From Ectothiorhodospiraceae bacterium (GTDB lineage: Bacteria > Pseudomonadota > Gammaproteobacteria > Nitrococcales > Aquisalimonadaceae), in NCBI GenBank assembly GCA_003565775.1, contig PXAT01000092.1, positions 1 to 62,786 of the forward strand: a DNA stretch of 62,786 bases, given 5' to 3'. The notes beneath the pieces are model-generated. The model was given only the letters and a program-made list of their open reading frames with translations, did no database searches and had not been told where the DNA came from. Of this stretch, positions 1-62,786 are shown one piece after another. Numbering within the stretch: position 1 is the stretch's first letter; the number at the start of each line of letters is the position of its first letter. Made by a program: the position numbers and the translations under genes.

Positions 1-225
1 GAGCCGATCGCCGGCATGAGTGCGCGCGAGCGGGAACAGACCGCCGATTTGCTCAACGAGCTTGCCGGCAAGCAGTCGATCATCGTCATCGAGCATGACA
101 TGAATTTCGTCAAACAGATCGGACGCAAGGTCACGGTGCTGCATCAGGGCAAGATTCTGGCCGAGGGCGACATGGAGTCGGTGCAATCCGACCAGAAGGT
201 CATCGACGTCTATCTGGGGCACTGA
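1..225 (+). CDS. urtD: Urea ABC transporter ATP-binding protein UrtD (3' end only)
   Basis: The window opens inside this gene; the reading frame is open from base 1 and ends at TGA 223-225, so only the last 74 codons are seen. They hold the end of an ABC ATPase domain: EPIAGMS after the lost Walker B, the EHDM H-loop, and the KVTVLHQGKILAEG ending typical of UrtD and LivG. UrtD is one of two cytoplasmic ATPases that power high-affinity urea uptake with UrtA (binding protein) and UrtB/UrtC (permeases). The next gene, 40 bases on, is its partner urtE, which supports urea over branched-chain amino acids. Confidence 0.85.
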   Translation, partial: EPIAGMSAREREQTADLLNELAGKQSIIVIEHDMNFVKQIGRKVTVLHQGKILAEGDMESVQSDQKVIDVYLGH

Positions 226-265
226 GGCGCAGCCGCACCCCTGACCAAGGAATGAGGAACAAGCG

Positions 266-958
266 ATGCTGGAAGTTTCCGGTCTGAAAGTGAGTTACGG
301 GCAGAGTGAGGTCATCCATGGCGTGGACTTCACCGCCCGCCAGAACGAGACCCTGGCGATCATGGGCCGCAACGGGATGGGCAAGACCACGGTCTTCAAG
401 ACCCTGATCGGCATCCTCAAGAACACCGCCGGCAGCATCAAGCTGGACGGTCAGGAGCTGGCCGGGCTGCCCAGTCATGCGCGGGTTGCTGCCGGTCTGG
501 CCTACGTGCCGCAGGGCCGTCTGATCTTTCCTCACCTGACGGTGCTCGAGAACATCGAAGCCGGCCTGGAGACGGCGACCAACAGCAAGAAGGTGCCGGA
601 CGAAATCTTTTCACTGTTCCCGGTGCTGCTGGAAATGCGGCATCGCAAGGGCGGCAACCTGTCCGGCGGCCAGCAGCAGCAACTGGCCATCGCCCGCGCG
701 CTGGTCTCGGAACCCAAGGTGTTGCTGCTGGATGAGCCTACCGAGGGCATCCAGCCCTCGATCATCAAGGAGATCGCGCAGACCCTGAACGAGATTCAGA
801 AGATGCGCGATATCACCATCGTGGTGTCGGAACAGATCCTCAGCTTCACGATGGAGATCGCCAACCGCCTGATGGTGATCGAATCCGGACGCATGGTGCA
901 TGACGTGGAACGCAAGGATTGCGACGCCGACAAGATCACCAGTTATCTGTCCGTCTGA
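266..958 (+). CDS. urtE: Urea ABC transporter ATP-binding protein UrtE
   Basis: Complete 230-residue ABC ATPase of the LivF/UrtE branch. Visible motifs are Walker A GRNGMGKT (34-41), Q-loop Gln83, signature LSGGQ (132-136), and Walker B VLLLDEP (152-158) followed by TEGIQPSII, a stretch characteristic of UrtE. The H-loop position carries EQ (189-190), as usual in this branch. It follows urtD by 40 bases and is the last gene of the urt operon; a hairpin lies just after it. It should dimerise with UrtD on the inner face of the membrane and drive ATP-dependent urea import, supplying nitrogen. The nitrogen-control genes ntrBC and glnA lie 45 kb away in the same window. Confidence 0.92.
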   Translation: MLEVSGLKVSYGQSEVIHGVDFTARQNETLAIMGRNGMGKTTVFKTLIGILKNTAGSIKLDGQELAGLPSHARVAAGLAYVPQGRLIFPHLTVLENIEAGLETATNSKKVPDEIFSLFPVLLEMRHRKGGNLSGGQQQQLAIARALVSEPKVLLLDEPTEGIQPSIIKEIAQTLNEIQKMRDITIVVSEQILSFTMEIANRLMVIESGRMVHDVERKDCDADKITSYLSV

Positions 959-991
959 CAGCGGGTCGGTCACCGTGCTGCGACATCAGAA

Positions 992-1015
992 AACAGGCCT
1001 CTTTCGAGGCCTGTT
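992..1015. terminator. Convergent intrinsic terminator hairpin
   Basis: Perfect 10-bp inverted repeat, AACAGGCCTC and GAGGCCTGTT, around a 4-base loop. It lies between the stop of urtE (plus strand) and the stop of the SnoaL-like gene (minus strand). Read on the minus strand the stem is followed by TTTTCT, so it is a convincing terminator for the minus-strand gene. The plus-strand tail is only weakly T-rich. Confidence 0.75.
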
Positions 1016-1047
1016 CCTTATCCGGCTTCCAGGGCCAGCCGCGTCCG

Positions 1048-1500
1048 TCAGTCGGCCATGTTCCAGACGTGGCTGACCATTTCCCAGTCACCGGCATCGT
1101 TTCGCCGGAAGGAAGTCGTCAGAACACCACCGAACGTGATGGCATTGCCGTCGCCGTCAGTGCCCTCGGCCTGCCAGTGACCGGTCTGAACCAGCAGATC
1201 TCCCGTGTGATCCGCACGCACGATCTCGATGCGATGGCTGTGCACTCCGTTGTCCAGAAAGCTCTGGAACAGACCCTGAATCTCCTCACGGCCTTCCAGA
1301 ATCTCCCCATTACCCGGCGAAAGCACCGCATCCTCGGCGTAATGCTCCGCCAGCGCCGCCGCATCGGCACGATTGAAATCCTCATCCCACGCCAGGCCCA
1401 GCGAAACCGCGACCTCGTGGGCCGTTTCCTCGGCCAGAACCGGAGTAGCGGTCAGGACAGCCGCCGCAAGTGCCGCGGCGGGAAAAATGTGAAAACGCAT
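1048..1500 (-). CDS. Secreted SnoaL/DUF4440-like (NTF2 fold) protein
   Basis: 150 residues from the ATG at 1500, chosen because a GGAGA ribosome site precedes it and it begins a clean signal peptide (basic start, Ala/Leu-rich core, cleavage near VLAEE). A longer frame exists upstream but would place the signal peptide internally. The mature part (AWDEDFNRADAAALAEHYAEDAVL, then a buried-core strand pattern ending SHVWNMAD) has the cone-shaped NTF2-like layout of the SnoaL-like and DUF4440 families, often found in small periplasmic proteins and ketosteroid-isomerase relatives. The substrate is unknown. It is divergent from the LysR gene at 1637, which may regulate it. Confidence 0.7.
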   Translation of the reverse strand: MRFHIFPAAALAAAVLTATPVLAEETAHEVAVSLGLAWDEDFNRADAAALAEHYAEDAVLSPGNGEILEGREEIQGLFQSFLDNGVHSHRIEIVRADHTGDLLVQTGHWQAEGTDGDGNAITFGGVLTTSFRRNDAGDWEMVSHVWNMAD

Positions 1501-1636
1501 GATCTTTCTCCATTCGAAACCGTGAATTCGCAGGCCTCCGGACCCGGTCGCGTCGGCGATGCCGTGGTCCCGGATGACGGCCACGACTATGCCGGCGTAC
1601 AATGATGCGAATCCAATATCTTTATAGTTGTTATTG

Positions 1637-2569
1637 ATGCTCTCTCGCTATCAATTAGCCTACCAACTACGGCATATCGCGACGTTTCTGACCATCGCCG
1701 AAGAACAGAGCTTCCGCCGCGCCGCGGAGCGCCTTCACATCGCGCAACCGGCACTCTCCCGTCAGATCGCACAGCTGGAAGACGCCCTTGAATGCGCGCT
1801 TTTCCACCGGGAGGGTCGGCGCATCCGACTCACCCCGGCGGGAGAGTTTCTCTACCGCGAGAGCGGCAAGGCGATGCAGTCCCTCGAGACGATTGCCGAG
1901 CAGACGCGCAGTGTCGGCCAGGGCCGAACGGTGTTGCTGCGACTCGGTTATTCCAGCGCGGCGATGTCCAGCTTTCTGCCATCGCTGATCCGCACCATCC
2001 GGAGCGGCCTGGCGGGCGCCGAATTCAGCTTCGTGGAAAGAACCTCGGATCAGCTCATGGACGCGGTGATTCGCGGGGAGCTGGATGCCGCATTCATTCT
2101 CCACCGGCCGGAGAACCCGTTACTGCGAATGCTCCCCATCCGCAGCGAACCGGTGGGGGTGATATTGCCGGATGATCATCCGCTTGCCGCGCAGGACAGC
2201 CTGTCACTGGCCGCCTTGAAGGACGAAACCTTCATTCTTTTCCCGCGCCGGACTAACCCGGTGATGTACGACGAAATTCTGGCTGCCTGTCATGACCAGG
2301 GCTTCAGTCCCGCCCGGATTCGCGAGGTTGCACCCCGTTCCATTGCGGTGGGCCTGGTGGCGGTGGGCGACGGCATCGCGACCATCGCCCAATCGTTGCG
2401 GCACAGCTGTGTTCATGGCACCTGCTATCGGCCACTGACCGAGCCGGCACCGCGCGTCCGCTTCAGTTGCATCACGGCGCTGGAAACCCGGGGTGAATGG
2501 CTCGACCTGCTGAGGGAAATCCTGGAGCGCGACTACGCCAGCTCATCCGCTGCTTCATCGTTGCGCTGA
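1637..2569 (+). CDS. LysR-family transcriptional regulator
   Basis: 310 residues from ATG 1637 (a TTG three codons upstream is possible). The N-terminus has the LysR winged helix-turn-helix: LRHIATFLTIAEEQSFRRAA, then LHIAQPALSRQI and LTPAG, at about residues 10-70. Residues 90-300 form the usual LysR substrate-binding domain of two alpha/beta lobes. LysR proteins bind as tetramers and usually control a divergent target; here the divergent neighbour is the SnoaL-like secreted gene across a 136-base gap, which is AT-richer than the surroundings. The inducer cannot be told from sequence. Confidence 0.88.
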   Translation: MLSRYQLAYQLRHIATFLTIAEEQSFRRAAERLHIAQPALSRQIAQLEDALECALFHREGRRIRLTPAGEFLYRESGKAMQSLETIAEQTRSVGQGRTVLLRLGYSSAAMSSFLPSLIRTIRSGLAGAEFSFVERTSDQLMDAVIRGELDAAFILHRPENPLLRMLPIRSEPVGVILPDDHPLAAQDSLSLAALKDETFILFPRRTNPVMYDEILAACHDQGFSPARIREVAPRSIAVGLVAVGDGIATIAQSLRHSCVHGTCYRPLTEPAPRVRFSCITALETRGEWLDLLREILERDYASSSAASSLR

Positions 2570-2626
2570 GGAGCAGCGCGATCGAAAGCGACCGCCTGTC
2601 GATTCCGTGCCGGAGGCATGGTTGGC

Positions 2627-2968
2627 TCAGACGGTCGAAGGGTCCGTCCCGGGGTCCGCGTTCAGGGGATCCAGCAAGTCGTCAGTGACCTGCAAGACCA
2701 CTTCGTCGAAATGCTCGACAACCTCGCCCTGCATGCGCGGGAACGCCGGATGGTCGAGTACGCCGCTGTCCTTGAAGCACCGTCGGCGGGTCGCCTCGTC
2801 GGGCCAGAGCGCGTAGGACCAGAACAGGCCGTCACGATCCTGGTGCAGCCGGGCGCCGTGAGAGCCGCAGCGCTGATGGATCAGAGCCGTTCCTTCGGCC
2901 CAAGCCTGACGGAACTCAAGCTCCCGTCCCGGCTTGACCCGCCAGCGGTAGAGCACCGCAACGGTCAG
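2627..2968 (-). CDS. Small ABM-domain (antibiotic biosynthesis monooxygenase-like) protein, probable CTG start
   Basis: The last gene of the nqr operon. The recognisable domain begins [22 protein letters not shown] and continues to [17 protein letters not shown], a ferredoxin-like ABM/quinol-monooxygenase-type fold of about 113 residues. The best-placed start is an unusual CTG at 2968-2966. It overlaps the nqrM TGA as CTGA and has GGAGG five bases upstream. No ATG, GTG or TTG sits at that point; the next GTG has no spaced ribosome site, and the frame upstream (to 3055) is low-complexity and overlaps nqrM. Its role next to NQR is unknown; a quinone-related or stress function would be a guess. 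Confidence 0.7.
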
Positions 2969-3189
2969 GGTGACCTCCGCTCCAGAACGTTGTCGCCGCG
3001 CTGGCGCCGCCGCCGTTCGCGACAGCGTCGGGCCTGACCACCGCAGAGTTCGCAATCGGCCTCGATACCCAGCGCACCCAGGCCACCGCAGGACCCCTTG
3101 ACCGGCTTGTTCGACAGAATCACGCCGATCGCCATGCCGGCAAACAGCAGACAGAACATCAGAAAAGCCAAGCCAATCACCAGCAGCAT
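2965..3189 (-). CDS. nqrM: Na+-NQR maturation factor NqrM
   Basis: 74 residues: an N-terminal membrane helix ([24 protein letters not shown]), then the family signature [11 protein letters not shown] and CELCGG, whose cysteines are thought to handle iron. NqrM (DUF539) is needed for maturation of Na+-NQR, probably for delivering the iron centre between NqrD and NqrE. Its start overlaps the apbE stop (TGATG), so it is translationally coupled to the flavin-transfer gene. The C-terminal tail is Arg-rich ([12 protein letters not shown]). With apbE upstream, both NQR assembly factors are in the operon. Confidence 0.9.
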
Positions 3190-4220
3190 CAGTCTGCTCC
3201 TTCGGCCACGTAAGCGGCGAACGCCGGCGTCATCTGTTCACGCAGCCGGTCTCCGTCGCGTATCAACAACAATACGGCGAGCTCGCGTTGTCGCGCAAAC
3301 GCGTAGCCATCGTCCGGACCGAGCACATTGATGGCGGTGGCCAGGGCATCCGCCTGTTTGGCGCTGTCAGCGAGCACGGTGACAGACACGAGATCCTCGG
3401 GAATCGGATATCCGGTACGCGGATCGATGGTGTGGGAAAACGCCTTGTCACGATCACGGAAAAAATTCCGGTAACTGCCGGACGTGGCCATCGCCTGGTC
3501 GCCGGGCTGGATCACGCTGTGGATGGAACGCTCGCCCTCGGCTGGCCGCTCCACCGCGATTCGCCAGCGCTCGCCGTCGGCCCGATGCCCGCGGACCCGC
3601 ATGTCACCGCCGATCTGCACCAGATAATCACTGATCCCGCGTCGCTCCAGCACCTCGGCCATCAGGTCCGAGCCGTAACCCTTGGCGATGGAGGAAAAGT
3701 CCAGATAGATACTGCCGTGCTGCGTCAGATGACCGGTATCCGGCTCGTAATCCAGCTTCTGCCAGCCGACCCGCTCCCGCGCCACCTCGATATCCGACTC
3801 CGGGGGCGGTTCTCTGCGGGGGCCGTCCGGCCCGAATCCCCACAGATTGACCAGCGGCCCCACGGTCGGGTCATAGGCTCCTCCGGTCTGCTCGGCCAGT
3901 TCCAGCGCCGTCTCCAGCACTCGCGCGAAATCCGCTGGCAACTCCACACGGTCACCGGCATCGGAGCGGTTGAAACGGCTGAGGTCCGAGTCCTCGCGGT
4001 AGGTGCTCATCTGCGCATTGACAGTCTCCAGCGCCATCTCGATGTCCTGCCGCAGCCCGGCCGTCTCGCTGCCCGGCGAGGCGATGAACTGCACCGACCA
4101 GGTGGTGCCCATGGTGGAACCGCTGAGTTGATGGGCCTCCGGCGGCCGGTCACAGGCGGCCAGCAACAGGCCGCCGAGCAGCAGCAACAGAGAAGTCGCG
4201 TGGAGATGTCGGCCCGGCAT
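3189..4220 (-). CDS. apbE: FAD:protein FMN transferase ApbE (lipoprotein)
   Basis: 343 residues from ATG 4220, chosen because GGAGG precedes it and it begins a lipoprotein signal peptide with lipobox LLAAC (Cys23). A longer frame extends into nqrF and is not used. The mature part shows the ApbE family pattern [25 protein letters not shown] and the C-terminal [11 protein letters not shown]. ApbE attaches FMN through a phosphoester bond to threonine in the SGAT sites of NqrB and NqrC, both present upstream. It acts in the periplasm and uses FAD. It begins two bases after the nqrF stop. Confidence 0.95.
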
Positions 4221-4222
4221 GC

Positions 4223-5452
4223 TCAGCCTCCGAAGTCGTCGAGCAGGATGTTCTCCGGCTCCACGCCCAGATCGGTCAGCATCTTGATGGCCGAGGAATT
4301 CATCATCGGCGGTCCGCACAGGTAGTACTCGCAGTCCTCCGGCGCCGGGTGATCCTTGAGGTAGTTGTCATACAGCACCTGATGGATGAAGCCGGTGAGT
4401 CCGTCCCAGTTGTCTTCCGGTAAGGGATCGGACAAGGCCAGGTGCCAGGTGAAATCGGGATACTCGCGGGCAAGCATGTCGAAATCCTCGACATAGAACG
4501 CCTCCCGGTAGGAGCGGGCCCCGTACCAGAAGGTGATCTTGCGTTTGCTGTTCAGCCGCAGCAGCTGATCGAAGATATGCGAGCGCATCGGTGCCATGCC
4601 GGCACCACCGCCGATGAAGATCATCTCCGCATCCGTATCCTTGGCAAAGAACTCGCCGAACGGACCGAATACCGTGAACGGATCCCCGGGCTTGAGACTG
4701 AACACGTAGGACGACATCTTGCCGGGCGTGACATCCGGTTTGTTCGGCGGCGGCGTGGCAATGCGCACATTGAACTTGAGCACGCCGCGTTCTTCCGGGT
4801 AGTTGGCCATCGAATAGGCCCGCACGATGGTCTCATCGCTCTTGCACTCGAGATCGAACAGCTGCATGCGCTCCCAGTCTTCCCGGAACTGCTCGGGAAT
4901 GTCGAAGTCGCGGAATCTGACGTGAAACGGCGGCGCCTCCATCTGCACGAAGCCACCGGCGCGGAAGTCCACCTCCTCGCCTTCCGGAAGCTTCAGGACC
5001 AGTTCCTTGATGAAGGTGGCGACATTCTCGTTCGACACGACCTCGCACTGCCATTTGCGCACCTCGAAGAATTCCGGCGGCACCAGGATCTTCATGTCCC
5101 GCTTCACCGGCACCTGACAGGACAGGCGGTAGCCCTCGCGGATTTCCTTGCGCGTGAAGTGATCGGCCTCGGTCGGCAGGATGTCGCCACCACCCTCGAG
5201 GACCTGGCAGCGACATTGCCCGCAGGTGCCGCCGCCACCGCAGGCGGACGACAGGAAAACGCCGTTCTCCGCCAGGGTTCCCAGCAGCTTCCCGCCGGCC
5301 GAGGTTTCCAGGCTCTTCCCGGGATCCTCGTTGATCTCGATCCGCACGTCCCCACTGCTGACCAGGCCGGCCCGCGCAGCCAGAATCACCATCACCAGCA
5401 TCAGCACCACGACGGTGAAGGTGAAAACGCCGAACAGAATCTCGACTGCCAT
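4223..5452 (-). CDS. nqrF: Na+-translocating NADH:quinone reductase subunit F
   Basis: 409 residues, the normal length. One N-terminal membrane helix (about 5-27) is followed by a plant-type 2Fe-2S domain with ligands Cys71, Cys77, Cys80 and Cys112. Then comes a ferredoxin-reductase module with the FAD motif RAYSMANYP and the nucleotide motif [12 protein letters not shown], ending LLDDFGG. NqrF takes hydride from NADH onto FAD and passes electrons through the iron-sulfur centre into the membrane subunits. The start has GGGGAG six bases upstream. It is the last structural subunit, followed at once by apbE. Confidence 0.97.
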
Positions 5453-5464
5453 GGCAACTCCCCG

Positions 5465-6085
5465 CTACAGCTGGACCCCGGCAAAGGACATGAAGCCGAG
5501 CGACATCAGTCCGACCACGATGAAGGTGATCCCCAGTCCCTTGAGGCCATCCGGCACGTCGCTGTACTTGAGCTTCTCGCGAATCGCCGCCAGCAGAACG
5601 ATGGCCAGCGCCCAGCCGACGCCGGAACCGAAGCCGAACACCACGCTCTCGGTGAAGGTGTAATGACGCTCGACCATGAACAGGACGCCACCGAGAATCG
5701 CGCAGTTGACGGTAATCAGCGGCAGAAAGATGCCGAGCGCGTTGTACAGGGCCGGCACGTACCGATCGAGGGTCATTTCCAGGATCTGCACGATCGCCGC
5801 GATCACGCCGATGTAACAGAGCAGGCCGAGGAAACGCATATCCAGCGTTTCGAGGGCGGCGATGCCGGTCCATGCCAGGGCACCCTCATCCAGCAGGTTG
5901 TGCAGAATCAGATTGTTCACCGGTACGGTGATGGTCAGCACCACGACCACCGCGATGCCGAGCCCGAGCGCGGTCTGCACCTTCTTCGAGATGGCGAGAA
6001 AGGTGCACATGCCGAGGAAAAAGGCCAATGCCATGTTCTCGACGAACACGGCCCGAATGAACAGGCTCAGATAGTGCTCGAACAC
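5465..6085 (-). CDS. nqrE: Na+-translocating NADH:quinone reductase subunit E
   Basis: 206 residues, almost entirely hydrophobic, with the six-helix plan of the NqrDE/RnfAE family. It begins [22 protein letters not shown] and has the conserved CYIGVIAAI segment. NqrE and NqrD are inverted-topology relatives that together hold an iron centre in the membrane. It lies 17 bases after nqrD and 12 bases before nqrF. Confidence 0.96.
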
Positions 6086-6102
6086 ATCCGGCTCCTGGGC
6101 CC

Positions 6103-6771
6103 TCAGAAGGCCTCGCTGACACGTGAATTCGGCGCGATCTCGAACGGCTGCTCCTCGACCTGTTCCGTACGCCAGGCACGCAGCAGCCAGATGAAACCGC
6201 CGATCAGGAAAAATGCGCTGGGCGGCAGCAGCATCAGACCGTTGGTGTAGTACCAGCCGCCCTCGGTGACCGGCTGCAGGATCTGCATGCCCATCAGGCT
6301 GCCGGAACCGAAAAATTCCCGGTTGATGCCGACGAACAGCAGCACCACGGAATAGCCGAGGGCATTGCCGAAGCCGTCCACCGCGGACAGCACCGGCGAA
6401 TGATTCATGGCGAAGGCCTCGGCCCGCCCGAGAATGATGCAGTTGGTGATGATCAGGCCGACAAACACGGACAGCTGCCGGCTGATGTCATAGGCATAGG
6501 CCTGGAGAAACTGGTCAACCACGATCACCAGCGAGGTGATGATCGTCATCTGCACGATGATGCGAATGTTGGCCGGGACGTGCGAGCGCACGACGCTGAT
6601 GAAAAAGTTGGAGCAGGTCAGAACGAAGATCACGGCCAGACACATCGTGACCGTAGTCACCAGGGTGGTGGTGATGGCCAGCGCCGAACAGATGCCGAGG
6701 ATCTGCAGGGCAATCGGATTGTTGTTGAAGATCGGCGCGAAAAGGACGTCCTTCGCTTTTTCATCGGCCAT
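6103..6771 (-). CDS. nqrD: Na+-translocating NADH:quinone reductase subunit D
   Basis: 222 residues with six membrane helices. Family marks include [18 protein letters not shown] near the start and [16 protein letters not shown] in the middle, where the cysteine is a likely iron ligand shared with NqrE. It ends with a short charged tail. The gene is tightly packed between nqrC and nqrE. It is homologous to RnfE; the operon context and the presence of nqrF and nqrA make it NQR, not RNF. Confidence 0.96.
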
Positions 6772-6783
6772 GATCCACTCCCG

Positions 6784-7581
6784 TCAGAAAGCCTGCGTAT
6801 CGCCGTCGATACCGTTGTTCGAGCGCTCCCGAACGCGCTCCAGATAGGGCCGGAACCCGGTTTCCCCCATCCAGAATCGAACCAGATTGTTCACCCCGTT
6901 GGCCGTCAGCGTCGCCCCGGACAGGCCGTCCACCCGATGATCCGCGTCGGGCGCGTCCTCACCGACAGCGCCTTTCACCACACGGATGGCAACACGGCCG
7001 TCGTCATCGAACAGGCGCTTGCCGATCCAGTTTTCCTGCCAGCGGGGGTTGTCTATCTCGCCACCGAGACCGGGCGTCTCGCCATGTTCGAAGAACCCGA
7101 TACCCGCAACGGTGTTGGCATCCGGTTCCAGAGCGAGAAAGCCATACATGGTGGACCAGAGGCCGTAGCCGTGGACCGGCAGGATGATGCGGCGCACCTC
7201 ACCGTCCTCATCCCGCGCCAGGAACACCTCGGCCACGGCAGCCTGCCGTCGGATACCGGCGGGATCCGGCGCCACGGGCCGGCTGAGCTCCGGATCGCGG
7301 GCTGCACGCCGCTGGTCGTAGGCATCCGGCTTGTCGACGTAGGCGCCGGTGTCGAGATCGACGAAGCGACGCTCGATGGCATCGAAGGCCGCCGCGACAT
7401 CCATACCCGGCTCGTAGAGGCCGGCGGCCTGGAGGATGTGCAGCTGACGGTACTGCATGCGGTTGTCCTGCTGCATCGGACGCAGGGCAACCGAGGCCGT
7501 GGAGACGATAACGGCGCAGACCAGGCATACCAGCAGTGACACGCGCAGGATGTTGCCGACGGATTCCCTGTGCATGGCCAT
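6784..7581 (-). CDS. nqrC: Na+-translocating NADH:quinone reductase subunit C
   Basis: 265 residues: one N-terminal helix (about 10-32), then a periplasmic domain that carries the covalent FMN. The flavinylation motif VDGLSGATLTANGV places the acceptor at Thr224 (SGAT 221-224). The start has GGGAGG nine bases upstream; a second ATG two codons later is possible. FMN is attached by the ApbE encoded in the same operon. It follows nqrB by four bases. Confidence 0.96.
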   Translation of the reverse strand: MAMHRESVGNILRVSLLVCLVCAVIVSTASVALRPMQQDNRMQYRQLHILQAAGLYEPGMDVAAAFDAIERRFVDLDTGAYVDKPDAYDQRRAARDPELSRPVAPDPAGIRRQAAVAEVFLARDEDGEVRRIILPVHGYGLWSTMYGFLALEPDANTVAGIGFFEHGETPGLGGEIDNPRWQENWIGKRLFDDDGRVAIRVVKGAVGEDAPDADHRVDGLSGATLTANGVNNLVRFWMGETGFRPYLERVRERSNNGIDGDTQAF

Positions 7582-7585
7582 GGCG

Positions 7586-8827
7586 TCAGACCTCCCGCCG
7601 CCGCATGCGGCGCCGAATGTTCGCCTGCACGACGAAGTGATCGATCAGCGGTGCGCAGAGATTGCCGAACAGAATCGCCAGCATCACGCCCTCGGGGAAC
7701 GCCGGATTGACCACCCGGATCAGCACCACCATCGCCCCGATCAGCAGCCCGAAGATCCATTTGCCGGTGTCGGTCATCGACGCCGACACCGGATCGGTCG
7801 CCATGAACACCAGGCCGAAAGCGAAGCCACCCAGGGTCAGATGCCAGTACCAGGGCATCTCGAACATGGGATTGGTCTCGCTGCCGATCATGTTGAACAG
7901 GCTCGACAGCACGACCATGCCGATGAACATGCTGAGCATGATGCGCCAGGAAGCGATCCGCGTGACCAGCAGCACCACGGCACCGACCGCGATCAGCAGC
8001 GTCGACGTCTCGCCGATGGACCCCTGGATCCCGCCAAGGGAGGTCTGCATCCAGGTCAGATCGACGCCGTTGCCGCTGGCTGCCACGCCGGTCAGCCCGA
8101 CCGAGAAGTCCATGTCGCCGGACGCCGCAAGGGCCAGCGCCGTGGCGCCCGAGAAGCCGTCCACCGCGGTCCAGACGGCATCACCGGACATCTGTGCCGG
8201 ATAGGCGAAGAACAGGAAGGCCCGGCCCACCAGCGCCGGATTGAGAAAGTTCTTGCCGGTACCGCCGAAGATCTCCTTGCCCACAACAACACCGAAACTG
8301 ATGCCCAGGAAAACCATCCATAGCGGAATGGTCGGCGGCAGGATCAGCGTGAACAGGATGCCGGTGACGAAGAACCCCTCGTTGACCTCGTGACCGCGTT
8401 TCCAGGCGAACAGGCCTTCCCAGATGAAACCGCCGAGATAGGTGACGATGAAAATGGGCACGTAGAATACGGCCCCGTGCAGGAAATTGGCGGCCGCATT
8501 GCGATAGTCGAACCCGGTCGCCATCAGCACCAGGTCCGTGCGCCAGCCGGGAAGCGGCTCGTAGCCGAAGTCGGTGATCTGCAGATTGGCCTGGTAACCG
8601 GTGTTGTACATGCCGAACAGCAGGCAGGGCAGTGCGGCAAACCAGACCGTCATCATCACCCGCTTGAGGTCGATGCCGTCGCGCACGTGAGCACCGGCCC
8701 GCGTGGTGCTGGCGGGGCTGTACAGCATCGTGTCGAACATTTCGTAGAACACGTAATACCGTTGCAGCTTCCCACCCTCGTGGAAGTGCGGCGCAATCCT
8801 GTCGTCGATGAACCGTCTCAGCCCCAC
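7586..8827 (-). CDS. nqrB: Na+-translocating NADH:quinone reductase subunit B
   Basis: 413 residues, the usual length, with about ten membrane helices. The covalent FMN site is SGAT 226-229 (acceptor Thr229) in AVDGFSGATALALA. NqrB also binds riboflavin and forms the main sodium pathway of the pump. It begins one base after the nqrA stop. The SGAT site matches the one in NqrC, as expected for two ApbE-modified subunits. Confidence 0.97.
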   Translation of the reverse strand: MGLRRFIDDRIAPHFHEGGKLQRYYVFYEMFDTMLYSPASTTRAGAHVRDGIDLKRVMMTVWFAALPCLLFGMYNTGYQANLQITDFGYEPLPGWRTDLVLMATGFDYRNAAANFLHGAVFYVPIFIVTYLGGFIWEGLFAWKRGHEVNEGFFVTGILFTLILPPTIPLWMVFLGISFGVVVGKEIFGGTGKNFLNPALVGRAFLFFAYPAQMSGDAVWTAVDGFSGATALALAASGDMDFSVGLTGVAASGNGVDLTWMQTSLGGIQGSIGETSTLLIAVGAVVLLVTRIASWRIMLSMFIGMVVLSSLFNMIGSETNPMFEMPWYWHLTLGGFAFGLVFMATDPVSASMTDTGKWIFGLLIGAMVVLIRVVNPAFPEGVMLAILFGNLCAPLIDHFVVQANIRRRMRRREV

Positions 8828-8828
8828 G

Positions 8829-10175
8829 TCAGCCCTCCAGCTCGATGCGGGTCAGGTTGTCCCGCAGGATGGGGCCGTATTCGTACTTGCCGACACAGAC
8901 GTAAGTGCAAAGGGCCAGGTCCTCCTCGACCAATTCCAGTGCACCCAGGGCCTGCGCGGTCTCGGTGTCCCCCACCACCAGCGAGCGCAGCAGCTGCGTC
9001 GGCAGAAGGTCCAGTGGCATCACCGTTTCGTACTGGCCCAGCGGCACCATCGCCCGCTCGCTGCCGTTGGTGCTGGTGGTGAAGTTGAAGCGCTTCCAGG
9101 GCATCAGTCGGGACAGGTAGATGTTCAGGACCGAGTGCCGCTCGAGGCCCGGCGACAGGTAGCCCAGCAGCTGGCGCTCATGGCCCTCGCGCAGGACCGT
9201 GACCTGATTCGCCGAACGCCCGAGATAGCCGATCGCACCGTCGGCGCGATGGCCGTTGAACACGGAACCGGAGATGATCCGGTTATCGCCCGGTTTCAGT
9301 TCACCGGCAGTCAGATCGGCGATCGATGCGCCGACCCGGGTGCGGATAAGACGCGGGTCGCGAACCTGCGGTCCGGCGAGGGCGACGACACGTTCGCTGT
9401 GGATCCGGCCGCCAGTGAACAGATGTCCGATGGCGATCACGTCCTGATAGCCGACCACCCAGACGCTGCGCTGCATGTCGACCGGTTCGAGGAAATGAAT
9501 GTGGGTCCCGGGGTTGCCGGCGGGGTGCGGGCCGGCAAAGAACTCTTCCCGGATCTTGTCGTCGGCAAAGGACGGCAGCGTCGAGCCGGCGGCGCGGCAG
9601 ACCCAGACCGGCCCTTCGGTGAGACGACCCAGCACCGTCAGCCCGTCGCGAAACGCCCTTTCGTCGGCCGCAATGACGACGTCGGGATCGGCGGCCAGCG
9701 GATTGGTGTCCATGGCCGGGACGAAGATGGCGCGCGGGGAGGAACCGCGCGCCGGCACCTTGCCGAATGGCCGTGTGCGGATCGCGGTCCACTCGCCGGA
9801 GCTGATCAGTTGCTGCTCGACCCGGTCGCGGTCAAGACGGCGCAGTGTCGCGGCGTTGTGGGCATCAAAGGACTCGTCACCGTCACTGCCCGACAGTTCG
9901 ATCACGACTGACAGCAAGACCCGACGCGGGCCCCGATGGATGGCGCTGATCCGCCCGGCGGCAGGTGCCGTGTAGCGGACGCCCTCGATTTTCTTGTCCT
10001 CGAACAACACCTGGCCGCGCCGAACCCGATCGCCCTCACGGACCATCATGGTCGGCTTCAGTCCCGGATAATCACCGCCCAGCAGGGCGACGGATCGGAC
10101 TCGCGGTCCCCGCTCGATCTCCTGGCGCGGCGTACCGGCCATCGGAAGGTCGAGCCCCCTCTTGAGTTTGATCAT
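8829..10175 (-). CDS. nqrA: Na+-translocating NADH:quinone reductase subunit A
   Basis: 448 residues; starts MIKLKRGLDLPMAGTPRQ, the standard NqrA opening, and contains the conserved GGDYPGLKPTMMVREGD. NqrA is the large soluble subunit on the cytoplasmic side and is linked to quinone binding. It is the first gene of the nqrABCDEF-apbE-nqrM unit. No strong ribosome site precedes the ATG, and a palindromic repeat lies only 20 bases upstream (10195-10247), so the leader is unusual. All six structural genes are intact, so a working sodium pump is expected. Confidence 0.96.
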   Translation of the reverse strand: MIKLKRGLDLPMAGTPRQEIERGPRVRSVALLGGDYPGLKPTMMVREGDRVRRGQVLFEDKKIEGVRYTAPAAGRISAIHRGPRRVLLSVVIELSGSDGDESFDAHNAATLRRLDRDRVEQQLISSGEWTAIRTRPFGKVPARGSSPRAIFVPAMDTNPLAADPDVVIAADERAFRDGLTVLGRLTEGPVWVCRAAGSTLPSFADDKIREEFFAGPHPAGNPGTHIHFLEPVDMQRSVWVVGYQDVIAIGHLFTGGRIHSERVVALAGPQVRDPRLIRTRVGASIADLTAGELKPGDNRIISGSVFNGHRADGAIGYLGRSANQVTVLREGHERQLLGYLSPGLERHSVLNIYLSRLMPWKRFNFTTSTNGSERAMVPLGQYETVMPLDLLPTQLLRSLVVGDTETAQALGALELVEEDLALCTYVCVGKYEYGPILRDNLTRIELEG

Positions 10176-10194
10176 CTTGTTTTATCCAAGTCTC

Positions 10195-10247
10195 TAGGAA
10201 ACACCGATGGATTCCCGCGTCCGCGGCAGCATCCAGCGTTTCCTTAA
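10195..10247. repeat. Dispersed TAAGGAAAC element, minimal palindromic copy
   Basis: Two element ends face each other with little between them. The left end begins TAGGAAACACCGATGGAT and the right end, read on the opposite strand, begins TTAAGGAAACGCTGGAT. The transcript could fold into a stem-loop. It lies 20 bases upstream of the nqrA start, so it would be in the mRNA leader if the promoter is farther upstream. Confidence 0.7.
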
Positions 10248-10533
10248 TCGCTTGTTTGTTGTTCTCCTCCAGGCGACACGGCGACCCCCCAGGCCCCCTC
10301 GCTGCCACCCTTTCCGCTTCGTCCCTCCTGTGTGTTTCCGCCTGATTCCACCCTGACAGTTCGGGCGTCCCGAAAAACCGCGAACCGACCGGATGCGGGC
10401 ACCTGCACCGGATGGCGCGAAGCGCATGCGCACACGGTCACGGGGCAAAAGCCCCGGATAGGTGACACAATTTCAGTATGGTAGAGGTTCTGCCCCTTCA
10501 CCAGTCTGACGCCTGCGCTATGCTTCCGGATGA

Positions 10534-10590
10534 GAAAACGCGGATCCATTCGCACGACGGCGTTGGCGTTCGCATGGCCCCGGGGGCAGG
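10534..10590 (+). repeat. Dispersed TAAGGAAAC element, partial copy
   Basis: ATTCGCACGACGGCGTTGGC followed by GTTCGCATGGCC matches the inner part of the element at 62667 (ATTCGCACGACTGCGTTGGA, then GTCCGCAT). The terminal TAAGGAAAC part is degraded. It ends just before the CBS-protein gene. Confidence 0.55.
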
Positions 10591-10647
10591 CCCGGTAGGT
10601 CGGATGATCTGACTCGAACAAGAAAAGTCGCGGGAGGACAGGACGCA

Positions 10648-11115
10648 ATGGAGACTTCACTCAAAGTCGTCATGGCCGAAAAGGAAGCGCTGCTGGCCGA
10701 GAAGGGCGGGAAGCTTTACACGGTGACGCCGGATGCAACGGCGGCCAGCGCCATCGCCGCCATGTGCGATGCCGGCATTGGTTGCGTGCTGGTGGTCCAG
10801 GATGACCGGCTGCTCGGCGTGTTCTCGGAACGCGACGTGATGCGTCGGATCGCCCTGCGCGGACTGGCGGCGGATCAGGTCACCGTCGGCGAGGTCATGA
10901 CCACGCAACTGGTCACGGTGACGCCCGACACCACCGTCGAGCAGGCCCTGATCCAGTGCACCGACCGGCGCATCCGTCATCTGCCGGTGACCGTCGGCGA
11001 GCAGTTGCTCGGGCTGCTGTCCATCGGCGATCTGGTGCGCTTCGTGGTCAAGGACAAGGACCGCACCATCGCCGACCTGACCGACTACATCCACGGTCAC
11101 CAGATACAGATCTGA
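10648..11115 (+). CDS. Two-CBS-domain protein
   Basis: 155 residues made almost wholly of a CBS pair. The first, about 20-75, contains VTPDATAASAIAAMCDAGIGCVLVV and LLGVFSERDVMRRI. The second, about 82-135, contains VGEVMTTQLVTVTPDTTVEQA and LLGLLSIGDLVRFVV. Stand-alone CBS pairs bind adenosine nucleotides and act as energy sensors, but the partner cannot be told here. The closing stretch VKDKDRTIADLTDYIHG is common in this subfamily. A flavin reductase gene follows 25 bases on, so the two may be co-transcribed. Confidence 0.85.
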   Translation: METSLKVVMAEKEALLAEKGGKLYTVTPDATAASAIAAMCDAGIGCVLVVQDDRLLGVFSERDVMRRIALRGLAADQVTVGEVMTTQLVTVTPDTTVEQALIQCTDRRIRHLPVTVGEQLLGLLSIGDLVRFVVKDKDRTIADLTDYIHGHQIQI

Positions 11116-11140
11116 CTGATCGCGCCAGAGGGACCTGCGC

Positions 11141-11620
11141 ATGACAGATGGTCGGCAACGCGCGCTGCGCGACGCGCTCGGCATGTATGCCACCGGCGTC
11201 GCCGTGGTCACTGCAGCCGGGCCGGAGCAGAGGCCTGTAGCGATGACCGTCAACAGCTTCGCCACGGTCTCCCTCGATCCCCCGCTTGTGCTCTGGAGTA
11301 TCCAGCGGGACGTCGGGCCGTTCGCCGAATTCATGGACGCCGACCATTACGCCGTCCACGTATTGCACGCGGGGCAGCAGGGAGCCGCCGACCATTTTGC
11401 GCAGAGCCTGGATGACAAGTTTGCCGGTCGGCAGTACGAAGTCGGGCCGGAGGGGCTGCCGTTACTGGATGACTTCTGTGCCCGCTTTCAGTGCGGCGTC
11501 GAACGGCGCATCCCGGCCGGCGACCACGTCATCCTGCTCGGCCGGGTGCTCGATTTCGAGCAGCGCCCGGCAGAGCCGCTGGTCTTCCATGCCGGCGCCT
11601 ACGCGACTACTCGACCGTAA
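11141..11620 (+). CDS. Flavin reductase-like domain protein
   Basis: 159 residues with the flavin reductase-like (FMN-binding split barrel) pattern: ALGMYATGVAVVTA, then PVAMTVNSFATVSLDPPLVLWSI, FAVHVL-type strand YAVHVLHAGQQ, and the closing HLLGRVLDF-type strand. Such proteins bind FMN or FAD and reduce it with NAD(P)H, often for a partner monooxygenase, but none is adjacent. The stop (11618-11620) overlaps the 3' end of the convergent glmS by 14 bases, which leaves no room for a separate terminator. Confidence 0.82.
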   Translation: MTDGRQRALRDALGMYATGVAVVTAAGPEQRPVAMTVNSFATVSLDPPLVLWSIQRDVGPFAEFMDADHYAVHVLHAGQQGAADHFAQSLDDKFAGRQYEVGPEGLPLLDDFCARFQCGVERRIPAGDHVILLGRVLDFEQRPAEPLVFHAGAYATTRP

Positions 11621-13436
11621 CCGATTTCGCCAGATTGCGGGGCTTGTCGACGTCGGTGCCCTTGAGCAGGGCAACATGATAGGCAAGCAACTGCAGCGGC
11701 ACCGTGTACACCAGCGGCGCCAGATCCGGGTCGACGCTGTGTAGCGGCAGGTGATGAGGAATGTCGTGCATGTCGATGGCCTCGTCGGCGAACACGAACA
11801 ACTCCCCGCCACGGGCATGGACTTCCTGCAGATTGGAGAGCAGCTTTTCCAGCAGTTCGTCATTGGGTGCGACAGCAACCACCGGCATGTCGGCATCCAC
11901 CAGCGCCAGCGGACCGTGCTTCAGCTCGCCCGCCGGATACGCCTCGGCGTGGATGTAGGAGATTTCCTTCAGCTTGAGCGCGCCCTCCATGGCCACCGGA
12001 TACTGAGCGCCCCGCCCGAGAAACAGCGCGTGATGCTTGTCGGCGAAGTGCTCCGCCATGACCTCGATCGCGCTTTCCAGCTGCAGACAGGCTTCCACCT
12101 GATGCGGTAGCTGCTGCAAGGCATTCGCCAGGCGCGACTGTTCGGACTCGGCCATACCGCGGTGACGGCCCAGCGCGAGGACCAACAGCATCAACGCCAC
12201 CAACTGCGTCGTGAAAGCCTTGGTGGAAGCAACGCCGATCTCCTGGCCGGCGCGGGTCATCAGCACCAGATCGGCTTCCCTGACCAGCGAGCTTTCCGGC
12301 ACGTTGCAGATGGCCAGACTTGCTCCGTACTCACGTTGCCCGGCATCGCGCAAGGCAGCCAGCGTGTCTGCGGTCTCTCCCGACTGGGAGATGACCACGA
12401 ACAGCGTGGACTCGTCGGCCGGCGGTCGCACGCGGTACCGGTATTCGCTGGCGACTTCCACATGGCAGGGTATGCCGCAGAGATCCTCCATCCAGTAGCG
12501 CGCCACCATTCCGGCGTGGTAACTGGTGCCGCAGGCGACGATCTGCACACGACGCGTTTTCTCGAAGATGGCCTCAGCGGCGGGGCCGAAACAACTATCC
12601 GCTACGCGACCGTCCCGCAGCCGGTCGCTCAGGGTGTTGGCGATCACCGCAGGCTGTTCATGGATCTCCTTGAGCATGTAGTGCCGGTAGGCGCCACGAT
12701 CCGCCGATTCGGGATCGATGGTAGATGCCCGTACCGGGCGTTCGACGATCTCGCCTGCCGCGTCGAACACGGTCATGCTGCACTGGCGCAGATCGACCAC
12801 GTCGCCTTCCTCGAGGAACACGAAACGCTGGGTCACCGGCAGCAGAGCGAACACGTCCGACGCCAGGAAATGCTCGTCGAAGCCGACGCCGACCACCAGC
12901 GGGCTGCCGCGACGGGCCCCGACGAGCCGGCCCGGCTCGTCGCGATCCATCACCGCAAGGGCATAGGCGCCACGAATCCGGCCGATCACCTGCTGCACGG
13001 CGGCCAGCAGATCGGCACCGCTCTCCAGTTGCTGGTGGACCAGATTCACCACCACTTCGGTGTCGGTCTCCGAGGCGAAACTGTAGCCATCGGCAATCAG
13101 TTGCTGTTTCAGCGTCTGGTAATTCTCGATGATGCCGTTATGCACGAGGGCGACGCGTTCTCGCGCAACATGGGGATGGGCATTGAGTTCGCTGGGTGGT
13201 CCGTGGGTGGCCCACCGGGTGTGAGCAATACCGGTACCGCCGGTCACGACCTGATCGGTGGTCTGTTGCTCCAGCGCCTCGACTTTCCCCACCGAGCGGT
13301 GACGCTGAATCGGTCCGCCGTGATCAAGAACCGCGAAGCCTGCCGAATCGTAACCCCGGTATTCGAGACGACGCAGGCCTTCCATGAGAATCCGTCTCAC
13401 ATCCCTTTGCGCAACGGCGCCGACGATTCCACACAT
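11607..13436 (-). CDS. glmS: Glutamine--fructose-6-phosphate aminotransferase (isomerizing)
   Basis: 609 residues, full family length. After Met removal the catalytic Cys2 is exposed (MCGIVGAVA). The glutaminase domain covers about 1-230 with LEYRGYDSAG and THTRWATHG-like GIAHTRWATHG. Two SIS sugar-isomerase domains follow, with VVISQSGETADT and VASTKAFTTQ. The end, KPRNLAKSVTVE, is the canonical GlmS tail. It makes glucosamine-6-phosphate, the first step to UDP-GlcNAc for peptidoglycan and LPS; glmU nearby does the later steps. The universal stress gene sits between them on the same strand. Confidence 0.98.
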   Translation of the reverse strand: MCGIVGAVAQRDVRRILMEGLRRLEYRGYDSAGFAVLDHGGPIQRHRSVGKVEALEQQTTDQVVTGGTGIAHTRWATHGPPSELNAHPHVARERVALVHNGIIENYQTLKQQLIADGYSFASETDTEVVVNLVHQQLESGADLLAAVQQVIGRIRGAYALAVMDRDEPGRLVGARRGSPLVVGVGFDEHFLASDVFALLPVTQRFVFLEEGDVVDLRQCSMTVFDAAGEIVERPVRASTIDPESADRGAYRHYMLKEIHEQPAVIANTLSDRLRDGRVADSCFGPAAEAIFEKTRRVQIVACGTSYHAGMVARYWMEDLCGIPCHVEVASEYRYRVRPPADESTLFVVISQSGETADTLAALRDAGQREYGASLAICNVPESSLVREADLVLMTRAGQEIGVASTKAFTTQLVALMLLVLALGRHRGMAESEQSRLANALQQLPHQVEACLQLESAIEVMAEHFADKHHALFLGRGAQYPVAMEGALKLKEISYIHAEAYPAGELKHGPLALVDADMPVVAVAPNDELLEKLLSNLQEVHARGGELFVFADEAIDMHDIPHHLPLHSVDPDLAPLVYTVPLQLLAYHVALLKGTDVDKPRNLAKSVTVE

Positions 13437-13492
13437 GCAGTCGCTTCCCGAGTCGAAGAAAAATCTGGATCGATACCGGCAGTCCCGGACAG

Positions 13493-13525
13493 AAAACGCC
13501 GCTGCCGGGAGGTCCGGCAGCGGCG
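13493..13525 (-). terminator. Intrinsic terminator after the universal stress protein gene
   Basis: Perfect 12-bp arms, CGCCGCTGCCGG and CCGGCAGCGGCG, around a 5-base loop. On the minus strand the stem is followed by TTTTCT. It lies 14 bases past the stress-protein stop and before the glmS start, so glmS should have its own promoter in 13437-13492. Confidence 0.85.
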
Positions 13526-13538
13526 CCTTGCGAAGCGC

Positions 13539-14378
13539 TCAGATTCCGCGCCGCGGTGTCGGCACGATCAGCAGTGGACGCGTGGTACGCCGCACCATCG
13601 CCGCAGTGGTGCTGCCGAGCATCAACTCCCTGACCGGGCTGTTACCACGTTTCCCGATGATGATGAGACCGGTATTGCTATCGTCGGCCAGTTGCCGGAT
13701 CTGCTGCGACGGCGTGCCCCGACCCAACCGCTTGTCGATGGTCGCGTCTCCACCGGAAACCCGCCCGGCCAGTGCCGCCAGGCGCTCCTCGGCATGGCGT
13801 GTGGCTTCGGCTTCGCCTTCGTCCTCGACCGCATCGTGATCCACCACATGGGCGAAAATCACATGGCTTGCCGCCGGCGCCAGGCGCAGCGCCATGTCCT
13901 CGGCGGCGGTGGCGCTGTCGGAAAAGTCGGTCGCCAGCAGCAGGCTGGAGAAATCCGTCACCGAGGCACCTTCGGTGTCGACCGGTTCGATCAGCAACGG
14001 CGTGGTCGTCTTGCGGGCCAGCTGCAGCACCGTGCTGCCACGCAGGAATTCGCGGAAAGCACTTTCGCCGCGCGAACCGAGCACGATCAGGTCGGCTTCG
14101 CGGGCCCGGGCCAGAGTCGACAGTTCGTGCGCCGGCTGGCCGATGCGTAACTCCACATGAACCGTCGTTTGTTCGTCCTTCAATCGGTCCCGGGTTTCCT
14201 CAAGGCGGCGCTGAACCGCCTGCCGCTGCGCTTCATCACCGCTCTCGGGGTCATGAGAGCGAAGCACGTCCACCAGCGTGAATTCACGGGTCCCCTGCTT
14301 CTTCAACTGCTGGATACTGCGCAGCAGCGCGGGGGCGGCAGATCCGAAATGCGCGGCGACAACCACATGCTGAAACAT
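13539..14378 (-). CDS. Tandem universal stress protein (two USP domains)
   Basis: 279 residues from ATG 14378, chosen for the AGGAGG ribosome site just upstream and because MFQHVVVAAHF is a normal USP opening. It has two complete USP domains. The first ends ADLIVLGSRGESAFREFLRGST; the second ends GLIIIGKRGNSPVRELMLGST, and both carry the G-x(9)-G-S/T nucleotide-binding pattern of ATP-type USPs. These proteins are cytoplasmic and respond to stress or starvation. It is flanked by glmU and glmS but has its own terminator. Confidence 0.9.
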   Translation of the reverse strand: MFQHVVVAAHFGSAAPALLRSIQQLKKQGTREFTLVDVLRSHDPESGDEAQRQAVQRRLEETRDRLKDEQTTVHVELRIGQPAHELSTLARAREADLIVLGSRGESAFREFLRGSTVLQLARKTTTPLLIEPVDTEGASVTDFSSLLLATDFSDSATAAEDMALRLAPAASHVIFAHVVDHDAVEDEGEAEATRHAEERLAALAGRVSGGDATIDKRLGRGTPSQQIRQLADDSNTGLIIIGKRGNSPVRELMLGSTTAAMVRRTTRPLLIVPTPRRGI

Positions 14379-14513
14379 CGACAGCCTCCTTTCCGTTAAC
14401 GGGTCGGGCCGGATGGTCGGCGCGACGCGATGGCATCGACCGGTTTCCGAACCCCGCGCGCCGCCAGGCAACGCGCATCGATCTGGCCTGTTCTGTTCTG
14501 GTCGAACATCCAG

Positions 14514-14531
14514 GGAAACACCAATTCATTC
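14514..14531 (+). repeat. Possible end fragment of the dispersed element
   Basis: GGAAACACC followed by ATTC six bases on resembles the ends at 10197 and 15959, which read GGAAACACCG then GGATTCCCGC. It lies in the 180-base gap between glmU and the stress-protein gene. It is short, so chance is possible. Confidence 0.35.
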
Positions 14532-14558
14532 TATCATTGAGGGCGGCGTCACCCATCG

Positions 14559-15917
14559 TCAACCGCGGCGCCGCTTCGCCCAGCCCGGAACCTCCGCCTG
14601 GTCGACGCGACTGGTCACCAGACTGTCGGCGGCAACGTCGCGGGTCACCGTGGTGCCGGCGCCGACAACGGCACCGGCACCCACGGTGACGGGAGCGACC
14701 AGTTGGGTGTCCGAGCCGATGAACACGCGATCCTCGATCACGGTGCTGTGCTTGTGCTTGCCGTCGTAGTTGCAGGTGATTGTGCCCGCACCGATGTTGA
14801 CCCCGTTGCCGATCGTGGCATCACCAATGTAGCTCAGATGATTCGCCTTGCTGCCCTTGCCGAGGCTGGCTTGCTTGATTTCGACAAAGTTGCCGACCTT
14901 GCTGGCATCAGCAAGCACGGTTCCGGGGCGTAGTCGCGCGAACGGCCCGACCTGGACCGCTTCGCCGACGGTGGTGCCGTCAAGCAGACTGTTGGCTTCG
15001 ATCACGCTGCCGGCGCCAACGCGGGTATCCCGCAGCACACAGTTGGGCCCGATCTGCACGCCGGGCGCCAGCGACACCGAGCCCTCGAACACGCAGTTGA
15101 TGTCGATCAGGACATCCTGGCCGCAGTCGAGCGCCCCGCGGATATCGATGCGTGCCGGATCGGCGAGGGTGACACCTGCCGCCATCAGGCGGTCAGCCTC
15201 GGTTCGCTGAAAGACCCGTTCGAGGTGTGCCAGTTGCCGACGATCATTGACCCCGGCGACCTCATCGGCGTTCGCGGAGACCACCGCCTGCACCGGGAGG
15301 CCTTCCCGGACGGCGAGAGCGACGATATCCGTGAGGTAGTACTCGCCCTGCGCATTGTCGTTGCCGCACCGTGCCAGGCAGCGGCGTAAAACGCCCGCCG
15401 GGGCCGCCATCAGACCGCTATTCACTTCGGAGATGCGCCGCTGTTCGGCGGTGGCGTCCTTGTGCTCGACGATGCCCTCCACCTCACCATCAGCCGAGCG
15501 CAGAATCCGTCCGTAGCCGGTCGGGTCGGGGAGATTCACGCTGAGCAGAGCCGGAGCATCAGCCGCCGCCGCAAGCAGCAGACGCAGTGTTTCCGGCTGA
15601 ACCAGTGGCACATCGCCGTACAGGACGAGAACCTGTTCATCATCCGGGATGGACGGCAGTGCCCGCATCACCGCATGGCCGGTTCCGAGTTGCTGCTGCT
15701 GCTCTACCCAGCGGATACCGGCGTCCGGAATCGCGCCCCGCACCGCATCCCCGGCATGCCCGATAACGACATGCTGCATCTTGACCGGCACCGCGGCAGC
15801 CGCATCCAGCACATGTTGCAACATCGGGCGCCCCGCCAGGCGATGCAGGACCTTCGGCAGGCTTGAGCGCATGCGCGTGCCCTGACCGGCAGCGAGGATG
15901 ATGGCGTGAATCGACAT
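14559..15917 (-). CDS. glmU: Bifunctional GlmU: GlcNAc-1-P uridyltransferase / GlcN-1-P acetyltransferase
   Basis: 452 residues from ATG 15917, which has CGGAGGAAG upstream; a longer frame to 16025 is not used. The uridyltransferase domain opens AIILAAGQGTRMRSSLPKVL and has LYGDVPLV. From about residue 250 the left-handed beta-helix repeats begin (hexapeptides such as VGPFARLRPGT and NHLSYIGDATIGNG), forming the trimeric acetyltransferase. It makes UDP-GlcNAc from the GlmS pathway product. It lies downstream of the ATP synthase terminator, with its own leader that contains a short repeat fragment. Confidence 0.97.
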   Translation of the reverse strand: MSIHAIILAAGQGTRMRSSLPKVLHRLAGRPMLQHVLDAAAAVPVKMQHVVIGHAGDAVRGAIPDAGIRWVEQQQQLGTGHAVMRALPSIPDDEQVLVLYGDVPLVQPETLRLLLAAAADAPALLSVNLPDPTGYGRILRSADGEVEGIVEHKDATAEQRRISEVNSGLMAAPAGVLRRCLARCGNDNAQGEYYLTDIVALAVREGLPVQAVVSANADEVAGVNDRRQLAHLERVFQRTEADRLMAAGVTLADPARIDIRGALDCGQDVLIDINCVFEGSVSLAPGVQIGPNCVLRDTRVGAGSVIEANSLLDGTTVGEAVQVGPFARLRPGTVLADASKVGNFVEIKQASLGKGSKANHLSYIGDATIGNGVNIGAGTITCNYDGKHKHSTVIEDRVFIGSDTQLVAPVTVGAGAVVGAGTTVTRDVAADSLVTSRVDQAEVPGWAKRRRG

Positions 15918-15954
15918 GGACAACTTCCTCCGGATAACCCGCGTCCGACGAGTG

Positions 15955-15982
15955 TAAGGGAAACACCGCCGGATTCCCGCCG
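15955..15982 (+). repeat. End fragment of the dispersed element
   Basis: TAAGGGAAACACCGCCGGAT then TCCCGCC closely matches the left end of the palindromic copy at 10197 (GGAAACACCGATGGATTCCC). It lies 38 bases upstream of the glmU start, in the probable leader. Only one end is recognised. Confidence 0.55.
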
Positions 15983-16012
15983 ACCGCTGCCGTGGCATGG
16001 AAGCGGTGGACG

Positions 16013-16050
16013 AAAAAAAAGCCACCGACCCCGGCAGGGGCGATGGCTTT
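16013..16050 (-). terminator. Intrinsic terminator of the ATP synthase operon
   Basis: Read on the minus strand: GCCATCGCCCC, a four-base loop, then GGGGTCGGTGGC followed by a run of eight T. There is one mismatch and one bulge in the stem. It lies 26 bases after the atpC stop and is the strongest terminator in the window. Confidence 0.9.
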
Positions 16051-16075
16051 CTTTGGAGAACGGGGCCTGGCTTGC

Positions 16076-16507
16076 CTACTTGCCCATACCGCGCTTCTTC
16101 CTGAGACTCTGGATGGCCCGGATCTGCGCCGCGGCGGCAGCCAGTTCCGTCTGCGCCTTGGCGTAATCCATTTCACCGGTCCGGTCACGCATCGCCTCTT
16201 CGGCACGTTTGCGTGCGTCTTCCGCGGCCGCCTCGTCCAGATCCTTGGCCCGAACCGCGGTATCCGCAAGCACGGTCACGGTTTGCGGCTGGACTTCGAG
16301 CATGCCACCGGACACATAGAAGAACTGCTCTTCACCGCCTTCCAGAGTGACCCGGACCTCGCCGGGCTGCAGGCGAGCAAGGAACGGCGTGTGCCGCGCC
16401 ATGATGCCCACTTCACCTTCGACGGTGCGGGCGACGATGAACTCAATCGGGCCGGAGAAGATTTCTTCTTCGGCGCTGACCACGTCCAGATGCATTGTCG
16501 TTGCCAT
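16076..16507 (-). CDS. atpC: F1Fo ATP synthase epsilon subunit
   Basis: 143 residues, typical length. It opens with MHLDVVSAEEEIFSGPIEFIV, has GEVGIMARHTPFLARLQPGEV and the strand GGMLEVQPQTVTVLADTA, then a two-helix C-terminal region from about 95 that can inhibit ATP hydrolysis. The start may be the ATG at 16507 or the one four codons later. Last gene of the atp operon, followed by the terminator. Confidence 0.96.
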   Translation of the reverse strand: MATTMHLDVVSAEEEIFSGPIEFIVARTVEGEVGIMARHTPFLARLQPGEVRVTLEGGEEQFFYVSGGMLEVQPQTVTVLADTAVRAKDLDEAAAEDARKRAEEAMRDRTGEMDYAKAQTELAAAAAQIRAIQSLRKKRGMGK

Positions 16508-16531
16508 GGGGAACCCCCTGTCTGGGCCGTG

Positions 16532-18839
<2,308 letters not shown>

Positions 18840-18857
18840 GCCGTTACCTCAATTCGC

Positions 18858-20399
<1,542 letters not shown>

Positions 20400-20411
20400 T
20401 GGAATCACCCC

Positions 20412-20948
20412 TTAGCGGTTCAGGCTGGCGGCCAGCCGACTGAGCCGACCCCGCACCGAACCGTCGATAACCAAATCGCCTGCGCGAATCACGGCACCAC
20501 CGAGCAGCGCTTCATCCACTTCCGACCGCAGGCTCACCTTGCGCGATAGTCGCCTGCCGAGTGCTTCGGCAACAGCGTCGCGCACAGAGTCCTCGACCGG
20601 CTTGGCCGAAATCAGACGCGCCTGCAGCGTGCCTTCCTCGGCAGCCCGCAGTGTCTCGTACTGAGCGGCCACATCCGGCAACGCGACCAGCCGGCGGTTT
20701 TCCGCCAGAAGCGCGACGAAGTTGCGGCCCCCGTCATCCAGATAGGCATCACAGATGTCGAGCACCAGATCACGCTGCTTTGCCGGTGACAGCCGCGGAC
20801 TGGCGAGGATCGCCTGCATCTGTCCGTCCCGCACCACGGCGGCGAGCACCGCCAGCTGCTCGGACCAGCTGGCCAGGGAATTCTTTTCCCGGGCCAGCTT
20901 GAAGGCAGCCTGTGCATACGGACGGGCGATGGTGTTGAAATCCGCCAT
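20412..20948 (-). CDS. atpH: F1Fo ATP synthase delta subunit
   Basis: 178 residues. Opens ARPYAQAAFKLAREKNSLASW, the N-terminal helical domain that binds alpha, and ends with the family region VDEALLGGAVIRAGDLVIDGSVRGRL. The delta subunit forms the top of the peripheral stalk linking F1 to subunit b. It overlaps nothing and begins 11 bases after atpF. Confidence 0.97.
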   Translation of the reverse strand: MADFNTIARPYAQAAFKLAREKNSLASWSEQLAVLAAVVRDGQMQAILASPRLSPAKQRDLVLDICDAYLDDGGRNFVALLAENRRLVALPDVAAQYETLRAAEEGTLQARLISAKPVEDSVRDAVAEALGRRLSRKVSLRSEVDEALLGGAVIRAGDLVIDGSVRGRLSRLAASLNR

Positions 20949-20959
20949 CGGTATCTGCC

Positions 20960-21430
20960 TCAGAGCTGCTTGGCGAGATCACTGAGCAGATCGTTGTGCG
21001 CCTTCGCATCAACTTCCCGCTCAAGAACGCGCGTCGCGCCCGTGATCGCCAGAGTGACAACCTGCTCCCGAAGCTCGCTCTTCGCCTGATTGAGCTCCTG
21101 CTCAATCTGCGCCTGCGCAGCAGCCAGCTGACGTTCGCCTTCGGCGCGCGCAGTGGACTTCGCTTCCTCGATCACTTCGTTGGAGCGCTTGTTGGCCTTG
21201 TCGATGATCTCGCCGGCCTTTTTACGGGCCTCCTGCAGGATCTCATCCGCCTTTTCATTGGCGGTGTCCAGTTCCTTGCGGCCCCGTTCAGCGGCGGCCA
21301 GACCGTCGCTGATGTTGTCCTGCCGGGCCTGCATGGCCTTGGACACGTTGGGCCAGACGAACTTCATCGTGAACCAGACGAAGATGCCAAAGGCAATCAT
21401 CTGGCCTAAGAGCGTGGCATTGATTTCCAT
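20960..21430 (-). CDS. atpF: F1Fo ATP synthase subunit b
   Basis: 156 residues. One N-terminal membrane helix (about 5-25, [22 protein letters not shown]) is followed by a long charged helix rich in Ala, Glu and Lys, the right-handed coiled coil of the peripheral stalk. NINATLLGQ-type opening and the length match E. coli b. It lies between atpE and atpH. Confidence 0.96.
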
Positions 21431-21473
21431 GCCATCACCTCCCGTGCCTGGAGTTGTGGGTTTGCGTCAGCGC

Positions 21474-21764
<291 letters not shown>

Positions 21765-21830
21765 TTACCTCCAAGTAGGTCATCAGTCAAAGAGAAAAAA
21801 CGTAGCAGTGTGTTGTATGCACTGTTCGGG

Positions 21831-23134
<1,304 letters not shown>

Positions 23135-23234
23135 GCACCGACCATCCGGATCGGCACGAGCGGCGGAGTATAAAGACTCGCCCCGAGGCGGTCAACGCGG
23201 AGCCGGCGCCGCCGCGGCCTGGCGCGATGACGCG

Positions 23235-24086
23235 TCAACCGATGTGTTCGAGAATGCCGTCCAGTTCATCCAGGCTGCCGTAGTTGATCACCAGCTTGCC
23301 CTTGCCCTGGCGACCCTGCTGAATGGTGACCGTGGCGCCAAGCCGTTCCGACAACTCGGTCTGCAGGCGCCGCACGTCCGGGTCGACACTGCTGCGTCGC
23401 GGCGGCTGACCGTCGTCGGCCAGCGCCTGCTGCACCAGGCGCTCGGTAGCCCGCACCGACAGACCGCGCCGGACCACTTCCGCGGCCAGCGCACTCTGGC
23501 GATGCCCCTTGATACCGAGCAGCGCACGCGCATGCCCCATTTCCAGTTCGCGCAGGCCGAGGCGCTCGCGCACATCCTCGTTCAGTTCAAGCAGGCGCAG
23601 CAGATTGCTGACCGCGGCGCGGGACCGACCAACCGTCTCGGACGCCTGTTGATGCGTGAGACCGAATTCCTCCACCAGGCGGGCAATGGCCAGTGCCTCT
23701 TCCAGCGGATTGAGATTCTCGCGCTGGATGTTCTCGATCAGCGCCACGGCCAGTGCCACCTGGTCGGTGATGCGACGGACAATGGCCGGCACCGTATCGA
23801 GCCCTGCCAGTTGTGCTGCCCGCCAGCGGCGTTCGCCGGCGATGATCTCGAAACGTTCGTCGCTCAGCGGCCTCACCACCAGCGGTTGCACCACACCCTG
23901 GGTGCGGATCGAGTCGGACAGTTCCTGGAGCGCGGTGGGGTCCATCTCGCGGCGTGGCTGGTAGGCACCGCGCTGCAGCCATTCCAGCGGCAGATCCCGG
24001 AGCTCCCCGGATTCGCCGGCTTCCACACTGGTGGCCCCGAGCAGGGCATCGAGCCCGCGGCCAAGTCCTCGTTTCTTAGCAGTCAT
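23235..24086 (-). CDS. parB: Chromosome partitioning protein ParB
   Basis: 283 residues. It opens RGLGRGLDALLG, has the CTPase/arginine-patch region GERRWRAAQLAGL, and a central helix-turn-helix (FGLTHQQASETVGRSRAAVS) that reads parS. The C-terminal LVINYGSLDELDGILEHIG is the dimerisation region. It binds the four GTTCCACGTGGAAC sites in this window and spreads from them, acting with ParA to segregate the origin. Its start overlaps the parA stop. Confidence 0.97.
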   Translation of the reverse strand: MTAKKRGLGRGLDALLGATSVEAGESGELRDLPLEWLQRGAYQPRREMDPTALQELSDSIRTQGVVQPLVVRPLSDERFEIIAGERRWRAAQLAGLDTVPAIVRRITDQVALAVALIENIQRENLNPLEEALAIARLVEEFGLTHQQASETVGRSRAAVSNLLRLLELNEDVRERLGLRELEMGHARALLGIKGHRQSALAAEVVRRGLSVRATERLVQQALADDGQPPRRSSVDPDVRRLQTELSERLGATVTIQQGRQGKGKLVINYGSLDELDGILEHIG

Positions 24087-24865
24087 TTCGCCGTCGCTGC
24101 CTGCATGTCGCGTCGAATCACTTCGCTGGCCAGTGCCATGTAGGCCAGCGACCCCCGGGAGTACCGATCATACTGAATCGCGGTGCGACCGTGGCTGGGT
24201 GCCTCGGCCAGCCGCACGTTGCGCGGGATCTGGGTGCTGTAGACCTGTTTCGGAAAATGCTGCAGCAACTGGGCGGCCACCTGATTCGCCAGATTGTTGC
24301 GCGGATCGTACATGGTTCGCAGCAGGCCGTTGATGCGCAGTTCGGGATTGGCCCGGTCCTGCACGCGCTTGACCGTGTTGAGCAGGGCGGTCAGACCCTC
24401 CAGCGCGTAGTACTCGCACTGGATCGGGATCAGCACACCGCGCGCCGCTACCAGCGCGTTCAATGTCAGGATGTTCAGCGACGGCGGACAATCCACGAGA
24501 ATGTAATCGTAGTCGTCCTTGAGACGGACCAGTTGCCGGCGCAATTGCTGGTCTCGCGCTTCGACCTCGAGCAGTTCGACCTCGGCCGCGGTCAGGTCGG
24601 AGTTCCCCGGCACCAGGTCATAGCCCGCGTCGGGGACCGGCACGATCGCTTCGCGCACACTGATCTTCTGGGTCAGGACATCGTAGCCGGTATGGCGGAC
24701 CGCATCCTTGTCGACGCCGGAGCCCACGGTGGCATTGCCCTGCGGGTCCAGATCCACCAGCAGCACGCGCCGACGGTTCATGCCCAGCGCGGCGGCCAGA
24801 TTGACGCTGGTTGTGGTCTTGCCGACGCCGCCCTTCTGATTGGCAATGGCGATGGTGTGGGCCAT
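24083..24865 (-). CDS. parA: Chromosome partitioning ATPase ParA (Soj)
   Basis: 260 residues of the short, chromosomal Soj type, without an N-terminal DNA-binding domain. The deviant Walker A is KGGVGKTTTSVNLA near residue 11, and the second motif is YDYILVDCPPSL. It forms an ATP-dependent gradient on the nucleoid that moves ParB-parS complexes. It lies 15 bases after rsmG and is coupled to parB by an ATGA overlap. Confidence 0.97.
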   Translation of the reverse strand: MAHTIAIANQKGGVGKTTTSVNLAAALGMNRRRVLLVDLDPQGNATVGSGVDKDAVRHTGYDVLTQKISVREAIVPVPDAGYDLVPGNSDLTAAEVELLEVEARDQQLRRQLVRLKDDYDYILVDCPPSLNILTLNALVAARGVLIPIQCEYYALEGLTALLNTVKRVQDRANPELRINGLLRTMYDPRNNLANQVAAQLLQHFPKQVYSTQIPRNVRLAEAPSHGRTAIQYDRYSRGSLAYMALASEVIRRDMQAATAK

Positions 24866-24880
24866 GACTCTCCGGTCTAG

Positions 24881-25531
24881 TCAGTCCAAAAGGCGCCTTA
24901 TTCGCACCAGGCTGCGTTGCGCGTCCAGGCCCGGCACCTGCAGCGGCAGATGCTCGGTACGCCAGCCGGCCGGCAGATCCTGTAACTCGCCGGCGGCATC
25001 GAATCGTCCTTTCATCGCCAGCATCACGCCATCCTCGCGGACCTGCTCACCGGCTGCCGCAACAAAGGCATCCACCCGGGCGAAGGCACGGGAGCAGACC
25101 GTGGCGAATGGCGCTGGCGCACGAAAGGACTCGATGCGCTGATGCACCACGGACAGAGCCGGCAGACCAAGTTGCAGGCGCACCTGCTCCATGAAACGGG
25201 TCTTCTTGCCGTTGCTGTCCAGCACGGTGACGTTCAACTCGGGCCGGCACAGCGCCAGGGGTATGCCGGGCAATCCGGCGCCGCTTCCCACATCGAGCAG
25301 CGAAGGGCCTTCAAGATAGGGAAGCAGACTGAGACTGTCCAGCAGATGCACCGCCACCATGGTCATCGGTTCGCGGATGGCGGAGAGATTGAAAGCCCGG
25401 TTCCAGCGGTGCAGCAGCGCCAGGTAATCCAGCAGTTTTGATTCGGGCACATCCTCGTCGAAAGCCGCCTGCTCCAGGCCCCGTCTCAGCTCCGCCGCGA
25501 CCGCCTCACGCGGGAAATCGGTTGCGCTCAT
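24881..25531 (-). CDS. rsmG: 16S rRNA m7G527 methyltransferase RsmG (GidB)
   Basis: 216 residues. The SAM-binding motif [17 protein letters not shown] and the preceding [21 protein letters not shown] are the RsmG signature. It methylates guanine 527 of 16S rRNA, and loss in other bacteria gives low-level streptomycin resistance. It overlaps the mnmG stop by four bases (25528-25531). Confidence 0.97.
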
Positions 25532-27426
25532 GCGCTGCGGCGACCGGGCGTCCGCCCCTCACCACGACGCAGATGCACCAGCAACAGGGAGATGGCCGCC
25601 GGCGTCACACCGGCGATGCGTCCGGCCTGCGCCACGGTGCCCGGACGATGGTTCCGAAGCAGCTGACGCACCTCGTGGGACAGGCCGCGGACCCGCTCGT
25701 AATCCAGACCATCGGGGATCGCCATGGCTTCCAGCCGACGGCCACGCGCGACCTCGTCCTGCTGGCGTTCCAGGTACCCGGAATAACGGGCCTGGATCTC
25801 CACCTGTTCGGCCACCAGTGGATCGTCGACACCCGGCCCGACGATCGGCACCGACATCAGGTCGGCATAGCCGACTTCGGGCCGGCGCAGCAATTCGTCC
25901 AGATGCTGTTCGCGCTTCAGCGGCCCGCCGAACACCCGCTGGGCAGTGGCCGGATCGAGATCCGACGGCCGCAGCAGAGTCGCCCGCAGCCGCTGCTGTT
26001 CGCGCTCGATGGCCTCGCGCTTGCGCTCGAACGCCGCCCACTGTGCGTCATCCACCAGGCCCAGGTCGCGCGCCACCGGAGTCAGTCGCAGGTCGGCATT
26101 GTCCTCGCGCAGCATCAGCCTGTATTCGGCCCGGCTGGTGAACATCCGGTACGGCTCTCTGGTGCCGCGGGTGATCAGATCGTCGATCAGCACGCCGATA
26201 TAGGCTTCGTCGCGCGCCGGCTGCCACGGCGCCTGCTCCCGCACCAGCCGCGCGGCATTGACCCCGGCCACCAGACCCTGCGCCGCGGCCTCCTCGTAGC
26301 CGGTGGTACCGTTGATCTGTCCGGCAAAGAACAGACCGCCAACACAGCGTGTTTCCAGACTCGGACGCAGGTCGCGGGGATCGAAATAATCGTACTCGAT
26401 GGCATAGCCGGGCCGGGTGATGTGCGCGTTCTCCAGCCCGACGCAGGTACGCACCAGCTCGATCTGCACGTCGAACGGCAGACTGGTCGAGATGCCGTTC
26501 GGATAGACCTCGTGGGTTTCGAGGCCTTCCGGCTCGATGAAGATCTGATGCGAGTCCTTGTCGGCAAACCGCACCACCTTGTCCTCGACCGACGGGCAAT
26601 ACCGGGGGCCGACACCTTCGATTTCGCCGGCATACATCGGCGAGCGATCCAGGGCGCCGCGGATGATGTCGTGGGTTTCGGCATTGGTATGCGTGATCCA
26701 GCAACTGACCTGGCGCGGATGCATGCTGCGATTGCCGCGCAGCGAGAAGACCGGCTCGGGCGTGTCACCGGGCTGTTCCTGCAGGCGGTTGAAATCGATG
26801 CTGCGGCCATCGATCCGCGGCGGTGTTCCGGTTTTCAGGCGGCCGACCCGGAACGGCCGCTCGCGGAGGGTGCGCGCCAGGGCATTGGACGGCTGATCCC
26901 CGGCGCGACCGCCCTGGTAGTTGTCCATGCCGATATGGATCCGGCCACCGAGGAAGGTGCCGACGGTGAGTACCACGGTCGGTGCCCGGAAGCGCAGCCC
27001 CATCTGGGTCACCACACCGGTCACACGATCCTGCTCGATGATGAGGTCATCCACGGCCTGCTGGAACAGGAACAGGTTCGGCTGGTTTTCCACCGCATGA
27101 CGCACGGCGGCCTTGTACAGGGCGCGATCCGCCTGGGCACGGGTGGCGCGCACCGCCGGCCCCTTGCGACTGTTCAGGGTGCGGAACTGGATCCCGCCCT
27201 GGTCGGCGGCCAGCGCCATCAGCCCGCCCATGGCATCCACTTCGCGCACCAGATGACCCTTGCCGATGCCACCGATAGCGGGGTTGCAGCTCATCTGACC
27301 GATGGTCTCGATGTTGTGACTGAGCAGCAGCGTCCGCCGGCCCATGCGGGCAGCGGCCAGCGCCGCCTCGGTGCCGGCATGGCCGCCACCCACCACAATC
27401 ACATCGAACGATTCGCGGTAATCCAC
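25528..27426 (-). CDS. mnmG: tRNA uridine 5-carboxymethylaminomethyl modification enzyme MnmG (GidA)
   Basis: 632 residues from a GTG at 27426, with CGGAGC eight bases upstream. The FAD-binding motif is [18 protein letters not shown] near the start; [22 protein letters not shown] and the C-terminal helical region are also present. With MnmE, encoded 3 kb upstream, it modifies U34 of several tRNAs. The 5' leader carries one end of a dispersed repeat (27458-27492) and a parS site farther out. Confidence 0.98.
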
Positions 27427-27457
27427 GTGCTTGCTCCGAGAACTGGGGTTTGCGCCC

Positions 27458-27492
27458 GCGACCGGTTTCGGTCACCGGTCAGTATTTCCTTA
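27458..27492 (-). repeat. Single end of the dispersed element upstream of mnmG
   Basis: Read on the minus strand it begins TAAGGAAATACTGACC, close to the ends at 27583 and 39950, and continues toward the mnmG start. No opposite end is recognised, so the copy seems truncated or diverged. Confidence 0.5.
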
Positions 27493-27557
27493 ACGGGGCC
27501 GGTAGTTTAGAGAAACGCGTGGGCACATGCACGCGGTTTCCGCCGAGTTGAACCCGG

Positions 27558-27573
27558 CGTTCCACGTGGAACG
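27558..27573. promoter_or_regulatory. parS centromere site 1
   Basis: CGTTCCACGTGGAACG, a perfect 16-bp palindrome, matching the gammaproteobacterial ParB site TGTTCCACGTGGAACA except at the outermost bases. It lies about 7 kb from the proposed origin and between two repeat elements. Confidence 0.9.
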
Positions 27574-27582
27574 CGGGTCCGT

Positions 27583-27992
27583 TAAGGAAACGCTGACGTG
27601 TTCCCACGTCTGCGCCCGAGACCGGTTCTCGTCATCTGGCAAACTGCAGTGCCGGATTCGGGCCGGGGTCGAAGCCACGTCACCCGGATGCGCCACACGC
27701 ATCAAGCCGGGCGGGCGGATGTCGGCGGAGGAATGACGATCGCAGGGACGCGATCGTCAAGCCCCCGGGGATGGGTTCACGGCGGTTCCGGAGCCGGCAT
27801 CCGCCCGCTCGGCATCGAAGCCCCAAGCGCGCAACCTGGCTGGGAGTCAATGTCCACGGCTGAGCCGCATTTTCTCGACTGCTGCGCTGCGCTGCTTGAC
27901 CGCAGAATGACTGCGGCGCTGCACACCGCGCCTTGCATTGAGAACAATGCGGACGCCAACACGAACATGCGAATAACTTCAGCGTTTCCTTA
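27583..27992. repeat. Complete 410-bp element with terminal inverted repeats
   Basis: Left end TAAGGAAACGCTGACGTGTT; right end on the opposite strand TAAGGAAACGCTGAAGTTAT. The terminal match extends about 30 bases with differences. The right part holds the conserved core shared with the copy at 62667, including hairpin CCGCAG-TCATT-CTGCGG (27900-27916 here, opposite strand) and GCAGCGC-type palindromes. There is no transposase inside. Its right terminus supplies the TAA stop of the neighbouring gene. Confidence 0.75.
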
Positions 27993-29279
27993 GACAAGAT
28001 GCGCGTAATCGGCCTCGATCCGGTCGAGGCTGAGCCTGTTGAGAAACCCGGAATAGGCCATCCACGCCGCCAGTGCGCTGAGATCGCTGAACTGCGGCGG
28101 CAGGAACCGGGGCGGGTTGACCAGGCCTTCCTCCACCAGCTGTGCCAGCACCGGGATATCCTCCAGCGTGACCTTGCCGCAGAACAGCAGGGGCACGCGG
28201 TCCAGACGGCCGTGCCGCACGGCCAGCTGAATGAAGTTGTAGACCATGATGAAACCCTTGCTGTAGCTCAGGTCCTTGGTAAACGGTCCGGCGGTCGGGG
28301 AACTGCCGCGGAACACGCGGCCGGCATGATTGAAGCTCTCGTCGTCATCCAGCCCCTGTTCGCGGAAGAAGCCGAAGACATCCAGAAAGGTGGCGCCCTG
28401 CTCGGCCATGGACACCGCACGGATGCGGTTGCCCAGCTTGCGCAGGCGATCCGGATACGAGGTGAAGGCAATGATTTCCATGAGAATGGCGAGCCCTTCC
28501 TGGGTCACGGTGGCCGAGGGCGGACCCTTGCTGAGGAAGGTGCAGACTGGCTGCTCCAGCCCGTTCAGCGTGGTGCCCACGTGCACCCAGCCCTCGTGCA
28601 CCTCCAGCATGCGCAGGTCACGTCGGCGGAAGCGGGCGTCCTCACGGATCTTCAGGTAATCGGCGCCGGCCGCGGCGTCGGCGACGATGCCGTCGTCGAG
28701 GAACACCCGCACCGGTGACTCTGACTCGGAAAAGGCGGCCGACAACCGTTCCTGCAGAATGCGCACTGCCTCTTCTGCGGTTATGTCCCGGGGCTCGGCA
28801 GCCAGATCGCTTTCGCGGTCGATATTGCTCAGGGTCTCGGCCAGCATCGCGCCCAGGTCGGCAATCGACGGATCGCCGGCATGAAAGGCGTCCGAGGCGG
28901 CGCCGTAGAGCTGTTGCGAGAGATTGCTGAAGGCCGGCGTGCCGCGCGCTTCGAGCATGCGAATCGCCATCTGGTACTCACGGCATATGCGGCCCATGAC
29001 CTTGCCTACCGGATTGAACTGGCCGAGCTGGCGAACGATGTCTCGCTCAATGGCGTGCAGCTCGCCGGCCAGGGCCTCGGGATCGAAACCGAGCGGTCGA
29101 TCCCGGTAATAGGCGGCATCCACCCGCGGCTGCTGTTTGCAATCGGCAGCGAAGAAGGCCTGCTTGATGCCGGCATCCCACTTGATCGCATCGAGAATGC
29201 GGATCGGTTTCTGCGCGGCGACAATCCGATCGGACAACTTGCGGATCGTTTCGCGGTAGGCATCGTTGGTATCGACCAC
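27990..29279 (-). CDS. QEGLA-motif protein, DUF1704 / MATCAP-like putative zinc metallocarboxypeptidase
   Basis: 429 residues from a GTG at 29279. A central zincin site is visible: HEGWVH (228-233), fitting HExxxH, followed by VTQEGLAILMEII with Glu261 in the QEGLA motif (260-264). This is the DUF1704 family, sometimes annotated as flavohemoglobin expression-modulating QEGLA motif protein. Its eukaryotic relatives include the tyrosine carboxypeptidase MATCAP, which gives the gluzincin reading. All motif residues are intact, so an active peptidase is plausible; the bacterial substrate is unknown. No signal peptide is seen. It interrupts the usual mnmE-mnmG spacing, has a 7-bp tandem array just upstream, and its stop codon belongs to a repeat element. 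Confidence 0.85.
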   Translation of the reverse strand: MVDTNDAYRETIRKLSDRIVAAQKPIRILDAIKWDAGIKQAFFAADCKQQPRVDAAYYRDRPLGFDPEALAGELHAIERDIVRQLGQFNPVGKVMGRICREYQMAIRMLEARGTPAFSNLSQQLYGAASDAFHAGDPSIADLGAMLAETLSNIDRESDLAAEPRDITAEEAVRILQERLSAAFSESESPVRVFLDDGIVADAAAGADYLKIREDARFRRRDLRMLEVHEGWVHVGTTLNGLEQPVCTFLSKGPPSATVTQEGLAILMEIIAFTSYPDRLRKLGNRIRAVSMAEQGATFLDVFGFFREQGLDDDESFNHAGRVFRGSSPTAGPFTKDLSYSKGFIMVYNFIQLAVRHGRLDRVPLLFCGKVTLEDIPVLAQLVEEGLVNPPRFLPPQFSDLSALAAWMAYSGFLNRLSLDRIEADYAHLV

Positions 29280-29306
29280 GAGAGGTTTCGTTCTCCGGAG
29301 CGGAAA

Positions 29307-29404
29307 GGTTTCAGGTTTCAGGTTTCAGGTTTCAGGTTTCAGGTTTCAGGTTTCAGGTTTCAGGTTTCAGGTTTCAGGTTTCAGGTTTCAGGTTTCAGGT
29401 TTCA
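29307..29404. repeat. Heptanucleotide tandem array, 14 x GGTTTCA
   Basis: Fourteen perfect, uninterrupted copies of GGTTTCA, 98 bases. It begins 28 bases upstream of the GTG start of the DUF1704 gene and ends 135 bases before the mnmE stop. The plus strand is open in all frames (GFRFQVS), while the minus strand has TGA in every frame, so it is not translated with the downstream gene. A candidate variable-number locus. Confidence 0.95.
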
Positions 29405-29538
29405 GGTCGAGGCTCGGCCCAGCCGGTAGACGTGTCAATGTTCCGGCCCCATCTTTCCCTGAACACGGAAACCCGAACACCACGGCCCTTTGAACGTTGG
29501 ACCTTGAACTCGGAACGCCGCCGCCCCTGGCGGCCCGC

Positions 29539-30888
29539 TCATTTACCGATACAGAAACTCGAGAAAATTTCCCCGAGCAGGTCGTCGCTGCTGAAGGCGC
29601 CGGTGATTTCGCCGAGGTGCTGCTGGGCACGGCGCAGTTCCTCGGCCATGAGTTCGCCGGCGGCCGGGCCGTGGAGCTGCGCATGCGCCGCCGCCAGGGC
29701 CTCGGCCGTGCGGCGTAGCGCATCCAGATGCCGGCGGCGCGCGATGAAACCGTCCTCGGCCGCACTGAATCCCATCACCGTTTTCAGATGCTGACGCAGC
29801 AGATCGATGCCGGCACCGCTCAGGGCGCTGAGACGGATCTCGCTACGACCATCCTGTTCGTCGGCCGCCGGCAGGCGGCCGCTGAGATCGATCTTGTTGC
29901 GCACCACGGTGACCGGCAGATCGGGTGGCAGCAGATCCAGCCCGGTCTGCTCCTCCGGCCCGGTTCCGCGCGCATCCTCCACCACCAGCAGAATACGATC
30001 CGCCGACTGCATCGCCTGATGCGCCCGGCGCACGCCCTCCTGCTCCACCGGATCGGCACTGTCCCGCAGTCCGGCGGTGTCCAGGATATGCAGCGGCATG
30101 CCGTCGATCTGGATCTGCTCGCGCAGGATATCGCGGGTGGTGCCTGCAATCTCGGTTACGATGGCGGCATCGCTGCCGGCGAGCTGGTTGAGCAGGCTGG
30201 ACTTGCCGGCGTTCGGTCGACCGGCGATCACCACGGTCATGCCGTCGCGCAGCAGTTGTCCCTGGCGGGCACCGGACAGGACCTCGTCCAGTTCCGCCTG
30301 CACCGCATCCAGTTTCGCCGCCACCTGTCCGTCGGCCAGAAAATCGATCTCCTCCTCGGGGAAATCGATGGCCGCCTCCACGTGCACGCGCAATTCGGTC
30401 AGGCTCTGCAACAGAGCATCGATTCGGCGGGAAAAAGCACCGGAGAGGGAGCGCATGGCAGCCCGCGCGCTCTGTTCGGAGCCGGCGGCGATCAGATCGG
30501 CGATGGCCTCGGCCTGGGCCAGATCGAGGCGCCCATTGAGAAACGCACGTTCGGAGAATTCACCCGGGCGTGCGGGTCGGGCACCCAGCTCGGACAGCCG
30601 ACGCACCAGCCGATCCATGACCACCGGCCCGCCATGGCCCTGGAACTCGACCACGTTCTCGCCGGTGAAACTGCCCGGCCCGGGCAGCCAGAGCAACAGA
30701 CCCTGATCCAGACTCTCGCCATCCTCATCGCGGAAGTGCCGGTAGACGGCACGGCGTGGCGCCGGCAGATCACCGGCCACCCGGCTGGCAATCGACCCGG
30801 CCTGCGGGCCGGAAACCCGAACCACGCCGATGCCGCCGCGACCGGGCGGCGTGGCAACGGCGCAGATGGTGTCAGGAAGCATTTGCAC
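29539..30888 (-). CDS. mnmE: tRNA modification GTPase MnmE (TrmE)
   Basis: 449 residues. The N-terminal tetrahydrofolate-binding domain opens [24 protein letters not shown] domain sits inside the helical domain, with Walker A GRPNAGKS (223-230) and NKID. The C-terminus ends FCIGK, the conserved catalytic CxGK motif. It works with MnmG on tRNA U34 modification. It follows yidC by 27 bases. Confidence 0.98.
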
Positions 30889-30915
30889 GTGACACCTCGA
30901 CGATCATCCCCGGAT

Positions 30916-32586
30916 TTACTTGTCCTCGCCCCTCTCGATGCGCCGGGTGATGAACCACTGCTGGGCGATGGACAGGACGTTGTTGACCACCCAGTAGAGC
31001 ACCAGCCCGGACGGGAAGAAGGCGAAGAAAATCGTGAACACGAAGGGCAGCGCCATCATGATGCGCTGCTGAATCGGGTCCAGCGGTGCCGGGTTCAGCT
31101 TCTGCTGTACGAACATGCTGATACCCATCAGCAGAGGCAGCACGAAGAACGGATCCGGCGACGACAGGTCGTTGATCCAGAGCATGAAAGGCGCATGCCG
31201 CAGTTCGACACTCTCGAGCAGCACCCAGTACAGCGCGATGAACACCGGGATCTGCACCAGGATCGGCAGACAGCCGCCCAACGGGTTGATCTTCTCTTCC
31301 TTGTACAGCTTCATCATGGCCTGGTTCATGGCCTGACGATCGTCGCCGTAGCGTTCCTTGATCGCCTTCATGCGCGGATGCACCTTGCGCATGCGGGCCA
31401 TCGACCGGAAGCTGGTCTCGGACAGCTTGTAGAACACCAGCTTGATCAGCAGCGTCACCATGATGATGGCAACACCCCAGTTGCCGACCACGGAGTGAAT
31501 CCACTCCAGCACGATGAACAGCGGCCGCGAGATGATCGTCAGCCAACCGTAGTCGACGGTCAGATCCAGCGCCTCGGCGGCGGCCGCCAGACGCCGGTAT
31601 TCCTTCGGGCCGACGTATAGCTGGGTGGAGAATTCACCGCTTTCCCCGTCGGCGACAGTACGCCAGAAGGTATTCATGCCGAGGTCGAAGACGTTGCCGT
31701 CACGCTCCTGACTCCAGTACCGGCGTTCCTCGCCTTCCGGGGGAATCCAGGCACCGATGAAATAATGCTGGATCATTGCCAGCCAGCCGTCGCGCACGTT
31801 CTGGTCGAGGCGGTCGGAACCACCCATGTCGGAGAAGGAGAGCTTGGTATACCGGTCGTCCGGGGTGTGCAGAACACCGCCGGTATAGGTGTAGATGAAC
31901 CAGGAGGTGCCATCGCCGTGATCAGCACTGCGCCGCAGATAGGTCTGCTGCGAGGCACGCACGTCCTGACCGGTGGCGTTCTCCACCGTATGCTCGACGT
32001 CAATAAGGTAACTGTCACGATGGAAGGTGTAGCGCTTTGTCACGCGCAGGCCATCGGCGCCCTCCCAGACCAGCGGGACGGTCACGCTGTCGGCGTCGTC
32101 ATCGAGGCTGAAGCTGTCCTGATCGACGGTGTAGACACCCCGGCTGCCGGGCCCCAGCGCCGGATCCTCGGTGACGATGCCGGCACGCGCTATGAACAGC
32201 CGGCGGGATTCGTCGCTCATCAGCCGCAGCGGCGTCGGATCATCGGTCGACACCGGGTACTGAAGCAGATCGACGCGACGAAGTTCACCACCGCGTGTGC
32301 TGATTTCCACATCCAGCAGATCGGTGGTAACGCGGATATCACGCACATCCGCGTCTTCGTCGGCGGCTTCCGGCCGCTCATCGGCAGCGCGATCATCGAC
32401 GTCACGTTCCGGACCTTCACCTTCCAGATCGTCCGGCACGAACTGATCGTCGTCGTCGGCTTCCTGTTCCTCGGAAACCTGCTCCGGCGCAGTCCGTTGC
32501 GGACTGTGATCCCGTTCCCAGGCACCCCAGATCAGGAGGAGAATGAGGCCGAGCGCAAAAAACTGGAAAAGGCGTTGGGTTTCCAT
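30916..32586 (-). CDS. yidC: Membrane protein insertase YidC
   Basis: 556 residues. An N-terminal helix (LFQFFALGLILLLIWGAW) is followed by a strikingly acidic linker at about residues 35-100 (EEQEADDDDQF and EAADEDADVRD), then the large periplasmic beta domain, and a C-terminal membrane bundle with FRSMARMRKVHPRMKAIKERYG. YidC inserts and folds membrane proteins, with or without SecYEG. The acidic linker is longer and more charged than in E. coli, consistent with life in salt. It is four bases from yidD. Confidence 0.97.
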   Translation of the reverse strand: METQRLFQFFALGLILLLIWGAWERDHSPQRTAPEQVSEEQEADDDDQFVPDDLEGEGPERDVDDRAADERPEAADEDADVRDIRVTTDLLDVEISTRGGELRRVDLLQYPVSTDDPTPLRLMSDESRRLFIARAGIVTEDPALGPGSRGVYTVDQDSFSLDDDADSVTVPLVWEGADGLRVTKRYTFHRDSYLIDVEHTVENATGQDVRASQQTYLRRSADHGDGTSWFIYTYTGGVLHTPDDRYTKLSFSDMGGSDRLDQNVRDGWLAMIQHYFIGAWIPPEGEERRYWSQERDGNVFDLGMNTFWRTVADGESGEFSTQLYVGPKEYRRLAAAAEALDLTVDYGWLTIISRPLFIVLEWIHSVVGNWGVAIIMVTLLIKLVFYKLSETSFRSMARMRKVHPRMKAIKERYGDDRQAMNQAMMKLYKEEKINPLGGCLPILVQIPVFIALYWVLLESVELRHAPFMLWINDLSSPDPFFVLPLLMGISMFVQQKLNPAPLDPIQQRIMMALPFVFTIFFAFFPSGLVLYWVVNNVLSIAQQWFITRRIERGEDK

Positions 32587-32589
32587 GAA

Positions 32590-32820
32590 TTACCGATGAT
32601 CAGAGCGTGAGGGTGGAACCGGATCGACGCCGCCCGGATGCCAGGGATGGCAGCGTAACACGCGCCGCAGACTCAGCCAGGAGCCCCGCAGCGCACCGTG
32701 CGTGTGCAACGCCTCGCAGGCGTATGCGGAACAACTGGGGTAGAACCGGCAGCACGGTCCGATCAGCGGACTGATGATGTACTGATAGCAACGGACAAGA
32801 GCAATCAGGATTCGCCGCAT
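32590..32820 (-). CDS. yidD: Membrane protein insertion efficiency factor YidD
   Basis: 76 residues with the family pattern [36 protein letters not shown] and the [13 protein letters not shown] closing region. It is a small membrane-associated protein linked to YidC function. It overlaps the end of rnpA by 16 bases and is followed by yidC, the normal order. Confidence 0.95.
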
Positions 32821-33161
32821 CGCCGTACCAGCCTCTGCCAGAGCGCGTTCAGCTTTCGGTGCAACTGTTTTCTGTCGAGCGCACTGGCCGGCGGCCGCGC
32901 CAGCAGTATTACGTCAAAAACCGGGAGCCCCGGTCGCCGATGGCGAAAACTTTCCCGACCGATGCGCTTGATCCGATTCCGATCCACCGCACGTGGCACA
33001 TTGCGCTTGGAAATCGCCATGCCGAGCCGCGCGGTATCACCCTCGGCGTGCCGTGCCAGCATCGTGAAAGCATCATCGGAGACCCGACAGGCCTTGCCGA
33101 AAACGCGCCTGTATTCCGCCGGACGCAGCAGGCGGGCACGCTTGGGAAAGCCATGGCTCAC
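32805..33161 (-). CDS. rnpA: Ribonuclease P protein component
   Basis: 118 residues from a GTG at 33161 ([20 protein letters not shown]), chosen because homologues start at this point; the open frame extends upstream through rpmH without support. The RnpA signature is [25 protein letters not shown]. It binds the RNase P RNA that matures tRNA 5' ends. No clear ribosome site precedes the GTG, so translation is probably coupled to rpmH, whose stop is 18 bases upstream. Confidence 0.92.
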
Positions 33162-33178
33162 CGCGAAGCCGAATTGGC

Positions 33179-33313
33179 TCAGGGTGTCAGGCGAGCGCGA
33201 CCCTTGGCACGACGGGCCTTGATTACCCGGCGACCGTTCTTGGTGGCCATCCGCGCACGAAAGCCGTGGGTGCGCTTGCACTTGATGACGCTGGGTTGAA
33301 ATGTCCGCTTCAT
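33179..33313 (-). CDS. rpmH: 50S ribosomal protein L34
   Basis: 44 residues, [20 protein letters not shown] then [20 protein letters not shown], ending RLTP. This is the complete L34 sequence pattern. It is short enough to be missed by length filters. It is the first gene of the rpmH-rnpA-yidD-yidC-mnmE unit, transcribed away from dnaA. Confidence 0.97.
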
Positions 33314-33397
33314 GGCAGGGCTCGCTTATCGTTGAACGGGAGCGTACCGACCCCGCTGACACGCGGCGCAATCGGGTACGCAAAAATCAAGCCCGCG

Positions 33398-33427
33398 AAT
33401 GTACCGTCCGGCTCCGGCGACTGTCAA
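33398..33427 (-). promoter_or_regulatory. Sigma-70-type promoter for rpmH
   Basis: On the minus strand TTGACA (33427-33422) is followed after 18 bases by TACATT (33403-33398). The -35 is perfect and the -10 matches four of six. The rpmH start is about 85 bases downstream. Confidence 0.6.
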
Positions 33428-33448
33428 CGGAAATTCGGTCCGGGAGCC

Positions 33449-33457
33449 TGTGGATAA
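33449..33457 (-). promoter_or_regulatory. DnaA box upstream of dnaA
   Basis: TTATCCACA on the minus strand, a perfect 9-mer DnaA box. It lies 160 bases before the dnaA start and may mediate autoregulation or form part of the origin. Confidence 0.8.
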
Positions 33458-33616
33458 CATGCCATCGGGGGTATAGACTCGGTCTCCTTTCGATCGGATA
33501 CCCGGAGGAACGCAAGCCGCGTCCGACCGCGGCCACGGAGTGCCGATCGGCATGTCTTCCGGTCGATCGACTGCGACACGTGATCTGCTATCCGTCCCAC
33601 ACTAAGGGGGTCCCGC

Positions 33617-34966
<1,350 letters not shown>

Positions 34967-35192
34967 TGTGTGGAAACTGTGGATAATCGGAACCGGCGCA
35001 GACGACCGATAGTTGTCCACAGGTTCTCCTCGCTGTATACCGATTTGGTGCAACGGCTTATGAAGCGGAAAAATGCCATGCAGGTTATTGATTTTCAAAT
35101 AGAATAAGGTAAGTGTCCACAGCCAGGGCCAAACCTAGTAATAACAGTAAGTCTTTTAAAAACACTAAATAGATATAGTTAAGGCAGGCACC
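34967..35192. other. Probable oriC between dnaA and dnaN
   Basis: 226 bases. DnaA-box-like 9-mers are at 34969-34977 (GTTTCCACA on the minus strand), 34978-34986 (TTATCCACA, minus, perfect), 35013-35021 (TTGTCCACA, plus, one change) and 35113-35121 (GTGTCCACA, plus, two changes). Two AT-rich stretches, 35089-35110 and 35133-35182, are strong candidates for the unwinding element in an otherwise GC-rich window. The strand of genes flips nearby and parS sites flank it. No GATC clustering is visible. Confidence 0.75.
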
Positions 35193-36293
35193 ATGAAAAT
35201 CGAGATCAAGCGAGAAACACTGCTGAAACCGCTGCAGGCGGTGATCGGTGTCGTCGAGCGTCGGCAGACATTGCCGGTACTGGCCAACGTGTTGCTGATT
35301 GCCGATGACCAGGGACTCGGCCTGACCACGACCGATCTGGAAGTCGAGCTCTCGGCACGGGTTGACGTGCCCATCGCCGAGGCGGGCCAGATCACGGTCC
35401 CGGCACGGAAGCTGATGGACATCGTCCGTAATCTTCCGGAAGGCAGTGATATCCGGATTGCCGTAGAACAGGATCGGGCACTGATCAGCTCCGAACGCAG
35501 TCGCTTCAACCTGACGACTCTGCCGGCCACCGAGTTTCCGACAGTCGACGATATCGGCGAGAGCCAACCCCTGCTTCTGTCCCAGGGCAACCTGCGCCGG
35601 CTGATTGAGAAAACGCAGTTTTCCATGGCCCTCCAGGACGTCCGGTATTATCTCAACGGCCTCCTGCTGGAGCTCGAACCGGAGCGACTGCGGGCAGTGG
35701 CGACGGACGGGCACAGGCTGGCGCTGGGTGAAGTAGCCGGTGCCGTCGATATCGCCGAAAGCAAGCAGGTTATCGTGCCGCGCAAGGGTGTTCAGGAACT
35801 GCTGCGGCTGCTAGGTGACGATGACAGCGAAGTCCGGGTCGAACTGGGCAGCAATCATCTGCGGGTAACGCTGAGCGAACTGCGCTTCACATCGAAACTG
35901 ATTGATGGTCGATTCCCGGAGTACCAGCGGGTGATACCCGCTGTCGAGGACCGGATCCTGCTGGCTGACCGGAATGCGCTACGCCAGGCGCTGGTCCGTG
36001 CATCAATCCTGTCCAATGAAAAATACCGGGGTGTCCGTTTCATGGTTGATAGCGGCAGCCTGCGGATCCAGTCGAACAATCCGGAACAGGAAGAGGCGGT
36101 GGAAGAACTGTCAGTGGACTACGACGGGGCACCGCTGGAAATCGGTTTCAATGCCAGTTATCTGCTGGATGCCATCGGCGCCATCGACACCGAGCAGGTG
36201 TCCATCGGACTGGTCGATGCCAACAGTTCCTGCCTGGTTACCGCCGCTGGTGATGCAACGCATCAGTACGTTGTCATGCCGATGCGCCTCTGA
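35193..36293 (+). CDS. dnaN: DNA polymerase III beta sliding clamp
   Basis: 366 residues, the usual length, in three similar domains of about 120. Opens MKIEIKRETLLKPLQAVIGVVERRQTLP, and ends HQYVVMPMRL, the conserved clamp C-terminus. It forms a ring dimer that tethers Pol III. It lies directly after the proposed origin and 63 bases before recF. Confidence 0.98.
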   Translation: MKIEIKRETLLKPLQAVIGVVERRQTLPVLANVLLIADDQGLGLTTTDLEVELSARVDVPIAEAGQITVPARKLMDIVRNLPEGSDIRIAVEQDRALISSERSRFNLTTLPATEFPTVDDIGESQPLLLSQGNLRRLIEKTQFSMALQDVRYYLNGLLLELEPERLRAVATDGHRLALGEVAGAVDIAESKQVIVPRKGVQELLRLLGDDDSEVRVELGSNHLRVTLSELRFTSKLIDGRFPEYQRVIPAVEDRILLADRNALRQALVRASILSNEKYRGVRFMVDSGSLRIQSNNPEQEEAVEELSVDYDGAPLEIGFNASYLLDAIGAIDTEQVSIGLVDANSSCLVTAAGDATHQYVVMPMRL

Positions 36294-36356
36294 ACCGCTG
36301 CAGGGTGTCGTGAACGATTTCAGTACGGGCCACCTGCCGTCAGCGGCCGGGCACTG

Positions 36357-37427
36357 ATGGCACTGGATCAACTTCGTGTGCTGGGGTTCCGCAACCTCGA
36401 GGATGGCGCCCTGCCACCTTTCGGACGGATCAACACCATCGTTGGTGCCAACGGTTCCGGCAAGACGAGTCTGCTGGAGGCGATTCATGTGCTCGCGCGA
36501 GCACGCAGTTTTCGAGCTGCGAGACTGGACGCCGTGGCCACACACGGCCAGGAGCTGTTTCGTCTTGTTGCGGATCTCACCAGCCGTGGAACCCGACATC
36601 GAGTCGGACTCGAGCGGGGACGTCGGCAGTTCCGGGTACGGGTGGATGGAGCCGATGTGCGGGTCCTGTCCGAACTCGCACGGTTCCTGCCCGTACAGGT
36701 AATCAATACCGATAGCCAACGGTTGTTGCAGGACGGTCCAGGTTTGCGCCGTCAGTTCCTGAACTGGACAACGTTCCACGTGGAACCGGGTTTCCGTGAA
36801 TGCTGGCGACGTTACGAGCGAGCCTTGCGCCAGCGCAATGCGGCGATCCGTTTGCATGACCGTCGGCTGACCGGGGCCTGGGATCAGGAGCTGATTGAAT
36901 CCGGTGAGTCGGTCACCGAACAGCGCCAGATCGTTATCAGGGACCTGGCGCGTCGGCTGGAGCCTTTTCTCACGGCGTGGTTGCCCGGGATCGATGTGGA
37001 GATGGCCTACCGTCCAGGCTGGAGGCGCGGCTCCAACCTGCGGGAAGCCTTGCTTGAGACCGGCGAGCGACAGTGGCAACGGGGCTTCACGCTGGCAGGA
37101 CCCCACCGAGCGGATCTTCTTTTCCGGGCCAATAGCGTGCCGGCGCAACAATGGCTGTCGCGTGGACAGCAGAAGATACTGGTCATTGCGCTGATCCTTG
37201 CGGTGACTGAGCGACTGCGGGAGGACGCGGCTGCCGATCCGATTCTGCTCGTCGATGACCTGGCGGCGGAACTGGACGGCGACCGTCGGCATCAGGTTGT
37301 CGAGGCGTTGCTGGCAACCGGTGCTCAGGTGTTCATGACTGCCACGGCCGTCGGGGAATTGCCGGCCATCAATGAGGCGTCCTGGTTCCACGTGGAACAT
37401 GGTCGTCTGCGTGAAATGCTACAATAG
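36357..37427 (+). CDS. recF: DNA replication and repair protein RecF
   Basis: 356 residues. Walker A is GANGSGKTSLLEAIHVLARARSF, and the ABC-type signature LSRGQQKILVIAL and DDLAAELD are near the end. RecF loads RecA at gapped DNA with RecO and RecR. Two parS sites lie inside it (36772 and 37384); both are read as Phe-His-Val-Glu. The second gives the common RecF ending WFHVEHGRLREML. Confidence 0.96.
   Translation: MALDQLRVLGFRNLEDGALPPFGRINTIVGANGSGKTSLLEAIHVLARARSFRAARLDAVATHGQELFRLVADLTSRGTRHRVGLERGRRQFRVRVDGADVRVLSELARFLPVQVINTDSQRLLQDGPGLRRQFLNWTTFHVEPGFRECWRRYERALRQRNAAIRLHDRRLTGAWDQELIESGESVTEQRQIVIRDLARRLEPFLTAWLPGIDVEMAYRPGWRRGSNLREALLETGERQWQRGFTLAGPHRADLLFRANSVPAQQWLSRGQQKILVIALILAVTERLREDAAADPILLVDDLAAELDGDRRHQVVEALLATGAQVFMTATAVGELPAINEASWFHVEHGRLREMLQ
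36772..36787. promoter_or_regulatory. parS centromere site 2, inside recF
   Basis: CGTTCCACGTGGAACC; the inner 14 bases are a perfect palindrome and match the parS core. It encodes FHVE in RecF. About 1.6 kb from the proposed origin. Confidence 0.88.
37384..37399. promoter_or_regulatory. parS centromere site 3, at the 3' end of recF
   Basis: GGTTCCACGTGGAACA, one base from the TGTTCCACGTGGAACA consensus. It encodes FHVEH near the RecF C-terminus. Confidence 0.88.
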
Positions 37428-39869
<2,442 letters not shown>

Positions 39870-39949
39870 AAGAAAGATTCACCGCGAAGATCGCGAAGGA
39901 AAGAGGAAGTAGGAACAAGCGCGTTTTGTCTTCGTGAGCCTCGTCTCCC

Positions 39950-40000
39950 TAAGGAAACGCTGAAGCATTCACACGCCTGCGTTGGAGTCCGCATCGAGGC
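39950..40000 (+). repeat. Dispersed element, left end, downstream of gyrB
   Basis: Begins TAAGGAAACGCTGAAGCATT and continues CACACGCCTGCGTTGGAGTC then CGCAT, matching the copy at 62667 over about 48 bases. After that it diverges. No right end is recognised before the parS palindrome at 40021. Confidence 0.65.
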
Positions 40001-40020
40001 CCCGAACCGACCCGGCCGGC

Positions 40021-40048
40021 ATGGGTTGTTCCACGTGGAACAACCCAT
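40021..40048. promoter_or_regulatory. parS centromere site 4 in a 28-bp perfect palindrome
   Basis: The centre, 40027-40042, is TGTTCCACGTGGAACA, a perfect parS. The palindrome extends six more bases on each side. It lies between the convergent gyrB and plsC-like genes, one base past the latter's stop. It has no T-tract, so it is a ParB site first, though the RNA could form a hairpin. Confidence 0.93.
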
Positions 40049-40049
40049 A

Positions 40050-40859
40050 TCAGTTTGGCGATCCCCCGGCCGCGCGTTCGTCTGACTCGTAGCTTGAGCT
40101 CACTGCCCGCGTATTGCTCTCGATCCAGTCCTTTGCTTCTTTCAGCAGACCTTCCACATCGCGCCCGCGGGTCTCGACCGGTCGGCTGATCCGTACCCGA
40201 ATGGTCCCCGGATACTTGAGGAACGAATTCTTTGGCCAGCATTCGCCGGCATTGTGCGCGACCAGGATCATCGGTGCGCCGGTTTCCGCAGCCAACACCG
40301 CGCCGCCCCGCTGGTAGCGCCCGGAGCGACCTGGCGGAACCCGGGTTCCCTCGGGATAGACGACGACCCAGATTCCGTCCCGCAGGCGTCGCTCGCCCTG
40401 TTCCAGCATCTGTTGCATGGCTTCCTTGCGCTCCTGACGGTCGATGGCGATCGGCTGCAACATGCGGATCGCCCAGCCGATCAGCGGAATGCGCGTCAGT
40501 TCCTGTTTCAGCACCCAGGTCTGTGGCGCGAACCAGGCCTGCAGGGCCAATGTCTCCCAGGCGGACTGATGCTTCGCCAGTACAACGCAGGGCTTCGAAG
40601 GCTTGTGTTCCAGTCCCTCGACCTCCCAGCGAATCCCGCAGCAGACTCGCGCCCACCAGACCAGAAACAGACTCCAGCGACTGAAGATTGCATAGCGCAC
40701 GCGGTAGGGCACAAACCAGGAAATGACGATGCCGAGACTGCCGAACAGTGCGGTCGCACCCAGTGCACCTATCGCCCAGCACACGGATCCGGGCACGGCC
40801 CGCAGCTTTTCACGCCGGTTTCTTGCCGCTGAAAATACCGCTATCCGTTTGTTTTTCAT
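40050..40859 (-). CDS. Lysophospholipid (1-acylglycerol-3-phosphate) acyltransferase, PlsC family
   Basis: 269 residues from ATG 40859, with CGGAG upstream; the longer frame into gmhB is not used. Two hydrophobic stretches lie at about 20-65. Motif I is AKHQSAWET, the HX4(D/E) acyltransferase site with Glu, a variant seen in beta- and gammaproteobacterial homologues. Motif III is VVYPEGTRVPPG. It would acylate lysophosphatidic acid in the inner membrane. It is at the end of the glyQ-glyS-gmhB-plsC unit, the usual order in this group. Confidence 0.88.
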   Translation of the reverse strand: MKNKRIAVFSAARNRREKLRAVPGSVCWAIGALGATALFGSLGIVISWFVPYRVRYAIFSRWSLFLVWWARVCCGIRWEVEGLEHKPSKPCVVLAKHQSAWETLALQAWFAPQTWVLKQELTRIPLIGWAIRMLQPIAIDRQERKEAMQQMLEQGERRLRDGIWVVVYPEGTRVPPGRSGRYQRGGAVLAAETGAPMILVAHNAGECWPKNSFLKYPGTIRVRISRPVETRGRDVEGLLKEAKDWIESNTRAVSSSYESDERAAGGSPN

Positions 40860-40921
40860 GATAATAACTCCGTGATGGAAATCGGCACGGGAACCCGGGC
40901 GCCGCACACTGTCGAGGAGGG

Positions 40922-41482
40922 TCAGAGCCGGCGCTTGAGCAGGGAATCGACGAAATCGGCCAGGCAGTCGTAACTGGGAATGCTTGCCGCGACCGGTTCC
41001 TGTCGGGTCTGCCGACCCTTGCCGGTGAGCACGAGGACTGGCGAACAACCCGCGCGGATCCCGGCTTCCAGATCGCGACCGGCATCGCCGACCATGAAGC
41101 TTGCTGCCAGGTCGATGGGCAGTTCGCGAGCGGCCTGCAGCAACAGACCCGGTTTCGGCTTGCGACAGTCACAGCCGTCGTCCGGATGATGGGGGCAAGC
41201 GTAGATGCCGTCGACGCTGGTGTTGTGCTCGGCCAGCAACTGGCGCAAACGGCAATGTATCGCCTGCAGATCATTCAGGCTGTAAAGGCCGCGACCAACA
41301 CCCGACTGGTTGGTGCAGACGGCCACCAGCCAGCCAGCCTCCTTGAGCCGGCGGATCGCGTCGAGGCTTCCGGGAAGTGGAATCAGGGCGTCCGGGGTCC
41401 GGACGAAGTCGGCGCTGTCCTGATTGATCACGCCGTCGCGGTCCAGCAGCACGGCCGGGCGTAGCGGCATTTCGATTCTCAT
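40922..41482 (-). CDS. gmhB: D-glycero-beta-D-manno-heptose 1,7-bisphosphate 7-phosphatase
   Basis: 186 residues of the HAD family. The nucleophile motif is LLDRDGVIN, with VCTNQSGVGRG and FMVGDAGRDLEAG. A zinc loop CPHHPDDGCDCRKP is the GmhB mark. It removes the 7-phosphate in ADP-heptose synthesis for the LPS core. An ATG four codons later is an alternative start. It lies 37 bases after glyS and 62 before the acyltransferase. Confidence 0.93.
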   Translation of the reverse strand: MRIEMPLRPAVLLDRDGVINQDSADFVRTPDALIPLPGSLDAIRRLKEAGWLVAVCTNQSGVGRGLYSLNDLQAIHCRLRQLLAEHNTSVDGIYACPHHPDDGCDCRKPKPGLLLQAARELPIDLAASFMVGDAGRDLEAGIRAGCSPVLVLTGKGRQTRQEPVAASIPSYDCLADFVDSLLKRRL

Positions 41483-41519
41483 GTCCGGGCTGATTGCCGC
41501 TGGCGGACCATCTGCGCCA

Positions 41520-43655
41520 TCACGCGCTGTCAGACGGGGCGTGTTCCGGCGTCAGTCGCGCCAGATCAGCGACCGAACCAAGAAGCATCGCAAGCTGGCC
41601 CAGCAGGTGCAATCGATTGCGGCGCACCGCCGGATCCTCGGCCATGACCATGACGGCATCGAAAAATCGGTCCACCGGCTCGCGCAGGCCGGCCAGGACG
41701 CTCAGCGCCTCCTGATAGCGTTGTTTCCCGGTCAGCGCTGCGATCTCCTCCTTCAGGGGCTGTAATTGCTGGTGCAGGGTCCGTTCTTCGTCGCATTCGA
41801 AAAGCTCGGTCGCCGGTGCTGGCGTCGGCAGGCTTTCGTCGGCCTTGCGCAGGATGTTCTGAACGCGCTTGTTGGCTGCCGCCAGACTGATGGCCGCATC
41901 GGTCTGGCGAAAGCTGGCACAGGCGTTCAGGCGGCGGTAAAGGTCTACCGGATCGTCGTTGTCGGCGCCGATCCCGTCGTCGTCTCCGTATGCCCGCGCC
42001 CCGCGGACGGCGTCAAAGACATCCGCCGTGGTGCCGCGTTCCAGAACATAGGCCCGGAAGCGGTCGAGACAGAACTCGACCACGGCCGTGATGACCTCGG
42101 GGTTGTGCAGATCCTGGGGCAGATGATCATGCGCGTGGCGGAATAACTGCCGCAGGGACAGCGAATGGCCGCATTCCACCAGAATGCGCATCAGTCCCAG
42201 CGCCGCCCGCCGCAAGGCGAACGGATCCTTGTCGCCGCTGGGTGTCTGGCCGATGGCGAAGATCCCGATCAGGGTATCGGCCCGCTCGGCTACCGCCAGC
42301 GCCTGCGCCAGGGGCGTTTCCGGCAGACTGTCGCCGGCAAAGCGCGGCCGATAATGCTCTTCCAGGCTGCCCGCCAATTCCGCATCCAGCCCGTCGTGCA
42401 GTGCGTAATGGCGACCCATGGTGCCCTGCAACTCCGGGAATTCACCGACCATCTCGGTCAGAAGATCGCACTTCGCCAGCATCGCGGCCTGTTCGGCACG
42501 ATCCGCATCCGTGCCGAAGCCGGGCGCGATCAGGCGCACCAGGGCGGCAACGCGGACGGATTTGTCGAACAGGCTTCCGAGACGTTTCTGAAAGATGATC
42601 TGCTGGAGCGCTTCGGTGCGTTCAGCGAGCGGTTGCTTGCGATCCTGGTTCCAGAAGAATTCCGCATCCGCCAGACGCGGGCGGATCACGCGCTCGTTGC
42701 CGCGAATGACCTGCGCCGGATCGCGGCTCTCGAGATTGGCCACCGTGATGAAGGCAGGCATCAACTCGCCGCTGGACGTGCGCAGCGGAAAGTACTTCTG
42801 GTGCCCCTGCATGCTGGATACCAGGGCTTCGCTCGGCACCGCCAGAAAACGGGTGTCGAAGTGGCCGGTTATCGCCACTGGCCATTCCACCAGGGCCGTG
42901 ACCTCATCCAGGAGAGCATCCTCGATCACGGCGACGCCGCCGGCCGCTTTCGCCTGGACCTCGACCTGTTCGCGAACGCGCGCCCTGCGCTCGGCGAAAT
43001 CGGCGATTACGAATCCCTCCCGCTGCAGCTGCGCGGCGTAATCGCCGGCCTCGCGAATCACCAGCGGTTGCGGCGCATGGAAGCGGTGCCCGCGGCTGCG
43101 GTTGCCGCTGTCGATTCCGAATACCTGCAGCGGCACAACGGCGTCGCCGTGCAGCGCGACAATCCAGTGCACCGGTCGGACAAAGGCGCTGTCGCTGCTG
43201 CCCCAGCGCATGCGACGGGGGATCGGCAGTCGGTTGAGTGCATGACGGACGATTTCCGGCAACAGCTCGGCGGTGAGGGCACCGGCCTGATTGGTCTGGA
43301 AATGCAGCCAGGCACCCTTCTCGGTGCGCTCCTCGCCGAGTTCCTGCACCGACACGCCACAGGAGCGGGCAAAGCCTTCGGCTGCCCTGGTCGGTGAACC
43401 GTCTGCGTCGAACGCCGCCTGCAGTGCCGGGCCGCGGCGCGAGATCTGTTGATCCGGCTGTTGCACCGGCACATCGCGCAGCAGGACCGCGAGTCGGCGC
43501 GGTGCGGCAAAGGCCTGATGACCAGCGGGTTGCAGGGCCTGCTTTTCCAGTCCGGCAAGGATTTCCCGGTGGAAAGCCTGCATCAGGCCGGGCAATGCGG
43601 TGGGGGGCAATTCCTCGGTGCCGATTTCCACCAGCAGATCACGGGATTCAGCCAT
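41520..43655 (-). CDS. glyS: Glycine--tRNA ligase beta subunit
   Basis: 711 residues, close to the usual 690. Opens [23 protein letters not shown]. It contains [21 protein letters not shown] and the C-terminal anticodon-binding DALR-like region [21 protein letters not shown]. With GlyQ it forms the alpha2beta2 enzyme that charges tRNA-Gly. It overlaps the glyQ end by eight bases. Confidence 0.97.
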
Positions 43656-44589
43656 TCGCGGCCTCTTTCAGGGTTTTCAGAAGCGGAAAGCCCAGAGTCT
43701 CGCGACTCTGGTAATACAGTTCGGCAACACCACGGGCCAGGGTCCGGACGCGCAGGATGTAACGCTGGCGCTCGGTGACCGAGATGGCGTGCCGGGCATC
43801 CAGCAGATTGAAGGTATGAGACGCCTTCAGGCACTGCTCGTAGGCCGGCAGCGGCAGGCCCTTATCGATCAGCTGCAGGCTTTCCTGTTCGCACTGATCG
43901 AATTGGCGAAACAGCGCCTCGACGTTGGCATGTTCGAAGTTGTACGCGGACTGTTCGACTTCGTTCTGGTGATACACGTCGCCGTATGTCACAGGCCCGC
44001 CCGGACCATGCGTCCAGACCAGGTCATAGACGCTCTCGACGCCCTGCAGATACATCGCGATCCGTTCCAGGCCGTAGGTGATTTCGCCCATGACCGGGTG
44101 GCAGTCCAGTCCGCCGACCTGCTGGAAATACGTGAACTGGGTGATCTCCATGCCGTTCAGCCAGACTTCCCAGCCCAGCCCCCAGGCGCCGAGCGTCGGC
44201 GATTCCCAGTTGTCCTCGACGAAGCGGACGTCATGCACCAGGGTGTCAAGACCGAGTTCCTGCAGCGATCCCAGGTAGAGGTCCTGAATGTCGGCCGGTG
44301 ACGGTTTCATCACTACCTGGAACTGGTAGTAATGCTGCAAGCGGTTGGGGTTGTCGCCGTAGCGGCCGTCAGTCGGCCGCCGAGAAGGCTGCACATAGGC
44401 CGCATTCCAGGGCTCCGGACCCACCGCACGCAGGAACGTGGCCGGATGGAAGGTGCCGGCTCCCACTTCCATGTCCAGTGGCTGCAGCACCACGCAGCCG
44501 TGTCGCGCCCAGTAGGCCTGCAGCGCCAGGATCAGACCCTGGAAAGTGGCGACATCCGGTGCCGCCAAGTTTGAAGACGTCTGGCTCAT
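43648..44589 (-). CDS. glyQ: Glycine--tRNA ligase alpha subunit
   Basis: 313 residues from ATG 44589, preceded by GGGAG; a longer frame upstream lacks support. It has the class II features [56 protein letters not shown] and [17 protein letters not shown]. It holds the aminoacylation site. It is the first gene of the minus-strand unit, and its leader is next to a repeat copy at 44752-44821. Confidence 0.97.
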
Positions 44590-44931
44590 CGAGGAACTCC
44601 CTGCCTCCGGGGATGGCTGACCCGCGCCGATCATCCCGTGCATCAAGCGCGGCAGTATACCTGTTAGGCCTGCAGCGACGAAGGCGATCGGGCCGCGGGC
44701 CGGGGAATCCGGAGCCATGGTCGGCGTCAATGTCCTTCAGGCTGCTCCCGACCGGCGCGCCTTAGTTTCGGAAAAAGTGCGGACTCCAGCGCAGACCTGG
44801 TAACCAGGTCAGTGTTTCCTCATGGAATTGTTGATATAAAAATGTGGTAGTTCCGGTCAATCCGGCCTGTCGGTGGCGGCACCGCCGTCGATGGTCCGAT
44901 CCGCTCCGCAGTGACAGGGGGTAATCCGATC
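44590..44931. other. 342-base divergent gap glyQ / unknown gene
   Basis: No gene is seen. It holds a partial dispersed element at 44752-44821, then a locally AT-rich stretch around 44825-44850 that may contain promoter sequence for the plus-strand gene. The glyQ promoter should be in 44590-44750. Confidence 0.55.
44752..44821 (-). repeat. Dispersed element, partial copy between glyQ and the unknown gene
   Basis: On the minus strand it begins TGAGGAAACACTGACC and continues CTGCGCTGGAGTCCGCAC then TTTTTCCG and AAGGCGCGC, aligning with the copy at 62667 through the GGAGTCCGCA and AAGGCGCG blocks. The hairpin core is missing. Confidence 0.6.
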
Positions 44932-45492
44932 ATGACCGAGTTGATCATGCAGCAGAGCTCGACGGCGCACTGGCAACAACTGGTCGCCGAGGCCGAAGCC
45001 CGTTGCGGCGCCGATCTGGGTGAGGACGCGCAAAGCTATCTGGTGTTTCTGCTGATGCGCTACCTGCGGCGTGACGACCTGTTGCGGCGCCTGCTCGCCC
45101 TTGGCTATCTGCAGGCGATGGCAAGCAGCGGCACCCGGCGGGCCGAGCGGTTGCGTGATGTCGGCGATGAATGTCTGCTGATCGGCGGCCTTTTCCCCGG
45201 ACAGGTGCGGCGGCGTCGGGTCAGCCTGGGCTACGTGATCGGGCTCGGTCAGGGTGCCTACGGAGAACTGGCGGCGACCGACGGGTCTGCGCTGGGTGGT
45301 CTGTTCCAGCATCTGGCGCAGGAGTTTCCGGTCCTGCTGGATGTCCTCGGGCAGTTGCGTGGCGGCACTCCATCGCTCGATCAGCTGGCGCAGGCCGCGG
45401 AGCGTTTCCTGGAGACCGGAAGTGCGGCGGCACAGGCGCAACTGGAACGGGTCCACGGGCTGCTCCCGCCGGAGCCCCCGGCTCGCCACTGA
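44932..45492 (+). CDS. Conserved hypothetical protein with GLFP motif
   Basis: 186 residues from ATG 44932, with AGGGGG upstream. I do not recognise a named function. The protein is mostly helical, rich in Leu, Arg and Ala. A central stretch [39 protein letters not shown] resembles a motif that recurs in uncharacterised bacterial proteins (gD.aLf..GLFPe). No signal peptide, membrane helix or metal motif is seen. It is a single gene, upstream of glnA and ending in an inverted repeat that is also an NtrC site. Confidence 0.65.
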
Positions 45493-45516
45493 ACGCCGCT
45501 CGCGGCCATCGTGCGG

Positions 45517-45541
45517 AAAACGCACCATAAAGGTGCGTTTT
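45517..45541. promoter_or_regulatory. NtrC-type site upstream of glnA, also a possible terminator hairpin
   Basis: Perfect 10-bp arms AAAACGCACC and GGTGCGTTTT around ATAAA. The core GCACC-N5-GGTGC fits the NtrC binding consensus. It lies about 100 bases upstream of the sigma-54 element, a normal enhancer distance. The T-run on either strand would also let it act as a hairpin terminator for the gene ending at 45492. Confidence 0.75.
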
Positions 45542-45630
45542 CAGGATTTGCGCCCCTTCCTAGTGCGTCTCGCGACGTTACCTGCCATCCTTTGCACGCC
45601 GAATTGCGAATCCCTGCCATGTTTTGGTGC

Positions 45631-45646
45631 TGGCATGGATACTGCT
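45631..45646 (+). promoter_or_regulatory. Sigma-54 promoter of glnA
   Basis: TGGCATGGATACTGCT: GG and GC elements ten bases apart, as needed for RpoN. The predicted transcript starts about 45657, giving a 47-base leader with GGAGG before the ATG. Confidence 0.75.
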
Positions 45647-45703
45647 AATCGATCCACTGACCGCGTTTTTCGCGATGAAACGATTCAGACCTGGAGGTTA
45701 CGT

Positions 45704-47119
45704 ATGGCCCGCACTGCAGCCGACATTCTCAAAGTCATCAAGGAAGAGAAGATCAAGTACGTCGATCTTCGTTTTACCGACACCAAGGGCAAGGAACAGC
45801 ATGTCACCCTGCCCGCCAGCGGCATCGAGGAAGAGACCTTCGAAGAAGGCAAGATGTTTGATGGGTCCTCCATCGCCGGCTGGAAGGGCATCAACGAGTC
45901 CGACATGATCCTGATGCCGGATCCGGACAGTGCCGTGCTGGATCCGTTTTTCGATGAGCCGACGCTGAACATCACCTGCGACATCATCGAACCCAACACC
46001 ATGCAGGGCTATGAGCGTGATCCACGTTCCATTGCCAAGCGTGCTGAAGCCTACCTGCAGTCCACCGGACTCGGTGACACCGCATTCTTCGGACCGGAGA
46101 ACGAGTTCTTCGTGTTTGACGATGTGCGCTGGGGTGCCAATATCGGCGGCAGTTTCTACAAGATCGACTCGGAAGAGGCCGGCTGGAACTCGGAACGCGT
46201 GTACGCGGACGGCAACATGGGTCACCGCCCGACGGTCAAGGGTGGATACTTCCCAGTGCCGCCGGTGGATTCGCTGCACGACATCCGTGCCGCGATGTGC
46301 GAGGCCATGGAAGAACTCGGCCTCAAGGTCGAGGTGCATCACCACGAGGTGGCCACCGCCGGCCAGTGCGAAATCGGTGTCGAGTTCAACACGCTGGTAA
46401 AGAAGGCCGACGAGGTGCAGAAGCTGAAGTACGCGGTGCATAACGTCGCCGCCGCCTATGGCAAGACCGCCACGTTCATGCCCAAACCGCTGGTCGGCGA
46501 TAACGGCAGTGGCATGCACGTGCATCAGTCCATCTCCAAGGGTGGCGAGAACCAGTTCACCGGTGACCAGTACGGTGGCCTGAGCGAGACCGCGCTGTTC
46601 TACATCGGCGGGATCATCAAGCATGCACGCGCGATCAACGCCTTCGCCAATGCCTCGACCAACAGCTACAAGCGACTGGTCCCGGGCTTCGAAGCCCCGG
46701 TGCTGCTCGCCTACTCGGCACGCAATCGGTCCGCCTCGATCCGGATTCCCTGGATTTCCAACCCGAAGGCGCGTCGCATCGAAGTCCGTTTCCCGGATTC
46801 CACCGCGAACCCGTACTTCGCCTTCGCCTCGATGCTGATGGCGGGTCTTGACGGCATCCAGAACAAGATCCATCCGGGCGATGCCATGGACAAGGATCTC
46901 TATGACCTGCCGCCGGAAGAGGAAAAGGACATTCCGAAGGTCGCCTTTGATCTCGAGGAAGCCTTGCAGGCCCTGGATCAGGATCGCGAGTTCCTGACGG
47001 CCGGCGGCGTCTTTACCGACGACGTCATCGACGCCTACATCGAACTGAAGATGGAAGAAGTCACGCGCCTGCGCATGACCACCCATCCGGTCGAGTTCGA
47101 CATGTATTACAGCGCCTGA
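45704..47119 (+). CDS. glnA: Glutamine synthetase, type I
   Basis: 471 residues from ATG 45704, with CTGGAGG upstream; a long in-frame extension to 45254 runs back over the upstream gene and is not used. Family motifs are [29 protein letters not shown] and NRSASIRIP. The adenylylation tyrosine is Tyr400 in [10 protein letters not shown]. It condenses ammonium and glutamate and is the main nitrogen-assimilation enzyme. Regulation is probably by NtrC/sigma-54 at transcription and by adenylylation after translation. Confidence 0.98.
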
Positions 47120-47146
47120 CCGGCAACGCGGTCACGGGATTTGCTG

Positions 47147-47171
47147 AAAGGGGCCGCAAGGCCCCTTTTTT
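47147..47171 (+). terminator. Intrinsic terminator after glnA
   Basis: AAAGGGGCC, loop GCAA, GGCCCCTTT, then TTT. It lies 27 bases past the glnA stop, so the next gene has its own promoter. Confidence 0.9.
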
Positions 47172-47225
47172 GTGCCCGTGCGGTGATTGATTGTGCGGGA
47201 TCCCGGACGGGGCTACTCTGAAGCC

Positions 47226-47807
47226 ATGAAGACGCTATTGCTTCGCTTGTTCGTCGCCTTGTCCTGTCTCGCCCTGCTGACCGGGGCGACCATTTATCGG
47301 CACGTCGACAGTGACGGCAATGTCACGTTCAGCGATCAGCCGTCCGACGGCGCCGAGGCGATGGACATCGGCAGCCCGTCCAGTTACCGCTCCCCGCCAG
47401 GCCCGACGCCCCGGGAACGTCAGTCGCGGGAACGCGAGACGGAACAGGAGCCGGAAGCGGTCTACGAACAGGTTCGCATCATCAGTCCGGCTGACGAGTC
47501 GACAGTGCGGGATAATCAGGGTCTGGTCACCGTGCGGGCCGAGACGCGACCCGGTCTGCGGCAGGGGCACCGCCTTGTCGTGCTGGTCAACGGTGAACAG
47601 CGGGGCGAGGCCCAGCGTTCCTACAGCTTCACGGTGGACGAGATCCACCGCGGCGAACACACCATCCAGGTCCGGGTGGTCGACCGCGATGGTCAATCGC
47701 TGGCTGAATCCGCGCCGCACACCATCTACATGCACCAGGCGTCCCGCCTGTTCCAGAACCGGCAGGGTCCGCCAGGCACCGGTATCAATCCGGGACCTGC
47801 TCGCTGA
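47226..47807 (+). CDS. DUF4124 domain-containing exported protein
   Basis: 193 residues from ATG 47226. A signal peptide covers about 1-20 (LLLRLFVALSCLALLTGATI). The DUF4124 mark IYRHVDSDGNVTFSDQPSDGAE follows, then a Pro/Arg/Glu-rich linker, and a C-terminal beta-sandwich-like half (RIISPADESTVRDNQGLVTV, IQVRVVDRDGQ). The family is common next to ntrB/glnA in gammaproteobacteria but has no known role. It is cell-envelope located. Confidence 0.85.
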   Translation: MKTLLLRLFVALSCLALLTGATIYRHVDSDGNVTFSDQPSDGAEAMDIGSPSSYRSPPGPTPRERQSRERETEQEPEAVYEQVRIISPADESTVRDNQGLVTVRAETRPGLRQGHRLVVLVNGEQRGEAQRSYSFTVDEIHRGEHTIQVRVVDRDGQSLAESAPHTIYMHQASRLFQNRQGPPGTGINPGPAR

Positions 47808-47831
47808 TGTGATTTGCTATCCTGGGCGAGC

Positions 47832-47846
47832 GCACCATGGTGGTGC
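47832..47846. promoter_or_regulatory. NtrC-type site upstream of ntrB
   Basis: GCACCATGGTGGTGC, arms of six bases, fitting GCACC-N5-GGTGC. It is 144 bases upstream of the sigma-54 element before ntrB and 25 bases after the DUF4124 stop. Confidence 0.75.
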
Positions 47847-47975
47847 ATTTGTCTGCCAGCCGCGCGCCTTTCTGATGGCTCCGGCGTGGCGACGCACCAG
47901 TCTGAGCCCGCGCCGCGCCTCCTGTCCCGCGTGATTCAGGCTCCGGGCAGGTATCTCACCCCGTATCCGCCGTGC

Positions 47976-47991
47976 TGGTGCGGTTCTTGCT
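47976..47991 (+). promoter_or_regulatory. Sigma-54 promoter in front of ntrB
   Basis: TGGTGCGGTTCTTGCT, with GG and GC ten bases apart. The predicted transcription start is about 48002, only two bases before the ntrB ATG, so the message would be nearly leaderless. Confidence 0.6.
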
Positions 47992-48003
47992 TTCCCCGAG
48001 ATC

Positions 48004-49060
48004 ATGATCACGATCTCTGATGATCCCGGCATCAATCGTCGCCTGCTCGAAAACATGCAGACCGCTCTGGTTCTGCTGGACGAGCAGCTGCGTGTCTGCT
48101 TCATCAATCCCGCTGCTCAGGCGCTGCTGGCGGTGAGTGCGCGACAGGTTCATCACCACCGCCTGTACCCGGCGGCGCCCGGTGCCCGTGTCCTTGAGCG
48201 CCTGGCGGACGACGCGCTGAAGCAGGGCGAGACCTTCACCGAGCGTGAGGTTCGCCTGGAAGTCGCCGGTCACCACCAGATCACTCTGGACGTGACCGCA
48301 ATCCCGCTGTCGGAGTCCGAAGTTCTGCTGGAGATGGCGCATCTGGACCGGCGCCTGCGTATCACGCGCGAACAGTCGCTGATCAAGCAGAACCAGGCCA
48401 CCCGTCATCTGCTGCGCGGTCTGGCGCACGAGATCAAGAATCCTCTCGGCGGCCTGCGCGGCGCGGCACAGTTGCTGGAGCGCGAACTGACGCAACCCGA
48501 ACAGCGCGAATACACTCAGGTGATCATCGAAGAGGCCGATCGGTTGCGGACGCTGGTTAACGGGCTGCTTGGTCCCAACACGCGCCCGAACAAGCGCGAG
48601 GTCAATATCCACGAGGTGCTGGAGCGGGTGCGTCAGCTGGTGGACGCCGAAGCACCGGAAGGGGTCCGGCTGGAGCGTGACTATGACCCGTCCATTCCAA
48701 GCCTGATGGCCGAACCGAATCAGCTGATCCAGGCGATTCTGAATATCGTTCGCAATGCCCTGCAGGCGGTTGGATCGGTTGGCCGGATCAAACTGCGAAC
48801 CCGCTCACAGCGCCAGTTCACGATCGCCGAGGTGCCGCACAAGCTGGTTGCCCGGATCGATATCGAGGATACCGGCCCCGGCATCCCGCGCGAGCTGATC
48901 GAGCGTATTTTCTATCCGATGGTCACCTCGAGACCGGAGGGCTCCGGCCTGGGACTGTCCATTGCTCAGACGCTGGTGCACCAACATGGCGGCCTGATCG
49001 AATGCTGGAGTGAACCCGGGCAGACGCTTTTCACGATCTGGCTGCCCCTGGAGATGAATC

Positions 49061-49071
<11 letters not shown>
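48004..49071 (+). CDS. glnL: Nitrogen regulation sensor histidine kinase NtrB
   Basis: 355 residues. A PAS domain (about 12-110) with MQTALVLLDEQLRVCFINPAAQ is followed by the H-box GLAHEIKNPLGGLRGAAQLL with His142, and an ATPase domain with N-box IVRNALQAV and EDTGPGIP. There are no membrane helices, as expected for NtrB, which senses nitrogen through PII. It phosphorylates NtrC. Its ribosome site is weak; the ATG is almost at the predicted sigma-54 start point. It overlaps ntrC by 11 bases. Confidence 0.96.
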
Positions 49072-50458
<1,387 letters not shown>

Positions 50459-50461
<3 letters not shown>

Positions 50462-50695
50462 CGAAACACTCAGCTATTCCCGCGCTGGATCCGCTTCGGG
50501 AAAATGCGCCCAACCCGGGGAGCCGGTGGGCTTCTATGCCGATCGGCAGCATCCCTGCGGCCGACGTCCCTCCGAGGAAATCCCTTACCCCGGCCGGGCA
50601 CCAGGCGATTAAGGCGACACCCGGGCCGAAGACCTTTGCCGGATGATCAAAAACGGCCTCAGGCGAAGACGCGCGAAGCGTTCAGAGCTTCCTTA
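50459..50695. repeat. Complete 237-bp element with inverted ends between ntrC and an OM-like gene
   Basis: Left end TAACGAAACACTCAGCTATT then CCCGCGC; right end on the opposite strand TAAGGAAGCTCTGAACGCTT then CGCGCG. These are diverged forms of TAAGGAAACGCTGA. It fills the whole gap between ntrC and the next gene. The left end is the ntrC stop codon; the right end is three bases from the other gene's stop. TTAA is present at both boundaries. Confidence 0.7.
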
Positions 50696-50697
50696 AC

Positions 50698-51222
50698 TCA
50701 GAAACTGATGCTGAGGCCGGCCTCGATCAGCGGGATGTAATCACGGCTTACCCGGGTATCGTCGTCGGCCGTGTAGGGTTCCAGATAGGCTGCGCCGAGC
50801 CCGACATGGCTGCGGAATCGGCCGCGCAGGAACTGATAGCCCAGCGTGCCGCCCCAGCCGAGGCGCTGGTAAGCTTTGCGGTCACCATCCTCGCGGCGGG
50901 TGTCCACCTCCAGGGTGCCGATCACGCCGGACGCATACCAACTGCTGCGCAGTCCGCCGCCGCCGGAAAAGAAGCGGAAGCCGCCGACAAAGGCGGTCTG
51001 TCGACCTCTCTCGAAGCTGGCGCTGCCGGGCACGTCCAGATGTCCACCAACCATTACCCAGACACTGCCCACGGGGTTTGCCAGTTCCAGCTGCACGCCG
51101 AGGACGTCGTTGACCACTGCAACACCCGCGTACCCCCGCTCCGGCAGCGGTCCGCGTTCGAAAGCGGCCGCCACCGGCGTCAGCGCCATGAGCAGCAGGC
51201 AGGTGGTTAGACGGATCGACAT
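50698..51222 (-). CDS. Exported protein, probable outer-membrane beta-barrel
   Basis: 174 residues. A signal peptide covers about 1-20 (MSIRLTTCLLLMALTPVAAA). The mature part alternates hydrophobic and polar residues in strands (GYAGVAVVNDVLGVQLELA, SVWVMVGGHLDV, GGTLGYQFLRGRF) and ends in Phe (GLSISF), the outer-membrane sorting signal. The size suits an eight-strand barrel. No named family is recognised. It is alone on its strand and ends next to a repeat element. Confidence 0.65.
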   Translation of the reverse strand: MSIRLTTCLLLMALTPVAAAFERGPLPERGYAGVAVVNDVLGVQLELANPVGSVWVMVGGHLDVPGSASFERGRQTAFVGGFRFFSGGGGLRSSWYASGVIGTLEVDTRREDGDRKAYQRLGWGGTLGYQFLRGRFRSHVGLGAAYLEPYTADDDTRVSRDYIPLIEAGLSISF

Positions 51223-51282
51223 GGAGTGACTCGCGAGAAGAGCTGGCGGGCGATCGGCGGCGTCGGCCGATCGCCCGTCGGC

Positions 51283-52029
51283 TTACATGTAGACGCCACC
51301 GTTGACGTTGATCTGCTGGCCGGTGATGTAGTCGCCGTCGGCAGCCAGGAATACCACTGCCCGGGCGATCTCCTCCGGCTGGCCGAAGCGGCGCATCGGG
51401 ATCTTGTCGAGAATTTTCTGCTGAATCTCGTCCGGCACCTTGGCCAGCATTTCGGTCAGGGTAAAGCCCGGCGCGATGGCGTTAACGGTGATGTTGTGGC
51501 GCGCCAGCTCCTGGGCCGCACTCTTGGTGAAGGCAATGACCCCGCCCTTGCTCGCGGAATAGTTGCTCTGACCGAAGTTGCCGGCCTGACCGACGAAGGA
51601 GCTGATATTGACGATGCGACCGAACTGGTTCTCCATCATGCTGGGCATCGCCGCACTCACCGTGTAGTAGACGCTGTTGAGATTCGTGTTGATCACGTCT
51701 TCCCAGTCGTCGTCGGTGAGTTTCTTCAAGGTCCGGTCCTTGGTGATGCCGGCATTGTTGATCAGGATGTCCAGCCTCCCCCATTGTTCCACCACCTGAT
51801 GCACGAGCCCACGCGCCTCGTCCTTGTTGCTGACGTCACCCTTCAGGGCAACGGCGTCGGTACCGAGGGCTTTCAGCTCCTCGACCACCTTGTCCGCGTC
51901 GTCGCTGGCACTGCGGTAGTTGATCGCCACTTTGGCGCCAAGCCGGGCCAGTTCCAGGGCGATGGCGCGGCCAATGCCGCGGGACCCGCCAGTGACAAGG
52001 GCGGTCTTGTTATCGAGGCGTTCAGTCAT
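51283..52029 (-). CDS. SDR-family reductase, acetoacetyl-CoA / 3-oxoacyl-ACP reductase
   Basis: 248 residues. The Rossmann motif is GGSRGIG (14-20), NNAG is near 91, and the catalytic triad is Ser143, Tyr157 and Lys161 (SNYSASK). The stretch NTNLNSVYYTVSAAMPSMMENQFGRIVNIS is like PhaB acetoacetyl-CoA reductase, as well as FabG. The enzyme would use NADPH to reduce a 3-oxoacyl thioester. No pha or fab genes adjoin it, so the exact substrate is open. It ends with YITGQQINVNGG, the normal SDR ending. Confidence 0.88.
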   Translation of the reverse strand: MTERLDNKTALVTGGSRGIGRAIALELARLGAKVAINYRSASDDADKVVEELKALGTDAVALKGDVSNKDEARGLVHQVVEQWGRLDILINNAGITKDRTLKKLTDDDWEDVINTNLNSVYYTVSAAMPSMMENQFGRIVNISSFVGQAGNFGQSNYSASKGGVIAFTKSAAQELARHNITVNAIAPGFTLTEMLAKVPDEIQQKILDKIPMRRFGQPEEIARAVVFLAADGDYITGQQINVNGGVYM

Positions 52030-52298
52030 GGGTGCTCCTCCTTGCGATGGTTGCGCGGCAGTCGCGAACTATCACGCTGCCGCCGTCGTCGGGACGCCGG
52101 TGGTCTTGTGCCACTTCGGCGCCCGGTTACTCGGAAACGGTTTCCATCAGCGTAGACTGACCAGTGGCTGGCGTCAGCGCAAGCTGCGCTGCGACATACC
52201 CTCTTGAGGGCGGGACCGGCAAGCACGGACACTATCCGGGGCGGCCGATCCGGGCCGACGCCCTGCCCTGATCCGAGCATTCAGCGAGAAACCGAGCC

Positions 52299-52766
52299 GT
52301 GCTTCATGTGGTCCTCTACCAGCCCGAAATCCCGCCCAACACCGGCAACATCATTCGCCTGTGTGCCAATACCGGCGCCGATCTGCATCTGATCGAACCG
52401 CTGGGTTTCGGCATGGAGGACCGGTTGCTGCGACGCGCCGGACTGGATTACCACGAATGGGCCAGGGTCCACCGGTACCCGGATCTCGATGTTTTCCTGC
52501 GGGAGGTTCGCCCGGCGCGGCTCTTCGCTCTGTCCGCGAGAGGGCTGGGCAGCCCGTTTGCAACCCGGTTCGCAGCCGGTGACGCCCTGCTGTTCGGACC
52601 GGAGACCCGTGGTCTGTCCGATGCGGTACTCGCGACCTTGCCAGCCGAGCGTGTGCTACGGTTGCCGATGCGGCCGGGCAATCGCAGCCTGAATCTGTCA
52701 AACGCAGTCGCGGTTTGCGTGTTCGAGGCCTGGCGCCAACTGGGATTTACCGGCGCGAGCGGGTAA
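52299..52766 (+). CDS. trmL: tRNA (cytidine(34)-2'-O)-methyltransferase TrmL
   Basis: 155 residues from a GTG at 52299. It has the SPOUT-family marks VVLYQPEIPPNTGNIIRLCANTGADLHLIEPLG and LLFGPETRGLS, and closes MRPGNRSLNLSNAVAVCVFEAWRQLGF. It methylates the wobble base of tRNA-Leu isoacceptors. Upstream GCGAGAAACC is a poor ribosome site. It is convergent with gpsA across a 40-base gap. Confidence 0.94.
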   Translation: MLHVVLYQPEIPPNTGNIIRLCANTGADLHLIEPLGFGMEDRLLRRAGLDYHEWARVHRYPDLDVFLREVRPARLFALSARGLGSPFATRFAAGDALLFGPETRGLSDAVLATLPAERVLRLPMRPGNRSLNLSNAVAVCVFEAWRQLGFTGASG

Positions 52767-52806
52767 GGAGAGCACGCCAGGGCATGCCAGAGGCCCTGCA
52801 GGACCG

Positions 52807-53826
52807 TCAGCCGTCGCCGAGCGATGTTTCTTCGCGCGGTGCCCGCGTCATCAGGGTGCGCACGGCCTCTGCCGGTGGCAGACCCTGCACCATGATCCGG
52901 TAAACCTGATCGCAGATCGGCATTTCCACGCCCAGGCGCTGCGCGAGCGTGCGCACCTCGCGGGCGGTGTAGATGCCTTCCACGGTCTGACCGATGTCGG
53001 CAACCGCGCGTTCCAGCGACTGGCCCCGGCCCAGCGCCATGCCCAGCCGCCGGTTGCGTGACTGATTGTCGGTGCAGGTAAGAATCAGATCGCCCATTCC
53101 CGACAGACCCATGAAGGTCAGCGGATCGGCATCCAGACTCTCGCCGAGTCGAACCAGTTCGGCCAGTCCTCTGGTAATCAGGCCGGCACGGGTATTGGCG
53201 CCCAGTTCCATGCCGTCGGCGATCCCGGTGGCAATGGCCAGCACGTTCTTGACCGCACCTCCCAGTTCGACACCGATGACATCGCTGCTGGAGTAAGGCC
53301 GGAAATCCTCACTGTAGAAACGCTCGACCATATCGTCGGCGAACTGGCGGTCTGCCGAAGCGATGGTGACGGCGGTCGGCTTGCAGGCCGCAACCTCGGC
53401 AGCGAAGCTCGGTCCGGACAACACCGCCGTGGCATGCCCGGGTACAAGCTGCCCCACGACTTCGTGCAACAGACCGCCGCCATCGGAATCCAGTCCTTTG
53501 GTGGCCCAGATCAGTCGCCCATCGGCCGGTATCAGTGGTACCAGCTGTTGCAGCATTTCGCGAAAGGCGTGACTGGGGACCACGATCAGGGCATCGCGCA
53601 CGCCGTCCATCGCCCGGCGCAGGTCAGCGGTCGGTTCCAGCGTTTGCGGGAAGTGGACGCCCGGCAGGTAGCGCCGGTTTTCCCGTTCTGCTGCCAGCGT
53701 CTCCATCTGCGATGGCACGTGGCCCCAGAGCCTGACAGCGTGACCATTTCGCGCCAGCACCAGAGCCAGGGCGGTGCCCCATGACCCGGCGCCCAGTACC
53801 GCGATCGGCTGTGCGGAAACGGCCAT
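52807..53826 (-). CDS. gpsA: Glycerol-3-phosphate dehydrogenase [NAD(P)+]
   Basis: 339 residues. The N-terminal Rossmann motif is VLGAGSWGTALALVLARNGH. The substrate domain has GGAVKNVLAIATGIADGMELGANTRAGLITRGLAE and GLSGMGDLILTCT. It makes sn-glycerol-3-phosphate for phospholipid synthesis. It follows secB by 11 bases; secB-gpsA is a common pairing. Confidence 0.97.
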   Translation of the reverse strand: MAVSAQPIAVLGAGSWGTALALVLARNGHAVRLWGHVPSQMETLAAERENRRYLPGVHFPQTLEPTADLRRAMDGVRDALIVVPSHAFREMLQQLVPLIPADGRLIWATKGLDSDGGGLLHEVVGQLVPGHATAVLSGPSFAAEVAACKPTAVTIASADRQFADDMVERFYSEDFRPYSSSDVIGVELGGAVKNVLAIATGIADGMELGANTRAGLITRGLAELVRLGESLDADPLTFMGLSGMGDLILTCTDNQSRNRRLGMALGRGQSLERAVADIGQTVEGIYTAREVRTLAQRLGVEMPICDQVYRIMVQGLPPAEAVRTLMTRAPREETSLGDG

Positions 53827-53837
53827 CGCCGGACTCC

Positions 53838-54353
53838 TCAGGAGGGTTTTGCCGCTGCGTCATCAGCCGGCTGCTGGCCGGCCTGTTCGGCCTGCTGTTT
53901 TTTCTTCTGCATGTACAGCGCTTCGAAATTCACCGGCCCCAGCAGCATTTGCGGGAACCCGCCTTTGGCCACCAGATCTGCCACCGCTTCCCGCGCGAAC
54001 GGGAACAGGTTGGTCGGACAGTAGCTGGCTAGCACGGCTTCGAGCGTATTTTCGTCAAAACCGGATACACCGAAAATGCCGGCCTGATGGACTTCGCAGA
54101 GATATGCGGTCTTGTCCTCGATCTTGGCGGTCACCGTGACCCGCAGCACGCATTCGTAGGTGCTGTCATCCAGACGCTTGGCTTCGGTGCCGAGATCCAC
54201 ATTAACCTGCGGCTTCCATTCGCCCCGGAAGATATCCGGTGCGTTGGGCGCCTCCAGGGACGCGTCCCGCAGGTAAATCTTGTGAATCGCGAACTGCTGT
54301 TTGTTGTCTTCCTGGGCGCCTGCGGCGGCCCCATTGCTCTGATTCTCAGCCAT
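53838..54353 (-). CDS. secB: Protein-export chaperone SecB
   Basis: 171 residues. The core has FAIHKIYLRDASLEAPNAPDIF, VTAKIEDKTAYLCEVHQAGIF and SYCPTNLFPFAREAVADLVAKGGFPQMLLGPVNF, all SecB marks. A Gln/Ala-rich tail follows. It is a tetrameric cytoplasmic chaperone that hands preproteins to SecA. It lies between the rhodanese gene and gpsA. Confidence 0.97.
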   Translation of the reverse strand: MAENQSNGAAAGAQEDNKQQFAIHKIYLRDASLEAPNAPDIFRGEWKPQVNVDLGTEAKRLDDSTYECVLRVTVTAKIEDKTAYLCEVHQAGIFGVSGFDENTLEAVLASYCPTNLFPFAREAVADLVAKGGFPQMLLGPVNFEALYMQKKKQQAEQAGQQPADDAAAKPS

Positions 54354-54406
54354 GCTGACTCCTTCGTTGAATCCTGCTGCCGATCTCCTCCGACCAGCGT
54401 GACAGG

Positions 54407-54832
54407 TTATTTGCGTTCCGTGGGCAGGCCGGCCGCGGCCCAGCCGTCGTAGCCGCCCTTGAGTTGCAGGACCTGCTCGAAGCCTTCCTGCTTGAGTTTC
54501 TTGCCGGCACGGCCGGCGGCCATGCCGTTACCGCAGTAAACGACCACCGGCTTCTGTTTGTGTTTCTGCAACCGCTTGTGGCGTGGCTCCAGTTGGCCGT
54601 CCGCGACATGCACGGCGGCGGGCAAATGGCCCTTGTTGAAATCGGCCTCGCTGCGAACATCGACGAACAGGCCGTCCTGCTTGTTGTACAGTCGGGTGGC
54701 TTCGGTGGCGTCCACCTGTTTCACCCCCTGGGTGAGGCGGCCCAGTTCGCTCATCAGAATCCAGCCGACCACGGCGGCGAGAGCGGCGAACAGGATCCAG
54801 TTGTTGGCAATAAAGTCCATGAGACGGTCCAT
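54407..54832 (-). CDS. Membrane-anchored rhodanese-like protein
   Basis: 141 residues from ATG 54832 (ATG 54820, four codons later, is an equal choice; neither has a strong ribosome site). One N-terminal membrane helix (WILFAALAAVVGWILM) precedes a single rhodanese domain. The active-site loop is VVVYCGNGMAAGRAG with Cys100. This is the YibN type found next to secB in gammaproteobacteria. It may transfer sulfur, but its substrate is not known. Confidence 0.9.
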   Translation of the reverse strand: MDRLMDFIANNWILFAALAAVVGWILMSELGRLTQGVKQVDATEATRLYNKQDGLFVDVRSEADFNKGHLPAAVHVADGQLEPRHKRLQKHKQKPVVVYCGNGMAAGRAGKKLKQEGFEQVLQLKGGYDGWAAAGLPTERK

Positions 54833-55199
54833 ATGGTCTGTGGCGGATGCACGGTCGCCGATAGTATTGCCGGCGCCGGACCGGCAGAGATTGCCGCATC
54901 CGGTGCCCCGGGAAAGACGGAAACGACAAGATGGCCACATGCTGGCGGCCATCCGGAGAGCCTGTTTGATCCGACCATCGATGCGCAGGATACGGTACCT
55001 GCTGGCAGCGGCGCGAGCGAACCTCGGGTCATATCGAACGATTCGCTCGCCTGCGCCGGTGGCCGGGCGAGCGCGAAGCGGCGTTTCCGTTACCCCGGCG
55101 GCCGAATCGGCGGTGCGTCACGGCAGTCGTGAAACGCGCAGATCGACGCGTGCGCGGGAATCATTCCGTGTTTTCCTGTCATTATACAGAGCGGTTTCG
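54833..55199. other. 367-base divergent gap rhodanese / envC
   Basis: No gene, tRNA or repeat copy is recognised. In many relatives gpmI lies between these genes, but there is no trace of it. The last 60 bases before envC are AT-richer (TTTTCCTGTCATTATACAGA) and likely hold the envC promoter. The frame of envC runs back through here but lacks a start with support. Confidence 0.55.
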
Positions 55200-56411
55200 A
55201 TGAGTGAACGACGGATGCAGGGCACGTTGGTATCCCGGACCTCGCAGGAGGCCTGCCGCCTGGTGGTGCGTGGCCTGGCTGCCGTTCTGCTGCTGGCTGC
55301 GGCTGCCACCGCGGTCTGGGCCGACGACGTCGTCGAGCGCGAACAGCAGCTGCAGACGCTGCGCGCCGAGATCGAGCGCATCGAACGCGATCTGGACGCG
55401 CGGCGGGCCGAGCGCGATGCCGTGGCGGCAGAGCAGCAGGAACTGGAGGAGGCGGTCGGACGGTCGGTGCGGCGGGCGCAGGAACTCGAGACCGAGGCCG
55501 AGACGGTTCGAGACCGCATTACCGATCTGGAGCGGCGTCAGGCCGAGCAGGAGGCGCAGGCCGCGGAGCAGCGACAGCGTCTCGCCGACGAAATCCGCGC
55601 AGTGCACCGCATGGGCGCGCAGCCGGTGCTCAAGCTACTGCTCAATCAGGAGGATCCCGCCGAGCTCGGTCGCACCCTGGTCTATCTGGAACGTTTCGGG
55701 GCGCTGCGTCAGCAGCGCATGACCGACGCCGCCGACGCCGTGGCCCGATTGCGCGCCGGCCGGAGGGAACTGGCCGGAGAACAGCAGCGTCTGCAACAGT
55801 TGCAGGCCGAGCAATCCGCGGAAGCGGAACGGCTGGCCGAGCGGCGCGACGAGCGGGCGGCGATGCAGGCGCGACTGGACGCGGAGATCGCCAGCGAGGA
55901 TCGGCGGCTCGCGCGCATGGCGGAAGATGAGGCGGAGTTGCAGGGTCTGCTCGAGGAACTGCGGCAGGCGCTGGCGGAAATTCCGCGGCAGGAACGCGCG
56001 CACGGCCCGTTCGCCGAGCAGCGAGGTGGCCTGCGCTGGCCATTGCGGGGTGAGATTCTGGCCCGCTACGGCAGCACTCGCGGCCGTGCCGGTGAACGCT
56101 GGCGCGGCATGTTGCTGGCGGCCGAGCACGGTTCCCCGGTGACGGCGGTGGCTCACGGCCAGGTCGTGTTCGCCAACTGGTTGCGTGGTCAGGGCTTATT
56201 GATGATCATCGATCATGGCGACGGTCACATGACCCTGTACGGTAACAATGACAGCCTGTTCCGCAACGTCGGTGACTGGGTCGAGGCTGGCGACGTGATT
56301 GCCGCTGCAGGAGATACCGGGGCCGGCGGGCGAACGGCACTGTATTTCGAGCTGCGGGTCGAAGGGGAACCGCGGGACCCCCTGACCTGGTTGCAGGCAG
56401 CGGACAACTAG
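55200..56411 (+). CDS. envC: Murein hydrolase activator EnvC family protein
   Basis: 403 residues from ATG 55200. A signal peptide (VRGLAAVLLLAAAATAVWAD) is followed by two long coiled-coil stretches, about 45-150 and 175-270, rich in Glu, Arg, Ala and Gln. The C-terminal LytM (M23) domain begins near RGGLRWPLRGEILARYGS. The metal-binding histidines are replaced (WRGMLLAA and YFELR where active enzymes have HxxxD and HxH), so it is non-catalytic. EnvC proteins activate periplasmic amidases at the septum. It is followed by ctpA after 34 bases, a common pair. Confidence 0.93.
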   Translation: MSERRMQGTLVSRTSQEACRLVVRGLAAVLLLAAAATAVWADDVVEREQQLQTLRAEIERIERDLDARRAERDAVAAEQQELEEAVGRSVRRAQELETEAETVRDRITDLERRQAEQEAQAAEQRQRLADEIRAVHRMGAQPVLKLLLNQEDPAELGRTLVYLERFGALRQQRMTDAADAVARLRAGRRELAGEQQRLQQLQAEQSAEAERLAERRDERAAMQARLDAEIASEDRRLARMAEDEAELQGLLEELRQALAEIPRQERAHGPFAEQRGGLRWPLRGEILARYGSTRGRAGERWRGMLLAAEHGSPVTAVAHGQVVFANWLRGQGLLMIIDHGDGHMTLYGNNDSLFRNVGDWVEAGDVIAAAGDTGAGGRTALYFELRVEGEPRDPLTWLQAADN

Positions 56412-56445
56412 GTCGCGAGGCCGACCAAGCGGGTGGGAGAAAGGC

Positions 56446-57750
56446 ATGCGAGATCACGGAATCATGGGCCTGGCGGCGGCGTTGTGCCTGATCGCCGCCC
56501 TGCTGCTTGCCGCACCGGCCTGGTCGGGCGAGGACGGGCCGCGGGCGGCGGAGCGTGAACTGCCGCTGGAACAGTTGCGCACGCTCAGCGAGGTGTTCTC
56601 CCGGGTCAAGTCCGATTACGTCGAAGACATCAGCGACAAGGAACTGCTGGAGAACGCCATCCGCGGCATGCTGCAGGGCCTGGATCCGCATTCCTCCTAT
56701 CTCAGCGCGGACGAGTTCTCCGATCTGCAGGAAGGTACCACCGGCGAGTTCGGCGGTCTCGGTCTCGAGGTGGATGCCGACGACGGCTTCATCCGTGTGG
56801 TGGCGCCGATTGACGATACACCGGCGGCGCGTGCCGGTATCCGCCCGGGTGATCTGATCATTCGGCTGAATGACCGCAGCACCCGCGGGATGGATTTGAG
56901 CGAGGCGGTGACCTTGATGCGAGGCGAACCGGGGACCGATATCACGCTTACCATCACCCGCGACGGCGAGGACGAACCGCTGGAGATCACCCTCACCCGG
57001 TCCGTGGTGCAGGTGGTCAGCGTACGCAGCCGGATGCTGGAAGACGGTTACGGTTACATCCGTATCAGCCAGTTTCAGAACCGTACCGGCGCCAACCTGC
57101 GGGAGGAACTGGCAAGTCTGCAAGAAAACAGGGACGGCCCGCTGGACGGGCTGATTCTGGACCTGCGCAACAATCCCGGCGGCGTGCTGCAGGCGGCCGT
57201 GGCCGTGGCCGATGCCTTTCTGGAAAGCGGGCGAATTGTTTATACCGAAGGCCGTCTGGATCAGGCTCAAATGCAGTTTGAAGCCTCCGGCTCCGATCTG
57301 GCGCGGGGGGCGCCGATGGTGGTGCTGATCAACGAGGGCTCGGCGTCCGCGTCGGAGATCGTTGCCGGGGCACTGCAGGATCACCGCCGCGCGGTGGTCA
57401 TGGGTAGCCGCAGTTTCGGCAAGGGTTCGGTGCAGAGTGTGTTGCCGCTGAACAGCGGCGCCGCGGTAAAGCTGACCACGGCACGATATTTCACGCCGGA
57501 TGGCCGCTCGATTCAGGCCGAGGGGATCGAGCCCGACGTGGTGCTGGACCGGATCCGTGTCAGTCTGCGCGAGGATGCCGAACCGCGTCGGCTGACCGAG
57601 CGTGACCTGCAACGCCACCTGGATGGGAGTGAACTGCCGCGGTCGCGGGATACCGAGGAACAGCGAGCCCGGGCGACTGACGACTACGCGGTGTTCGAGG
57701 CCCTGAATCTGCTCAAGGGACTGCGTATCCTCGGCCGTGGCGGGCGCTGA
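56446..57750 (+). CDS. ctpA: Carboxy-terminal processing protease CtpA (S41 family)
   Basis: 434 residues. A signal peptide (about 1-27) precedes an N-terminal helical part, a PDZ domain (about 100-185, GGLGLEV to AGIRPGDLIIRLND), and the S41 protease core. The serine lies in NEGSASASEI (296-305), and the general-base lysine is Lys326 in FGKGSVQ. It is a periplasmic protease that trims or degrades envelope proteins, including some peptidoglycan hydrolases. It is downstream of envC, and both act on the cell wall. Confidence 0.95.
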   Translation: MRDHGIMGLAAALCLIAALLLAAPAWSGEDGPRAAERELPLEQLRTLSEVFSRVKSDYVEDISDKELLENAIRGMLQGLDPHSSYLSADEFSDLQEGTTGEFGGLGLEVDADDGFIRVVAPIDDTPAARAGIRPGDLIIRLNDRSTRGMDLSEAVTLMRGEPGTDITLTITRDGEDEPLEITLTRSVVQVVSVRSRMLEDGYGYIRISQFQNRTGANLREELASLQENRDGPLDGLILDLRNNPGGVLQAAVAVADAFLESGRIVYTEGRLDQAQMQFEASGSDLARGAPMVVLINEGSASASEIVAGALQDHRRAVVMGSRSFGKGSVQSVLPLNSGAAVKLTTARYFTPDGRSIQAEGIEPDVVLDRIRVSLREDAEPRRLTERDLQRHLDGSELPRSRDTEEQRARATDDYAVFEALNLLKGLRILGRGGR

Positions 57751-57752
57751 CT

Positions 57753-58049
57753 ATGCATTGTTCGATCTTCAAGGGCTCGCGGACGCCGGACACCTATCTT
57801 TTCGTGCCGGCGCGCGAGGTCACGGATGCGGTACCGGGGCTGGTCCTGCAGCGTTTCGGCGCGCTGGAGCACGTGATGGATCTGGTGCTGACCCCGGACA
57901 AGCGTCTGGCCCGGGTCGAAGCCCGCACGGTGTTGCGCGCCTTACTGACCCAGGGCTGCTTCATCCAGTTGCCACCGTCACGAGAGGACCAGGACCAGCA
58001 CTCCTGGCGCGACCTCAGTCCAGTGGGCGCATCAGACCTTCCTGAGTGA
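57753..58049 (+). CDS. YcgL domain-containing protein
   Basis: 98 residues. It has the YcgL (DUF709) pattern CSIFKGSRTPDTYLFVPARE and KRLARVEARTVLRALLTQGCFIQLPP. The function is not established. It follows ctpA by two bases, so is likely co-transcribed. The 3' end overlaps the convergent tesB gene by 35 bases. Confidence 0.85.
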   Translation: MHCSIFKGSRTPDTYLFVPAREVTDAVPGLVLQRFGALEHVMDLVLTPDKRLARVEARTVLRALLTQGCFIQLPPSREDQDQHSWRDLSPVGASDLPE

Positions 58050-58896
58050 CCGAGGCCACATGCCGGCCACCGGTGTCGAACACGCTGCCATGACAGAAAC
58101 CGCGCGCCTCGGCGGCCGTTGGCGCCTGCACGTGATACAGCAGCCAGTCGTCGATCCGGAACGGCCGGTGAAACCACATGGCATGGTCGAGGCTGGCGAG
58201 CTGCGTATGACCCTGGAAGTATGTTCGCCCATGGGGTAATAGCGCCGTGCTCAGCAGGTGGAAATCCGATGCATAGGCGAGCAGTGCGCGGTGCATCAAC
58301 GGATCGTCCGGCAGCCTCGCGGGGGCGCGCAGCCAGAGGTCGCGGTGCGTGGCGTGATCGGCGGGTGCCAGCGGGTGTTGGGGGTGCACCGGACGGATAT
58401 CGATCGGCCGTGGCTGACTCGCCAGGCCACGGAATTTCTCCGGCAGGCTGTCGCGATGGCGTTTCAGCAGTTCCCACTCACTGTCCAGGGTTTCCGCCGC
58501 CGGCGCCTCGGGTGCCGCCCTCTGATGCTCGTACCCCGGCTCGACCACATGGAACGAGGCGGACAGGTTGAAGATCGGCCGGCCGTGCTGGATCGCCACC
58601 ACCCGACGGGATGAAAAGCTGCCACCGTCCCGTGCCCGTTCCACCTGAAAGATGATCGGAAAGTCGGCGTCGCCGGCGCGCAGGAAATAGGCGTGCAGTG
58701 AATGCACCGGCCGGTCGTCTTCGACCGTGCGCCCGGCGGCGACCAGGGCCTGCCCGAGCACCTGGCCGCCGAACACTCGCCGGCCGATGATGTTGCGGCT
58801 CTCGCCGCGGAACAGGTTGTCGTCCAGGGCTTCCACATCCAGCAGTTGCCAGAGCTGGTTCAGCAGAACGGTTGCCGGATCGCTGGTCTGGTTCAT
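58015..58896 (-). CDS. tesB: Acyl-CoA thioesterase II
   Basis: 293 residues from ATG 58896; the frame runs much farther upstream but the TesB sequence begins here. It is a double hot-dog fold: first domain with RRVFGGQVLGQALVAAGRTV and SFSSRRVVAIQHGRPIFNLSASF; second with YASDFHLLSTALLPHG, LDHAMWFHRPFRIDDWLLY and ASVTQEGLMR. The catalytic Asp-Gln-type residues are in ASLDHAMWF and VTQEG. It cleaves acyl-CoA to free acid and CoA. Confidence 0.94.
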   Translation of the reverse strand: MNQTSDPATVLLNQLWQLLDVEALDDNLFRGESRNIIGRRVFGGQVLGQALVAAGRTVEDDRPVHSLHAYFLRAGDADFPIIFQVERARDGGSFSSRRVVAIQHGRPIFNLSASFHVVEPGYEHQRAAPEAPAAETLDSEWELLKRHRDSLPEKFRGLASQPRPIDIRPVHPQHPLAPADHATHRDLWLRAPARLPDDPLMHRALLAYASDFHLLSTALLPHGRTYFQGHTQLASLDHAMWFHRPFRIDDWLLYHVQAPTAAEARGFCHGSVFDTGGRHVASVTQEGLMRPLD

Positions 58897-59066
58897 GCGG
58901 ACTCCATGGCAGTGCGTTGGGAGCAATGCTACCCGCTCACTCGCACGCTTGCGTAACGGGGCGGTCGGAAAAATTCGGCCTGACCCAATGGGTCCAGCCG
59001 GTTTGTGTTCGGGCTTCGATGCCGATCGGGCGGATGGCGCAATGGCCGGGCCTGAAAGGCCGGGCC

Positions 59067-60737
59067 CTACCGTCGCAGCAGCGTGATCAGCAGGCTGAGG
59101 CCGGCCAGTCCCAGCAGGGACAGGCTCCAGACGCCGCCATCGCCGGGCAGGCGCTGCAGGGTCTGCTCGTCCAGCAGGGCGATGACCAGTGCCGCCAGCG
59201 CCAGGACGCCGGCGGTCTGCAGCCCCAGCCTGCGGCGCTGACCGCGTTCCTCGGCCTGTTGCAGGGCCTGCACCGCACTGGCCTGGCGGTGGACATCCAC
59301 CCGCAGGGTTTCCAGCTCGTCCACCGCTTTCATCAGCTTTCCGGGTAGACTCGGCAACTGCTCGCCCCAGGCCGGCAGTTGCTGACGGATGCGACGCAGC
59401 AGGGCGCGACCACCCAGTTGCTGGCGCATCCAGCGCTGCATGTAGGGCCGCGCCGTCTGCCACAGGTCGAGATCCGGATACAGATCGCGACCCAGCCCCT
59501 CAATGTTGAGCAGGGTCTTCTGCAGCAGGACCAGCTGCGGCTGTACCACCATGTCGAAGCGGCGCCCGGTTTCGAACAGACGCAGCAGCACGGCCCCGAA
59601 CGAGATGTCCCGCAGCGGGCGTTCGAAAATGGGCTCGCAGACGGTGCGGATGGCACCCTCGAATTCCTCGATCCGGGTGTCCGGCGGCACCCAGCCGGAC
59701 TCCAGGTGCAGTTCCGCCACCCGGCGGTAATCGCGATCGAAGAAGGCGAGAAAATTCTCCGCCAGGTAACGGTGATCGGTGGGACTCAGGGTGCCGACGA
59801 TGCCGAAATCCACGGCGATATAGCGCGGATCGTCAGGATTTGTGGTGTCCACGAAAATGTTGCCCGGATGCATGTCGGCATGAAAGAAGCTGTCGCGGAA
59901 CACCTGGGTGAAGAAGATTTCGACCCCTTTCTCCGCCAGTACCTTGAGATCGACATTGCGGGCCCGCAGCGCCTCGATGTTGCTCACCGGCAGTCCGCTG
60001 ATGCGCTCCATCACCATCACGGTGCGGCGGCTGTGTTCGAACAGGATCTCCGGGATGTAGAGCTTGTCCGAGCCCTCGAAATTGCGCCGCAGTTGCGAGG
60101 CGTTGGCGGCTTCGCGCAGAAGGTCCAACTCGTCAATGAGGTTGCGTTCGAATTCCTCCACCACCTCGCGCGGTCGCAGCCGGCGACCGAGATCGGAATA
60201 TCGCTGCAGGATGCTGGCGAAGCTGTGCATCAGTTCCAGGTCCCGCCGGATCAGCCGTTCGATGCCCGGCCGTACGACCTTGACCACGACCTCGCGACCG
60301 TCCAGCAGACGGGCGGTATGCACCTGAGCAATCGACGCCGATGCAAGCGGCACGTCGTCAAAGCGGGCGAACACCGCACCCGGTTCGCAACCATAGGCTT
60401 CGCTGATGATGCGACGCGCATCGCTGGACGGAAACGGCGGTACCCGATCCTGGAGATAGGACAGCTGGTCGGCGATATCCGGTGGCAGCAGATCGCGCCG
60501 GGTGGACAGGATCTGGCCGAACTTGACGAAGATCGGTCCCAGATCTTCCAGTGCGTGTCGAATCCGCTCGCCGCGGCTGTCGGGGTTGCGCCGGAACCAG
60601 GTCCAGGGCAGCAGACGGCTCAGCCAGCGGACCGGCCGGAACAGGCGGGTTGCCAGAACCACTTCGTCCAGACCATGGCGGATCAGCACCAGGTTGATCC
60701 GCACCAGATGCAGCAGCTGGCGTGGCCGGGCCATCAC
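59067..60737 (-). CDS. ubiB: Ubiquinone biosynthesis accessory kinase-like protein UbiB
   Basis: 556 residues. It is an ADCK/UbiB atypical kinase: [14 protein letters not shown] holds the KxGQ motif, [11 protein letters not shown] the Ala-rich loop, and [13 protein letters not shown] the catalytic loop. Two hydrophobic segments at the C-terminus ([11 protein letters not shown] and [19 protein letters not shown]) anchor it to the membrane. It promotes ubiquinone synthesis. It overlaps the end of ubiJ by four bases. Confidence 0.97.
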
Positions 60738-61348
60738 CGGGCGCGTCTCCGTTCCAGCAGCCGCAGCCGCGCCTCCAGCCGATCGGCATCGGCGCGCAGG
60801 CGATCGACGTCAGCGAGAAAGTCCGTGACTTCGAGCTGCGGCGGCAGCAGGCGCTGTTCCTCGGTCAGATAATCCCCGAGTGCTGCCTCGCACTGCCGGC
60901 GACTCTGATCGACCCAGCGCAGCAGCGCGCGGCCACCCTCGCCGATGCGATGTGCCGGCAACTCGCCGAGCATGCGCGCCAGCGGCGCTTCCCAGTCCAC
61001 GTCGGTGTCTGCCAGCAGGCTGCGCAGGTCGCGGATGACTCCCAGGTCGCCGCTGAAGCGCACGTCCCGTCCACCGCTCTCCGGATCGCGGGCCAGAGCC
61101 AGTAATGCCGAGGCACTGCCGCTGATCACGGCATCCGGCGTGCGCTCGGGGTCGTCGATGGCGCCCGCACTGAGCTGCAGTCGGGCCTGTTCGATACGCA
61201 GATGCAGGCTGAATTCCGGCGCACTGACGTGCACCGCGATCCAGCGTCCGTCCAGCGCCATCAGCCGTTCCTCGCTGGCCGGATCCAGGCTCAGGAGGCG
61301 ACTCAGGGTGTGACTCAGGGTTCGGAGGGGCAGATCCAGCCAGTGCAT
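60734..61348 (-). CDS. ubiJ: Ubiquinone biosynthesis accessory factor UbiJ (SCP2 domain)
   Basis: 204 residues from ATG 61348; the longer upstream frame overlaps ubiE and is not used. An SCP2-like lipid-binding domain covers about 10-115 ([47 protein letters not shown]). The C-terminal half is a charged helix ending [16 protein letters not shown]. UbiJ binds ubiquinone precursors and partners with UbiK. It lies in the usual ubiE-ubiJ-ubiB order, 14 bases after ubiE. Confidence 0.93.
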
Positions 61349-61362
61349 GGTATGTGCGATCC

Positions 61363-62118
61363 TCAGTAGACCCGGCCGCGATGGATCGCGACGATGCCAC
61401 CACTCATGTTGGTGTAATCGCAATCCTCCAGGCCGGCCTGCTCCATCATCTGGCGCAGGGTCTGCTGGTCCGGATGCATCCGGATCGATTCCGCCAGGTA
61501 ACGATAGCTGTCGGCATCGTCGGCGATCAGTTTGCCGAGCCGTGGCAGCACCTGGAAGGAATAGGCGTCGTACAGCGGTTGCAGGGCGTTCAGGCTGAGC
61601 CGGGAGAACTCGAGAATCACGGCCATGCCACCGGGTTTCAGCACACGGCGCATTTCCGCCAGCGCATCTTCCTTGCGGGTCACGTTGCGCAGGCCGAAGG
61701 CCATGGTGATCCGGTCCATGCTGCGGTTGGCAAACGGCAGCTGTTCGGCGTCGGCCAGGACGAAGTCCATGGACAGCGCAAGTCCGGCGTCGATCATGCG
61801 ATCCCGCCCGCGTCCGAGCATGGCCTCGTTGATGTCCGACAGTGTGACGCGGCCGCGCGGCCCCACCCGCGGGCTCATCAGCCGCGCCAGGTCGCCGGTG
61901 CCAGAGGCCAGGTCGAGAACCTGATGCCCGGGGCGCAGTCCGGCCAGCGCCACCGCCTGCCGTTTCCACAGCCGGTGCAGTCCGGCCGACATGAAATCGT
62001 TCATCACGTCATAGCGGTCGGCCACCGAACTGAACACCTCGCCGACCCGCCGTGCCTTGTCCCCGGCCGGCACCTTCTGGAAGCCGAAATCGGTCTGTTC
62101 CGTGTCGTTACCGCTCAC
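61363..62118 (-). CDS. ubiE: Ubiquinone/menaquinone methyltransferase UbiE
   Basis: 251 residues from a GTG at 62118 that overlaps the upstream stop as GTGA. It has FGFQKVPAGDKARRVGEVFSSVADRYDVMND, the SAM site VLDLASGTGDLARL and DRITMAFGLRNVT, all UbiE marks. It performs the C-methylation in ubiquinone (and menaquinone) synthesis. Together with ubiJ and ubiB it forms a quinone-synthesis unit that serves NQR. Confidence 0.97.
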   Translation of the reverse strand: MSGNDTEQTDFGFQKVPAGDKARRVGEVFSSVADRYDVMNDFMSAGLHRLWKRQAVALAGLRPGHQVLDLASGTGDLARLMSPRVGPRGRVTLSDINEAMLGRGRDRMIDAGLALSMDFVLADAEQLPFANRSMDRITMAFGLRNVTRKEDALAEMRRVLKPGGMAVILEFSRLSLNALQPLYDAYSFQVLPRLGKLIADDADSYRYLAESIRMHPDQQTLRQMMEQAGLEDCDYTNMSGGIVAIHRGRVY

Positions 62119-62486
62119 TGCCGGCTCCCGCCGCCGCTGCGATGCTGATAGCCGGCTTCCTGCAGACGCTCGAGGTAGCGCTGCCAATAGTCGGCATAGT
62201 TGCTGCCCAGTTCGTGCAGATAATTCCAGCTGTACAGGCCGGTATGGTGACCGTCATCGAAATGCAGTCGCACCGCATACTGGCCGACCGGCTCGATCTG
62301 GCTGATGTTGACGTCTTCCTTGTTAACCTGCAGGACTTCCTGGCCCGGGCCGTGACCTTTCACGTCGGCGGACGGCGAGTGCACCCGCAGGTACTCGCAA
62401 CTCATGCTGAAGGTCTGACCGTCATCGAAGGTCACGTCGAGAACGCGGGATTCCTGGTGGAGCTTGATTTCCGTGGGAATGGGCAT
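62115..62486 (-). CDS. DUF971 (GBBH-like N-terminal) domain protein
   Basis: 123 residues from ATG 62486; a longer open frame upstream is unsupported. It has PTEIKLHQESRVLDVTFDDGQTFSMSCEYLRVHSPSAD and VRLHFDDGHHTGLYSWNYLHELG, the DUF971 pattern, related to the N-terminal domain of gamma-butyrobetaine hydroxylase. It commonly precedes ubiE in gammaproteobacteria and is coupled to it here by a four-base overlap. Its role is not established. Confidence 0.88.
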   Translation of the reverse strand: MPIPTEIKLHQESRVLDVTFDDGQTFSMSCEYLRVHSPSADVKGHGPGQEVLQVNKEDVNISQIEPVGQYAVRLHFDDGHHTGLYSWNYLHELGSNYADYWQRYLERLQEAGYQHRSGGGSRQ

Positions 62487-62786
62487 GCAATGGGGTCTCC
62501 GAACACAAGGGGGCTGAACGCGCCATCTGCGCCCATGATAGGGAAGGAACACGGGCCCGACCATGGCGGTTTGCCACGGCGGGGCCCGCGACGCCGGGGC
62601 TGCGGGCCCTGCCCGATGAACCGGACCCGGCCTCCGGCGTAGACGCGGGGCCATCCCATGTCTGCCTAGGGAAGCTCTGATCTATTCGCACGACTGCGTT
62701 GGAGTCCGCATTTTCTCCGAGGCAAGGCGCGCTGCGCAGCGCCGCAGTCATTCTGCGGTCAAGCAGCGCAACGCAGCAATCGGGCA
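62487..62786. other. Intergenic region at the window end
   Basis: 300 bases with no credible gene. It holds the promoter side of the DUF971-ubiE-ubiJ-ubiB unit and, from 62667, a dispersed repeat copy that runs past the end. Small frames here are translations of the repeat. Confidence 0.55.
62667..62786 (+). repeat. Dispersed element with well-preserved core, cut by window end
   Basis: Begins TAGGGAAGCTCTGATCTATT, then CGCACGACTGCGTTGGAGTC and CGCATTTTCTCCGAGGCAAG. It contains the palindrome GCGCTGCGCAGCGC and hairpin CCGCAG-TCATT-CTGCGG (62742-62758). The core matches the right part of the copy at 27583-27992 over about 115 bases. The far end is outside the window. Confidence 0.75.

Follow-up and report, generated by a model that had tools for sequence, protein, structure and literature searches.

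The window analysed here is a stretch of 62,786 nucleotides from the genome of an Ectothiorhodospiraceae bacterium. In it, mnmE and mnmG lie on the same strand and are separated by a gene that encodes a homolog of the human metallopeptidase MATCAP, with an interspersed repeat on the downstream and a tandem array on the upstream side of this gene (Table 1). This arrangement agrees with a preliminary description of the DNA, according to which the usual mnmE–mnmG neighborhood is interrupted and the inserted gene is bordered by a repeat element on one side and a variable array on the other.

The open reading frame in question, referred to as the QEGLA gene in the following, is complete, begins with a GTG start codon, ends with a TAA stop codon and encodes 429 amino acids. 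Its product matches the MATCAP family of Pfam (PF08014) with an E-value of 2.1e-136 and 455.1 bits (cut-off 27) over positions 1–364 of the 365 in the profile. It is also a member of the QEGLA family TIGR02421, with a score of 406.6 bits against a curated cut-off of 338.65, and is distinguished there by its placement between mnmE and mnmG in this lineage. The gene exists as a single copy in its genome, and its GC3 value is 0.809, next to 0.810 for mnmG and 0.778 for mnmE. The closest named relatives of the protein in the genome collection come from an Ectothiorhodospiraceae MAG (91% identity) and from Methylonatrum kenyense AMT 1 (90%). No family in PADLOC-DB, which covers anti-phage defence, matches it at E <= 0.01, and a PHROGs scan likewise yielded no match. 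The QEGLA gene is intact and an ordinary representative of families already described.

Table 1. Features of the mnmE–mnmG interval and its borders, in window coordinates.
Feature	Position	Strand	Basis
mnmG, downstream neighbor	25528..27426	-	ORF listing, family locus comparison
Composite interspersed repeat: MITE-like element (terminal inverted repeats of 17 nt) interrupted by another repeat	27583..27992	.	Repeat matches in own genome
MATCAP/QEGLA-like zincin metallopeptidase gene	27990..29279	-	ORF, PF08014 and TIGR02421 profiles, AlphaFold2 model
QEGLA codons, residues 260–264; Glu261 is the expected third zinc ligand	28488..28502	-	Sequence, aligned with EEGLA of human MATCAP; PMC10499314
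HEGWVH codons, residues 228–233; two predicted zinc-binding His and predicted catalytic Glu229	28581..28598	-	Sequence; HExxxH of the human relative (PMC10499314)
Perfect AGGTTTC tandem array, 14.6 copies, upstream of the QEGLA gene	29306..29407	.	Repeat analysis
mnmE, upstream neighbor	29539..30888	-	ORF listing, family locus comparison

A predicted zinc metallopeptidase of the MATCAP/QEGLA fold

The preliminary description had recognized a MATCAP-like zincin with intact HEGWVH and QEGLA motifs, and the profiles as well as the predicted structure confirm it. The residues of the two motifs are invariant in an alignment of 32 sequences, save Gly230 and Trp231, which are nearly invariant, and HExxxH and QEGLA are kept in all 43 sequences of the protein tree set. 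The basic residues R278, R285, R321, R324, K335 and K369 are likewise invariant in the alignment and would be candidates for contacts with a poly-glutamate tail. For the human relative, PMC10499314 describes an HExxxH motif and a third metal-binding residue within an EEG motif. Judged by its sequence, Glu229 is expected to be the catalytic residue of the bacterial protein.

The AlphaFold2 model of the protein was built from 79 sequences and reached a pLDDT of 86.7 and a pTM of 0.87; an earlier model from 27 sequences (pLDDT 65) was set aside. Comparison with MATCAP, proposed as a check in the preliminary description, gave a clear fold match, with a Foldseek E-value of 1.1e-6 and a Z-score of 22.4 (rmsd 3.6, 307 aligned residues, 22% identity). 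Three structures without an assigned function rank next (Z 14.7–17.5), of which one bears the title DUF885 and two that of a putative lipoprotein. They are followed by metallocarboxypeptidases, two of them titled M32, with Z-scores of 8.5–9.8 over 308–332 residues. The likeness to the M32 enzymes is distant, at 9–13% identity, and such middling Z-scores may reflect merely a common arrangement. In addition, the M32 motif is HExxH, as opposed to the HExxxH of the QEGLA protein.

A profile of the alignment, searched against the sequences in the PDB, also retrieved human MATCAP as the top match, albeit a weak one (E 0.087), with the segments HE...H, EEGLA, RG, FSKD..Y and GK in register. The human proteins MATCAP/TMCP1 and TMCP2 (KIAA0895L and KIAA0895; PDB 7z5g and 7z6s) thus belong to the same Pfam family and share the fold of the bacterial protein. 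Human MATCAP has HExxxH and (Q/E)EGLA in common with it, as well as the aligned RG, F(S/T)KD..Y and GK. They differ in the first residue of the second motif, which reads QEGLA in the bacterial protein and EEGLA in human MATCAP, and in the N-terminal region. Residue 29 of the model aligns with residue 140 of MATCAP, so that only 28 residues precede the shared part in the bacterial protein, compared with some 140 in the human one. By sequence and predicted structure, the gene product thus belongs to the zinc metallopeptidases with the MATCAP/QEGLA fold, and peptidase activity would be expected of it.

Flanking repeats and history of the locus

The downstream repeat is composite. Its ends (query positions 1–79 and 276–410) recur together elsewhere as elements of about 275 nt, which is the length of the whole MITE-like element according to the match coordinates, and its middle (query positions 60–275) recurs as a separate repeat; altogether, the interval has 77 matches in its own genome, itself included. 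The TAA stop codon of the QEGLA gene is supplied by the terminal inverted repeat of the MITE-like element, and in the congener G002 the gene is likewise followed by TAAGGAAACGCTGA. The AGGTTTC array upstream is missing from the assembled part of the corresponding spacers in the congeners G001 and G002. Both flanks vary among congeners, and the QEGLA gene stays. By eye, the ORFs of at least 60 aa between mnmE and mnmG comprise the QEGLA gene and frames that overlap it, the repeats or mnmE, and we recognized no transposase or integrase ORF in the ORF list around the gene. The repeats on the two sides differ in kind, and further copies of the downstream one lie in other parts of the genome; they therefore do not have the appearance of borders of a single mobile unit, and we read them as local repeat traffic.

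Within the family, the QEGLA gene is found in five of 14 genomes (the genome of the window, G000; its congeners G001 and G002; and G006 and G011) and in three of four genera, and it was detected in none of 45 sampled relatives from the order and class outside the family. Its position between mnmE and mnmG is shared by all five carriers. The order mnmE–gene–mnmG is whole in G000, G001 and G006, and the remaining two show one side of it up to a contig end (gene–mnmG in G002, mnmE–gene in G011). Of the nine non-carriers, eight have mnmE and mnmG directly adjacent, with spacers of 90–168 nt; the assembly of the ninth (G003) lacks this interval, so that absence of the gene is unproven there. In the protein tree, the five sequences group together as a single clade (SH-aLRT 100), and the branching within it is compatible with a tree of MnmE and MnmG; on the latter, the presence of the gene needs three changes. 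Compared with the two congeners, the QEGLA protein is 90–91% identical, MnmE 84% and MnmG 89–91%; for the other two genera, the values are 74–75%, 65–68% and 80%, respectively, the last for G006 only. The most parsimonious interpretation is one ancient insertion, followed by vertical inheritance and several losses.

The preliminary description regarded the gene as mobile or accessory and held that orthologs at the same locus across the order would speak against this. Such orthologs exist throughout the carriers of the family and at none of the 45 relatives sampled outside it. The gene's patchy presence bears out its accessory character, but mobility finds no such backing, given the same site in five of five carriers, the single clade, a divergence similar to that of MnmE and MnmG, and a GC3 value like that of its neighbors. 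We consider it very improbable that the gene is mobile or accessory cargo, caught between mnmE and mnmG by way of the flanking repeats. Its patchiness would fit such an origin, as would its position between a repeat element and a tandem array, but this reading is largely contradicted already by the one site in three genera and by flanking repeats that differ between congeners. Moreover, relatives of the protein occur in 94 of 72,556 plasmid records, all less than 60% identical (63 of them Sinorhizobium, 9 Pseudoalteromonas), and in one of 50,697 phage records, an ‘UNVERIFIED’ Pseudomonas phage record with 67% identity.

The placement between mnmE and mnmG is best explained by one old insertion event in this branch of the Ectothiorhodospiraceae, and it probably bears no relation to the function of the protein. 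We considered the mnmE/mnmG operon as a functional clue and rejected it: among 64 loci fetched from the class and the family, in which the QEGLA gene was found 62 times by ORF calling and 63 times by tblastn, mnmE or mnmG lies nearby in only four, all from the own family.

With regard to the idea that the mnmE–mnmG interval is an insertion hotspot in general, two further members of the order have different genes at this position. A 4.8-kb block with mobA-, apbC-, moaB- and moaE-like ORFs (named by eye) occupies the site in G020, and a convergent ORF of 454 aa in G034; smaller gaps are seen in G015, G032 and G048.

Subfamilies and their gene neighborhoods

PF08014 is represented in 60 of 370 genomes sampled from the class. 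We sorted these carriers into three subfamilies, based on the architecture of the proteins and their identity to the protein of the window. Subfamily (i), which includes the latter, consists of proteins of about 430 residues that are at least 41% identical to it; it is found in 30 genomes, one of which (G079) has a broken gene. Subfamily (ii), with about 30–36% identity and mostly 425–480 residues, occurs in 11 genomes; a viral scan with one of its proteins returned no relatives. In subfamily (iii), from 19 genomes, the proteins are long and extended at the N-terminus by some 290 residues, or they are fragments of proteins built in this way. These classes were defined before the RimK search described below; the lists of the genomes in each were compiled afterwards.

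The gene neighborhoods of the subfamilies are distinct. In subfamily (iii), a glutathione-synthetase-like ATP-grasp cluster adjoins the gene in 13 of the 19 loci, and a separate N-formylglutamate-amidohydrolase-like ORF in nine; one scanned protein has an amidohydrolase-like domain fused to it. The partner domains (PF05013 and GSH-S) were named from representatives only, and a Shinella record is annotated with matching partners. Subfamily (i) shows no fixed partner, and those of subfamily (iii) are not seen in its loci.

At three of 34 subfamily (i) loci (G363, G188 and G081), however, RimK and a RimB-family gene are found beside the QEGLA gene or within 1.6 kb of it. The 34 loci are 33 fetched ones and that of the window, and some end at contig ends. 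The three RimK proteins score 445.7, 440.9 and 438.1 bits, respectively, against a cut-off of 331 for the S6-glutamate ligase, and the RimB-family genes match NF052261 as their best model with 105–126 bits, under its cut-off of 200. RimK immediately adjoins the QEGLA gene at two of these loci; at the third, the RimB-family gene and corA separate the two, at a distance of 1.6 kb. Where neighboring, RimK and the QEGLA gene are convergent and do not form an operon, and the three loci represent only two clades of the protein tree. Neither RimK nor RimB was found in the fetched flanks of 80 loci from named genomes (L123–L202), of which 67 are titled Pseudomonas and 7 Stutzerimonas, and two belong to the own family.

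As a separate observation, a gene of the type found in the window is co-directional with dapA and murI in Legionella adelaidensis.

Co-occurrence with RimK

Because of the subfamily (i) loci that adjoin RimK, we searched the same 370 genomes for this S6-glutamate ligase (NF007764, E <= 1e-90) and found it in 165 of them. All 30 genomes with subfamily (i) have RimK, as opposed to 135 of the 340 others (Fisher's test, 6e-12, with relatedness ignored). It is also present in 10 of the 11 genomes with subfamily (ii), the exception being G414. By contrast, only four of the 19 genomes with subfamily (iii), which has a ligase partner of its own, possess RimK; this subfamily serves as an internal negative control, and as the sole one for the association. 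The family of RimB and RloA (PF05618), which is found in 173 of the 370 genomes, is likewise present in all 30 subfamily (i) genomes, so that RimK and RimB are inseparable as correlates there. It is missing in four of the ten RimK-bearing genomes with subfamily (ii).

In the genome of the window, RimK is encoded at C109:21001–21876 and the QEGLA gene on another contig, C106. All five QEGLA carriers in the family have RimK, which in fact occurs in all 14 family genomes (as two fragments in G013); with the QEGLA gene in only five of these, RimK is not dependent on it. The same combination, RimK without the QEGLA gene, is found in the E. coli control genome.

To account for relatedness, we used a tree of MnmG. 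From a panel of 80 genomes, G314, G407, G281 and G397 were left out for want of an MnmG match (two of these are carriers), as was the broken-gene genome G079 from the tree panel. The resulting 76 genomes comprise 27 carriers and 49 genomes without the QEGLA gene, the latter drawn at random regardless of RimK; RimK is present in 27/27 and 18/49, respectively. After removal of the long rows of two non-carriers (G303 and G261), the tree was rebuilt with 74 genomes. A Pagel test on it gave a likelihood ratio of 37.7 (4 df, p ~1e-7); in the fitted model, the gene is gained almost exclusively by lineages that have RimK. The best tree allows up to 14 independent pairs, of which about nine (range 5–11) point the same way and none the opposite way. 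The MnmG tree, on which both the Pagel and the pair results depend, is weakly supported (11 of 73 branches starred), so that the p value is indicative only. If the analysis is confined to well-supported branches, three independent pairs are left, of which an average of 1.7 agree with the association and none contradict it, and the comparison has no power.

RimK itself is patchy on the MnmG tree, with 24 changes, and a published survey describes separate rimB and rimK as scattered against phylogeny (PMC11957791). Together, these patterns make a mere clade effect less likely. Families that hold subfamily (i) look RimK-rich regardless of the gene: among the matches listed, six of eight gene-less members have RimK (counted by eye).

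We also compared the C-terminal tails of ribosomal protein S6 in 70 entries from 69 genomes: 27 with both the QEGLA gene and RimK, 18 with RimK alone (one genome being represented twice) and 25 with neither. By eye, the tails are acidic in all three groups. Glutamate is the last residue in 6/26, 10/18 and 10/25 entries, respectively, one entry of the first group with an open end being excluded. This difference (p 0.05 and 0.07, relatedness ignored) was not predicted beforehand, and the comparison gives no clear answer; it decides nothing on the link with RimK.

Discussion

In agreement with the preliminary description, which saw no settled function for the bacterial DUF1704 family, we found no established one in the literature searched. 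Our best explanation is that the protein is a carboxypeptidase for C-terminal glutamate that serves the RimK/RimB system, a tentative proposal that we see as close to evenly poised between right and wrong. The RimK-tied occurrence of subfamily (i) suggests that the protein may trim the glutamate tails made by RimK. It would remove C-terminal glutamates singly, either from poly-alpha-glutamate tails or from free oligo-glutamate, and the substrate would be made by RimK, on S6 or on another of its targets. As an exopeptidase, it would finish the stubs that the endopeptidase RimB leaves, or stand in for RimB where this is absent, and in bacteria it would correspond to the TMCP/MATCAP deglutamylases of tubulin, which oppose the TTLL ligases.

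The known activities of related or neighboring systems leave space for such a role. According to PMC10499314, human TMCP1 and TMCP2 as well as a Tetrahymena enzyme shorten poly-glutamate chains, with TMCP2 preferring C-terminal glutamate; tubulin itself is presumably not the substrate of the bacterial enzyme, which would need another. RimB, the retropepsin-like component of the RimABK system and the eraser already known in bacteria, would share the proposed substrate, i.e. RimK-made poly-alpha-glutamate tails. It is, however, an aspartic endopeptidase that removes glutamate from polyglutamated S6 and requires 5–6 contiguous glutamates (PMC11957791), as opposed to the zinc exopeptidase that we predict for the QEGLA protein, and this requirement leaves room for an exopeptidase. 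RimABK was worked out in Pseudomonas, a genus in which the QEGLA gene is common. Our literature search, which for PF08014 covered 10 of 27 papers, all 10 on malaria, found no paper that links QEGLA proteins with RimK, and nothing that joins RimK, carboxypeptidase and polyglutamyl, or N-formylglutamate amidohydrolase and ATP-grasp.

Other functions have to be weighed against this proposal. The protein could act as a carboxypeptidase on small peptides of the glutamyl or glutathione-like kind in general, rather than on RimK products, in a role as in subfamily (iii). The ligase cluster and the amidohydrolase-like ORF beside many subfamily (iii) genes, the Shinella annotation and the company of dapA and murI in Legionella adelaidensis would be in keeping with this; nevertheless, we find it rather unlikely, given that no such partners appear at the subfamily (i) loci seen here and that this subfamily tracks RimK instead. 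Still more doubtful, in our view, is a role in the maturation of some unrelated protein C-terminus, in which case shared ecology or ancestry would have produced the link to RimK as a by-product. The patchy gene has no fixed neighbors across families, and the carrier families look RimK-rich by eye among the matches listed, as such a by-product would have it, yet the phylogeny-aware test, the two clades with RimK as a neighbor and the contrast with subfamily (iii) argue against coincidence.

Finally, TIGR02421 bears the name ‘flavohemoglobin expression-modulating QEGLA motif protein’, from which one might deduce a modulator of flavohemoglobin (nitric oxide) expression. No paper behind this name was found in the literature searched, and such a function, to which we attach hardly any probability, would leave the intact zinc site and the peptidase fold unexplained. 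A transcriptome table for Photobacterium damselae lists a QEGLA motif protein gene with 27.51.

With regard to a C-terminal glutamate carboxypeptidase in the RimK/RimB system, a common theme holds: a MATCAP-fold protein is paired with an ATP-grasp amino-acid ligase, by neighborhood in subfamily (iii), by co-occurrence in subfamily (i), and by the TTLL/TMCP couple in the case of tubulin. The TTLL ligases, too, are ATP-grasp enzymes. It is possible, if somewhat more doubtful than not, that bacterial QEGLA proteins in general are exopeptidase erasers of RimK-type poly-alpha-glutamylation at protein C-termini. In this case, they would represent the prokaryotic counterpart of the polyglutamylation code of tubulin, perhaps even its origin, and a ribosomal protein would take the part that tubulin plays in eukaryotes.

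The QEGLA family is common in bacteria, as seen in 60 of the 370 class genomes and in many Pseudomonas, and the link to RimK names a candidate substrate for it. If true, this link would fill out a writer/eraser pair for polyglutamylation in bacteria, and it would tie a eukaryotic family of microtubule enzymes to a bacterial system that modifies the ribosome.

Genomic surroundings of the QEGLA gene and its homologs

On its downstream side, the MATCAP-like QEGLA gene of the window borders a MITE-like element, interrupted by a second interspersed repeat, whose terminal repeat supplies the stop codon of the gene; the composite stretch has 77 matches in this genome, itself included. The heptamer array on the other side possibly confers phase-variable expression; no such array is present in the spacers of the congeners, as far as these are assembled. 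In two other members of the order (L020 and L021), the mnmE-mnmG interval carries different cargo.

Features at the mnmE-mnmG interval and at QEGLA loci from other sources
Feature	Sequence	Position	Strand	Remark
MITE-like element, interrupted by second interspersed repeat	window	27583-27992		repeat matches in own genome
Perfect AGGTTTC array, 14.6 copies	window	29306-29407		between mnmE and QEGLA start codon
mobA/apbC/moaB/moaE-like ORFs	L020	4315-8825		mnmE-mnmG interval; named by eye
Membrane-TPR-like protein	L021	3429-4793		mnmE-mnmG interval; named by eye
QEGLA/MATCAP-like gene	L278	5980-7224	+	IMG/VR contig IMGVR_UViG_3300032053_000565
Subfamily (iii) QEGLA protein and partners	L104	5472-8149
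Subfamily (iii) QEGLA protein and partners	L097	3217-6244
Subfamily (iii) QEGLA protein and partners	L352	3394-7138

Among the homologs, the subfamily (iii) proteins at L104, L097 and L352 are accompanied by N-formylglutamate-amidohydrolase-like and glutathione-synthetase-like proteins, and together with both partners they constitute a putative peptide pathway. The Photobacterium damselae QEGLA gene A0J47_RS17025 is given a value of 27.51 in a low-salinity transcriptome table (PMC10308900).

The viral homolog (L278) scores 231.9 bits against TIGR02421, under the cut-off of 338.65, and retains HEGWVH, while QEGLG replaces QEGLA. Its gene lies within a phage structural module, flanked by those for the major head protein (phrog_138) and the head-tail adaptor (phrog_211); a zincin within a virion module would be out of the ordinary.
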